Positions 1 to 64,000 of a stretch of 64,000 bases of DNA are shown piece after piece (the first letter of the stretch is position 1; every line of letters begins with the position of its first letter). Source of the DNA: Crotophaga sulcirostris (lineage: Eukaryota; Chordata; Aves; Cuculiformes; Crotophagidae); the NCBI GenBank assembly GCA_013397455.1, contig VYZB01000724.1, forward strand, positions 57,315-121,314. The letters are read 5' to 3'. The position numbers were made by a program, and so were the translations under genes. The notes beneath the pieces are model-generated. The model searched no databases, was not told the DNA's origin, and was given only the letters and a program-made list of their open reading frames with translations.

Positions 1-102
1 AGTACAATGAATGATATAATAAATTCTGGAAGATTGCTAGACATACTGGACAACTCTGCATGAAGCCTTAAGCACTAAAACCTGTTCACTTGCAAAGTTT
101 CC

Positions 103-559
103 TTTATTCACATCTTTTGGGAAGGTTCCTGCAATTTGCAAAAGAACAGAGAAAGCAACTGGGGTTTTTTTGTCAGCTTTTCACGGCATAAGGGGTAATC
201 AACACATCAGCCTTTTACAGCCAAGAAATCTGCCTCCCTCTGAGCTGTAACTTGAATCATTCGCCGCATTAGTCACAGGTTGGGGTGGCTGTGCTCTGCT
301 TCCCGCCATGACTCGGATCCACTGGGAGAAGGGGTAAGAGTGCTTTTGGGAATCTGCAGCACGGCAATGACTCCGTCATCGATGGGAGACAGTCACTGCA
401 GAGCGTGTGTGTTCATCTCTGCTTCAGGGATGTTCACACTCATGCTGAGTTTTTCTGCATCCTGCAGGTCTATTACTGTTTTTTCACCTTTTTCATCTAG
501 TAGGCAGTGAACTGTGGAACGCTGAGTGCCTAGACATACTATATTATCCAGTCTGACAC
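103..559 (-). other. Weak candidate terminal exon (unrecognised peptide, stop, polyA signal)
   Basis: Seen: a plausible acceptor (CATTTTATCTGTTAATAG) ends at 560, followed by an open frame of 55 residues including the split first codon. Its core reads LLDEKGEKTVIDLQDAEKL, and a TGA stop lies at 393-395. About 285 bp further on is AATAAA (103-108). The peptide is charged and codon-like in composition, but I do not recognise it. The frame is also open upstream of the acceptor (78 codons from an ATG at 629), so the splice site is not required by the frame. Its phase would let it join the COLEC12 exon at 51142-51092, a one-in-three coincidence. It may be chance open sequence, a pseudogene fragment, or an alternative last exon. 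Confidence 0.18.
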
Positions 560-2172
560 CTATTAACAGATAAAATGCCATTGTAGTACTGAGGGTGCTT
601 CTTAAATTAACAGTGTTGCCTTTCAGCAAGGATGCTTAATGCGTTGCAGAAAGAAAGACTGAGGGCCTGTGTCTTCTTAACTCATCTGAATAGTACCTGG
701 CAATCTGACAAAATGAAAAGCATTGGCTTGAATTTTCATTAAGGCTCAGTGTTCAGATTCAGTGCCAGTTCCCATTGGCTCACTCCATCTTCAAGATAAG
801 CTGCAAATGAATCTATTTTACTTTCTACAGTAGCGAGGTCAAATTATCTTTGTACCTGCTCCAGTGGAGCCTCGCAAAGTTAATGTCATCAGACAGATAA
901 AACTTGGACCATAATTTCCTGTGCTGATTGCTGCCCATTCCCTGCCTTCCTGCTCTTAAAAAAGCCCCCCAAAACCAAAACAGCCCATTGTGTTGTGTTG
1001 TGTGGGACAACTACTGAAACCACCGCTTCTAAAATTTATATCTTTAGTTTTCTTGATCCAGACTAGCTTTGGTGAGTGTACTTTTTATTTAAACAGATTG
1101 AATTTGCTTAGCAACTATTAGACTGAAACTCAGCTCTAAAAGTTTATTAACATGAAATAAGATAATTTTCTGTAGTGTAAATTCACTTCATAAAACAAGT
1201 TTGGTATTCACATAGCCGTGCAGATGTGCCAACTCCACTGCAGCTGTAGACATTTGGAAATCAGCAGAATTTGTCCCTAAATCTGCAATTGTTTGACGAC
1301 ACAGTTAATTTATTATGACTTTCAAGTGAGGAGATTACTTAAAGATGTTTTATAATACAGAGTTTCAGGACATCTAGCACAAAGCACCGCTGCTGGTAAA
1401 AATGAGGAGAAAGCGGAAATCAGGTTTTTCTAGTTCTGCCCTCACTGCAGTTTTTCAAATGTATCTGCCTCTGAATGTTGGTCAGCAGAGTAAGCATTTC
1501 TTCAATATTGACACTCCATTCGGCTCTATGTGGAATATGAAAAAGATGCTTTCGTGCCACAAGAATGTAAAGCACTTCCAGGTTCAGGAGAGTTACTAAA
1601 TAAACAGCCTACATTTCAACGTTACCTGGCAACTCCTATTGAAACTGGGACCATTCATCAAAGAAATAGTTTAACACTAAATACATGAGTAGGAGGTTAA
1701 CTGAAGTTGTCGGTGGTTCAGCTCTTTTGAAATTTGGTCTATTATTACTACTTAGCAAGTGCCTCCATAGCCAAGGTCCCTGTTTTGAAGACTCTGGACT
1801 AATTCCACTTCCTTACTTATTTTTGTCAATCAAAAAGTGACTGGAGTTCCTGATTTTGGCAGAACAGACAGAGTGAAATAAAAGCTCTAGAAAAATAAAC
1901 CTACATGTTTGGGACAAACACAGAATTGATGAGAAAAAAAATCCATGGTTCAGTAGCCACAGAAGAGAAAAAAATTTTTTTTTATGATTTAGACATTTTC
2001 CAACAGAAAATTCTTTACTTTATTCACAAAAATTTTGCCTCAAATTTAGATTATTAGCATAACCCCATGTTCAGCTCTACAATATGCCTCATAATTAACA
2101 GCACAGCATTTAGCAAAGTGAGTACTTATGAAAGCCTGAGGTTGAAGAATAATGTGATTCCAGCTCACATAC
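560..2172. other. Non-coding stretch, nothing recognised
   Basis: AT-leaning intronic sequence with frequent stops in all frames. A homopurine/homopyrimidine patch with A and T runs lies at about 1930-1985. No repeat family, RNA gene or convincing exon was recognised. Confidence 0.6.
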
Positions 2173-2786
2173 TGTCCTGATTTTGGCTGGGATAGAATTA
2201 ATTTTCTTCCTAGTAGCTGCTGTGTTTTGGATTTAGCATGAGAATAATGTTGATTACACATATTGGTTCAGTCGTTTATGCTTGGCTGGGATAGAGTTAA
2301 TTTTCTTCCCAGTAGCTGTTGTGTTTCAGAGCTAGTGTGAGAATAATGTTGATAATGCACTGATGTTTTCAGTTGTTGCTGAGAAATCAAGCGCTTTTTC
2401 AGTTTCCCATACTCTGCTAATGAGAAGGTGCACAAGAAGCTGGAAGGAGCATAGCCAGGCAGCTGACCCAAGCTTTCCAGAAAGATATTCAATATTATTT
2501 AAAGTCATGCTCAATATAAATGGGAAATTGACTAGGGGCCAGGGTTCACTGCTTGGAGATGGCATTGGTATCAGGCAGTAGGCAATTCATTGTGCAGCAC
2601 TTGTTTTTTGTCTTTTATTATTATTATCCTTTTTATCTCTTCTTTCTTTTTGTCCTATTAATCTGTCTTTATCTCAACCCTTGAGGTTTCTTTTTCCTTG
2701 ATTCTCCTCCCCATTCCACTGGGGTGGTGTGGGGAGAGAGATCAGCTGTGTGGTCCTAGCTGTTGGCTGGGGTTAAAACCATGACA
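2173..2786 (+). mobile_element. Solo LTR of an avian endogenous retrovirus, with duplicated 5' segment
   Basis: Seen: it starts TGTCCTGATTTTGGCTGGGA and ends GGGGTTAAAACCATGACA, with TG...CA termini. Internally it has the usual parts of this abundant bird LTR: GAGAATAATGTTGAT near the start, a TATAAAT-like site near 2514, an ATT-rich tract near 2615-2635, TATTAATCTGTCTTTATCTC, and the pre-terminal CCCCATTCCACTGGGG. No gag, pol or env reading frame flanks it, so it is a solo LTR left by recombination. The first 100 bp or so is present twice (2183-2280 and 2282-2380). Short flanking sequences CACATAC and CACATGC are similar but are not a clean target-site duplication. The same family recurs inverted at 42372-42933. 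Confidence 0.88.
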
Positions 2787-5244
2787 CATGCCTCCATCCT
2801 GACCCAGCTTCCCTGCTGCTCCAGTTCTAGGCCTCTCTTCTAATTTAGCCAGTCAGTTTGGTAAATACCAGAGTTATAGGAAGCAGGCTGGGATAAATAA
2901 GCCCTCTGAAACCAGACGTTGAATTTCAGCCAGATGAGGTAAAAATTGAGTGACTCACATGTGGAGTAATAACTCACAATTCAGTTATTTTCAGTCTCCT
3001 TCACGTGTCCCTATCTCCCTCCTCATAAACAGCTTAAAAAAGCTCTCAGGAGAGTTTTGCAGCTCTGAGACTTTACCTGCAGTACTTATAACACAGCTAA
3101 TTTCCCCTGTATAGACATTTATACAACTCGATATTACATCCCATTTCTGTTGGCATCCCACCTGCCTGTGCAGGATGTTTCTCATCTGCTCAGCAATTCC
3201 AGCTCTCCCTGTGTAGCTAAAGCCTTGTGCAATGTGATATTAAAACTTCCAGAAAGCCTTCCTATAGGTATTTACAACAAGGTGTTAACTTTCCATGTTG
3301 TTTCAAAGGGGTGCATTCCTTGCTGTTTTATGAGCAAATCTCAGATTTTTAATTCAGGCTGAAGATGTCATTAAGTCATATAGGTTCTTTCTTTAAAAGT
3401 TTCTGCAATGAACCTTCTCCAAATTCTTTCTGCTAAAATTTTGGACGCTAGGTTGGCCACCCCTGGACTCAATGGTTAAAATCCCCTTGCCACCGGATTC
3501 CTTACATTTTTTTCTGACCTCCTCCAGAAAAGCTCCAAGGCAGCTGCTCCCTCCTCTCTTTCCCCCATCTAACTCTATAGCATTTCCTGCATCCCTCTAC
3601 CATCCCCCTTCCCCATCTCTGCAAGGCACATATGGGTCTGCTGATCTCTCAGGAGTCATCCTTTGGAGTCATCCTCCCACACTGAATGTCACTCTTCTCA
3701 CATCCCTGACTTTCCACTCTCCTTTCACTTGTAAAACTTCGAACATACAAGGGAAGCTGGGTCTGCTCTCTGTATCCCATGATCCAAGCAGCACCCGGTC
3801 CTTGTGCACAGAGCCCCAGTCCTGCTCCATTACATTCTTCTCCCCCGTACTCCTCTGCAGAAATCCTTTATTCCCTCAAGATTTAGCAGCTGCATTGCAT
3901 ATGCGTCTGCCACCTGGTCACCTTCTGGGTTTGCTTGTGTCATGTAAGTCCCTGTTCTTAACCTGGAAGCAATTCTGGGCAGGGAAACTACTGAATACAT
4001 TACAGTTTGAACAGCGCAACCTAAAGTGTATTAGAAATTATTTGGTGAATATAGTATTATAGTTACTCTGCCTGGAATCTGACAGTGAGGGCTTTTGTAA
4101 CACTACAGAACAAAATTTGCTACCTATCCCCAGTATCCCCCTGGTCCCTAAAAGAGCAGGAGACACAGTAATCCATGGCAACACTGCTTCAACAAAGGCT
4201 CAGGGGAATATCCACTTTCCCCAAATCACATCATGTCATGTAAGGAGACTGCAACAGAAACAGATGTTGACAGTATATCAAAAGACAGTTACCATTGTGC
4301 TGATAAACTTGTTATCTGAGGGCTGCAGTTGTCAGAAAGGTTTTTGTACAGACCGCAAGCCCACCTGGCTGTTGAAAGAGGACACATCAAAGAGGCACCA
4401 AGCCAGAAACAGTCTGACACAAAACTTGTATTCAGCACCACATCCTTTCAAATGGCAATATAATATTGAACAAGATGTGTGAGGATATGGAGAACATGTC
4501 TGTACAACATAAAATATCTGCGACTGCGGTGGATACTTAGCAGGGTTCACCACAGCCTGTGGGGTCATGGTTGAAAACCCCACCAGAGGACACGGACTTT
4601 GGAAAATATGGATGAGTCAGATCTACAAAACAGCTCACTTGTGAGACAATTGACTTCACTCAGTCAGTACTGTCATTTTTCAAAAAATATTGCCAACTAA
4701 ATGTAAAAAGGAAGAGCCCACTCCTGTAGGAGGGACAGGTGCCTATGTTTCAGCAAGCAGTGGAGGCAGTGCAGGTAATAACCAGAGCCTGACAGTAGGA
4801 AACTCTGTAAGTGAAGAGAGAGTTAATGCAATGGCTGGGTGTATACGTAAGACTGAGACACAGTATCACTGTATCTCATGATGCTACTGGAATAGCATAT
4901 GCCATTTTTGCATCTTCTCGTTGAAAAACTGAAATGCAACAATGGCTTAGACAGTACAAATGAAAGGATGATAAAAACCTGCCTTAAAATGAGGGGCTAA
5001 AAAACTTATTTTACTGAGTTTATCAAAGATTAGGCTAAGCTGACTTATTCATGTGCTGTTGTAAATGTTGTAAATGAAGCTCTTTCTGATAACACAGGGC
5101 TTTCTAGTAAACAAAGTCATGATAAGAGCCAATGTAGTAGACAGTGAGGTTAAACATACTCCTAGTAGACACAAGTTGATGATTTTTATCAGAGAAGATT
5201 ATTAAAAAGGGAAAACAATGGAAAAGACATTTAATGGATTTTCT
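2787..5244. other. Non-coding stretch, nothing recognised
   Basis: Contains a pyrimidine-rich segment (about 3480-3960) that is open for 196 codons on the plus strand, judged to be a compositional artefact. No recognisable repeat, RNA gene or exon otherwise. Confidence 0.55.
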
Positions 5245-5405
5245 GTCACATGAAGTCTTAAAATTAAGACTGGATGTCTTTTTAAAAGATATGCCTTATC
5301 TCCAGAAAAAAAATAATTATGGGCATCATTCAGCAATTGCTCTGTCTTGCATTATACAAAAGGTCAGATTACATGATCATAATGGTCCCCTCTAGTTGTA
5401 AAGTT
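5245..5405 (+). mobile_element. Old, diverged CR1 LINE 3' end
   Basis: Seen: it reads AAGACTGGATGTCTTTTTAA, then AAGATATGCC, then AGGTCAGATTACATGATCAT followed by AATGGTCCCCTCTAGTTGTA. This order matches the 3' terminal part of the older CR1 lineages common in reptiles and birds (consensus, from memory: gactggatgtctttctaaaag ... aggtcagactagatgatcataatggtccc). It is more diverged than the other CR1 copies here and has no clear octamer tail. It is too short to hold an intact ORF2. Confidence 0.75.
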
Positions 5406-8400
5406 GAGCCTATGCATTTTTAAAGCATTCTAAGCTCTTGAAAATAGTTAATTGCATCAAAGTATATGATTCTAAAAATGAGTCACTGTGTAGATGGATA
5501 GGCTGAAGAGGGTATCTTGCAATAGCTAGTAACCAGCTGCTGTGTATAGAAATGGACTGAATTGCAAAAAGCAAACATATAGATACCACATGGATGTCTG
5601 TGCAAAAGACTCCCCGAGGGCACAAAGGCTGCCTGAGGTATGGTGGGCCCTTCTTTGGATAGAAGATCAGAAAGGAAAATATTAATACTATAGTGTGCTT
5701 ATTCCCTTTGTGCATTGGAAGAGATATTTTATCTGAACTTAGTGTTCCTGTTGCAGCAGTAGTCACCTCAGCCACCTCCCTCTTGCATGTAGTCACTGTG
5801 CTTGAGTTGGGACTTGCATTTGCAAAGCCAGGCCAGTAACACCCCACCAGCTGCGCACGCAGGACTCAAGGGTCACCAGAGCCCCACTGTGCTGGAGTCT
5901 CTCAGTCTCAAGACCTGGCTCCTGTCTGGCTCCTTCAACCCTCAAACGAGGAGCAAGCTCCCACATAGGCAGTGTGTGTCACCAGAGCACTGGCGGAGAG
6001 TTTCAGCCTTGAAATAGGGAACTAACGTCACAGTACAGATCAGCAGGCATTACTCAGGTGGAATCAGTGCATTTCTCTCAGGAAATCTATGACAAAGCAG
6101 AAACTGAAGAGGCATGAGACACATACGACAACTGATGAGCCTCAGTATGGTTTGGTGATGTCTTTTCATTTCTCTCTCCCTCTGGCCTCTCAAAAAAGGG
6201 CAAGGAGAAACTTTTCCTCTTCCTTTGCTGTTTTTAAGAAAAACGTTTTTTTAAGTATCATGAGGCATCAGGGTAAGCCACTTAAAAGGGAACTCCTAAA
6301 CAACATAAAAAAAAAGCAGCTTTTAAAAAAAATCCATTCTATTTCAGTGTGTTTCAGAGGAGTTACTGTGGGTAAGTGATATCTGCAGTCACTCTGTCCT
6401 TGAACACCAAACCAGCTTTCACCTCATCTTTCAGTTTGCTGAGAACTCTTAGATCTGAGAAAAAACACTGACATGTTCTTTGTTGTTTTTAAATGATGCC
6501 AAAAGATGCAGTTTCTTTATTTTACTCCACTTGTGCATCATTAGCAAAATTCCAGACCTCCCTGAGAAAGAATGGGTGACCTGCTGGTAACAGCCTTCGA
6601 TGTGGGGGACTAATAGATTTTCCTTCAGACCTTGCAAATGTACCACACTTCAGGACTGCTTGTGTATCTATCCTGCAAATGTGAAACAGTGCTGAGAGCC
6701 CCTAGTTAAGACTGACCTTGTCCCTGGACTCACAGCACCAGTATGAGCACATTAGCTCAGCACCTTTGTTTTGTGTCCTGCTGCCTGGTATGATGAAACG
6801 CATCCTTCAATCCTTAGGCATCATTTAGGACTTAGGCATATGCAAAGGTTGAGAAAGCTTTTGGAAAGACACTGGCATAACGTAAAATGGATTTTGAAAT
6901 TATGCAACTTTACTAATCTTGCAAAGTAAGGTTTTGCTTTTGTCTTCAGGTTCAAACTCATAGGAAGCTTTGTCTACTGTATCTCACTAGCCCTCACAAG
7001 AACTGGTTTAAAGCAGCATTAACTTAATCAGACAAAACTCCTCTGCAAAAAAACCCCAAAACTTTAATGATCTTCAAATATCAGGCTTTCTGAGAGGACC
7101 ATAAGACAAAATCTACTTGACTTTCCCCCTCAGCCTCCCTGTCTTGAAAAGCTAACTTCACATCTGCTTGTTATCAGTAGTTATCTCACAGCACGCCTCT
7201 GAATCATTTAGAAAACTCAAAGCACATGTTTATCCCTGCTGAGGAACCAGTCATTATGATGCTATTTACAGGCCCTTGGTGACCCAAGCTCACTACATGG
7301 TGTAGAAAACTGCCAAAGATTTTGTCTCAGGGGTTCTCACTGCTGCTAAATTTAATTACTTACCATCAGCTTTTCAGCCATGAGGCTGCACTCCCTCCTT
7401 TCAAGCCGCATTGAGGCATGCCTGTGTGAGGACATGTGGGAAAGCTAAGATAAATCAATTAGACATATGAAGCATGTTGCATGAGACTTAAAGCAAGTTA
7501 AGTCTTCATGTGGTTATTCTTATTCAGGAGAATAAAAGGGCTTTCACTTTCCTGTGTAGACAACTTCAAAGCTGCACCATTTTACAATCGTAGTATGTAG
7601 TGAAACGCAATGAGGGGCCAGGAAGAGATGCCAATAGTCTTGGGCAAATGCATTCACATCTAAAAATGGAAAATGCTGACTAATTAGCAATGTGGAAGGA
7701 TGATATGTCCTCCCAAGACCAAAATCTGCTTCTCACAAAACACTGTGCGCACTACCTCTTTCAGGGCCTTTCTGCTTAGATGGTCAGATGAGCCTTATAT
7801 TCATCTTGGCACAAGGATAAATAGCATCTTCACTACGAGATGCTCAAAGTAAGCCTACTTGTTGTGGGACAGGAAGTCTGATGCAGGACTACACTTCCAC
7901 TGACCGTATAGAGTCAGCATCTCTGCTGAGGATTTTTGATATTCAGGAAAACCATTTAAAGGTCTGGTCTTACAGCCAGTATCCAGCTTGCAATTGCTCC
8001 TTACTACACTATAGAGAAAATTCCCAGCATGTTGGTTTCTCCTTGCACAAAGAGTGGAAACATCTTCATATAATTCTTAACCCTCTTGAAAATCCATGCA
8101 GGGCTAGCCCCATATTTAGGTTTTCATGATTTTTAGTCAAAACAGAGCACTATATTTTTGCTTTCCAATGAGCACTTCCAGCAGTGATGCATCTAGGTTT
8201 TTTTTCACCTGAATGTTTTTCAACAAGTTAAAAAGGTTTTTCTAAAGTCTTAGCGAGACTTCAAGAAACAGCAAGAATTCGAAGACTGCCTCCTTGCCTC
8301 ATGTTGCTAAAGAATATTTTGAAAAGGTAACATCAGACAGGGGTGTTGCAGCTTCCTCTGCTTTCAGAGAATGTCTCTGTGATGGGACTTACAGAGAAGA

Positions 8401-8493
8401 GACTTAATGTCAGACTCCAAGTCTTACAGTGTGCATGTGAAAACTTGACTGAAGCTACTTACTGTAATATGTCTGTGTGATGTACCAATTACA
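5406..8493. other. Non-coding stretch, nothing recognised
   Basis: Ordinary AT-leaning sequence with scattered short A-runs (for example near 6308 and 6325). A minus-strand frame of 145 codons (5410-5847) is open but looks non-coding. No repeat family was recognised. Confidence 0.55.
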
Positions 8494-8579
8494 GACAGAC
8501 GCATCTACTATAAATTCTATAAAGAATTTATAGAATTATAAATTATAAAGAATTATAAAGAATTTATAAGGTGTCTGTC
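8494..8579. repeat. AT-rich palindromic/tandem repeat with GACAGAC...GTCTGTC flanks
   Basis: Seen: about 60 bp of nested TATAAA/GAATTTAT units, including the exact hairpin ATAAATTC-TATAAA-GAATTTAT and the partial tandem copies ATTATAAAGA. It is bracketed by the inverted 7-mers GACAGAC (8494-8500) and GTCTGTC (8573-8579). The whole block can fold into a cruciform or long hairpin. Likely an expanded AT microsatellite; no function can be inferred. Confidence 0.7.
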
Positions 8580-9524
8580 ATCTTCATAATTAAACTAAAA
8601 CCCCAAAATATTTTTTAAAAAAAGGCCCAAACCAAAATACTTCAACAGATTGAAAACAGCTGAATGTCACCAGGATTTCCATTTCTTCATGTAGAGAAGT
8701 ATCTGTAGCTGACAACTTCAACCACACGTTCTGCATGCTGCCTGGTTTCACACTGCGGGAGAGATGTTTATATATCCACTCACAGGCATTATGTTCTTTA
8801 ATAACATAAAGTAGAGAACTGGAAAAGCTTAAAGAGAAAGCACTTGGGTACAGATAGGTTAAAACCTAAGCTAAATCTAACTTAACTAGGCTTCAATTCT
8901 CATGTTTCTATTACAAAACCAGTAGAAAATTTGACTACAGTTAACATTTCTGGCTTTATCTTGAGAATCGATGGAAACTTGGGGTTGCATTAAGGAAATG
9001 CTTCAACAGCATTGCAATGTGACACTGGAAAAAAGTGTAGAGGCAATAAGTATATACAAAATGTCTGTCCTGCCATGTAAATAGATATTGAAAGTTTAGC
9101 TAACATTCCACAGTGGTTTGAAAGAATAGACTTTGAAGAAATCAAATTAGAAATGAAAAATGTGTATGCAATTTATTTTGCACATCCCAGTGCCTAGTTC
9201 AGTAAGTGCTAGGGGGCTGGGGCATTAATCAGAGGCAAAATGTATATTTCAAGTCTGCCTTCATTAAAGCAGTGCAGTATAGTTTTTTGGTTTTTTTTTT
9301 TACTTCTCCAGTTTCTGGCTGGCACAGGAACTTTGACTGGACTGATTCTTTTTGCTGAAGCTCAACTTGACCTGGGAAGAAACTCCAGAGTTGTATGTCA
9401 CTGACATAGAGGAGGGAAAGACAGTGATGGACTGGAGGGGTTGTTTCTGCTGCTATTGAAGACTGTCATTCTCCTCTCACAGAAGCAGCTCATGATTTTG
9501 ACGTGACATCACTGTCTTGGTTAG

Positions 9525-9554
9525 GTCCATGCATAGTGTTTGCTTCACTGAAGG
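9525..9554 (+). repeat. Short dispersed repeat, copy A (26/30 identical to 10987-11016)
   Basis: Seen: GCATAGTGTTTGCTTCACTG with four-base flanks matches copy B at 26 of 30 positions. The 12-mer CTTCACTGAAGG occurs again immediately downstream (9560-9571), so this copy also carries a local duplication. No known family was recognised. Confidence 0.5.
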
Positions 9555-10986
9555 CTTTACTTCACTGAAGGTTTTACAACCTTTTCTTCACGCCCAGGTC
9601 CTGCCATAGTCAGCCAATGCTTTCCATTTCCATTTATTTTTTCTTTGAGATGTAATTACTACAATAATTACAAGTCAAGCTTACCCTGAAGAAGATCTCT
9701 CAGAGGCAACGGCTGGCACACACTGTGGCTTCCCACTTGCTAGGAACTGCTCACCACAGACGACGTGTCACACAGCTCTTTCAACACTCTGTACACATTT
9801 GCATCTCTTATGTTCAAAGCTGCATTCATCTAAACTAGCTGAGACACAGGGAAGCTGGCAACTTTGCACTAGCTTGCTGAGTTTGGAAAACCAAGGGCTT
9901 GATCCACACAAAGCTCAGGCAGTGTCTCACTTTTGGGTACAGTGTACACCTAAGCCTTTTAGGGCTGCACTTCACCATTTCTGCCCTCTTCTTTGCTGCT
10001 TCTCAACTCCAGAATCTTCCTCATGCTTCCTTCTGAACAGACCTCATCGGCAGGATTCTCTGGTACTCCTCTGCCTTTCTGCTGTCTCTCCTTGCTGGGA
10101 CCCTGCCACACAAGGATGAAATGCAAGCTACCACCCCTGCACTGCACTCTGCTCAGTTTTGTGCCTCATTGGACTGAGCAGGAGCTGGTGACCTGTAACT
10201 GAGGCTATGTGTACAGTGCTCACCTTGTGAAAGCAGGATACAAGTCAGAAAGTACGAGGCTGAGCAGGGATTCAGGTGTGATTGTATAAAGCTACCACCT
10301 TAAAAAATGGAAGGTCTGTAACAGGTGGTGGTTATCTGGGAGGTGCTGTGCTGGACACCAGAGAGCAAAAGTTGAGGCACAGCTTCTCAAGGCTGTACTC
10401 TAACCTCCAGTTCACCTAACTGCAGCTCCTAACAGTAAACAGCAGAAGGGAAAGCCTGGCATAACTAAGCAGGGATAGGATCTTTCAGACTACAAACCAA
10501 CCTCTTTTGCATAAGAATCCAACCATAGCTGTTTGAATTTAGCTAGCCCTTGTTTTGATCTGGACCAGTCTGTTTATACTGCCTAATTGTGGTCATTCCT
10601 GTGGCTTTGTTTGTTTGTTTACCACAGTACTTGGGAGTTTGGGAAAATGTTGCAAAAGATCCAAAAAGCAAAACCGGCAGTCATTCTTTAACTTAATGTT
10701 TATAGTTTACAGGAGGGATTCAACATGCTATAATATTGCAAAACTCCAGAATATCTTTGCATAGTTTGTCGGTATAAATCAGGGACAATTTATGCAGTGC
10801 TTGAGAAGCAACTATTTCTGGTAGAGTTGTGAGCTCTTGCTGTATCAGGCACACAAGATAAGACGATGGAAATACTACCAAGAGATTCAAGCAAACAGAC
10901 TATCAAAAAACTGCCACCATTGTGAAAAACTGTAAAGGTTCTGAGATCAAACAAAAGAAAAGGAGATGGCACTACCTTCCTGTCAT

Positions 10987-11016
10987 GTCCCCGCATAGTA
11001 TTTGCATCACTGAAGG
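10987..11016 (+). repeat. Short dispersed repeat, copy B
   Basis: Seen: GCATAGTATTTGCATCACTG in the same orientation as copy A, 1.46 kb away. Both are followed by T-rich sequence containing CTTC or CCTC and then CAC, so the shared element may be somewhat longer but diverged. Confidence 0.5.
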
Positions 11017-14000
11017 ATTCACAGCAGTATTATTTATTTACTTTTTTTCCTCACACTCAAATGGTCATTCTGAAGATGACCTGAGCTGAGTTTGTAAGCT
11101 ATATTTCCCATATTTTAGTTAGTATATTCAAAAATTGTCCCTTTTTCTAGGATTCATCAATCTTACTGACACATCAAGCTAAAGAGTTTCAGTCTTCTCA
11201 TAGTCTGATTGGAGATAGTATGGTTCACTTGAAGAAGCAAAGGTCTGGCATCTTATTTAGCAAGAATCAATGGAACAGTTCAGGAAAGGGCAGTTTGAAG
11301 AGCTCATAGTTAGGAGCTGCAGTCCAGCAGACTTTTAAAGCAGATTATTTCGCTTCCACATTCATTAGATACATCCACTAGAAAATCTTCCTTGCCTTCC
11401 ACTGCAGGGCCCTACAGTTCCAGTACCATGAGACTGAAACAGTTCTTGAAGTGGGGCATCAACAGCCTCCTTTCTTTTAACCTCCTTTCTTTTAAGTGCT
11501 CTGACACATCCAAAAGCACAGAGGCTTTCTAATCAACCTCCTTGTGGACACTTTTAGGTGAAATGCTTTCTCTACACTCTTCGTTTCTCCTCCAGCCTAC
11601 ACCTAAATTACCAGATTTACATAGTACAATATAACTTTTTGTTGTGACACTGATGACATTCACTTACTGTGCACAGTGTATTTTCTAGGCACGAAGATTT
11701 AATTCAAGATGTCCCTTCTCTGTTGCCTGGACCTGAAATTTTCGCTCAGAATTGCCCAGGATTTTGCTTTGCTTCGTTTTGTCCTTTGTTTTGTCGAACC
11801 TCAGTGTACTGAGATTTGCGGCCTCATGTTCCCCCACACTATTGAGGATTACTCTGGCTTGTGGTGAAATATCCATCTTACACTTTCTTCCCTCTTTGTT
11901 CACATCTGGAGCAAGGCATGATGTCATCAGTATGGTATGTCATCTGCCTCATCTCCCCTGGTAGGGGGAAATTTGCTTGATGCTCAGCATTCATTCAAGA
12001 GTTGTAATGCAACATGAAGCTGCTCAGAGCAGCTTACCTGCTCTGGCTGATCTGATTTATCTGTGTCATCACAGAACTCTCTGGGAGGATTTTAACAGCC
12101 ATTGCCTTCCTCTCAGAAAAAAAATAACTCGTCTTATTCATAAATTCTCATTCTTCTCTGCCCTTCCCCTAGCCTCGAATCCAATTTCTGTGCTTTTAAA
12201 GGTGAATTATTTTTTTGTTTCCCTTTCATTCCAGCAGAGAGATGGCCCCTTTTCTGTTTCAATGGGATCCGGGCCTTCCTGCCACAGCTGCTCTCTCCTG
12301 GCCGGCAGCCGACTCTCTCATCCAAGCTCACTCTTAATGTAGTTTATTTTTCTCTGTCTTACTTGTTTCATTCTTTGCCTTTTTCTTTTTTCAGGCTGGA
12401 CCTCTCTTAATCAATCTCAGTCTTAGCCCTTTTCCCTTTCAATTCAGCCTTTTCTGCTGTGTTCAATTTTGGGGTAAGGGAAACAAGGCTTCCTTGAAGT
12501 GATTTGCTTGCTCCTTTTTTTTCCGATTTCCTTACTCTTCTCTTCCTCTGCCAGGGAGGTCAGGCGAGCTCTGACCTTGGGTAACAGTGCAAACTGGAAC
12601 ATTTGTGGTGGCAACAGAAACAATTCTTTAATTAATTAAATGATCCTTAAGTAGCAGGATGAAGCCAGTGGAGCTCTCCTGCCCACTGAGACCTGATGCA
12701 TTACATTTTACAGCACCTTACAGGCTGAAGCTCACTCTCAGGGAATAAAGTTACGACTCTAATACCATCTCTCCTTGTTAGTCAGCAGCAACACAAGTCA
12801 AATGTATTTATTTATGTATATTTATTTTTATCTTTAAAAAAAAGTATTCAAATTAACCCTTAAAACTCAAGTTGTGTTGCTGTGAACCCTTATTTTGTTT
12901 CATGTGGCTTTTGTTTATATGATTGAAGAGTCACAACATTGGTAGACTTGAAATAGCTGAAGGATTCTGTAAGAAATGAAGATATGAAATCTTTATTAGA
13001 AAGAAGTCGTGTCTATGTGTCCTCCTATGGATGGCAGTAGGCACATACCATTGAATTCCATGGGAACAGAATGTAGAATGCGACCCTACAGTTTCCACCT
13101 GAAATGTTTTAAAACCATATTGGCCCGAATGGAGTCTCAGAGTTGGTCCTATATATAACAGAAATATATATTCTTTATGAGACTTCTTGTCTGCTTAACA
13201 CGTATTCATAGGGATCAAGTCACACTCTCTATGAGTGCTGGGGTCAATGAGCCAAATAAATGATGTAGGGAAAATACCAGGCAATGTCAAACCACCATTT
13301 GCTTCCATGCTGGAGGGTTATCTCACCAGCTCTCAAGCATCTAAGCCAACTGTTTTAGCAATGTCAGCTGGCATTGAATTGAGGGCTGACCATTCTGATA
13401 TAAAACCACAGTGACTGGAAATCATGAATAAGAAGAAACTGTCCTTAATTAATCATTACATTTCTCTAGTGCCCCAAGTTTGCCATGTAATGTTCAGTAG
13501 CCTCCTTTCATGAGTAGCCACACTTTACAGCCATCTGCAGAAGAAAATAACTGCATTTAACAGAAGCCTCTCCTTATTTAGAGCTGCAGGGGGAACTAAT
13601 TAAAGGTAACTCAAACCACAGCTGCTAAAATAATTACATGGTATCTAAACTATTTTGGAAAGCTCTCATTGTTTCTGTGTGATATATGCAGAACATGATT
13701 GGAAACCTACGATCACCTTAAACAACATAATTGTGGCAAAGGATATACCTAGAATTCTATAGGATGCTACTTAACATAGAACTGTGTGACACTCGTGTAT
13801 GTTTTATGTGTATGTAAACATAAACACAGACATGTTGCATACATGGACCTTTTTTAGTACTCTTAGTAGCTGCATATAATCTTCAAGACTTAGGAGACAG
13901 AAAGATGCATTGGCATTATAAAACTGCAATAAAGAGATGCCTACTTTTTGGCAAAGAAAAGTGTTTTATAATCACACATGGAACCAATTGTTTGGAATTA

Positions 14001-17000
14001 AATACATTAAACATTACTCAACCAGTCTTCAGTTAAGAAAAATTTTCTTTCAATCATTTTCATGTAACAAAAAGGCTTGGACTTCATATATACACAAAGA
14101 AGCGCAGTACTGAAGCTTGGAAAAGAGTTTCAGATGAGGTTTGAATTATTCCAAACTCAGGGCTCAGTGGGGAGCTCAGATTTTACATTTGCACAGGGAT
14201 GCAGCTGTCAAAAAGAGGTAAAATCAACTGACAAAATGTACCAGAAAACTAAACTGATTTTGTCATTTGGACCTTATTCAAAATAAGTTCTTTAAAATGA
14301 AGAAGAGAAAGGATGTGCATTTGAACTCCCTTCTACTTTAACTGTTTCTCTCCTAATGATGTTCATCATCTGGTGTTTCAGTCTCTTTTAAAATTGATTA
14401 ATAGAATCAGGTCTGCAAAAGGTAGGCATTATCATAGACTGATCCAAAGTTGGATCTGGCTTTACTTTTACAAGCTCATTGTTATCCTTAAATCCAATCC
14501 AATGTTTATTATTAATCATATTAAATGTTTTGGGGTAACAGTTGTTCCCCAATAAAACCATGACAAACTTGTGCAGGAGCGTGGGGAATTCACCTGAGGG
14601 CTCATACCCTCCTAGCGTGCATCTTGGGCCTTTCCAGAGTAATATCCCCACATCCATCGCTATTAGTCGGCATGCACTTCACTCTTGGGGAAAGAGAAAA
14701 GTGGCGACCTATAATACAGTTATCGCAAAGTTTATCCACAGTAAGCTTGGTTTTGCTGATAGTCCTTCTCCTCTAAGTGACAGCCCAGCCAACATGCAAA
14801 TATCTAAGCAGCATTCAGCATCACAAAAACAAAGTATTGCTAGTCTGTTATAAAAAAAATTCTAATGAGAAACTTGGTGACATCTCAGTACAAATATTAC
14901 TTGGAAATAAGAATGAATACCAGAAATTATATCAGTTCCATACCTTGGAAACAACATACTGTCCCCCTAGAAATGGAGAAAAGGAACTGAGGCCACAAAT
15001 TGGCAGGATGACAACTGCATTTACCACTTTAAACACTATATGGTCAGCAAAACATCTATTGCTAAAAGATATAAGTACAAATTCCCAACTCAGATATTAC
15101 TTTTGTCATCATATGTGGATGTGAAAGATTAGTCAGAGTCTAAACGCTTTTGAAAGTAAACACTTGGTAAAAATACTAGGCACTAAATGGACTTCAGGGA
15201 TAATGCACACCAAGATATACCAGAGTATCCAACAACTTGTTCTGTCTAAAGTGAAGTAGAAAAACACCCTAATGAACAATGACAGGCAAATGGTGAAGAA
15301 ATATGTAAAGAATGAAGCTGATTTGTTTGCCATAACAGGCACTGAATAGAACAGTGGAAAACCCTCAGAAGGTCTGACTAAAAGGATTCCCTTCTTCCAG
15401 CCTGTTGGGAGGAGGAGAGAGATAGTACTTAACAACATGCTCAGCTTAAAAGCTGGAGTTCCAGTTAGTCAGGGATTGCAATGACCCTTAAGTGCCCTAA
15501 GAAATGGCGGGTGGTTTAAGGAAGGATTCAGACCCACATGTGACAGTTCTCACAAAGTCATTTGCCTCATTTTTATTTTTTTTTAATAGTTTAATTTAAA
15601 TTTTCCCCATTGCCCTCTTCCACAGCCAAGGAAAACCAGACCAGGAGCCAGGATGTTGTCTTGGAATGGACCACGTCCTTCTACTGGCTTCTACTGCAGC
15701 CAGAGCAGATCATCCAGGCACAGCCTCTTCAAGCACTATATCATCTAAAGATGAAGATGTGAACCTTCTGTCACTTTAAAAAGTGCCTTAACAACTAAAC
15801 CCTGCTGAAATCAAAGAAGCATTAAAAGGCAAGCAAAAAAATTACTTTGCAACATTAAAAGCAAGACTGAATTAAAAATGCAAAATTTCTTCAGGATTAT
15901 CTAGTCAATAGTCTGTTAAAGCAAAATATATACTGTACAGTTTCTCTTTGCTGTTCTAATTGCCCCTGTATGAAACCAGGCTTAAAAGAGGTATATGGAA
16001 GCTATAGATGGACTGTATGAGGCCTGCTCTCAATTAGAGCAGAGCTGGAAGGAGTGCAAATGAAAACCAGACTGACAGTCTGGGTATTTTATGTCTCAAT
16101 GAGACTTGCACATTTAGATAGTTTCAAGAATATCACATATGAATTTTGATTGATAAAAGGCTCAGAGACTGGATGGTCTCAACTTGTAGTCATCTTCATT
16201 TCAACTTGATTGAAAACATCATTCCCCATCTTGGATGGTATGTGGGTCACATCAGTGGAAGGAGATTAAGTTCACCCTGCTGGTGCCCTTTCAGATCAAA
16301 TGTGTTAAGAATGACCCTGACATGCCAGAAGCGTTGACTGACAGTCTCTTTCTCTCAGATGCTGGAGAGGTTATGCAAATCGTGGTGTTTATGAGCTGCT
16401 ACACAAGACCCGAGCCAAGTTTGGTAGAAACCACCCTGCCATTTCACTGGCTCATGAGCCCACCCAGAGAAGCTGGAAACCTCAGACAATTTTCCTTTCT
16501 TACGGAATGAGAAAATGCCACATTGAATTTGCGAAACTAAAATTCAGATTGACTTGGACTCCTGTGCCAAGATATTTATGTTTCAATTGCCCTTTTAAAG
16601 TAACAGCAGATAGTAGTTTCCATTTTCCTCGAAGCCATTTTAAACAGGCGAAAGCGTCTGAAGAGTGAGTTACAGCCTCTGCCAGCAGAGAGGATTAAGG
16701 CTGTCAAGAAACTATGATAAGAATTATGGTACTTTCACATTAGGATTTGGGATTGGAAGTATTGAAAGAGGGGCCTTACAGAGAAACTTGGAGGCTGTTC
16801 TCATTTTCCTTGCTACACACTGCTCATAGCTGCCCCTTTTCATACTACAATAATCACTAGAACAGAGAAGCTGTTGATTTTAGTTTGGAAATCAGCTCTA
16901 AGGCAAGCAAATATTGATAAAATACCAAGACATAGTTGAACACATTCTCTAAATTCCTTAATGTGGAGAAAAAGTTCCAATAGAGTGATAGCACTAGGAT

Positions 17001-20000
17001 GAATGCATGCCCTCGTCTGCATAGATAAGAACTGGTACAGCTCAGAAAATGGCTGGCAGAGGACACGTATTTATCATACAAAATAAAGCCATATCTCATC
17101 GTTCAGCTCAACACTCTCTCCATCTCCTCTTCTCTCCTCTTTCCTTGTATTTCAGCTACAGCCATACCAATTGATCAGTATAAAGTCTTCAAGAGATAGA
17201 GTGATAGCCAACAGTCCTGTTCATGTGTCCTCATGAGAGACTGAAGCAGTTCACTACAACCCTGTAGAAATCTCTGCGTGTCCTCCATGTTACATTAGCC
17301 ATGCACACAGGGAAGGATCAACCTCTACAACAGGCTCACGGTAGCACCCTCTGAAAGGCAATGCTCTTATTCTGGAAGTTCTGAGCCACGAGCTCCCATG
17401 CATCTGCCAATATGTTAAATATCAAAAAACATAACCACAAAGAGGAGGTAAGAGGAAGACAAACCACACTTAGGTTATTCGTGGTTGCACGTTCACAGAA
17501 AAGAAAAATAGGTATGCATAAGGCAGGCAGAACTTGCCCCTACATGAGCATTCTGTGGGTTTCTTGTAGGCTCTATGCGAAGAGTGTATCGGTGAGCATC
17601 TAGCTGGCTCCACCAACTCAGACACTGCAATGGGCTCTGGCCTCAACAGAATTCAAACTCTATGAATTACTGTAGGCAAGGATGATGCTCCAAAAGTTTC
17701 ATCTACATGAAAAAAACAACATTCTAAGTCTTCGCAAAATTGTCTAGAAACAAAAGGACACTCTCCTGTAGAATGTCAAACTGTGAAACAGAGCCTGCAT
17801 GTGTGCGTGAATTATTAAAACAATCAAAAGAATTCAACAATTTAATTATAAAGTCAGTCATACAGCTGGTTGAGTAACGGACATGTTCAGAGAGAAATAT
17901 TTCCGAATAAAGAGTAAAAATATTGCCAATATTTCTGAGTAAAGAATTTCTAATGACTAACTTGACCTGTAAATTAATTCCATAAAAAAAAGTTATTTGG
18001 ATAAGCCTGGAAGTAAAAGAAGCATGCAAAGGTTTGGCATTTAAACAGACTCGTAAATAGAAGACATGTGGCCGTAGATGTACAACAAAGTCCTTTAACA
18101 TGCCCATTTTCTAAAGACAAAGTAGCTGCAGATATTTTCGATGTTTTTAGGACAGGTTGCTATGGTTAGGGTCTTCATTTCTGCAAAGTAAGAGAAAAGC
18201 AAGACATTGTCTAGAAACACAGCATTAGGCAGATAAAGCAGATTTAAGAGTGGAAATTCCTCTTGCTAGTGAAATTATTAGTGTTTTTGCACTGAAGAGA
18301 GCATAGTCTCAAAAAGCATAAGTTCCTTGCAATGCACAAAGTGTAAACCAGCTGGCAGGATGGGCCAGGCTTATTTGCCCTGACCTGTCTCCCCTGGCTG
18401 GGCCCTCCACTCTTATCCATGGGCCCAAAGTATCAATAAGTCGCGTCCCAGGACCCTCATCATGGCCAGGCCTGTGGCATTACCTTGCATTCTGCCTGCA
18501 CTGGCCAGCCACTCCCAGCATCTTCTCTGTAGTCATGGACTTGCTGGAGGGCATATTGGTATATACACTCCTCATGGGCACAAGAAAGCGAGGTCTTACT
18601 CACCAAGATAAGCAATTGGGCTGGAAAGGGGCTCTTGAAAACTTGGCCCTTCCCGGCTTAAATAAGAAAGCTAATAAAGAAAGCATCAGAGATTCTAATA
18701 TATGATACTAATTAAAACACATTCAGATGGTGACAAATGAAAGAGATATTGAAGGTTAGAGAAGAAGCATAATTGTAAGGCAGTAGCCGCGCTTCCGCTT
18801 CTTACAAAAACAAGAGAGACACTATGAAGGATGCCATATTGCACTTGGCTCCTGTCCTAAAATAATTCCACATTATAAATATTTGACGCAGCACTTAAGA
18901 CTATTGCCTTCACAGGATTTAATGCAGTATAATGTAACACATCTGTTTTCTACCCACATGGTATGAAAGAGAGTGAACGGGTAAGATATGAACAAAAAAT
19001 GCAAAACCATATTGTATACTATTACTTCTGTGTTAATCATGCTACTCATTACCTATTGAATTATGATAATGTAAAATGTTTCATAATACCAAAACAGCAT
19101 GATCTTGATCATTGTTTTTTGATCTATGAGACATCAACCCTGTTCCTACCTTCACTTTCTGTACTCATGAAAAGTACCATGAGAACTTGTGACTTGCATG
19201 TGTGCTGTGTTTACTGCATTTAATGTGAAAAGCTGAAGTACCGTTATCAAAATGTATCAGCATAAAACAGGTACAGTCAAGTAACTTAACAAAACATGCT
19301 TACTTTTTGTGTCTTCAATTTAAGTACTAAAAATCTATCATCACCAGCTTACACTATCTGAAAAATTGTATACTGAAGACAGATGTATTAACCAAGTTAA
19401 CCAACCTTCCCATCAACTATATTGCAGCAAAGTGACACTTTCTTACTCCACTTTGAAGAGCTGTGGGATTGCCTTACTTTGACTGTCATCTCCTGCATCA
19501 CTTCCCCTGCTCAGCATCCTTCCTGCTTGCAGGGGGAATCTTTCTTAAGGTATCTTTCTTAAGAGAATCTTACAGTGTATCTTTCTTAAATCGTAAGTGC
19601 TATAGTCAAAAAAAAATGTTAAAATCCATAAGTCACAGGAAGAAGTAAACAAACTAATGTACAGACAATACGTAGAGGATGACATACACTTTCATGACTG
19701 CAAGTCTGTCAGTCTCTTGACAACAAACTCCAGGCTGGCTTTCTGTTCTTCTGCTGGCAGGTTAGATTGGTTTGAAAAGAGCAGTACACTGAGAAGGTAA
19801 TTACAGCACAAACTGTTGGTTTCTACATGGTGCCATCATCAAAGTATGCCAATCTGTGGTGTTCCCAAGCTTAATAGAGTTAAAAAAAAAAAAAAGAAAG
19901 AAATTCTTACTGCGGCGCAGAGTAAAACCTTTCCAGCCCCAGAAAATGGAGTTTCTCTTCATTCATGTTTTACTCTACCCAAAGCATTTTCCTGTGGTGG

Positions 20001-23000
20001 TGTACTCAACCAGAATTTTCAAAGGTGCAAACCAGCTTACACATCCTTTGTCTCTTTTGCAATGTCATGAGTTCCAGTGAGACCACGCACGGTTTGGGAA
20101 GGGGCACAGCTTTATGTGCCTGCGCTGCAGCACTACCAACCTGGGGTAGCTAGAAAGCAGTAGGTGGCCAAGAGACACAGTTCAGCCAGGAGCTACAGCT
20201 GTGCCAGGCTTCTCTGTCCCAAAAACACTGACTGACCCATTACTGAGGGTTCTGGGAATTCATTACAATGGATGCACTTTGGTAAGCTCAGTATCCTTAT
20301 GACAATCTTTTCCTATGTTTAAACCACAACATTTTGTTTTCTCTGAAAGCTGCTGATGAAGCAAACACTATTTTTGGAGGGAAATTGCTTTGGCATCTCT
20401 CAGAGTATCAAAATGAGTAAAACTTTTAGCAGAGAAAAACATATTTAGGCACAGTTTAGCATGCCATTATCTTGACTCCTTTACTACATGGCTTTTCATA
20501 ACTGTGCCTCATCTGGGAAAAGACTAAAATTTGTCCTTTGTGGGAGGCTAGATAATTAGTCACTCTAAATAACAACTTATGAACTACAGCTAAAAACTAA
20601 CCAGATTGGTAAACAGGAATTGCAAGACTGTGATTTTTGCTTCTTTACCCACAGCTTCACACACATGAAATAAATGCGTAATTCAGCCCTTCTCTAGCAG
20701 TGGTTCACAAACCTGGGGTGGTTCATGAAACCGCACAGCTTGCTCATGGAGCCATATTAAATCACAACATTTCTCAGTCGTGTTTGCCTCCACTGGTCAT
20801 CCCCTCCAAATTTGGTATTTATAGGTTCATTTGTCCACAGCTTGGAGATCTATAGGTTTGAGTCAGGTTAGCCTAATGACCAGCAATGTAGCCAGTTGTT
20901 CATAAACAATTACCCACTCAAATGCACCAGAGTCTGAATCGACAGCCCCTCAGACCAACAGCACTCCTCCTGCAAAAGCCAAGAATCCAAGGTAACATCA
21001 TTTTGAATAAAGTATTAATTTTTTTTACACTGTACAATGTTTACATTTCTTCCTCAGCAAATAATCCATCCATATGTACTTCGTTATGGACGAATTTCTG
21101 ATTTCACACACACTGTGGGCAAACACTGTGGTCAGAGGTTGCTAGGAGCATATATGTGTATAGCTGTTAGTCATCATGTTCTCCTGTCTTTGTAGAGGAC
21201 ATAATTAAGAGTATATCATTCACGTCTTTTGTTTGCATTATGGATGGACCTGGCTGAGAGCAGCAGGAATGAACTTGAAACCTGGGTCATGGATGTGGAT
21301 GATTACAAGAAGGGTCTCAGCTAGCATATTTGATCCCTTGAGCTTGGAGAACAATTAGAGTAAAACCGAACAGTTTAAGTTTTTCTTTAATTAGCCTCCA
21401 GTCTGCAATGTATGGGGGGTTCAGAGCTTAAATCAATTCTTACATAACTCATGGTCCTCTTTTCTTTTTCCATCAATATTACTATTTCCATTGAAAAATA
21501 TTTAGTTTTTAGAAAGGAGGGAAATGTGATAGTCATTTATTGCCCCCACACTGCTAAGAAATTCCATGCTTTTATGTGCAGGAAGCATTGTGTTGATTTT
21601 GGCTTCCCCATGAGTTAAAAATCTTGTTTAAATGTTGCAGAATCTAAATGCTCTTTGAGGTTTTTCTGTGTTGTTTTATGGAAAGGCTTCTGCCTGATTA
21701 TTTACAGATGCTGTCTCTCAGAAAGCCAAAAATAGTCCTTTACTAATTCAAAATTTAAACTAGCATTTTTATTATTTTATTGTGTAACCAAGAAATTCTG
21801 CCCTGGGGTACTCAGTTCAAAGAGGAAAACAGACCCCTTTGGTGCACTGTTGGCATCGCAGGCAGTGACATTCCCATTTAGCTAACGGCAGTGCCAACCC
21901 TTGGCAGACCACGGGGTCCTCTCCAGCAGAAGTGCAACCTCCAAAGCCTCTTGCAGCACAGACTCCCCTGGTTACATGAGCATGAAGGACTCGTATTGTT
22001 TCAAAAGTTACTTCTCCCACAGTAGCACAGGGTGTTTAAAACAATTTTAGGAATTAGAACAGCCCTTCAAGCCATGATGCTTTTCTATGGCCACCTTGGC
22101 TGAGCATCAGCAAGGGATTTCTTTCAACAGTTCATGAAGTGCTAAGATATATCTTGAGCTCAACAAGCAAGAAATCTTCCTTGGGCAGCTCAGCAAGCAA
22201 GACTTAATCAGAGGAAGCACTCCTCCAAAGTTTCTCTTTGCTTCTCCAAGGTTAAGGAGAGTTATGATCACTAACAAATAGGGGGACTACCCTTGTCAAA
22301 GGGGAGCCAAAGAGCTTGGATCTCATCCTTGCCAGTCAGATTTTACTTTTTTTTCTCTCAGCAACCAGCAGCAGAAGAGTTGCACTTTCCTTGCTGCCTC
22401 AAGCGACTGCTTTTCTATCCTGGGTCCCATAGATACCTGGGTGTGGGGTTGTCCCACTGATCTGGAGACCACGCGTTAGACAACTCCCATCCTACAGATA
22501 TGACAGCTCCAGCAAACCCAAGTAGGGGCAGGGGAACAGCACAAACCAGCAATCTGGGTAGTGGGTCACCAGCCATTGTACCTGCCTCACCGGTAGATAC
22601 AGTAAGTGCATGGTTCATAAAAATCCTTTCTGACCCTGGTGAACTCATCAGCCTCTCCAAATCCCTGCATCGTTTGACGGTTAGGAGATGAGAGCAATGT
22701 ATCAAAAACTCAGCACTGCAATAAACAAGAAGATACATTACTGCCACCATTACAAGAAGTTCTGCATAAAATATTGTTGATAAAACATTTGCAAATGTAA
22801 TTTTCTGCTCGTCAACAGGTACTAACACCAGCTGAAAGCTGTTCCTAACTCAGCCTGCACAAACACTTACTTGCCTACTACAATGTGGCTTGGAAACAAA
22901 ACAGGTGCTGCTTGTAGACCACCAGTTGTCTCAACCCACAAGTGAAGTAACACACAGCTACAGGAAAAAGTCTGTGGGCCTACATGGCAGATCAGATTTT

Positions 23001-24086
23001 CTTCTCACAGACCTGCCTACAATCTGGATGATATCTTTCAAACACATGGCTTGGGAGGTTTGTGTTTATTTCCTACAGCCTGACTTCTTACCTGAAAATA
23101 GTGTAGTGGATTTTCTGAAAGAAACAGCAAACCCCTCTCAAGTGATATCTTCACAGTTTTTAGTTGGTATAGAACATGTAGTTGTTTTGCAGTTTCATTT
23201 GGGGAAGGAGAAAACAGGGTTATGCTTACTTCCTGCAGCTGAAAATTTCTATCACCTCAGACAAACACAGCTACCCGAGATGATTGGAGAAGTTGGTACA
23301 ATGACAAATAAATAAGGTTCTTATTTGGATGCAACAAAATATTATCGCTTATTTTGAATGGCAGAAACTTCTCTAGAACAGTTAGCATTTTAAGGATTTA
23401 ACTTTTTGAAAACTGTAGATTTCTTCCAGATATGAAACTACTTGAAAACCAAGATCACAAAGTCAAATTTGATCTAAAATGAGGTCTGATCTTTCCTTCC
23501 TGAATCACAATGGAGCTTGGATTCCTACCAGTTCTGGCTAGATGTAGCTCATTTCTAGCACTGGTACGACTGGCATCTGCTTATTCTGAATGTACCATCA
23601 GTTAAGACATGGGGCTGAACTTATGGATTAGCTACAATATGGTGAAGAGGGAAGAATTCCTGAAGGATGTATTCCAGAGAAGCTGTTACATATTTAATTA
23701 AAATACATTGTTCTGCACGATACAATTAAAGTACAACCAAGAAATTCTGCTCTGGGGCCTAGAGCTTTTAATAAGGATGATACACCAGAAGGACCTTTAT
23801 GATAGGTTTAGTCCTGTAAAGATTCTTAGCCACAGCACAAGCCGGCCATATAGTTACTTCTCTTATTTCTTGTAACTACATTTTGAAAGATAATGTACAT
23901 AAAAAAGAATTTGCACTGCTATGTTACTTTTCATCCAAGGATTATATAAGCTTTAGAAATATCTATAAATTTCTCTCACAGTGCCATTCCTCATCATTGC
24001 TGCAATTTAAGAACCTCCCTCAGTAACACTAAACTTTTAGTTCCAAAACTCATGGCTTTTATCTCTTGGGTTAGAATTTATAACGC

Positions 24087-24474
24087 TTGCTCAGCCTAGA
24101 GAAGAGGAGGTTCCATGGAGACCTTAGAGCAACATTTCAGTACTTGAATGGGGCCTAAAGGAAAGCTGGGGAGGGGCTCTTTATCAGGAAGTGCAGGGAT
24201 AGGGCGAGGGATAATGGTTTTATGCTGAAACAGGGGAGATTTAGATGAGATATTAGGAAGAAATTATTTACTGTGAAGGTGGTGAGGCACTGGAATGGGT
24301 TGCCTAGAGAAGTCATGAATGCCCCATCCCTGGAGGTGTTCACGACCAGGTTGGATGAGACTTTGAGCAACCTGATCCAGTGGAAGGTGTCCCTGACCAT
24401 GGCTGGGGGGTTGGAATTGCATGATCTTTAAGGTCCTTTCTGACCCAAACCATGCTATGATTCTATGATTCTAA
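24087..24474 (+). mobile_element. CR1 LINE, 5'-truncated 3' end
   Basis: Seen: CR1 landmarks in order. They are GCCTAGAGAAGAGGAGG, GGAGAC-CTTAGAGCAAC, AGATATTAGGAAGAAATTAT, TTTACTGTGAAGGTGGTGAG, GGCACTGGAATGGGTTGCC, then the 3'UTR ending with the CR1 octamer tail (ATTCTATG repeated) at 24456-24473. The remaining ORF2 C-terminus is interrupted. It is close in type to the copies at 30325 and 43443. Confidence 0.95.
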
Positions 24475-27400
24475 GTTCTTGTTCAATGTTTTTTGTGTTT
24501 TATTTCCATGCTGGGATATATTTGGGTAAAGTTAACTAGACGCCCTCCACCAGCCTTGCTTTGCCTCCAGCTCCCTCACTTTCTCTTGAGCTCTGTGGTC
24601 TGCTGTTCGCAGAGGTGGAGAAATGCACAAATGCTGTAAAGCGTGTTTTCTTCTCCTTACAATTTAAGATGGACATTAAATGAATTTCCTAGCATGACAG
24701 GCATTCCCACAAGAGCTAGAAGACCCTCAGGATGTCCCGACTCTCCTCCTGCCCTGTATCAGAGCTGAAATTGATTTCTAATTGCTCCACAGGTTCCATA
24801 AGGACATTGATGTGCTGTAAATGCAAGCAAATTCCTTGACTCAGATTCAGTCCCCCCTTCAGTAACAAAACATTGACAATATATATTTCCCTTGTTGAAA
24901 AGACCAGTGATCAATGTGAGACAACCAGTAAACACTGTTGTTGAGGAAAAGATGGTTATAAAAACTCTCCATCTCTCCTATACCTTGCTGATGAATATGC
25001 AATTTATCAATGACATGACACATGAGAAACTGGCTAGCAACAATTTTCTTTGGCTTCAGATGTTTCTAATAAGTCAAATGGATGTGTAAGATGTAACAGC
25101 ATATTCCTCTCTAAGTATATGCTGTGAGAATGGCATTTTCTGAAATACTGCTGTGTAAAGAGTATCCCTTCATCATTTTTGAAACCTAGTTCTGAATGAA
25201 AAATTGTAGGATAATGGCCTCCAATGAAACAATAATAATACACAAATCAAGATATTCCCCCAATTCTACTAGAATTATTTGCAAAATCATTGCATTCAGG
25301 CTTTGTGACTGTTGGCCCTGACTCCTGCGTTGTTTCACTGTGTTGGAACATGTGAAGTATAAACTCAACTCCACAGGTACTTCATTTCTTGCCTATTGAA
25401 AAATCAGAAAGCTTCTTTTAACAGCCATACTGAGAAGGAAACTTTGCACAATACACTGAAATGTCTATCCTTTTTATCAATTTTATGTTAGAGTAAGAAC
25501 TGCAACAGCTGGCAAACAGTATTGCATGGATATCAAGACCATTAAGTGGCAAATTAAGTGCTTGCTTTTGAGTGATTTTCTCCCTTAACCTTTTGACTTA
25601 CACACTTACAGGTCTCCACGTGCCAAGAGGAAATCCGCCCAACAGTAAGTACTTGAGCACAGTCACACTGGCAAGAGTTGCATCTAGCCAGAGCCTAAAA
25701 CTGATCCCTTATAAGAGCACCTCTGCAGACTGTATTTATCAGCAATCTGAGCCCAGGTGCAAACCACATATTGGATACAAGTCAATCTGAAAACAGGCCT
25801 GGGGCTTGGCAGGGTTGGGGATTAACCTTCTTGCTTCAGACACTACTGCAGAAACTAAAGCAGCACTACCCTTGGTGTTGTGGGGACTAATGTGTGTTTG
25901 TGCCTCTCTGCATTGCACTGCATTTACATGAGCAGAGTTCTGAGTGCAGTGATAGCCACCTGCAAGTCTCTGCTGGGGTCTGCTGATAGCAGTCTGGCTG
26001 GCTCCTACTGTTTTGTTAAACAGGGCCAGAGGAATCCCCAGGACCTTCACACACATTCCTGTGACAAAGCAGAAGCACCAGCCTGGAATATTTTCTATCT
26101 TCTCTTATTTTGGCCATGTGTTCACTACAGATGACAAAAGTCTCCATTCTCTTGTACTAGGCCAGGTTTTACTTGCCACCAGTCGACTTCTGTGTAATCT
26201 CACTGTTTCTCTGTCATATCTGGAGAGAATGTTAAGCCAAAATCAGTGATTGCACGGCAAACACGCATCATGGCTAATATGTTAGCAGCCTCTGCTAAGC
26301 ATCAGTCCTTGTCTTCCTAACTCTGCCATACTCCCCTGTGTAGCTTAATAACTTGTATTATGTGTAACATCTTTTGTTGTTTAACACTAATAGGATCCAG
26401 TTGAACTATGCATAATTATATCCAGGTCTCCTTCAACGGATGGCTTGTTCCCTCTGTCAATGATCTAATAAGTAAAGAGACATACCATAAAATGGAGAAT
26501 GAGTAATGCACACGGAGGTGATTATTATACTGTGGTGCTCATGCTAGCAGCTGGAAGAGATCGTGGATTACTGAAGCTGCATGGACTTTGGGATGGCCCC
26601 TACAAAAAACACTCAAGAATCCAGAATTTCTTTCAGGGTCCAGGTTAACATATCTTCCCAGGCTGCTTCATCCTTCTTCCAAATGATTGTTTCCTTCAAC
26701 TCACAGCCCACATCCTGAAGAAGGTTATTCAGTCTCATCATGGAGATAATCTTGTGAAAAATGGGAAGAAGCAGAGTGGAAGTAGTCTGCAGCTCATAGT
26801 CATGCTTAAATAATAAGAAATGGAGGATCCAAGGCACAAAATTCTCTCTCATCAACACCACTTTCGTCCAGTTAACCATTACAAAAGTCATCAATAGGCA
26901 TAAGCATCTGATGCTGGACAAGTTGGATTGGTGAGACTGATTAAGTGAAAATTCCCCAGTTTGACAGGTTTAGAGGTCAAACAAAGGGGCAAACACGCAA
27001 GCGCAGTGGCTCCAGGACCCCCACCACTAACTGCAGGCATGGGGAGCGAGTAAGATGGAGGTCACCAGTCTGCCACCCACCCTGTTACCACACTGTCCAC
27101 AGCTGGAGATGGAGGACCAAAGGAGAGGTCCATGGGCTGAGTGCTGCCTGGGATATACACTGTGCAAATCTCATCCTGAAACTGCTCTAAATAGAAAAGG
27201 GCATATGCCAAACCACACTCCTTCCACATGAGGAGACAATAAGGGTGGAATTGGCCTATGACCTAAGTAGCATACTATTACTCCTCCGAAAGAGAGGGAG
27301 CCATCACAGAAACAGGGTCACTTGAGATGCATTCTGCCAGCCACAGAAGTCATAAAATTTGCTTTTCATGAAAAAGCCTGTTGCAACTTGGGGAGGTGAT

Positions 27401-30324
27401 GGAAGGGAGTAAGAGGAACAAGGCCCAAGGCCAGAGCAAGCTGTGAATGCTTCATACCCACTAGCACAAGGCTGCAGCATGTTTGCTGGAAGAAACCAGG
27501 ATGCAAAGGCTCAAGCAGCCCTGTCACACCAGAGTAGCTCTTGTTCCCTGAAGAGCTCCATCCTCTCAAGTTATCCAAGGGTGAATCAGCTCCTCCCTCT
27601 TTTACTACCACATCCTCAAAAAAGGACAGCTATACTTCGTCTGCCCTCAGCAGTGAGCACACCCTAAACCGACTCTAAAAATCTTCCTTGCAATTTAATT
27701 CCTGAACCCCTTGGCCATTCCCTAGCTCCTCTGAGTCATCCAAAAGCTTTTGGAGAGGAACAGAGTAGGTCAGCCAGACTCCTTCCGACTTCACCAGAAA
27801 AAGCAAATAGTCATCCTGTTCAGTTTACACGTTTTGGGAGCTGGGGCACACAACATCTCAGCCATAAAGCTCACCTAAGATTGGCAACCAATTCCTGGAC
27901 TGCTCTGTAATGTCCCATGGGAGCCGTTGATGCTGACCTCCCACTGTGGAGCTGAAGCTCTCATAGCAGCCTCTCCAAGAAAGCAAATGCAGTCAGCATG
28001 CACCTACAAATGTCCAGCAGGATGGGCTGCAAGTTTCCAAAAACCTGTTGAATATCAGGTTTTTTCAATAAATTGTGTCCTACAGAAGCACAATCGGTCC
28101 AGCTTGCTTTACTATACCTGGCTACATCACATTCAACCTAATTCAGAAAAAAAAAACCCAGGCAGAGCTGAAGGGCCCAGCAGCCTGAATAATCCAAGGG
28201 AAGACTTTAGTCAGGTTCAGGTTGCCTGTTTCTATAGTTGCAGAATGGATTTCAGTCAGGAAGAACAGCATGAAGGTTAGATCTCACTTGCTGCTCTCTT
28301 AATTCATAATAAAATACAGTTTGTTAATTTCTGCTGAAAACAGTCTAACCACATGAAACTTGGTTCTTTAATGTGAACACATACTACAGTAATAAAAAGT
28401 GTCCTGTGCCATCATTTCAGATGACAAACAGAATAGGAGAAATATCAGAAAACACAGTAACTTCATGGTTATTTTTTCATCAGAGTAAAAATGTGTTTTC
28501 AGCAGGTTCCATTTTCTCTGCGTTTAGAGCCTTTCAGGAAAAACACTGCCTTTCTGTTCTGGATAGGACACACTCTTGCTTTGCCACAGCTGTGAGCACT
28601 GGTACCACCCCCGGAATTTGTACAACCTGAATTGGTTTGTTTATATTTGCTTCTAAAGAGCCAAGTTAGGTCTCACAAACACTGATGTGGAATCACAGCG
28701 TTACCACAGAAGCCTCAAATTTGCCTAACCCCTGGCAGAGTCATGCTGAATTAGCTGCAATACCTTCCATGATGCTGCTGCAGCAAGGAGTCTGTCAACA
28801 AGTCCTCTGGCAGCACACAACGCTTGGGGCAAATACAGCCGTGACCCGCATAGGAAGCTGAGTAGTTTTGTAGCCACAACCACATCACTTCATGCTAAAC
28901 ATTTGCTGAACTGATCAGAAGAAACGGAATGCTACATCTCTCCCCTTCCTCTGTCTCCATGCCCTGTTCTTCAAGTTTTAGAGAGTTATTGATTCCTCAA
29001 GGTATATTTTGGATGCATGTAGAAAACATACTTTAAGCTCTACCATGTATTCTCTTGGTGATTTTTCTGACTGCAGGTGATAAACTCACATTGTATTCTG
29101 ATACTCAAACTGTAAAAAAAAATAATTAAGTAACCTGAAACCTCTCATTAAAATGTCCCTGTGTTGGTTCCAGATTATGAAGTTTAAATGTGATAAAGAT
29201 GATCAACACATAAACAGCCTCCTTGGCCTGCACCGACAGACCTAAATGTGTTAGATGAAACAAGTAAAATAGCCTTTATGAATTTGCTTGGATAATCTGT
29301 CCACTTCCTCCTTACTAGCTGTTTACAAACATGTCTAGAAGCAATTGCCTGCTCACAATAATTTTTGTGGAGAGCAATATAGACGAAAATACATTTATAT
29401 ATGATGGCAAACAGAAGTACTCATTTATTTATTGCTCATAAAGACATGAGGACTCAGTTATTCTGTGCAGAGGCTCTTCTGGAATCATGGATGCTCCCAA
29501 AACATTACCACAACTTCCATTGAACTCTGCTGCCCTTTATTTCTACTCCAACCTAGAAGCTGGCAGAGGAGACTTACTGATTGATGCTGTCGCATGGGTC
29601 TCTTGGGTTGCATTTATTATCCACCCCTTGCTTATCTCAGCTGCTGAAACCACAAGCTTTTTGGTAGCTGCATGGTCCTTAGCATGAATTTTGGTTAGGA
29701 GCAGATGCTACTGGAATAAGTACCACACGTAAGAGCAACACCCCGTCATTTAGACACTTGAAAAGTGCATAGTTATTCACTACAAGCACGAAACATTTTA
29801 GTGAATGATCAGCTTTTCTGCACATATGAAATACATTGCATCTATAAATAGATGGGCAGGCAGTCTGTACTATTTTTTAGAGCAGTATGCTGCTGATTAA
29901 ACCATAGTGAAGAACATGACACTTTTTTTGGAAATTAAACCCAGTGGAAGTTTTCTCTACAATGTTGTCTCTGTGGAACAAGGCAGTTCCATTTGAAAGA
30001 GTTAATTTTACAAGCATTTCAGATTTTTCTTCAAGGAAAGCTAAAATAAGCTGTGGATAACATTGAGATTCTGGACAAAGTAATTATAATGAAAAAGGAT
30101 CAAAACATTCTGTAAAACTGAAAAATTACTTTACTTAACTGGAGTGTGTTTATTTGAGGTAACAAAAAGAGGAAACAACTGGAAAGTATTTCTAAATAAA
30201 ACACTGTTACCCCCAGCATCTCTGGCTAGGGAGTCCAGACCCCTGGTGAAAACTGAGACATAATTTATCTAATCTATTTTTCTCATGAAATGAAGAGTCA
30301 AAATTTAAAATCAAACCAGAACAG
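24475..30324. other. Non-coding stretch, nothing recognised
   Basis: Mixed AT-leaning sequence with slightly GC-richer patches around 25700-26080 and 26980-27180 that I cannot assign. A minus-strand frame of 102 codons at 26613-26921 has protein-like residues but no start context, splice signals or recognisable family. Confidence 0.55.
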
Positions 30325-30573
30325 TCATAGAATCATAGCATGGTTTGGGTTGGAAGGGACTATAAAGATCATCCAGTTCCAATCCCCCTGCCATGGCAGG
30401 GACACCTTCCACTAGATCAGGTTGCTCAAAGCCTCATCCAACCTCGCCATGAACACCTCCAGAGATGGAGCATCCATGACTTCTCTGGGCAACCTGTTCC
30501 AATGTCTCACCACCCGCACAGTAAAAAATTCTTCCTAATATCTCATCTAAATCTACCTTCTAATGTGGAATAG
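30325..30573 (-). mobile_element. CR1 LINE 3' end, inverted
   Basis: Seen: it starts with the complement of the CR1 octamer tail (TCATAGAATCATAG), then reads in reverse GGTTTGGGTTGGAAGGGAC, CCATGGCAGGGACACCTTCC, TTGCTCAAAGCCTCATCCAA and TTCTTCCTAATATCTCATCT. About 250 bp, strongly 5'-truncated, same subfamily type as the 24087 copy. Confidence 0.95.
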
Positions 30574-33500
30574 CTCAGTCGTTCAGGAATTCTGAAACTG
30601 CACTTCAACTGAAGACCTCAAAATAAAGGAGTCTATGATTTTCCAAGACAATCCTTTCTACAACTGCCTTTTTTTGGTAGGGGAAGTGGAAGGCGAATCA
30701 TGTGTTGTCTTTATTCGGGGTAAAAAACCAAAAAGTTAAAATATCAGAGTTTTCTCTGGAACAAAACAGTCAAAAGTTTTTGACAGGGTCTAATATTAGA
30801 GAAATACCTGTACAAATACCTGCAGAGGTATTTCCGTATAAAAACAAACCAATATACTTGGAACGTAAGATCAAATTCAGTCCTATGCAATGCATTCATA
30901 TTTTTAGTATGTAATGCCCAAAATTATGATTTTACATACCCAAGAAGGTACACAAGCACCAAGACAGTGGGGATCCAGTGAGGTTCCCATTACATGGATG
31001 TTCTTTGCCATCATGGCTACAGGTTTAGCTTTTGGACACAGAATTGCTGTTAATCATCAATTACTGTCCAGTTAAATCTTTCCTCATGTATTTGATATGT
31101 CAGCCAAGACGAAAGTCTGATTTTTCCAATTTTATAGGGAGCCACAGGGCTGGTTTAATCAGGCTTTGAGACACCAAACTAAGAGTATGTAATGAACGTG
31201 TACCCAAAGATGACAGGAATAATGCACATCAACGTCTGGTTGAAACAGGTGGTGACAAGAAGGAAGAACATGACAGTTTATTATTTAAAGATGAAAGCTG
31301 CATTTTGAGAAAGTATTTTCAAGGTAGTAGCTAGTCGGAAGTGAAGACCTTTGATTCTATTTGCTTTCTCCAAGAGCTGTGATAAATATGCATGTGTTTT
31401 GTTTACAAATAGACCAAGAGTATATGGACCCTCCAAAACAGTACTTGAGATGCCTGAAGGGTATCTGATGAAGACATCAGCCTATAAGTCATTATTTGTG
31501 AAGTCTTGATGTCATGAAAGTGAAAAATTCAAATCTTCTAGGAGAAACTGTAGTAAACTACAAGAATTTATCAGCAGCTGCCTCCTTCCTGCATCTGAAA
31601 AGCTTATGCATTTTCTAGTGCAATTTTACCAACTATTTTACTCTTTGTTACGGTACTCTCTACCACAGCTCATCACTGACCTCAAGTTATGCTAGAATGG
31701 CTTCACTGTAAAAAATCTTTGGTGTTTACAAGGAGAACTTGGTAGAGGATCCACCACTTTAGTTGTGCTTTATGAATAGAGGCTATTAAGGACCTCAATT
31801 CGTAGGTATGCATGAATATGAAGATTTGCCCACAGGTATGGTGTGGCAAGAGCATCCTCAGACCAGTGGGCATGAGGAGCTCTCTGCTATGTAGGCAGCA
31901 GGACAAACAGTTGACATGGATCCTTCTTTTCCCTCTTTGACCAATCATTTGCAAGTTTTGCTCTGGGGTCCTGAACTTAGGCCAAAACAAATGGGGAGAA
32001 AAAAAAAATCCACATTTTAGGACAGGGGCACAAGAGAGAAAAAAATTCTCTAGACATTTTTTCTTTTCATTGGCAGCCACTGAACACTGCTCACAGGTTT
32101 GGTATGTCAGACGTAGTCCCAGCAGAAACTGCCCAACATACAGGCTGCACGTAAGGCAGCTGTTCAGCAAGGGCTACCACTACCACAAACATGTTTCAGG
32201 TCAGCAATCTATCTGGTATTTATTTGTGGTCATCACACTAAACATAGCCAACATTACAAAACAAGCAAACAAACAATCATATTATTAATATGTTTTCCAA
32301 AGCCAGTGATTTATTGTGTCCAGACATCTGTGACATGGATCCTGTTTGGCCAGTCCTGCCTTTGCAGTTCCTTTAATTGCACTATCACGAGAGGAAAACA
32401 CATCACACTTCCTATTATCTTGACTTCTTACATAATAGAGGAAAACAAGCTTGGGCTAAAAACAATCCAAGAACCCCGTACCAAGAAAGAAAAAAAATAC
32501 TGAAAAATTAACATTCCACATGTTTAAAGAATGTAAACAAAAATGTCATCACACAGACATGCAGAAAACTGGTATTACTCAAACTGAGTGCTGCCAATTG
32601 TCCGTCTAATGAGTAGTTGAATCCCAAGACAATCAAAAACGGCTCGTGAGAGCTTAGAGAACAACAGCATTTGTTTTCCCTTCTGATTTCTCCTTATTAA
32701 AAGCAACAGGGAAATCATTGAGCCAGAAAGGCTACCTCAATTATTCTTTATTGCTGTCGGTTCTGATTAGCCTGGACCATGCTGATCCAGCAATGAGCAG
32801 CTCAGGGGACAACGCAACTTCTCTCTCTCTTCACAGCGCACTCTTTCCGCTTGCGATGGAAATGCCATCGAGGGAAGGTCTGGAAGCATGAGCTCACCAT
32901 TCACAGAAGCTAGTGATATTCACAACCACATTCCTTGTTGAAAGCAAGGCTTAGCCTTTGTGTTTTGCTCAACTATCCGTTTTTCACCCATGTATTTTCG
33001 TCAGTGCTCCAAGTAATCTTACAAATGAAACCCCACCTCCACCACATGGTGCTCACAGCCTACCCTTGGAAAGCAAGAGGGGTGCTACTGCTTGGACAGG
33101 AGTGTGAACCTGGCTGCAGCAGTTTGTCTACCGAGCAGGGACATGCATGTGGCCCAGCAGGCCAGCTAAATAAAAGCAGCAACAAGCTTTTTTCTAAAAT
33201 CCAGATGAGGACAGAGGGCTGCCTCAAGGGAGCTGAGTGAACACTGATGTTTTTCTGAGCAAAAAAGAGGAAGCAAAGTAAGCCCGGTTGTTGCTATTTG
33301 TCTTTTCATATATATTTGCAAGTCAGTTGAGGCACAACAAGAAGTGACTAACGATGACTAACATGGTTCCTTGACATACAGCAAGAAATAAAGATTGTTG
33401 GAGAACAGAGCTGCAATGTGGCAAACTGAGTTATATGGCTGGTTTCCTTTAACCTGTTCCCCAATAAAGGAAACATACAGAGTGGGATTATATACATATT

Positions 33501-35367
33501 ATCAAATAGAGATAAAGTTGGATATAATTTTGAAACACAAAATATAAAATCAAGTTTATCTGTTAGCCTTTTTATCACTCAGTCGTCTAGGACCACATTC
33601 AACATTTCTTTTCTTCATTGAAAATTGAGAATGTAGGAATGTCCATCTCAAATCAGCTTACAGTAAATACAAAATTACAAGGAACTGAAGGGAAACAGAC
33701 TCTCTTAATGCTACTGCTCAGCGAGAAGATCCAGCAATGGATTTTAAGCAAAACATTATTTATTTCTATAAATCCCATACTGACATAATGCAAAATTCAA
33801 TGACAGGATTAACCTTACTATTTCAAGACTTTACAAGATTCACAGTGAGATGCAATAATACTTTGACACTATTGAGGTCTTAGCAAACTCTTCCTTATGC
33901 ATTATATCATGTTCTTGAACTACAGGTTGGGGATAGAGGGCCCTATGTGACTTACCAGATATAATATCATAGTAATGTAAACGATCTTCATTTTTACAAT
34001 ATGTAGAACAAAATACAAGGGTGCAAAATTAAAACGTCCAGGTACAGATCCAGAAAGGTATTTAAAACTTAAAACATACTTTGATGCCTTAATTTCTGCA
34101 GGAGGCACCCTGAGCTCCTCTGATGGGTGTTAATGAATGGCATGGCATGTGCGATTACAGAAGAAACTAGTCCTGAGACCCTGGCTCCATTTAAATAAAT
34201 AGAATGAACATAAATGATGGTTCTTACTGTGATTTAATGCAATGTTCTTATGTAGGCCTTTCAGTTGGCTGCACAAGTATCAATTAACTCCCTGTCTTCC
34301 AACAGTGAGATGACACAAATCTAGTCAAGTCAAAAATACTTCAACACCAGCAGAGACAACACTGCTTTAATCAGTGGAGTTGTACCTATTTACAACAGAT
34401 TTGTTTGTAACCTAGGACTGTAATTGGTGAAAAGCAGTCAGAAAATTATCTGCTTTGCTCAGATTTCTAAAAGCCATTTAAAATTATTATGAGAAAATGA
34501 TGTTATAGAGAGCTCCCATGAATTTAAAGAGCCTGAAGCAAGAAAACTCAGAAAAAAACACATTTCTTTGCCTATTGTACTACAGCTGAAAGGCATAATC
34601 AGTATTTTAAGGCCTGAGAAATCAGCATGGAAAATCCTAAATCCTCATAACAAACCGTAACCTGAAGAGAATGATGGTCTGCTGTGGGTACCTCATCTGC
34701 ACCAGGCAGAGTTGTAGATAAATTACAGATCATCTTACTCCCACCTCTGTCTTTCACCAAAACCTACCTCACACCATTGTCCAAATATTTCAAAGAAGCC
34801 ACTTTGACTTAAATGTCTAGTTTACTGGAAATCTGTGGGCAACGTCCTTATGAGTTGGTTGAAAAACAAGCAATGTAATCTGCAAAGCTTTAAACCAAGG
34901 CATTTTTAAATACGGAAGATTGCTGACTGCTTTTTCTCTCTCTTAGTAGTGGTCAGCTCTGGCAGCAAAATGCTTTAAAAAACACACAAGCCATGCTAGA
35001 AAAAGATCAAAGGCAGATCAGATGGCAGGGCCAGCTCACATCAGTCTTGTGAGAAACAGCAGAAAACAAACAAAAAGAGAAGACGAGTTTTTCTTGCCAT
35101 GCATTACCCCACACTACCCACCTGCATGTTAGGGCTTCTGGGCAAAGCAGAACATCTCTGCCAAGGGGCCTGGACCTACAGAGAGAGGGGGACCATGCTG
35201 TCCACCTCGGCCCCATCCCTCTCCCCAGATCAATTACTGGGACTTTATTGTGGCAGCAGCCAGGCTTTTCCTCACAGCACTTGCTGGGCTGCCATTCCTG
35301 GGAAGGGAAGCAAGCCTGGGCACTGGTCTAATTGGCTGTCAAATAGTGACAGGGTTGAGGACTCCCC
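30574..35367. other. Non-coding stretch, nothing recognised
   Basis: AT-leaning sequence. Small inverted repeats are present (GAAATACCT at 30801 with AGGTATTTC at 30826; CGATGG...CCATCG near 32855). A minus-strand frame of 155 codons (31703-32170) is open but unrecognised. The GC-richer 300 bp before the CR1 at 35368 is unassigned. Confidence 0.55.
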
Positions 35368-35840
35368 AGTTCAAGGAAGACAAGGAACTACTGGAGAGAG
35401 TCCAGCAGCGGGCCACAAAGATGATCAGGGGACTGGAGCTTCTCTCTTATGAGGAGAGGCTGAGTGAGATGGGTCTGGTTAGCCTGGAGAAGAAAACTGA
35501 GAGGGGATCTTAGCAGTGCTTGCAAATATCTAAGGGACAGGTGTCAAAAGGATTGGGCCAGAATATTCTCAACAGTGCCCTGTGACAGGACAAGGTGCAA
35601 CAGGTACAAACTGGAACACAGGAAGTTCCACCTTAGCATGAAGAGAAACTTCTTTACTGTGAGAATGACAGAGCACTGGAACAGGCTGCCTAGGGAGGTT
35701 GTGGAGTCTCCTTCTCTGCAGATATTCAAAACCTGCCTGGACATGTTCCTGTTCTCTAGATGAACCTGCTTTAGCAGAGGGATTGGACTACATGATCTCC
35801 AGGGGTCCCTTCCAACCTCGACCATTCTGTGATTCTGTGA
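35368..35840 (+). mobile_element. CR1 LINE with ORF2 C-terminal remnant and 3' end
   Basis: Seen: the translated plus strand contains LERVQQRATKMIRGLELL and, after a frame change near 35510, ...FHLSMKRNFFTVR, EHWNRLPREVV and related residues. These are typical of the C-terminal end of CR1 ORF2 reverse transcriptase. The element ends in ATTCTGTG repeats at 35824-35840, the octamer tail of a different CR1 subfamily from the ATTCTATG copies. The ORF is broken by the frameshift and is inactive. Confidence 0.95.
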
Positions 35841-38800
35841 CAGCAGCCCTTCTAGCAGGTGGGTAACCGATGCACGTGTAGGGCATGGCTGTCTTCAAGG
35901 GTGGGAAAAGCCACATCGAGAGCGAGCACAGGCTGATCACAGCATGACTCTTCCTCCCCGCTCTTGCTGCACCGCATGCCACTTATTTGCATTTGCAAGA
36001 CTACACAGACTGTGCTGTGCTAAAAAATGTATTAAAGCATGTGGCTAAACCTCTTCTTTCTTTAAGAACATGAAGCCTTTTAAAAACCTTGGAGGTCAAC
36101 ACAGAAAAATAGTCCCCATGCAGAGACTTAAATGCCATACACATTTTCTGTGGGATTTTCCTAAAGGGCTGTGTGGGGACCCATATAAAAAGCAATGAGT
36201 TATGTTTGTAGCCCTGTATATCCTTTGTAGATAGGCACGTAACTGCAGCTTCACCACCCACTTTCCTCCATGCTTTCCTGAGTACACAGCGAAGGCAGCA
36301 AGTGCCCACCGATTCTACGGTAGACCTGGCATGACTTAACCTGCAAACTATCAAACCTGGGAGCTGGCTGTGCCCAGGTGAGCTGCAGTGGCAGCAGTCT
36401 GTGCCCTGCTGACACAGCTGGGCTGGGCTCGGGCTGGTTCGCGGGTGAGATTGGGTTACAGGGCAGAAATCATAACAAAGACAGGAAACAGATCAGCACT
36501 CCCTGGGTTTAACAGCCTCTCCCGGGACCCCACCGGTTTCCAGACTGCAGATGTTTTTAACTCTGTCCTGAAATGTGCCCGTTTGGCATGTTCTGCTCTG
36601 ATGAAGTCTAGGCTGGTACATAAAATAAAAGCAATTCAGGGCATTGCAGGAACAAACCCAACAGACGTCGTTCAGAGTGGTTCGAAGTGTTTTACTTTCT
36701 ATGAATGTACTCAGAAATATGAACTCTGCTGAGTTGTGTCCAAATAAGAGCAACTAAAGTCATGATGGAGTCCCTTGGTTGAGCTTTGGGACGACCCTCT
36801 CCCTGTTGTTCTCTGCCATTTCTGTGTGGTTTCTCCACTCTACTGCTGGGGCCTGAGCCTCCTTGCATCTGCAGACCGTCTCCTTGCAGCCTGGCTCTCT
36901 GTTTTTTGCTGCCCTCAGCACTGTGCTCCCAGCACAGGGCATGAGGAAAAACCCAGCAGACCTCATGCAGCTTTATTGACTCCAGTGCTAAAAAAAAAGT
37001 CACGCCCTCAACTGCTTCGTTTTGGTGGCTGAGACCATGCAATGTATCCACCAGAGAGGGGATGTCTTTCATACAGCAGATCAGCTCTGTAGGACTGTGA
37101 GTATTTAATTTAAAATAGCTTGAAGGAGGTTGTGCGAACACCGATTCCCCCAAGCACCTGATCTGCTTTTAGGTGTTGGGTTTTCGCTTTGTGGCAGAAT
37201 GCTATAGGAATAAGTCCTACCTGTGACTTAAAGTGATGCTCAGTGTGGGGGAGAAGGGGAACAAGCTATGCAATCTCCAAACTGAAGGTGTTTGGGGACA
37301 AGAGGACATTCCTCATGAAACTGTAATGAGCACAGCATTATCCTTGGTCCCTACTGGGAACTCTGACATTCTGAAAATAGCAGTCTCAAAAGGTGAAACA
37401 CAGTCACTTAGAGGTTATGAATCTGTTTCACACACAAATCCAATAGCAAAAGGAGAGACAAGTGCTTGCCAAAAAATCCAGGCTGTGAATTTGCCCAGGC
37501 GAAGGCTGCAGAATTAGAGTGGGATCAAGACCTCCTTCCAGCAAGACTGTCCGAATGGCACATCTGCAAACGTGGTGATAGTCCTGTAACCCATCATCCT
37601 GCAAAGCTCCCATAACTGGTGCAAAAAGGAGGAGTTTCTTAATTCAGTTTCCACTGTATTAAAAACATATGAAAACTATTAAAAAAAAAAGACATAGGAG
37701 TAGAGTATTATAAAAACCCAAACAAACCTCAAAACACTCCCACCCTGGAAATGTCTCTCATTCACAGCTTCACTGAGTATTTTCTTTTGAATCACCACAA
37801 GTCTTCCCAGAAGAACAACTGAAAAGACATTAGACATTATTTATTTTTCTTTCTAAAATACTGTTTTAGAAACCTCCCAGAAGACAGAAAAATAAAACAA
37901 AATTATTATGGTGCCACATCAGTACAATCAGCAAGCTCTAAATGAAAAAGACTACAGTGATGCGAGTATTCCTTTGACGTAAGATGCTTTTAATTTCACC
38001 GTCAGCTCTTCTGCTTCCTTTTACAAAGACACTTCCACTTCTAGGCCTCCTTGAACACCCACTGGACATATACAGCTTCTTCGTAGTTCTTTTGGTTATT
38101 TTGTGGGGTTTTTTTTTAGTAATCTGGTTTCATGCACGTGAAAATTCATTCTTTTCAGTAAATGAAAGGCTTTTACAAGGGGTCTTCTTCCCATTGGACA
38201 CATGATTAGAGGCTCAATTGCTATTCAAGCCAAATGTAATAAAAAGAGCTTGTTGGGGAGAACACAGCTCCATTTCTCTTTATTAAAGCACAGAACTACT
38301 CACAGTAACCTCTTGCATTGATGACTGAGAATAAAAACAGCTCCACCGTGCTGCATTTCACAAAGCAGCTTGCCAAGAATACGAATTTCTCAGGAGTCAG
38401 GATGCAGATCTGCAGCAGAGGAGCAGATGTGGCTATTGCTGCAAAGGTGGGCCCCAGCCAACACCCTCCCATCCTGCGTGCCAGCACACACGGTGGTAAC
38501 ACGCTGGGCAAAGGGGTTAAAACTCTTGCTGTCTCGTCATCTGTTCTTGGCCTAGAGTCAAGGTTCCCTGAAGCAAGAGGTGATCTATGAAGTTTACAGG
38601 GTTTATGGGGTGCTGATTGCCCTCTGACAATGGCAGGCATTTCCTGCAGCTACCAAGTTTCACTGCCATATCCTCTTGGTGGGCTCAGTACTGAGCGGTG
38701 CTTTTCACCTTCTGTGAGACAACTCCAGACCTAACCCATGTGGGCAGAGTGAACTGGGGCAATAAGGGACAGACTTGGCTCCTGCTTCCTCTTGAAAAAA

Positions 38801-41800
38801 AAAACAACAGCAGAACATGGGGTTCCCTTACAGCACCACAGACCAGCATCTGCACAAAGCATATTGTTTTCTGCACCTCAATGAACTAAAACTTGAACTG
38901 CAAACATCACACAAAGCAGAGAGATCTTCCACTGATGTGGCTTAACGCACTGTTTTGGAACCTGCAGAAAGGATGTGTTTGATCCAGGACCAGCAGAGAT
39001 GGAACAAAGAGAGGTTGAATTACAGATCTCTGAAAAATGATCTTTGGTTCTGTTTAATGGTCCAAGAGGTAGACAGTGAAGACTAGACAACAAAGACATG
39101 TCTCCTCCTCCTGCTGCAGTATTTCAGCTGATTCAGACCCTCACACACACCAAACTCATTACTTTGACACCTCAAAGTTTTCTCCTTATTTTAGCTATCC
39201 TTGAAAAACTATTTGAAAAGGTTCCAGTTTTAAAGTTTTCAATATTTCGGAGAGCCCTTTCAGCTCCTCTGCAATGAGCAGAAGAACCAGATGTTGGTTG
39301 GTTTACTTTCCCTTAAAACTGAGCCCTGCTGTGTATTCCCCAGTCCTCATCTCTGCTGCTTGTTGCAAGGCACTTAGTAAAAAAATTGTGCCTAACACAG
39401 AAATATGCATATGGTCACTTTTACAAATTTGTAAAAGAGATTAAACATGTAGTATCATTAATCAAGCAGAAACTTGTCTTCTTATGGAGACAAGTAAGTT
39501 ATGGAGCAATAATTAGTTGGCCTCTTTGAGGCAGCAAGAGGACTTGTGAGTGGGAACTTGGAGCAGAGTGAGGACAAGAACCACTTCTCAGATCGCTGGC
39601 TTTCCACACCTGGGGAACAATACACCCAGGAACACATTTGAGCACAAATTTCCAGATGGAACCTACATGCAATCTAGTGCATGGGTCTGTTTTTGTATAT
39701 TTGAATTTGTGCTGTTAGGTAGTCCAATACCCTGACCCAAATCCAGATTGGATGTATTCATATGAATCGGAGCATATAGATTTAAACATAAACATCTGCA
39801 GACACAAGCAGTGACATGCAATAACTCCTGCTGACAAGTGAATTTAGCTGTGCACAGATGCTATGTTGAAACTTTGACAGCAGGTGTTTGGATTATTCTG
39901 GCTTCAGACTGTTGAAAATGTTAATTAAGGACAACAGCTCTCCCACTCTAAACTTGAGTCTTACAGGTCAGATTTAAAATGAAATAATCAGTTACACAGA
40001 GTATTACATGCCGTATTTCCACCTGAAGCAATTAACTTCCAGGGAGAAGGGAGGAAGGAAGAAAAATATTCCTTGGCTCTATGTGTTATTAATTTTTGTA
40101 ACCAGATTGTCCTCCATTGTATGATAAAGCAGAAATGTATGTGAGGAATCTTTCAGTTACCAGTCGTCACTGCATACACAGACGGTCTAAAATCATACCT
40201 TAACCTCTCAGCAAAATATAAAAGGCAAGTATTTTTTCTGCCATTGAACCCTACCAGATGTAAGGTATATTGACTTTAACAAGCCTGGCAAGTAAAAGCA
40301 TCCATGCCCATTGCTGAGCTAATTAAAAATATGAAACTCAGTAGAATTTTCCATATCCCTGGCTAAGACCTTGGTAACGAGCACACAGATAAATGTTAGG
40401 TATAGCAAATCAATAAGTATGTTTCAAACTTTTAAAATTTCAGGTTTTGAAAGATAAGCAGCAAAACCCTGTTAAACAGACCCTAGTGCCCAGACATAAT
40501 TAAAAGAAAACTAATCGACCCTGCTTTTTCATAGCATTATGAAAGGACTGCCAGAAAAAGAAGTTATGAAGTCCTAGTATACTAGGTCTAGAAGTCTGCA
40601 CAACACTTTTAACACCAATCTCCTTTTAACACCAATCTCCTTCAGCTCTTAGCTGAGCTGAAGAGAATTGGATCCCTGCGTCTTGCACTCCATCTCCTAC
40701 ATAACCTCCAGCTGCCTCTGTTAAGAGTCACAAGCTGAACCACGAAAAAACATTCACGTTTTATTTATTTAAGGCATAGATCTCTCTCTCTGGCCGGGTG
40801 GATTTTCCAGATGCATTCCTGACTGAGCTGAAGAGTATCTGCAGGACATAAACCTCTCCAAGCACCCATTGCGCAACACTTGTCCGTGCCGGCTCCAGGC
40901 ACCGATGATGACTCCTTCCCGCTCACGCCTCCCTCTGCTTTCCAGAATCTCAGCCCACTCACTTAACCCAGGCTGAAACAGGACAAACAGAAATTTCTTG
41001 GCTCTGGCCTGCTTCACTTAGGTTTACCCATATGCAGAAGGTTAATCAAGACTGGATAACATTTTATTCCAGTCTTCCTTTGGTTAATCTGTTGTACTGC
41101 AGCATAGTGGAGTTTGAATTGATTTTGACTCAGCAAAGCAACATACTGTTTCTTGTTAGTGTCTCCAACAGGCAAAACCAGGCTAAAATACCTACAGAAC
41201 CTTTATTCACACTATCCACATTACCGTTCTCTCTCACAGGCTTCTTTCAGTATATATATACTTTCCCCAGCATTTATATAGGACATAATACAGAGATCTG
41301 GAGTTGGAGGTCTCCATGTAGTAACTCAGAATGACCAGGGGGAAAGTAATGCTCTTGCTCAGTGTAGAAGTTCCTTTACACAGCACTAGCCTCTCATTGC
41401 TATTGCCATTTTAAGGAAGGATGTCTTTAAAGAGGTAGATGTCTGGGCTCCCTAAAAATAGGTGGAGCAACTCCCATCCTAAGTCCTATATTATATTTCA
41501 TATGAAAGTCAATCTTCATACATAAAATTTTTTCTCTGAAAATCATCAAGAAATTTGCCAAGTACAACAATGTGATGCACTGCATTTTTGGTGTCACCTG
41601 TCCCAGGACACTGGCCAGGCTCGGAGCTGCTGAGTGCGATTGTGGGGGGACAGCAGAGAGCGTTGTGTCTAGGACCGTGTCTAGGTCTGGGTCTGGGCTC
41701 AGATGTGGGCCAAGCTGGTGAGGTTTCACACTGTCCTCACGATAGCTCCCTCAGGAGCATGGGAAACCAGACACCAGCCACATAGAGGCAAGGAAGCTTG

Positions 41801-42371
41801 ATGTAATATTAAGTGACATCTTCTGGCTAAACATCCTGGCATTTTCGTTCTAATGCTTCTGAGAGTTCAGCAGACAAAACACCATACTAACAATTTAATC
41901 TGATTTTTCTCCTTCCTTGGGATGCTGCTGAAGTGGTCAGCAAGAGACATGACTGCTCCTTTAATTGTAGCAAGCAGAAATGACTACAGGGGCTTTTGAG
42001 TAAGGCAACCAAAGGCAGAGAGGCTTCCTAATCTGACAGCTAGGGGCAGTACATGTGTCTGTCAATGTATCTGTCAAGCTAACTTGCATCAACTATTCTT
42101 CTTGGTAGCTGCTAATTAAAACACACAAGCTCTTTGCTGTTAGCATACTTGTTCATAAATTGCTGATAAAATAACGGCAGCAGCACCACTTCAGACTGCA
42201 CGTTTAGAGGCCTGACTCAATGGGAGGCTGTGCAGTGTTTGCAAAGGGCTCAGTACCCTGCAGAATCAGGTGAGGGGATGTCACCTCTACCCTGTCACTT
42301 AACGCAGATGTTAGAGCTCCAGGAAATTTTGAGGAAAATCTCAAGAAATAAAAGGAACCTAGGACACCAGC
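35841..42371. other. Non-coding stretch, nothing recognised
   Basis: Includes several GC-richer patches (about 36370-36560, 36780-37030 and 38390-38640) without recognisable exons or repeats. A 17-bp tandem duplication TTTTAACACCAATCTCC lies at about 40607-40641, and a short GTGTCTAGG/GTCTGG repeat near 41664-41700. A minus-strand frame of 153 codons (36692-37153) was not convincing. Confidence 0.55.
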
Positions 42372-42933
42372 TGTCACGGTTTAGCCCCAGCTGGCAGCTA
42401 TATATCACGCAGCCACTGGCTCACCCCCCCCCCCCACACACATCTGGTGGGATGGGGAGGAGAATCAGGAAATAAAGTAAAACTTGTGGGTTGAGATAAA
42501 GGCAGTTTAATAGGACAACAAAGGAAGACAGAATACTACTACTACTGCTGAAGAATATACAAAACAAGTGATACACAATTCAATGGAATTTCTCACCACC
42601 TCATGACCACATGATGGATTGCGGAGCACCTGCAGAGCAGCAATCGTGGATCAGCCAGCTCTGGCTCCCAGCCAACTTCCCATTTATAGACTGAGCATGA
42701 TGTTTCATAGTATTGAATATCTCTTTGGCCAGCTTGGGTCAGTTGCCTGGCTATACTCCTCCCAGTTTCTTGTGCACCTGTACACTTGTAAAACATGGGA
42801 AACTGAAAAAGTCCTTCATTTCTTAGCAACAACTAAAACCACCAGTGTATTATCAACATTGTTCTCATACTAAATCCAAAACACAGAAGCTACTGGGAAG
42901 AAAATTAACTATATCTCTACCAAAACCAGGACA
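42372..42933 (-). mobile_element. Solo LTR, same avian ERV family as 2173-2786, inverted
   Basis: Seen: the plus strand starts TGTCACGGTTTAGCCCCAGC and ends CTCTACCAAAACCAGGACA. Read on the minus strand these are the TGTCCTGGTTTTGG...start and GGCTGGGGCTAAACCGTGACA end of the family seen at 2173. The C12 run at 42424-42435 is the G-run near the LTR 3' end, and GAGATAAAGGCAGTTTAATA is the complement of its TATTAAACTGCCTTTATCTC. No internal retroviral sequence is attached. No clear target-site duplication was found. Confidence 0.9.
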
Positions 42934-43355
42934 CCTATGTAAGCACACCTGCCAGATAATGTGTTTTATTTGCACGTGTTATTAGATATTGCTAACAACA
43001 TATCTTCAGGGGAAAAGAGCACCTCCTTACTTATGAGACACCAGTGTGTCTGTGTTGCAGGCAATAAACACAGCACAGCACCTTTATGATGGAGAATAAC
43101 TCTGTAGGTAGAGAAAAGCCAAAGATCAATTACACGCAATTGAGCACTTGCAACTTTATAGTTAACGGCATGCAGTAAAAAGCAGAGTATAGCATCAGCT
43201 GGCTACGGATGCAGATTTGCATTTTGGATAAACCTTAAGAGGAGCTCAGGAGTAATGCTGGCATGTGCTACAATCCCACAGTAGCGCTGGGAGAGTCCAC
43301 TAACAGGTATTTTCAACTATTTTATCTTTCTTCTTGTGATGGCTTCCTATATGAC
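42934..43355. other. Non-coding spacer between LTR and inverted repeat
   Basis: About 420 bp of AT-leaning sequence with no recognised feature. Confidence 0.5.
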
Positions 43356-43361
43356 ATTTCA

Positions 43362-43433
43362 ATTTCTCCCACAGTTTTCCTGTGTTACCCCTTTCCATAC
43401 AAAATGGTAACACAGTAAAACTGTGGGAGAAAT
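43362..43433. repeat. Near-perfect inverted repeat (28-bp arms, 16-nt loop)
   Basis: Seen: the left arm 43362-43389 and the right arm 43406-43433 are reverse complements at 27 of 28 positions. The shared core is ATTTCTCCCACAGTTTT, then one mismatch, then CTGTGTTACC. The outer sequence pairs partly for a few more bases. The right arm ends about 10 bp before the truncated 5' end of the CR1 at 43443. It could be a fold-back product of that insertion, a small palindromic transposon, or by shape a hairpin-RNA candidate. Confidence 0.85.
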
Positions 43434-43442
43434 GAAAATTCA

Positions 43443-44061
43443 ACATGAGATGACAATGTGCGCTCGCAGTCCAGAAAGTCAACTGTATCCTGGGCTGAAT
43501 CAAAAGAAGTGTGACCAGCAGGTCGAGGGAGGGGATTCTGCCCTTCTGCTCTGCTCTCGTGAGACCACACCTCGAGTCCTGTGTTCAGTTCTGGAGCCCT
43601 CAGCACAGAAAGGACATGGATCTGTTGGAGTGAGTCCAGAGGAGGCCACAAAGATGATCAGAGGATTGGAGCCCCTCCCATATGAAGACAGGATGAGAGA
43701 CAGACTTTTTCAGTCTTGAGAAGGCTCCAGGGAGACCTTACAGAACCCTTCCAATACCACAGGAAAGCTGAAGAAAGGCTCTTTATAAGAGAGTGCAGGT
43801 ATAGGACGACAGATAACAGTTTTAAGTTGAAAGAGGGGAGATGTAGATTAGACAAATTTTTTACTGTGAAGGTGGTGAGGCACTGGCACAGGTTTCCCAG
43901 AGAAGTCGTGGATGCTCTATCCCTGAAGGTGATCAAGGCCAGGTTGGATGAGGTTTTGAGCAACCTAATTCGGTGGAAAGTGTCCCTGCTTATGGCAGGG
44001 GGGTTGGAACTGGATGATCTTTAAGATCCCTTCCAACCCAAACCATTCTATGATTCTATGA
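43443..44061 (+). mobile_element. CR1 LINE, longest copy in the window, 5'-truncated
   Basis: Seen: ACAATGTGCGCTCGCAGTCC starts the CR1 match and is followed by TATCCTGGGCTGAATCAAAA, AGCAGGTCGAGGGAGGGGAT, ATGATCAGAGGATTGGAGCC, TTTACTGTGAAGGTGGTGAG and the ATTCTATG tail ending at 44061. Translation gives ORF2 C-terminal residues such as EEATKMIRGLEPLPYEDRMR, then a frame break near 43715. The 5' end abuts the inverted repeat at 43362-43433. Confidence 0.95.
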
Positions 44062-47000
44062 AACATAATGGTATCAAGTGCTGAAAACACAATGCTTAGC
44101 TTCCTTCCAAGACATTATTTTCACAGGTAGTTTGTTATGAAGTTGAGCAGCCCATAATGCAGCCTAAGTGTTTCAGCAGCAAGCTGGTGTTACCAAACAC
44201 CATTAATTGTCCAGCTAGTTTACAGGGAAATAAATACAAATTCTGCCAGGTGTTGCTTACAGTGTAGCCAATGTTTTTCATTCCATTCATAAATACAATG
44301 TGCTGTTCAGCCCACACATCTATTTTATATCTGTAATGAAAAATAGAGAGCAAAATTCACACATAATGGTGACCACACTGCCTTTCAATGCACCTCTATA
44401 AAATACCGAGATTGATCGAACAGGTATTTCTCCAAGCATGCAATATATGAAGAAACTTTTCAGGAATGATAATTGTACTAGGTAGGAAAACCCCATAACT
44501 AAGAGAAAATAGATTGCCTGCATAAGATCACACAGCTGGAATGACTTTAGTCCCCACAGCACTGCTAAGAGGCCTCTTTACAGGCTTGGATTAGGAGAAG
44601 TGCCTTTAGCTAGGCACAGCAGGACAGGTTGGAGAGGAGCAGCTCCAAACACATAGACCTGAATGGCTCTTCCAGCTCCTGAGTAAGCTAGCACAGGACA
44701 CACAGATCCGGTAACTTTTTGGATCTCACTATTACTGCCTGACACTGATGGATTTATCAGGGTGCACCAACTATTTTCCATGTTTAGGAAGACTGGAAGT
44801 TTTAAATTCCTAGTTTCGATATATCAGCAATAATCCATATCTCAACCATGCCTTTCACATCAGAAGAGACAGAAGCTACTGGCAGAGGAGAGACAAGCCT
44901 GTAGCTTGCAGGCATCTTGACAGCTCATAAGAACCTTGATGTTCTTCAGCAATACCAATCCTGAACATGTCAGTATTTATTTAATAATTTGTTGAGATAT
45001 CAGTTCCCTGCAATCCACCCCAGTACTTTGAGTATGTACTGGAAAAGAAAAGAAAAACAAAGAAACCCTTACACAGGTGGTTTCTCTGCATGCAGCCCCT
45101 GGTGCATGGACTGAAGCCCCAGCACAACCCCAAGATCCCTGAGGGCGCTGAGCTCTCTCCAACGCTCAGAGCTCACCCCAGGAGAGAGCAGACTTGGCCC
45201 CCTTCCACCTTATTGGCCATTGCAATCAAAAAGGTCACTCCAAATGAAATTTCACGGCCTAAAATGAACAGCCACATGGGCACCACCATTCAATAGGGAT
45301 TTAATTACCCCAGGATGCATGCAGCCAAAATCCTCATCTGAATAAATACGGTCAGATCAGTGAACTGGAAGCAATGTGCCCAACTTTCCTCTGGCTTTAT
45401 GTGTATTGGTGACCCTGTGACTTTTTATTAAGCCATATGAGTACACACTGCAGGCATACATGTGAAAGAATGCCCAGAGAGGGATGTGGCTTGTGGCACC
45501 TGAAATCCCTCACTGGTCGTTTACAAACCATAAAGAAAAGCTGACAAATTCCTAAAGCTTAGAATTTACTTTTTTTTTGTTAGGGGCTTAAGGTTTGTGT
45601 GGATATAGGACACCACCAGATTGATGCCTGACATTTTTTTTAAATTATTATAGATGTGAACAATGGCCTGGATTTATCCAGAGATAAGGACTAAAATTAC
45701 GCTGTCTGTACAGTGTTAATGAATAAATGCTATTCCTGAATTATCACAAAGTTCCAAGCCATGAGTGTCTTGCTTACCGTGATCATATCTGAAGAAGAAA
45801 ACTGTATTTTTAAAACCCTTTTCTAAAAAAGATTTCTATCTCAAAGTTTTCACTTTTTTTTTGCTGTGAACTATTCATAAGGTTTTTATCAATGGTTACA
45901 CTCTTAAAATTCCCTATTTGTATCCTATCAAAGGTGGAAAAATAATCAATAGCTTCTCACTGTAAAAAATAGTATAAACAATATATAGTGAGAAAAGAGT
46001 TATTAAATGGATCTAGTTCAGTTGCTCCCAAGCCATTCATCAGGGGAAAAGATCCTATTTTCCAATAAACAAGGGTTTATTTTCTCCTTACCTTTTTTTT
46101 ATATAGCAGATTTCATTACCACGTGGCAGGATTATTCATCCATTTCTGGTCCAAAAACTCCTAGATTTAATTCTTATACCTGGGATGATGCTCAGGAGCA
46201 AGGCTGTCATAAACACACATAAGGGACATCCTGATCCAGCTATCTCTTGCATATCCCATGGTAGGTGCCTAAAAAAGTATCTACCTTACTTGACAGGGCC
46301 CTGAAGTAATTTTTATCCTTTCCCTCCTGTCAGTTGTTGACCTACAGCGGGTGGGAAAGGCTGGAGGACCAGTGCGTTGACACACACTGGAGATTCCTGA
46401 GGATGTGAGGGACTGTCCCCTACCAATGGCTCAGCCCTGTGGCAGGGGAGTGGGAAGGTGAAGGTGGGGAGGATCCTGACTCATGATCTAGAGCAAGGGG
46501 GTGACTGAGATGGGTTCTACTAAGGAGGACAGGCTTACAGCCTCCAAGTCTTGCTAGGTTTGCCAAAGGCAAAGGGTAATTATCTTACATAAGCTGTTTA
46601 GTCTTCTACTTACCTATAGTATACTGGCTCTATATTGTGATTCCTTGGAAGTTTTCTCTCCATCAGCAGGGCTTTCAGCTAATTTCTTTGAAGCTTGTTT
46701 TCTAAAGCAGTAAAAATTTGCTTCACAACAGTTCAAAGACAACCTCCTTTGCTTTCAGCTGTTCCATATTTTGCTATAGCTTCAAACTATGTAATGAATA
46801 ACTTCATACTGAAATTGCTACATTAAATACTCTATTGAATAAAGCGATGGTTTAAATTCTAAAGCATTAAAACAAAGAAACAAAATTCATGATGATACCT
46901 ATGTCTATTACCTGGGAATGCCACAAATTAGGAAGATGAGATCTGCTGCTTCGGAATCTATTATTTCCCTTCAATTCCCTTGCCTGTGGCTTTGCTCAGA

Positions 47001-48142
47001 GCCCAAATCTCGGCGGAAAAGATCAAAACACACTGTAAAGAGATCTCATCCTGCTATCTACCATCTAAAAACTGATCTGAGCTCTCAAACCTAAGAGTTA
47101 GCATCCCTGAAGTACGGAATATTGAAAAGGAAGTTTTGGTCTTTCCTCAATCTTTCTTTCCCAAAGTAGGATGTTGAGCGGGTACAAACCAATGACATTG
47201 ATTGACAAAAGAGTTAATATCGGTGTCAAACATTTAGAGGAAAACCAGTGGAGATCTTGTTATCTGGAGCAGATAACTTCAAAGCAGCCTGAGCAGTGAC
47301 TGATGACGAAGTAATGGTGATAAGAAAAATGCCTCCTTACGTACTTTCTCCCCGCAGCAATTTAGAGGCATTGCAGCTGAGCATCGCACTTCTGGCAACA
47401 TCCCTGCACATCTGTAGCATCCATTGAGAAGTAAACAGCATCAGTCAGCTGGAAAGAGCGCTTTCCTCAACCTCCCTGATCCCCTGCAGCAAATTTGTCC
47501 CAAGCTCAAATGAGAAAAAAAAATTCTGGTGTGTATTTTCCTACCATCTTGGAGTAGTTTGCATCTGTGTTCATTGTCATTTAACATGTTAGTGTGTTAT
47601 GCTTAGTATGTCTGGCTTAATATGACCAGATAATGTTCTGCTGACTGAAAAATGAAGTAGCATGATAAATACTCTGAAATTAGCTCATTTGAGGAGAAGG
47701 GACAGAAAGATTCAGAAAAAGGGGAAGTAGAGCAGGATAGTGTGTATTCAACTCTTCTTTCAAAAGCTTCTTCCCCAAAATGATAATTGTTGGAGAACGC
47801 CTCTCGCCCTCCCTCCCTTCACAGATCTCTTCCTTCCTTGAACCAAACTACAGGCTCCAGTAACAAGGCTGCTAATAATAAACTCTTCAGTTGAACTCTA
47901 GGAAAGCAGTTTGGTCAAGGTTTTGCCTGCCAACACATGTTCCCAGCTGCCAGCAGTGACTCACTGCAAGCCATGTTTTTTACAAACCAGTTGCGCTTTA
48001 GCCATCTCCCACTCGGAGCACGTTTTGCTCCAAACGAGGCCTCACACTTCCAAACGACAGAGTCAAAAGCACTTGAGTCATGGTCCTCCTTCCATGCCTC
48101 ATGTCAACAGGGCATACAGGGACTTCTCTGGTCACAGTATTT
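44062..48142. other. Non-coding stretch, nothing recognised
   Basis: AT-leaning sequence with a GC-richer unassigned patch at about 46330-46510. T-runs occur near 45571 and 45853. No gene, RNA or transposon recognised. Confidence 0.55.
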
Positions 48143-48590
48143 TAGAATCATAGAATCGTTTATGTTGGAAAAGAACTTTAAGATCATCAAGTCCAACAGT
48201 AAAACCTCACACTGCCAAGTCTGCCACTAAAACATGTCCCTAAGCGCCACATCTACACATCTTTATTAACCTCCAGGGACAGTGACTCAACCACTTCCCT
48301 GGGAAGCCTGTGCCAGTGCTTGACAACCCATTTGGTGAAAAAATTTTTCCTAATATCTAATCTAAACGTCCCCTGGTGCAACTTGAACCCATTTCCTCTT
48401 GTCCTAATGCTTGTTACTTGGGAGAAGAGACCAACACCCACCTCACCACAACCTCCTTTCAGGTAGTTGTAGACAGTAATAAGCTTTCCCCTTGGCCTCC
48501 TCCAGACTAGACAGCCACAGTTCCCTTAGCCACTCCTCATAAGACTTGTTCTACAGGCCCTTAACCGGCTTTGTTGGCCTTCTCTGGAAA
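48143..48590 (-). mobile_element. CR1 LINE 3' end, inverted, different subfamily
   Basis: Seen: starts AGAATCATAGAATCGTTTAT (complement of the octamer tail), then AAGATCATCAAGTCCAACAG, ACCTCCAGGGACAGTGACTC, CCTGTGCCAGTGCTTGACAA, TTTCCTAATATCTAATCTAA and CCTCTTGTCC. Read on the minus strand these are the [13 protein letters not shown]...[17 protein letters not shown] ORF2 C-terminus and 3'UTR of CR1. The left (3') end is exact; the right limit is approximate. Confidence 0.93.
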
Positions 48591-51091
48591 CATGAACAGC
48601 GCTGGGACTTCTACAGCTCCAGCCAGCAGATAGGAGAGGGCTCCTTTCAAAATGATCTTTTATCAAGAGTTTGTATAACAAAACTCGGTCCTTGCCTTGG
48701 GCTTCCCCTATATTGCCTTCTTTTACCAGTGAGGGCACAGCTGGGACAGCAGGCATAACATTTACTACTGGTCAGGCAGGAGCTTGAACTACTCAGCTGC
48801 ACTTTGGCCGCAAGAGCAACCTCTGGTGCTTCACTGGAAATGCTGACCCAGCTGGCCGGTGAATTTGGAATTTTTAAAAGATGTGCATGTCACCTTCCTG
48901 AGGAGCCTGGTGCCAGGTGAAGCAGCCAGCCTTGTGCCTTCAGCAGTGCTCCAGAGGTTGCTCAGAGGTTGCCTGGAAATACAGCAGGGACTGTAGAAAT
49001 GGGAAGCGGGGTTTTCTGATGGAGGGGAAATAACCCTTTCAGGGGCCACAAAAGCATAAGCATTCACAGGCAAACAGCAGATGTGCTGGTGCAGGGTCAT
49101 ACAGAAACCAGGTCAGCTTAGCTCCTCCTTGTGCTGGCCCTTGATACTGGGAAAGATAAGGACGGGAGTACGGGAAGAAGTTTGGGCTCAAAAATAGTAT
49201 GGACAAAGAAGGCTTCTTGGACCAGGACACTACTGAATTACACAACTCTCACTAGTGCCAGTGCTATAGCTTCATGATCCCATTCCCCCTTTTAGTCAAA
49301 GCTCTTCTTCTGTACTGCAGATACCTGGGACACCTCTCTAACCACAGTGATTTCTTTTTCATGAAGGAGAAGGGGGCTATGGTTGTTTCCTAAGGGTGCA
49401 ACTACACCGCCTCCTTCTTTTGTGGTGAAATCTCCTCCTCTTGCTATCAACAGACTGCTGATCCTCTCCTCCCTCCCCACTGCCCCACTAAGCACAACAG
49501 CATAACCATTTCTGGAAATGCTCAGACAAACTTTGCATTTCTAAGGGGAGAAATAACTCACATTGGTAGTAACATATTGCCAGGAGAAAGAAAGAAATGA
49601 AAGCAAGTTAACACGCAAAAAATCCCATCACGTCACTACAGTGCACTTACTATTGGGGCAGTAAGGACAGCAAGGTACCTGCTTCTTGCTAAAACATTTT
49701 GCAAGAGGATGCTCACCAAGGATAGCTAAGTAGTGGGCAACATGGAGGGAAGTTGTTTTTATAGATACTGATGAATACTAATATTTTTTACTCATCGGAG
49801 TCAACAGAAAAGAACTGTTAACATTTCTTCCCATTTCTCAAGATTTTTTTTTCCTTTTTTGCTATTCCAGGGCCTAATCCAGAAAAAAAAAAAAAAAAAG
49901 AGTAGGAAAAAACCCTGTGTGCAGCCTTATGGTAGGACTTTCCAAGCCACAGATGCCGGCTCTGTGGTTGGCTGACCTATCCAAAATAAAGCTCAACAGC
50001 AGGGAGTGGTGGAGTAGTTCAGGGGGTAGAAGAGGTCATGCGAATGTGATCCTCATCTCCCAAACGATGCATCTCCTGCTTCTTTTGGGATGGAGGGAAT
50101 TGTTGACTTATTTTTTATTCTTTATTTTCAGCCTGCCTTTCCTATCCATTTGTCAAGTGGGGTTGTTGAAAATGACTCTTGTTGCAGCCACTTTCCCAGG
50201 AGAGGAAAAACACGGTGAACTTTTATCCTGATGGCTTACAGTTGAAAAGGTAGCTAGCAGTTTGGATGCTGAGCCCCAAGTCAGAGTTGGTGCTGTGAAA
50301 GCTCGGAGGCCACCACACCATCTCCTTGTGGCTGCAGGGACAGGAATCAGCCTGCCCCTGGCTAAGCCAACAGCTGCAAAGACTGAAACATTTCCCCGAG
50401 CGAAAGGGAGCACAAGAGCCTTGAAAAGAGGAGACTTGAAGGCTGCTGGGCCCTGCGCAGAGATGCATGGCACTGTCGTCTTACACGAGAAGGCCAGTTT
50501 TCAGTGAACAAACACCAAAAACCAGAAAGAAAGTGGAAAAAGGAAAGAAAGCGACCAACTTCATTTTAATAATTTTTGATATCAGGATGCATTCATATCA
50601 TATACTTGTTATTTTTTTGAGAAGAGTGCACAGCATACGTCCTGGCTCAGCTGGCAGTACCCCTTCTGTAAGACTACAGGAGGTCCCACACCACTGCTCT
50701 CCAGACATCTACAAATCCTGCTGCACATTGGTCTTTGGGCTGAAGGAAAGCCCAGCTGGGCAGAAGACATGTAAGATGCATGGATGCTTTTTTACAGCCA
50801 GCACATTAACTTTTTTCAGGTGTGGGCTTCATTTTCCTAATGCTAATGATCAAATAATGAAACCATTCTCTTCTTGTTTTTGATCAGGGCGATTTCTGAA
50901 GCATTGTTTGCCAAGAAAAATAAACCAAGTCTAAAAATCACACCCTTCTCTGGGCAAATATTAGACTGAAGGGGATAACGGGACTGTACCTGTATGTTTT
51001 GATGCTGCCAGCAAGGGAGGTTTTCATACCAAGTGTTCGACTTACCCTAAGCACTACGCAATAGTGAGCTGAAAGACCTGCTGCCACTTAC
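48591..51091. other. COLEC12: Non-coding stretch left of the COLEC12 exon
   Basis: Presumed start of intron 2. It holds an A17 run at 49883-49899 and GC-moderate unassigned sequence. Plus-strand frames of about 80-138 codons near 50262-50883 are open but look non-coding. Confidence 0.5.
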
Positions 51092-51142
51092 CAAACCTCT
51101 TGTAGCCGAAGGACTGCACCTCCTCCTCTTCTGCAAAATCGT
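51092..51142 (-). CDS. COLEC12: COLEC12 (collectin-12 / CL-P1) coding exon 2, N-terminal cytoplasmic tail
   Basis: Seen: on the minus strand a pyrimidine-rich acceptor (TTTCTTTCTTTCCCTAG) is followed by 51 bp that read (D)DFAEEEEVQSFGYKRF(G), then the donor GTAAGTGG. The exon starts and ends in phase 1: two bases complete a codon, sixteen codons follow, and one base is left over. Known, from memory: vertebrate COLEC12 begins MKDDFAEEEEVQSFGYKRFG, so this exon supplies about residues 3-20, ahead of the transmembrane segment. COLEC12 is a type II membrane scavenger receptor with coiled-coil, collagen-like and C-type lectin domains that binds microbial glycans and modified lipoprotein. YKRF fits a tyrosine-based (YxxPhi) endocytosis signal. 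Inferred: the start codon (ATGAARG followed by GT) is not between here and 64000, so exon 1 lies beyond the right edge. No other exon of the gene was found. Confidence 0.92.
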
Positions 51143-54100
51143 CTAGGGAAAGAAAGAAAGACACAGCAACAGATTACTACTACTACCACTGGAAAAAAGA
51201 TGGGAAGAAGTTTTTACAGCTGCACATTCATAAATTAATGTACTTGAAAGTTTAACCAATTTGTAAGGCATGCCACTGATCTTTCCCTTCATTGCTCATA
51301 ACCCACTTCTGTCCCTGGGTAGAAAAGGCAGTTCAGAGCCTTTCCTCCAAACCAGTATCACCAGCAGAAATCCAGACTACAAATGCTTTATCACTTGGCA
51401 GCTAACCTGATGCCTGCTTGGCCACCTAAGTATAGACCAGAGCAGATGTGTCATGTTCCTCATCACGATGACAGCCACAATTGCCACCAATGTACCAATG
51501 GGGTCGGCTCACCCAGACCACTCACTCCAGACTTCTACCTGTGTCATCCAGGCGGTTCGGCTCAGATTATACATGCACCAGCTGGGTCATTTGTACAAAG
51601 TGCTACATGTACCTAATCCAAGTAATAAGAGAGGAGTCATAGTGGATGGTTGTCCATTTGTCCCCTCACCACCTCCCACAGGCACTAGCTTGGCCTGAAG
51701 AGGCAAGATCCAAGAAAAAATGGGAAACAGAACCAACAAACTCAAACAGATGGAAAAAATAAAAAAAAACATTTAAGCCATTTTGTTCTCAAGTTCACCA
51801 GCTAGCGAGCAGTAAAATGCTAATAATCACAATTTTATTTTGTCAGAAGCTTAATTTCTCTCCACTTCCTTTCAGCAGCAAAGGAAAAGTCAGGCATCAG
51901 CAGAAGAAATACACCCACGACTTTTTAAAGAAAAGTCATATGTTTGTGTTCATATGTTCAGTCTCCTTTTACCAACACAACCCCTCCTTCTGCTGAGTCA
52001 GAAAGGAAAGAGCCCTGCCTTATCACCAGCACCAGTCTCTGCACCAGGCAACCAACTGCCAGGAAGTGCAGCACAGCCCAGGCTGCTCATTTCCCATTTG
52101 TTTGTTTCTGAGGGGGGCAGAGTAGACCCGTTCCCCCTCCCATAAGCACCATTTAACATGGGAAGAAGCCTCCATGGGTCTTTCTTTGAAGAGGACCTAG
52201 GATATGGCTTTCCAAGTGGTGGCTGGCGGTTCACAGCCCACTGCTGCACTGGGGGACCACATGGCCTTTGCCACATTTCCAAGCAGAATAATGCAGGCAA
52301 GTCTGCCTCCACACTTCAAAAAAACACGGCCAGGGACTGATAGCAATCCTCATTCTTCAAAACGCAGGCATTCCTGGACTTCTGTGTGCATCACAGTGGT
52401 GGGGAGGCAGACTCGGCGCCCTGGTGAGCCACCTCTCCAGCATGAGATGCTGAGCAACCTCTCCATGCAGACCTTTCCCCAACATGAGGGGAGAAGGAAA
52501 CAGAAGCTCAAAGTCCAGTCAAGGAATCCATAAGAAGGGAATATTTAATGAGTGGCAGTACAAAAGCAGGCCTAAAGTAGATAAACAGATGTGACAGAGT
52601 GAGAGGTCTGTGCTTGGTTAGACTACTGCTGTCCACAGACTTACTGCACGTGAGGAGGCTGCTCTGCATCGTGAGACTGGGCTGACTGGTGCCGCAGCTA
52701 ATTCAGGCCACAACAGAGCCTTAGGGGGATGAATTCAAAACTGAAGTAAAGATATGGTCCACATACAAGCTCAACAAAGTCCAAACCGTTTTGAGTGTAC
52801 ATCCAACAACAAATGTGGCCTGCACCTCTTTGTGACCTGCAAGGTGCCACTGAAGTCTGAGGGAAACGTTGCCTGCAGCAGCAGTGGAGTCCCTAAATTG
52901 CATAACTTTGCAGAACACCACCCTTTACTCAGAGAACACTTTTGACAAAACAGCTAAAACCTCACATTCTTGATGAGGTAACACATATTTTGCTCCCTGC
53001 CACAGGTGCTCCTGTCCATATCCCAATTCAGCTAGACCCCAGCTCAGAGGTGTATTTAAGAAATGGAAGAACCAGTGGACACTCCTTACGCAAAACAAAC
53101 ACATCCTGGTTTTGAAAGCAGAAAGAATCCTTTAAAAAACAAACTCAACAAACCCTCGCAATTGTACCAAATGTTATCTAAAGACAAGGTCATTCCACAA
53201 AACATGACAAATACTAATAAAGCACAAACAGTTGACAACCAAGCTTCTCATCCCAGCAGTGAACTACTCAGGAAAAATCTTCCCCTCTTGCACAATAGAT
53301 AAACGCTACACGAAAGAAAGTGTATCAGCTCCAGAAACCCCAGCTTCCTGCCCTCTCCTGCTATCAGGATTGTAACACAATCGCCTCCTTTGTTTCTCAG
53401 AAGTGTAACCTGACTTACCCGATCCATATCTGATGTACACAGCCAGGCTGTCTTTCAAATCCTGCGGCTTCATTCTACACCACATCTCCAAGTCCTTCCT
53501 CCTCGGCTGCTAGCATCTTCCTTAGTTGTTTGGTTTTTCATGCTTAGCCCAATGGCATTGCTATCTGGCCATGCATTTATAATCATATTTTTGTTTCTCT
53601 GGACCTTTTTATATTTGCAACATGTATATGTAAGTTTTATATACATATATCATATACATTTATATACACATTTTTATATTTTTAATTTTTTCCAGTATTT
53701 GCAATACTGCATGCTGTGCTTGCTAGTGATGATTATTTTTTTTAAGCTTTGATTACTTTATAATTATTCATCAATCTCCTAATTTTGAAGAGCATTAGAA
53801 AAAAAGAAGTGGAGGTGGGCAAGGACAGTTTTGTCAACAGGTGACCTGGCTCCCTACTTACTAAAATCTTAAACATCAGATGAAACTTTTTGTAATCCCT
53901 GTAAATTGTTGATCTAGCAACAGGCAGCAACATATTTTAGGGGAAGTCTATTAAAATTATTTAATGGACTAAGGTCTTTCAGTCACAACTGCCAGTAGGC
54001 ACTTTGATCAAATCATGTGAAAAGATAATGTTTTACAATATTAGCTGTAATATAACAAGCTCAATGAAAATAAAGATAGGAGGAATAAATGAATAAAAGT

Positions 54101-57100
54101 TAGACTAAATGCTCAGAAATGAACAGCACTGCATCTTTTTGAAAAAGAGACTGGGATGGTTTGAAAATCCTACTTCATAAGAAATTTGTGTTTGTAATAT
54201 TAAAAATAAAGTTGACAAACAAGCCTATAAATTCAGGTCCCAAGGCAAAGCCATGTGCCCCAGCTTGCTCCCCCCATGCCTTTTGGTCAGCATTGCGTTC
54301 ACTGGAGGTGCCAGAAACTTGGCTCTCACATCCCTGTTCCAGTGCTGAAAATATTAAGCTTTGTTGCAAGTTTTGAAAAAATCTTAAAGCTTCGTAATGT
54401 CTTTGAATCAGGGAAATGCAAGAGAACCAAAGTTTTCATTGAAAAGGAAACAGTTTTTTTAGAGAAAACTATGAAAATGTGATCTGTGATGAATTACAGA
54501 GGTTAAGAAAATATACACCAAGTAGGAAAGCAAATAGTAAGAAAACTTGCAGCATGTTTTTGTGCCTTATGCTTTTAAAGGCAATATCAGAAATGAGAGT
54601 GGAAGAAATTCATGTGTTTTGAGCACCAGTGGCTGTGACTGCAAAGGCCAATTTTGCGTTTTTACATCAGTGGTGCCCACACACTTGAGTGGGGCTGCAC
54701 CTGGTGTAAAAAGGTTTTATTTGACATCGTGAAAACCATAAGTTTAAAATATTTTACTTTAGTTTAAATCCAAACCTTCTCAGTTACAAAGAGAACTGGA
54801 ATGAATGCAATATTTCCGTTACATACATATACATTTTTATATAAGCAAGGCTTATTTTCCTGGGAGAAAAATATGAATGGCATACTTCTCCTTGAAGCAG
54901 ACAATAAAGCAGAGTCTGTTGTTATGTGCCAGCCAGAAGAATTAACTCTTTAGTGCCAGAAAGACCAGCCATAATGTAGTTATAAACTGATCTACTGAGC
55001 TCTCACCTGTGAGTTGAAGAAGAGGAAATCTATTATAGAGTAAGAAAGCCAAAGAAACATGAAAAGCTGGGTAAAATGTGATTTCTTATTCCACTGACTC
55101 CTATTGAGCTCTGGCAGAAAGAAGGTCCATAAAAAAAGTGAACTTTGGGCAGAAAAGAAACACATGTGAGCAACCAATTGTATTTAACCATGTAGGGGAA
55201 GGACCACAGAAGACCTCCTGTTCATCAGAGTTACAAGAGTCTCCTTGGAGGCTGCAACACATTGTCACTCCGAGCATACAGCAAACTGCTAAAAATAAGT
55301 GGCTCGCTGTAGGTGAGCAGCAGCACATCAAATATTTTAGGGAGTCAATACAAAGCAAAAGCTCTGGTCCAAATAAAAAAAATAGGCTTTGAGATATTTT
55401 GGAAATATCCACACCTCACCATGTACCAATGCCAAATTCTGCTTGCCTTCCAGCTACAAATTATTACTGCAACACCTCTAATAAATACAGTTGTAGAGTT
55501 AAATAAGTTACAGTACAATGCTTCAAGGGAGTGGAAACTATAAAAAGGCAGTTCAGCTGGGGATTAACACAGCGAACAGAGGGAATTAATTTAATCTAAA
55601 ACAAATTAGACTCTCATTTGATTAATTTGCTAGAGGCAAAGCAAAAATCTGTGGAGGAGAACTGTGTAATTTCTAGTTCTTGTTCTTAAACCTTAAATAA
55701 ATTAATCATGGACCACTTACAAGTCACTTTGAGGTCAAAAAAGAAAGAGCTGGCCTGGAGCCAAAAAGGATGCCAAATCTGCCCCGGGATTATATAGGGC
55801 CTATAACCACTGCATCACTTGGACCCTTTGCTGTAACAGCATCAGATCTGAGAAGCCTTTGGTGCGAGGTGATTTTAGGGAAATTGTTTCCATTTTCTCC
55901 CCTTCCTTTTGTAGGTGCCATTGTTGGCATACAGAAGGTGTCACAGAAAGCTGCTAATGGACATGTCTAGCTCTCACCTTTTAGTAGTATAATCCGTTCA
56001 GGCATTTTAATGTAATTAACTAGTGAAGCAAACTAGACCTCAGAACTGTAGAGATTCTGGGTTGTATGGTGACTGCAGACAAGTGGTATCCAATAATTTC
56101 TAGAACTTTCATGAGTAGTAAACATGGGTTTAAATTCTTTGTTTTAAGACTTTGTTTAAAGTCTTGAATTAAGAAAAGACCAATATGCTACTCTGCACTT
56201 CAAAATCCAGGGAAATCTACTTCAGGAGAGAATGAGGCATCTGGGCTGAATATTGTCACAGAGTTTCAACTCAGATTTTAGAAGCTACTTTATAACCCCT
56301 GCGAAAACTGGATTTACTGTACATGAGAATTTACCCCTAAAGCACCACACTGGGAACTCAGGAATATAAAACTAATTTGTACTAACCATGACATCCAGGG
56401 TAAGAGGTTCCTTTAAAATAAATCTCTCAAAGAGCTTTAATAGTTAGGGCTCTGCCTTTATGGGAACTGTATAGTTACATCTCAGTGCAACACTGTAAAA
56501 TTCATTCTATTATCAAGAACAGATTTTTTTTAGTACCATTTGGAAAGATGCTGTGCCTATTAGTTGAAAATTATTATATTTCTCTCTCTAACCTGTAAAC
56601 CAGCATGGAAGTCAAACTTTGCTCAGAACCATGTAACAAGTGCATCCAGGATCTCACCAGAGGGATCACCTGCAGTGTCAGAAAGCTACTTCTGCCCGCT
56701 GTCTCCACCTCAGCCCTCTCAGGGTAAGGCAAAAGTTGTCCACTTGTGAGGTTTCTGTATATTAACAACTATTCAGACAGATGAGAACAGTGAACACCAA
56801 TATATTTCTCATATCACATTTCAAAAGCCTTTCAAGCAGCCACCAGATTTATATGCATTTCTGGTCACCATTAACTAGATCTATATTCAAAGTGCTGACC
56901 TAGAGGTGAAACTGAGCCAGTAGAAGCACAGCAAGCAGCTGCAGCCTTCAGATGTTGATGACTTCATCAGTCTCTAATTGGTTTCCACTGGTTTTCATAG
57001 CTTTCATTTTGGACAGTCTCCTGCTTGTGCTAACGGGCCGCTCACTCCCCTCTCTCTTCACAGATGCTTCTTCTCACTTGTTCTCTTTTTATGCCTTTCT

Positions 57101-60100
57101 CCATTAGTTTCTAGGCCCTTTTCATATTCAAGTCTTTCTCTCTTTGCTTCTATTCTGGTAAGACCTCCCTCATAAAAACCTCCCCCACACATAAACCCCA
57201 CCCCCTACTGACAAGGTCCCAAGCTGACATGTCATGTTCACCATGTCACTGTTGTTGGATCTGCATGTATCATGCCCATCTTTTCCATCTGGTCCTTTGT
57301 CCAACTTGTCATTCTGTGAGCTCCTCAGGACAGCTATTACATGGATTCCACATTTGTAGAGTACCTGGTCTTCAGGGGAGGCCTGGCAGAGGTTCAGCTG
57401 AGGCAGTTCTGGAAGTGAGCCCACCTCCCTGCATCTCAAATCATCCTTTGGCTTGTTGTCTGAGCCTGGATTCTGGCAACGAGACTGAGGCTTTTCCCCA
57501 CCTCTGTCCTTCAGGCTGCTGATCGGGGAATTCATCTGCTTTCAGTATTGCAAGAAAACAAGAGGCAAGGTCCCAGGCCATAGATTCTCTCTTGACACTT
57601 ACAATCTAAGACTAGGATTGTGTCAAAAAACCAAACCAAAACAAAGAGTCATGACAAATGGGTACATTTTAATGTTCTGGCCTCAATCTACCCTCGCACT
57701 GCTATACCCCAAAAATGTGAGAGCTCACACTAAGAACGCAGGAAAAGACAGGAGATTAAGAAATCTAGAGGTATAAGACACTCTCTAGTTTTGCTTTCCA
57801 GGCACAAAATGAAGACAGCAAATAGGAGTGTTTCTTGAACAAAACTCATTAGCCCGTAAGTGCCACAGAGCATTGCTACAGTACTGGGGTCAGGACCAGC
57901 TGCACGGTGCAGAGGGTTGACCTTAGAAGTTAAAAGTTTAAATCATATCGTATTTCAGCATAATGATTTAAGAGCAAACAGACCTGTTCTCATTAGTGCA
58001 TTGAAAAATCGTGCCTCCCTGTCTGTATGTTAGAGGAGGCAATTAACAACAGCATTAAAATGGCACACACATTCCTAACAACACACGTCTCCATTACCTC
58101 CCATAACTCATCCACTTTGTTCCCCAGCGACGTCCCAGTCTTCACCTCAAATTTATGCACCAAAAGGGATTGCACTTCTAGGTGGAAGCAGTCAGACTCT
58201 GAAGACAATTCATCTTAGGCTGATCCCTCACTCATACAGACCATGTTCACATTATTAGCAGGATCAGGTTCACTTTCAGTGCCTGGTAAAAAGTGTCTTT
58301 ATTTTGCTTTCTAAGGGGGAGGGCTGGAAGGGGGGGAATCTCTGTTCTGACACACAGGACTTCAGGATAAGGAACGTTTTGTGAAGCTGAAGATAACTGA
58401 GCACACATCCTTCACAGCACTGAATTGCTTTCAGCCTTGACATTTCTTTCTGCTCTCTTTATTTTACTCTGGTTTTGCTCTGCAAAGCCTGATCAGCTCT
58501 ATCTTTCTGCAAGATTATCTTTCCCTTCTTATCTTAGTAGGCAAAGGTGTTTGGACCTCTGGGCACAATGGTCTTTGAGTGTGGATCTAAGTAAACTGTT
58601 CAGTGGTTGTGACAAAAAAGGGCTCTGTTCAGCTCTCAGCTGTAGCAAAATGAGTCTAGAATAAATTTATGTTATCCAAAGTAGAAGAACAGAGTCATGA
58701 GAGATTTTAAACAACTTGTTTCTTCATAGGAATAGGCTCACTGGACCTATTCTTAGTCCTGTGTGCTGGGAAAAGTAGAATATTGAAAGCGAAGATGAAC
58801 AATTACAACTTCTTACTGAAAACACTCCTGCAATTTATAGTTTATATGCCAATTTTGCTCCATATCCACTACAGCTGTACAGTAATATTTCTACCTGTGC
58901 AATAATAGATTTCTTTTGTATTTTCACAGCCTCCTACACTCTGCTTTTCTCTCCTTTGACACACACATACATGATCAACTTTCTCATCCATATGTTTAAA
59001 ATTCTCTGTGCTACCAACCAATTCAGGATACACATTGACTGTATGGTGGCATTGCTGGGGATTTGTTCTGCGTTATATCACACATTTATTATAACTGCTC
59101 ATGCCTTTGAACTTCTGCGGTAGGGTCCTGTGACATGTCCAACACACACCACTCAGAGCTCCTGCACATGTTTCATGTTTATGTCACTATATTCACATAA
59201 GCTCTGTTATAACTGGACTAAGTAAAGGTTACTAGATCACTCCATTTCTAATCCTTGGTTTTCAGATGCTTTCTGGCTTCTGCAAAATGCTCTGGAGTGG
59301 ATTTTTTTTAAATTTGTAGTTTGAAGTTTCTATCCAAGAAAGACCTATTTGCAGATAACTATTAATTTCACTTTGTGCACATGAAGACTGGAGAGAGAGC
59401 TACATGCTTATCCTGTATTAGAAAATTAGAAGATTTATGCCTTTAGGCTTTAAAAACAGTGGTGACATCAAAACAGTTAGAGAGAAAGATGTAATCCGTC
59501 AAGAAGGCAGGCATCATATAAATAGATTATTTAAGACTTTTCAACACAGCCAATACAGAGCAACTGAATTTGCATGCATGCTCAGCTTTTGCACACAAAG
59601 GCTTTACCTGCATGTTCCAGCCAGGCTCCAAGTTACAACACAGAAGGGACGATTTTGGCAATATGGGCTGATAAGTCGTTAATTGTCTGTTAAGGTGTGC
59701 ACTGTATAAGGGAAACCTGAGGTAAAGTGAACTGGCATATTCTGTGAAAGCTCAATGTACTCTATGTGCTGAAAACTGTGCACAAAGCACATAGAGCTGC
59801 CTTTGAGGTAAACTGGTGAACACTAAGAATGCTGGACGTTCAGACTAGACCATTCGTGAGGAAGTGTCAGCCTCACTGATTTCAGTAGAGCACAGCTGAG
59901 GATGAATCTGTCCTGGCATTTCACTCCATGCATCTTTTTTTTTTTTTTTTTAAACAGGACAAGGTATTTGGTCACATTGGAGTTCTCAAGCACAAGACAA
60001 CAGACATTTCATCCTCCAGCACCATTGCTACACAAGCAGTGCACTGCAAGGTGCCTGCAACAGCTGGAAGGAAGGAGAAGGAGGAGGATCAGTGGAAAGC

Positions 60101-61934
60101 AGCAGCTGAGCTACCTTGGGTACCATGACACAGAACTCAGTCCCAAAGTGACCACCTTGCCTTCGTCATAGCCTGATTTGGGGCATTAGTGTTAGTTATC
60201 CAAACAACATCCACATTTCAGACAAACAAAACTTAGCACCAGAACTGCCCGTGACAGTAGTGATTACAGATACAGTTTAAAGTAATAATTACAAAATATA
60301 TCACAAACACATAGAAAGTTCTCAGTTTTAACAATGCTTGTCCCTATCTTAAATTAGGGCCAATGTTTTTGAACATGTGGTGGTGTTTGACTATGAGGAA
60401 GCTGTTTTCATTTGTTTCCTAGGCAACAAATACTCCTTCATACCCCAATAAATAACTACGACTTAGAAGTATCATTTGATAAAGATACATCTGACCCTAA
60501 AGCAGTCAAGTCCCTTTATAAATCACATGAATTATTACTAAGAAGTATCACCAAAGTTTGTGAACTCAGTGTAGTTCGCTGGAAATAAAACTGCCAGTAT
60601 ATTAAACATAAACTTCAATTTGTTTTACTGATTTAAAACATAAGACATTACAAATACCAGCAACGGAATATATAATTTATTCCTTACAGATATTTAGTGA
60701 TGTAATTATTTAGATATTCCTCCATTCTCCAGAGAGGGTAGATACAGAGACAGCTGCAATCAACAGATCATTTTGTTGTTATTAAGAAAAATGTGTAACT
60801 ATATCGAGTTCTAAAGTTCTACAATTATCACCACCATCAAGTTTAAAGATAAAATATTAAAAAAACAAGTCTGTACCCAGAAAAGGAAATCACAGAGTCA
60901 AAATTTGGTTTGGCTCTCTGACTTCCACAACACTGGCAACAGCATTTGTTGTGATGATTTCTCTGAAGTTTCTTTTTTCTCTTGCTATTAGCATAGCCAT
61001 TTCAGTGTTCTTTGCATGTTTTACTACTGATTTCTGAAATAAGATGGCTGTGATTTCTCTTAGGGAAACTGAATGGTAAGGAATAGCAACCAGAGCGAAG
61101 CATCTCCCTCTTGGTGGAGCGTGGGGCACCAACATGTGCTTCCAGCAGGAATAACATTTTCCCTCCAAATACCACTTCTCTGCTTTGCAAAGAATGGAGG
61201 CAGAACGGGAGGAGACGAAAGTTTCATCTTATGTCCTCAGTCCTTTGCATCCCACCTCCCCCCAAAACCGATGCAGCCTCAGCCCCTACAAAAATAGAGC
61301 GTAAGGCTTTCAGTGATAAAGGCATGGGTTTATATTACTGCATTCCCATTGTTTTGGGTTGTTCCTGCCATTACACTTACGCTGATAATGACAAGCTGAT
61401 GACAAAACTTTTGGCACAAGTACCCTATAAATAAAAATCATTGTAAATAAATTACTTTGAATACGTTGCACGGCTCTGTAGAGACACCACGTCACAGTGC
61501 CATGAGGAACTTAAACAGCGTGTGTGGGCTAGCAAAAATAACCCCCCCTCAGAAAGCTTCTCCTCCCTTCAGGCAGCTACTCTGGCAAGTGAGTAAATAA
61601 TCACATCATTTGGTGTCCCAGACTCTGGAAACTAAGTGTAACTATCATGATGTTTACTGGCGTCCTGGCATCTGGAATCAAACTCTGCAACCCAAGCACA
61701 GGCACACTGGTGCCCAAAAGCAATTTTCTTGGATGTATGGTTTTTTCCTTCCACCCTTCAAGTTTATTTTTGCTGCTGCAGAAAAACTAGATCCAACTCT
61801 CACAAGCTCCCAACTACTTCCTAAACTTTCCGTAACGTCCTTTGATGTTTTCATTTTAAGTACTCCCCAGCGTGTAAAGCCTCTGCGTTTTGCTGTAAGG
61901 CTATCAATTTTCATAAACACAAGGCTTTCTTGCA
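51143..61934. other. COLEC12: Non-coding interior of COLEC12 intron 1
   Basis: No exon, RNA gene or clear transposon recognised in 10.8 kb. Contents seen: the polypyrimidine acceptor tract of the exon (minus strand, about 51143-51160), a TATACA-type AT-rich simple repeat at about 53626-53692, and a T17 run at 59935-59951. The segment around 57290-57370 faintly resembles an old interspersed repeat, but not well enough to call. Confidence 0.5.
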
Positions 61935-61950
61935 CCCCCCCCCCCCCCCC
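61935..61950 (+). repeat. C16 homopolymer
   Basis: Sixteen consecutive C at 61935-61950, preceded by GCA and followed by AATACATG. Such a run is length-unstable and can form G-quadruplex (minus) or i-motif (plus) structures. Its exact length in an assembly is unreliable. Confidence 0.9.
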
Positions 61951-62096
61951 AATACATGTTTACTAGGTTACAACACAGCAATTTGGCAATCTGCTTCTTT
62001 ATTTGATCTGAAAAGTGTATTATCTAATACCACTCGATCACAATGTTGCAGGATGGGGTGAACCGGTAGAAGTGTGGTGTTCTACCCATTTGAAAC

Positions 62097-62144
62097 AAAA
62101 AAAAAGATAAAGAGAAAAAGAAGGGAAAAGGAAAAGAAACGAAG
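62097..62144 (+). repeat. Purine-rich tract
   Basis: Nearly all A and G; bases 62109-62139 are pure purine. On the COLEC12 sense strand it is a long pyrimidine tract. Confidence 0.6.
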
Positions 62145-62514
62145 TTTCAGTTTTAACAGATGCAAAGCAAAGACCAAATATTTTCCAGTCGGTGGATGTT
62201 GAGGAGAAATATGCCAAATACATTTCACAAGCCAGTTAAGCCTCTACTGGCACCTAATCACTGCCAGATGTTTAGAAGCAACACCAAGAACATCGCAAAA
62301 CGCTGGCAGAAAAATAAACAAATAAATCGGGGAGAAACAGAAGTCGTCTTCTCGGGACGCCGGCGGAGGGAAAAGTTGGGTGCCGGGAGAAAACGTGCTG
62401 GGGAGAGCACACACGGCCGGGACAGGACAGGACAGGACGGGGTGACAATGACACCCCTCTCCCCAGACCGGGACTGACCCGCACAAAGCAAACGGGCCGC
62501 CCCTGCCCTGCGGG

Positions 62515-63477
62515 GGTTCTGCCCGCACCCGGCTCGCCCTGCCCGCACCCTGCCTGCCCGGTGCCCTCCCAGCACCCTGCCCGCACCCTACACGCCTACT
62601 GCCCTGCCTGCCTCCTCCCCGAAACCTCCCCTCGCTGCAGCCTGTTCACACCGCGCCCTGCCTGCATCCCGCCCGCTCCCTGCCCGACATCTCCCCTGGA
62701 TGTAGCCTGTCCGCGTGCTGACTTACCTGCACCCTGCCCGCACCCTACAGATGCCCTGCGCCCTGCCCGCTATTGGCTCCCTCCCTGCCCCCTGCCCGCA
62801 CACTCTTCCCACATCCCGCCAGGAATCTCCCCTTGACGCAGCCTGCCCGCAAGCTGCCTTACTTGCACCTTGCCCGCACCCAGCCCGCACCCCACAGATG
62901 CCCCTTGTGCCCTGCCCAGTCTGCTCCCTCCCTGCACCCTGCCTGCAACCTCCCTTTGCTGTAACCTGTTCGCATTCTGATTTACCTGCACCTTACCTGC
63001 ACCCTGCCCGCACCCTGCCCGCTGTCTTCTCCCTGCCTGTACCCTGCCCACACCTTACAGATCCCTCCTGCGCCCTGCCCGCTATCTGCTCCCTGCAAGC
63101 ACCCTGCACACCCCGCTACCTGCTCCCTGCCTGCACCCTCTTCCCACATCCTGCCCGAAATCTCCCCTTGACGCCGCCTGTCCGCACGCTGCACCCCACC
63201 TGCCCCCTGCCCGGCCTGCCCCCTGCCCGCATCCTGCCCGAAACCTCCCTTTCAAGCAGCCTGTCCGCACGCTGCCTCACCTGCTCCCTCCCTGCACGCT
63301 CCCCTTGCTGTAGCCTGTTCGCTTGCTGACTTCACCTGCACCCTACCTGCACCCTGCCCGGCCTGCTCCCTGCCCTCACCCTGCTTGAAATCTCCCCTCG
63401 ATGCAGCCTGTCCGCATGTTGCCTTACCTGCACGCTCCCTTTGCTGTAGCCTGTTCGCGTGCTGCCTTACCTGCTCC
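62515..63477 (-). repeat. Degenerate GC-rich tandem array (older part)
   Basis: Seen: imperfect repetition of CCTGCCCGCACCCT-like 14-15-mers and of a longer module, CCCCTTGACGCAGCCTGT followed by CCGCACGCTGCCTTACCTGC. The longer module is recognisable near 62628, 62691, 62826, 62950, 63163, 63245, 63300, 63391, 63432 and once more at about 63828. Spacing is irregular (about 40 to 210 bp), so this is an eroded array with internal deletions or nested expansions. CACCCTACAGATGCCC-like pieces recur near 62743 and 62890. It probably shares ancestry with the 47-bp array next to it. Confidence 0.85.
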
Positions 63478-63804
63478 CTGCCCGCATCCTTTACACCCCA
63501 CCTGCGCCCTGCCTTACCTGCTCCCTGCCCGCATCCTTTACACCCCACCTGCGCCCTCCCTTACCTGCACCCTGCCCGCATCCTTTACAACCCACCTGCG
63601 CCCTGCCCTGCCTGCACCCTGCCCGCACCCTTTACACCCCACCTGCACCCTGCCTTACCTGCTCCCTGCCCGCACCCTTTACACCCCACCTGCGCCCTGC
63701 CTTACCTGCACCCTGCCCGCATCCTTTAGACCCCACCTGCACCCTGCCTTACCTGCTCCCTGCCCGCATCCTATAGACCCCACCTGCGCTGCCTTACCTG
63801 CTCC
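63478..63804 (-). repeat. 47-bp minisatellite, seven units
   Basis: Seen: the anchor CCCGCA occurs at 63481, 63528, 63575, 63622, 63669, 63716, 63763 and 63808. That is six intervals of exactly 47 bp and one of 45 bp. Each unit reads CTGCCCGCATCCTTTACA, then CCCCACCTGCGCCCTG, then CCTTACCTGCTCC, with few substitutions (CATCC/CACCC, TACA/TAGA, GCTCC/GCACC). This homogeneity marks it as the youngest part of the array and probably polymorphic. The unit has no stop codon in any plus-strand frame, which creates long spurious ORFs. Confidence 0.95.
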
Positions 63805-63880
63805 CTGCCCGCACGCTGCCCGCAGTCCCCCCTCGGTGCAGCCTCTCCGCACGCTGCCTTACCTGCGCCCTCCCGCACCG
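63805..63880. repeat. Edge units of the array
   Basis: One further copy of the longer module (CCCCCCTCGGTGCAGCCTCT, then CCGCACGCTGCCTTACCTGC) lies at about 63828-63867 and ends the array on the promoter side. It contains the CAGGTAAGG-like site nearest to the presumed promoter (63859-63865). Confidence 0.7.
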
Positions 63881-64000
63881 CACCGACCCCGCCCGCGCTG
63901 CCCCCGCACCCCGCCCGCACGCTGCCGGCCGCTCCCCTCGCGCCCCCTCATCCCCGCCCGGTGCCCGCAGCGCACGTGTTGCGGGCGGCGGAGCGGGCTC
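63881..64000 (-). promoter_or_regulatory. COLEC12: Promoter-like edge: three GC boxes and a CACGTG E-box
   Basis: Seen: CCCCGCCC (Sp/KLF GC box as GGGCGGGG on the minus strand) at about 63887-63894, 63909-63916 and 63952-63959, and CACGTG at 63973-63978, in dense CpG sequence. No TATA box is obvious. This suits a CpG-island promoter or 5'UTR of COLEC12, but the transcription start and exon 1 cannot be placed within the window. Confidence 0.45.

What the first reader, a model, noticed from the sequence alone, without database searches (positions are those of the whole stretch)
62723..63865. Twelve tandem copies of a 5' splice-site-like sequence (CAGGTAA) at the start of COLEC12 intron 1
On the sense (minus) strand the array contains CAGGTAA at 12 places. 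As plus-strand TTACCTG these start at 62723, 62982, 62993, 63424, 63467, 63514, 63561, 63655, 63702, 63749, 63794 and 63859. Most are CAGGTAAGG, matching the U1 snRNA-binding consensus CAG|GTAAGT except at the last position. A field of near-ideal donor sites just downstream of a promoter could compete with the true exon 1 donor, create heterogeneous non-coding 5' exons, or recruit U1 and suppress early polyadenylation. The array may even have amplified from a real exon-intron junction. The repeat is seen; the effects are inference.
Basis: partly seen in the sequence, partly recalled or inferred. Interest (0 to 1): 0.75.

Follow-up and report, generated by a model that had tools for sequence, protein, structure and literature searches.

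The report
Splice-site-like minisatellite beside COLEC12 promoter
A guanine-rich tandem repeat, probably early in the first intron of a bird immune gene (COLEC12), repeats a near-perfect splice-donor word a dozen times, most likely as a by-product of the repeat, and using any of these sites would probably spoil the protein rather than make a new one.

Summary
TTACCTG occurs at all 12 stated positions: on the sense strand 10 read CAGGTAAGG, one CAGGTAAGT and one CAGGTAAAT. Seven lie in a 47-bp minisatellite (63462-63813, 7.5 copies, 92%), five in its irregular flanks. COLEC12 exon 2 begins at 51142 (-). "Start of intron 1" is inference: the window ends at a 1,091-N gap and no exon 1 signature was found. 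The sites are the strongest donor-like words in the part of intron 1 seen here.

My reading: an ordinary GC-rich CAGG-core minisatellite at a CpG-island edge, the donor word a by-product. Its columns are not unusually conserved. Donor-word arrays occur at 22 other loci of this genome; the three non-donor letters together give 171 matches against 57. No array donor gives an open, in-frame join to exon 2, so use would be mostly non-productive. U1 binding or polyadenylation suppression is possible but untested; no RNA data were available. Human IFI6 and ABCA7 are published precedents, so this is a new member of a known kind.

The parts
62519..63871 (-). G-rich minisatellite region on the COLEC12 sense strand (684 G of 1,353; 88 CAGG words). 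A G-quadruplex motif scan over 62301-64000 gives 10 on the sense strand (two of them right of 63871) and none on the other
63462..63813 (-). Regular core: 47-bp unit, 7.5 copies, 92% matches, seven of the 12 donor-like words
   Evidence: TRF; unit alignment
63392..63474 (-). 43-bp unit, 1.9 copies, carrying the words at 63424 and 63467
62519..63391 (-). Irregular part of the repeat with three words (62723, 62982, 62993)
62723..62729 (-). The word that continues as CAGGTAAGT: perfect donor consensus, U1 duplex -12.1 kcal/mol
63859..63865 (-). Most 5' donor-like word in the window (continues as CAGGTAAGG)
51092..51142 (-). COLEC12 exon 2, 51 nt, acceptor CCCTAG, donor TTG|GTAAGT; needs one nucleotide carried over from exon 1
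   Evidence: tblastn of a recalled human COLEC12 matches 18 of 18 residues at 51143-51090, the two end residues being codons split by the introns; boundaries
62286..64000 (.). CpG-island-like windows (GC >=0.55, CpG o/e >=0.6), interrupted, ending at the assembly gap; the only ones in the 19 kb fetched around the window end, so probably the edge of the COLEC12 promoter
   Evidence: the promoter is inference

Best explanation
It is a GC-rich, CAGG-core minisatellite that grew by slippage or unequal exchange at the edge of a CpG island, most likely the COLEC12 promoter, inside intron 1 on the sense strand. The unit happens to contain GCAG|GTAAGG. The words can bind U1 snRNP, but most act as passive pseudo-donors. 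When one is used instead of the exon 1 donor, it lengthens exon 1 and yields an out-of-frame or stop-bearing mRNA. Shown: array anatomy, strand, word strength, frame outcome. Inferred: transcription of the array, position of exon 1, U1 binding, rarity of use, way of growth.
For: CAGG is the array's basic word (88 copies), followed by G 43, T 25, C 17, A 3 times, so CAGGTAA is one outcome among several. In six full 47-bp units the nine donor columns carry 2 changes, and 28 of 47 nine-column windows carry that few or fewer. Donor-type arrays recur in this genome: CAGGTRAG x3 at 40-70-bp spacing gives 57 matches at 23 loci, ours included, while the three non-donor letters together give 171 matches. 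CpG-island windows lie near 14 of 23 donor arrays and 6 of 8 non-donor arrays, against 0 of 17 usable (20 fetched) same-contig places, so that setting belongs to GC-rich minisatellites in general. No donor gives an open in-frame join. The array has no acceptor-like site.
Against: Donor-word arrays exceed the reversed-pattern control more than single words do (57 vs 8 matches; 91,039 vs 34,933 words). Per background word, donor arrays come to about 1.7 times the non-donor ones (my ratio; 12 and 62 words in 130,614 bp, and matches overlap). The strongest words of the visible intron 1 all lie in the array. No RNA data exclude use. The frame argument assumes a correctly assembled repeat and the usual exon 1 phase, and cannot see the gap.
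Confidence: 0.7

Rival explanations
1. Working alternative donors: the array supplies extended first exons, as the IFI6 and ABCA7 repeats do, with repeat length tuning how much COLEC12 mRNA is spoiled.
For: Word strength. ABCA7: the 25-bp VNTR starts at the exon 18 donor, and use of a donor one unit on gives an out-of-frame transcript (passages of PMC5954066). IFI6: two downstream repeat units serve as donors (passage of PMC4526556). G runs follow each word within 60 nt (1-7 per site).
Against: In ABCA7 the true donor is the start of the array; here the nearest word is 138 nt inside the window and the true donor is unseen. No open in-frame product. No RNA data.
Confidence: 0.17
2. U1 platform: the words bind U1 without splicing and guard the first part of intron 1 against early polyadenylation, or help exon 1 definition.
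For: U1 pairing energies. Sense AATAAA at 62003 and 61768 lie about 0.7-2.1 kb downstream of the words, and the reach of U1 is given as about 1 kb (passages of PMC3826338). U1 binding downstream of a natural donor aids it in PAH (abstract of PMC5933811).
Against: Pseudo-donors are said to litter introns anyway (PMC3826338 passage). Word columns are not specially conserved. The sense strand of the rest of intron 1 has 8 AATAAA against 18 antisense, so signals are already fewer without help from the array.
Confidence: 0.1
3. The array amplified from the real COLEC12 exon 1-intron 1 junction.
For: A donor-bearing VNTR can include the true donor (ABCA7).
Against: No ATGAARG|GT in the array or the rest of the visible intron 1. 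The unit's most frequent words are GGCAGGG-type.
Confidence: 0.03

Closest known systems
Human IFI6 (6-16, G1P3) minisatellite (Turri, Cuin and Porter 1995, NAR; not held; title seen in reference lists, and one citing passage)
   Same: A minisatellite whose units provide splice donor sites (title). From memory only, its 12-nt unit also reads close to CAGGTAAGG.
   Different: There two downstream repeat units are used as donors, giving several mRNAs (PMC4526556 passage). Here the unit is 47 bp, the place is presumed intron 1, and use is unknown.
Human ABCA7 intron 18 VNTR (PMC5954066, passages)
   Same: Intronic VNTR with a donor GT in the unit; use of a downstream unit donor is out of frame.
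   Different: Begins at the true exon donor, 25-bp unit, C-rich region; length variation and isoforms were measured there.
Intronic pseudo-5' splice sites in U1 suppression of polyadenylation (PMC3826338, passages)
   Same: U1-complementary words in an intron upstream of polyadenylation signals.
   Different: Those are described as scattered through introns; here they are clustered in a repeat. No effect tested.
CAGG-core, G-rich minisatellites of the Jeffreys type (recalled; one search listed nothing that I opened)
   Same: GGGCAGG-type core and G-rich strand bias.
   Different: Hypervariability not tested.

Membership tests
Minisatellite (VNTR) | Tandem head-to-tail units of about 10-100 bp | tested here: met
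   47 bp x 7.5, 92%
Minisatellite (VNTR) | Copy number varies between individuals | not testable with these tools
   One assembly only
Donor-bearing intronic minisatellite (IFI6/ABCA7 kind) | Repeat unit carries a good 5' splice-site word on the sense strand | tested here: met
   12 of 12 on the sense strand; recalled matrix gives 7.61 for 10 of them, 8.84 for one; the twelfth (62982) fell below the 5.5 cut-off for printing
Donor-bearing intronic minisatellite (IFI6/ABCA7 kind) | Array abuts or contains the true exon donor | tested here: inconclusive
   Exon 1 not found; 1,091-N gap at the window end
Donor-bearing intronic minisatellite (IFI6/ABCA7 kind) | Unit donors are used in mRNA | not testable with these tools
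   No RNA data
Alternative coding first exon | Open reading frame in phase with exon 2 | tested here: not met
   0 of 12 donors from the window edge; 0 of 60 ATG-donor pairs
Internal cassette exon | Acceptor upstream of the donor within the array | tested here: not met
   0 sites with at least 14 pyrimidines of 19 before YAG in 62519-63871
Amplified exon 1-intron 1 junction | Unit contains the exon 1 end ATGAARG|GT | tested here: not met
   No match in the window's intron 1 or in the 16.7 kb to its right outside N; the exon 1 end is deduced from a recalled protein

The most novel reading that the evidence does not exclude
The array is a length-tunable splicing rheostat: each copy adds a strong U1 site that draws some transcripts to non-productive joins, or holds U1 on nascent intron 1, so that repeat number sets COLEC12 output between birds.
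Probability: 0.1. Interest if true: 0.6.

Novelty: new member of a known kind. Interest (0 to 1): 0.3.

Why it matters
If the words are used, a recurrent and perhaps unstable class of repeat near bird promoters would be a ready source of variable 5' exons and dose change in an innate immune scavenger receptor, and copy number could be tested against splicing directly. If not, it is a useful caution: donor-consensus arrays arise at 23 loci of one genome, by one pattern, with no clear sign here of selection.

Tried and rejected
Rejected: chance single words (shuffles); a donor-specific link to CpG islands (14 of 23 donor arrays, but 6 of 8 non-donor arrays); special conservation of donor columns (six full units only, the 45-bp unit and the flanks left out); coding first exons; internal cassette exons; amplification of the exon 1 junction. 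The reversed-pattern control alone would suggest an excess of donor arrays (57 vs 8), but the single word is itself 2.6 times commoner than its reverse and the non-donor letters give 171. In the tighter search CAGGTAAG x3 at N20-50 there is no excess: 8 matches at three loci, control 8. The genome-wide count of the non-donor single word did not complete, so the small sample stands in. MaxEntScan was not available; a recalled matrix and U1 end were used. Five other genome regions similar to the array by DNA (L004-L008, match plus 1.5 kb each side) hold no CAGGTAAG.

Paper searches. None of the titles listed is about this array, but one search listed 8 of 1,050 papers, 10 of 21 and 10 of 60; one search found 0. 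One search (minisatellite with CAGGTAAGG) gave two papers; in the chicken MUC2 one the match is an ordinary exon 11 junction (passage), the other (PMC4797125) was not opened. In PMC11506328 the passages on splice donors concern transposable elements.

Full report
Observation. The 12 TTACCTG words are at the stated places. On the sense strand 10 read CAGGTAAGG, one CAGGTAAGT (62723) and one CAGGTAAAT (62982). Tandem Repeats Finder gives a 47-bp unit, 7.5 copies, 92% matches at 63462-63813 and a 43-bp pair at 63392-63474. Seven words lie in the 47-bp array; one unit (at 63626) has CAGGCAGGG instead. The other five lie in the flanking, less regular repeat. Dinucleotide shuffles of 62519-63871 reach at most 2 of the 12 words, but the words are copies of one unit, so this shows amplification, not selection.

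Setting. COLEC12 exon 2 starts at 51142 on the minus strand, with acceptor CCCTAG, one nucleotide needed from exon 1, and donor TTG|GTAAGT. tblastn with a recalled human COLEC12 matches 18 of 18 residues, the two end ones being split codons. The own genome is held: 1.058 Gb, 1,548 contigs, window = C1231:57315-121314. I take it for a bird from its size and CR1-like debris in the translations (recalled judgement; of four typed CR1 words one was found, three times, and three were absent). The window ends exactly at 1,091 N. Within the 19 kb fetched, CpG-island-like windows occur only from window 62286 to the gap, so exon 1 and the promoter are probably in the gap. That is inference.

Strength. 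With a recalled donor matrix, 11 sites in the 1,353-bp array score >=7, none in the other 11,375 bp of intron 1 seen here, and 4 in 51,080 bp downstream of exon 2; the exon 2 donor TTGGTAAGT scores 5.22. U1 duplex energies are -11.5 kcal/mol for CAGGTAAGG, -12.1 for the site at 62723, -10.2 for the exon 2 donor and -14.0 for an ideal site.

Is the word special? CAGG occurs 88 times in the array and is followed by G 43, T 25, C 17, A 3 times; CAGGTAA is about the 15th commonest 7-mer. Across six full units the nine donor columns hold 2 changes; 28 of 47 nine-column windows hold 2 or fewer. Genome-wide, CAGGTAAG x3 (N20-50) gives 8 matches at three loci, the reversed control 8. CAGGTRAG x3 (N32-62) gives 57 matches, all listed, on 23 contigs that I count as 23 loci, control 8. 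CAGGVRAG x3 gives 171 matches, of which only the first part is listed; that list is inflated by a dispersed CR1-like family. Single words: CAGGTRAG 91,039 against 34,933 reversed; in 130,614 bp of background, T 12, A 28, C 10, G 24. On these numbers there is at most a mild excess of donor arrays, about 1.7 times per word.

CpG islands. At least 4 island windows lie within about 1 kb of 14 of 23 donor arrays, 6 of 8 non-donor arrays and 0 of 17 usable (20 fetched, 60 kb to the left on the same contigs) control places. The 8 non-donor arrays were picked by hand in list order, skipping a contig-end row and rows that looked CR1-like or not tandem; one of them is cut short by its contig end. The link is therefore with GC-rich minisatellites in general. 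An assembly gap lies near 13 of 23 donor arrays, 2 of 8 non-donor arrays and 4 of 20 control places.

Consequences of use. From the window edge only three donor-frame combinations stay open: 63862 in two frames and 63797 in one. All three are out of phase with exon 2 (stops made by the join itself were not tested). Of 60 array ATG-donor pairs, 0 are open and in phase. The array has no acceptor-like site, the rest of intron 1 has 35. So an exon 1 extension would be non-productive and internal exons are not expected. The sequence in the gap is unseen.

Precedents. [quoted passage not shown] use of two downstream units, passage of PMC4526556; the 1995 paper is not held). Human ABCA7: 25-bp VNTR starting at the exon 18 donor, with a donor one unit downstream used out of frame (passages of PMC5954066). 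U1 reach about 1 kb and pseudo-donors in introns (passages of PMC3826338). U1 bound downstream helping a natural donor (abstract of PMC5933811).

Verdict. Real, ordinary in origin, functionally open. The most likely reading is a by-product minisatellite with mostly silent pseudo-donors (0.7). Use as alternative donors 0.17, a U1 platform 0.1, an amplified exon 1 junction 0.03.

Noticed in passing
L050 (G000:C1091:388473-391734): 63-bp tandem unit, 5.0 copies, 98%, whose donor-strand reading has an acceptor-like tract (CCCCACCTCCACAG) and a donor (CTCAG|GTGAGG) in each unit, as if a small exon with its intron were repeated.
   Followed up: no
L046 (G000:C819:774767-778034): 43-bp unit, 7.0 copies, 95%, with CATCCACACAG directly joined to GTGAG in the unit: acceptor-like and donor words back to back.
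   Followed up: no
L014 (G000:C824:3933393-3936484): 21-bp unit CAGGTAAGGGGGGGGACACGG, 13.7 copies, 98%, beside CpG-rich sequence; a more uniform donor-word array than the COLEC12 one.
   Followed up: partly
window 51144-62518: AATAAA is 8 on the COLEC12 sense strand and 18 on the antisense strand of intron 1 outside the array.
   Followed up: no
window 64000 / G000:C1231:121315-122405: The probable promoter and exon 1 of COLEC12 are missing in an assembly gap right behind the G-rich array; 13 of 23 donor arrays have such a gap near, against 2 of 8 non-donor arrays and 4 of 20 control places.
   Followed up: partly
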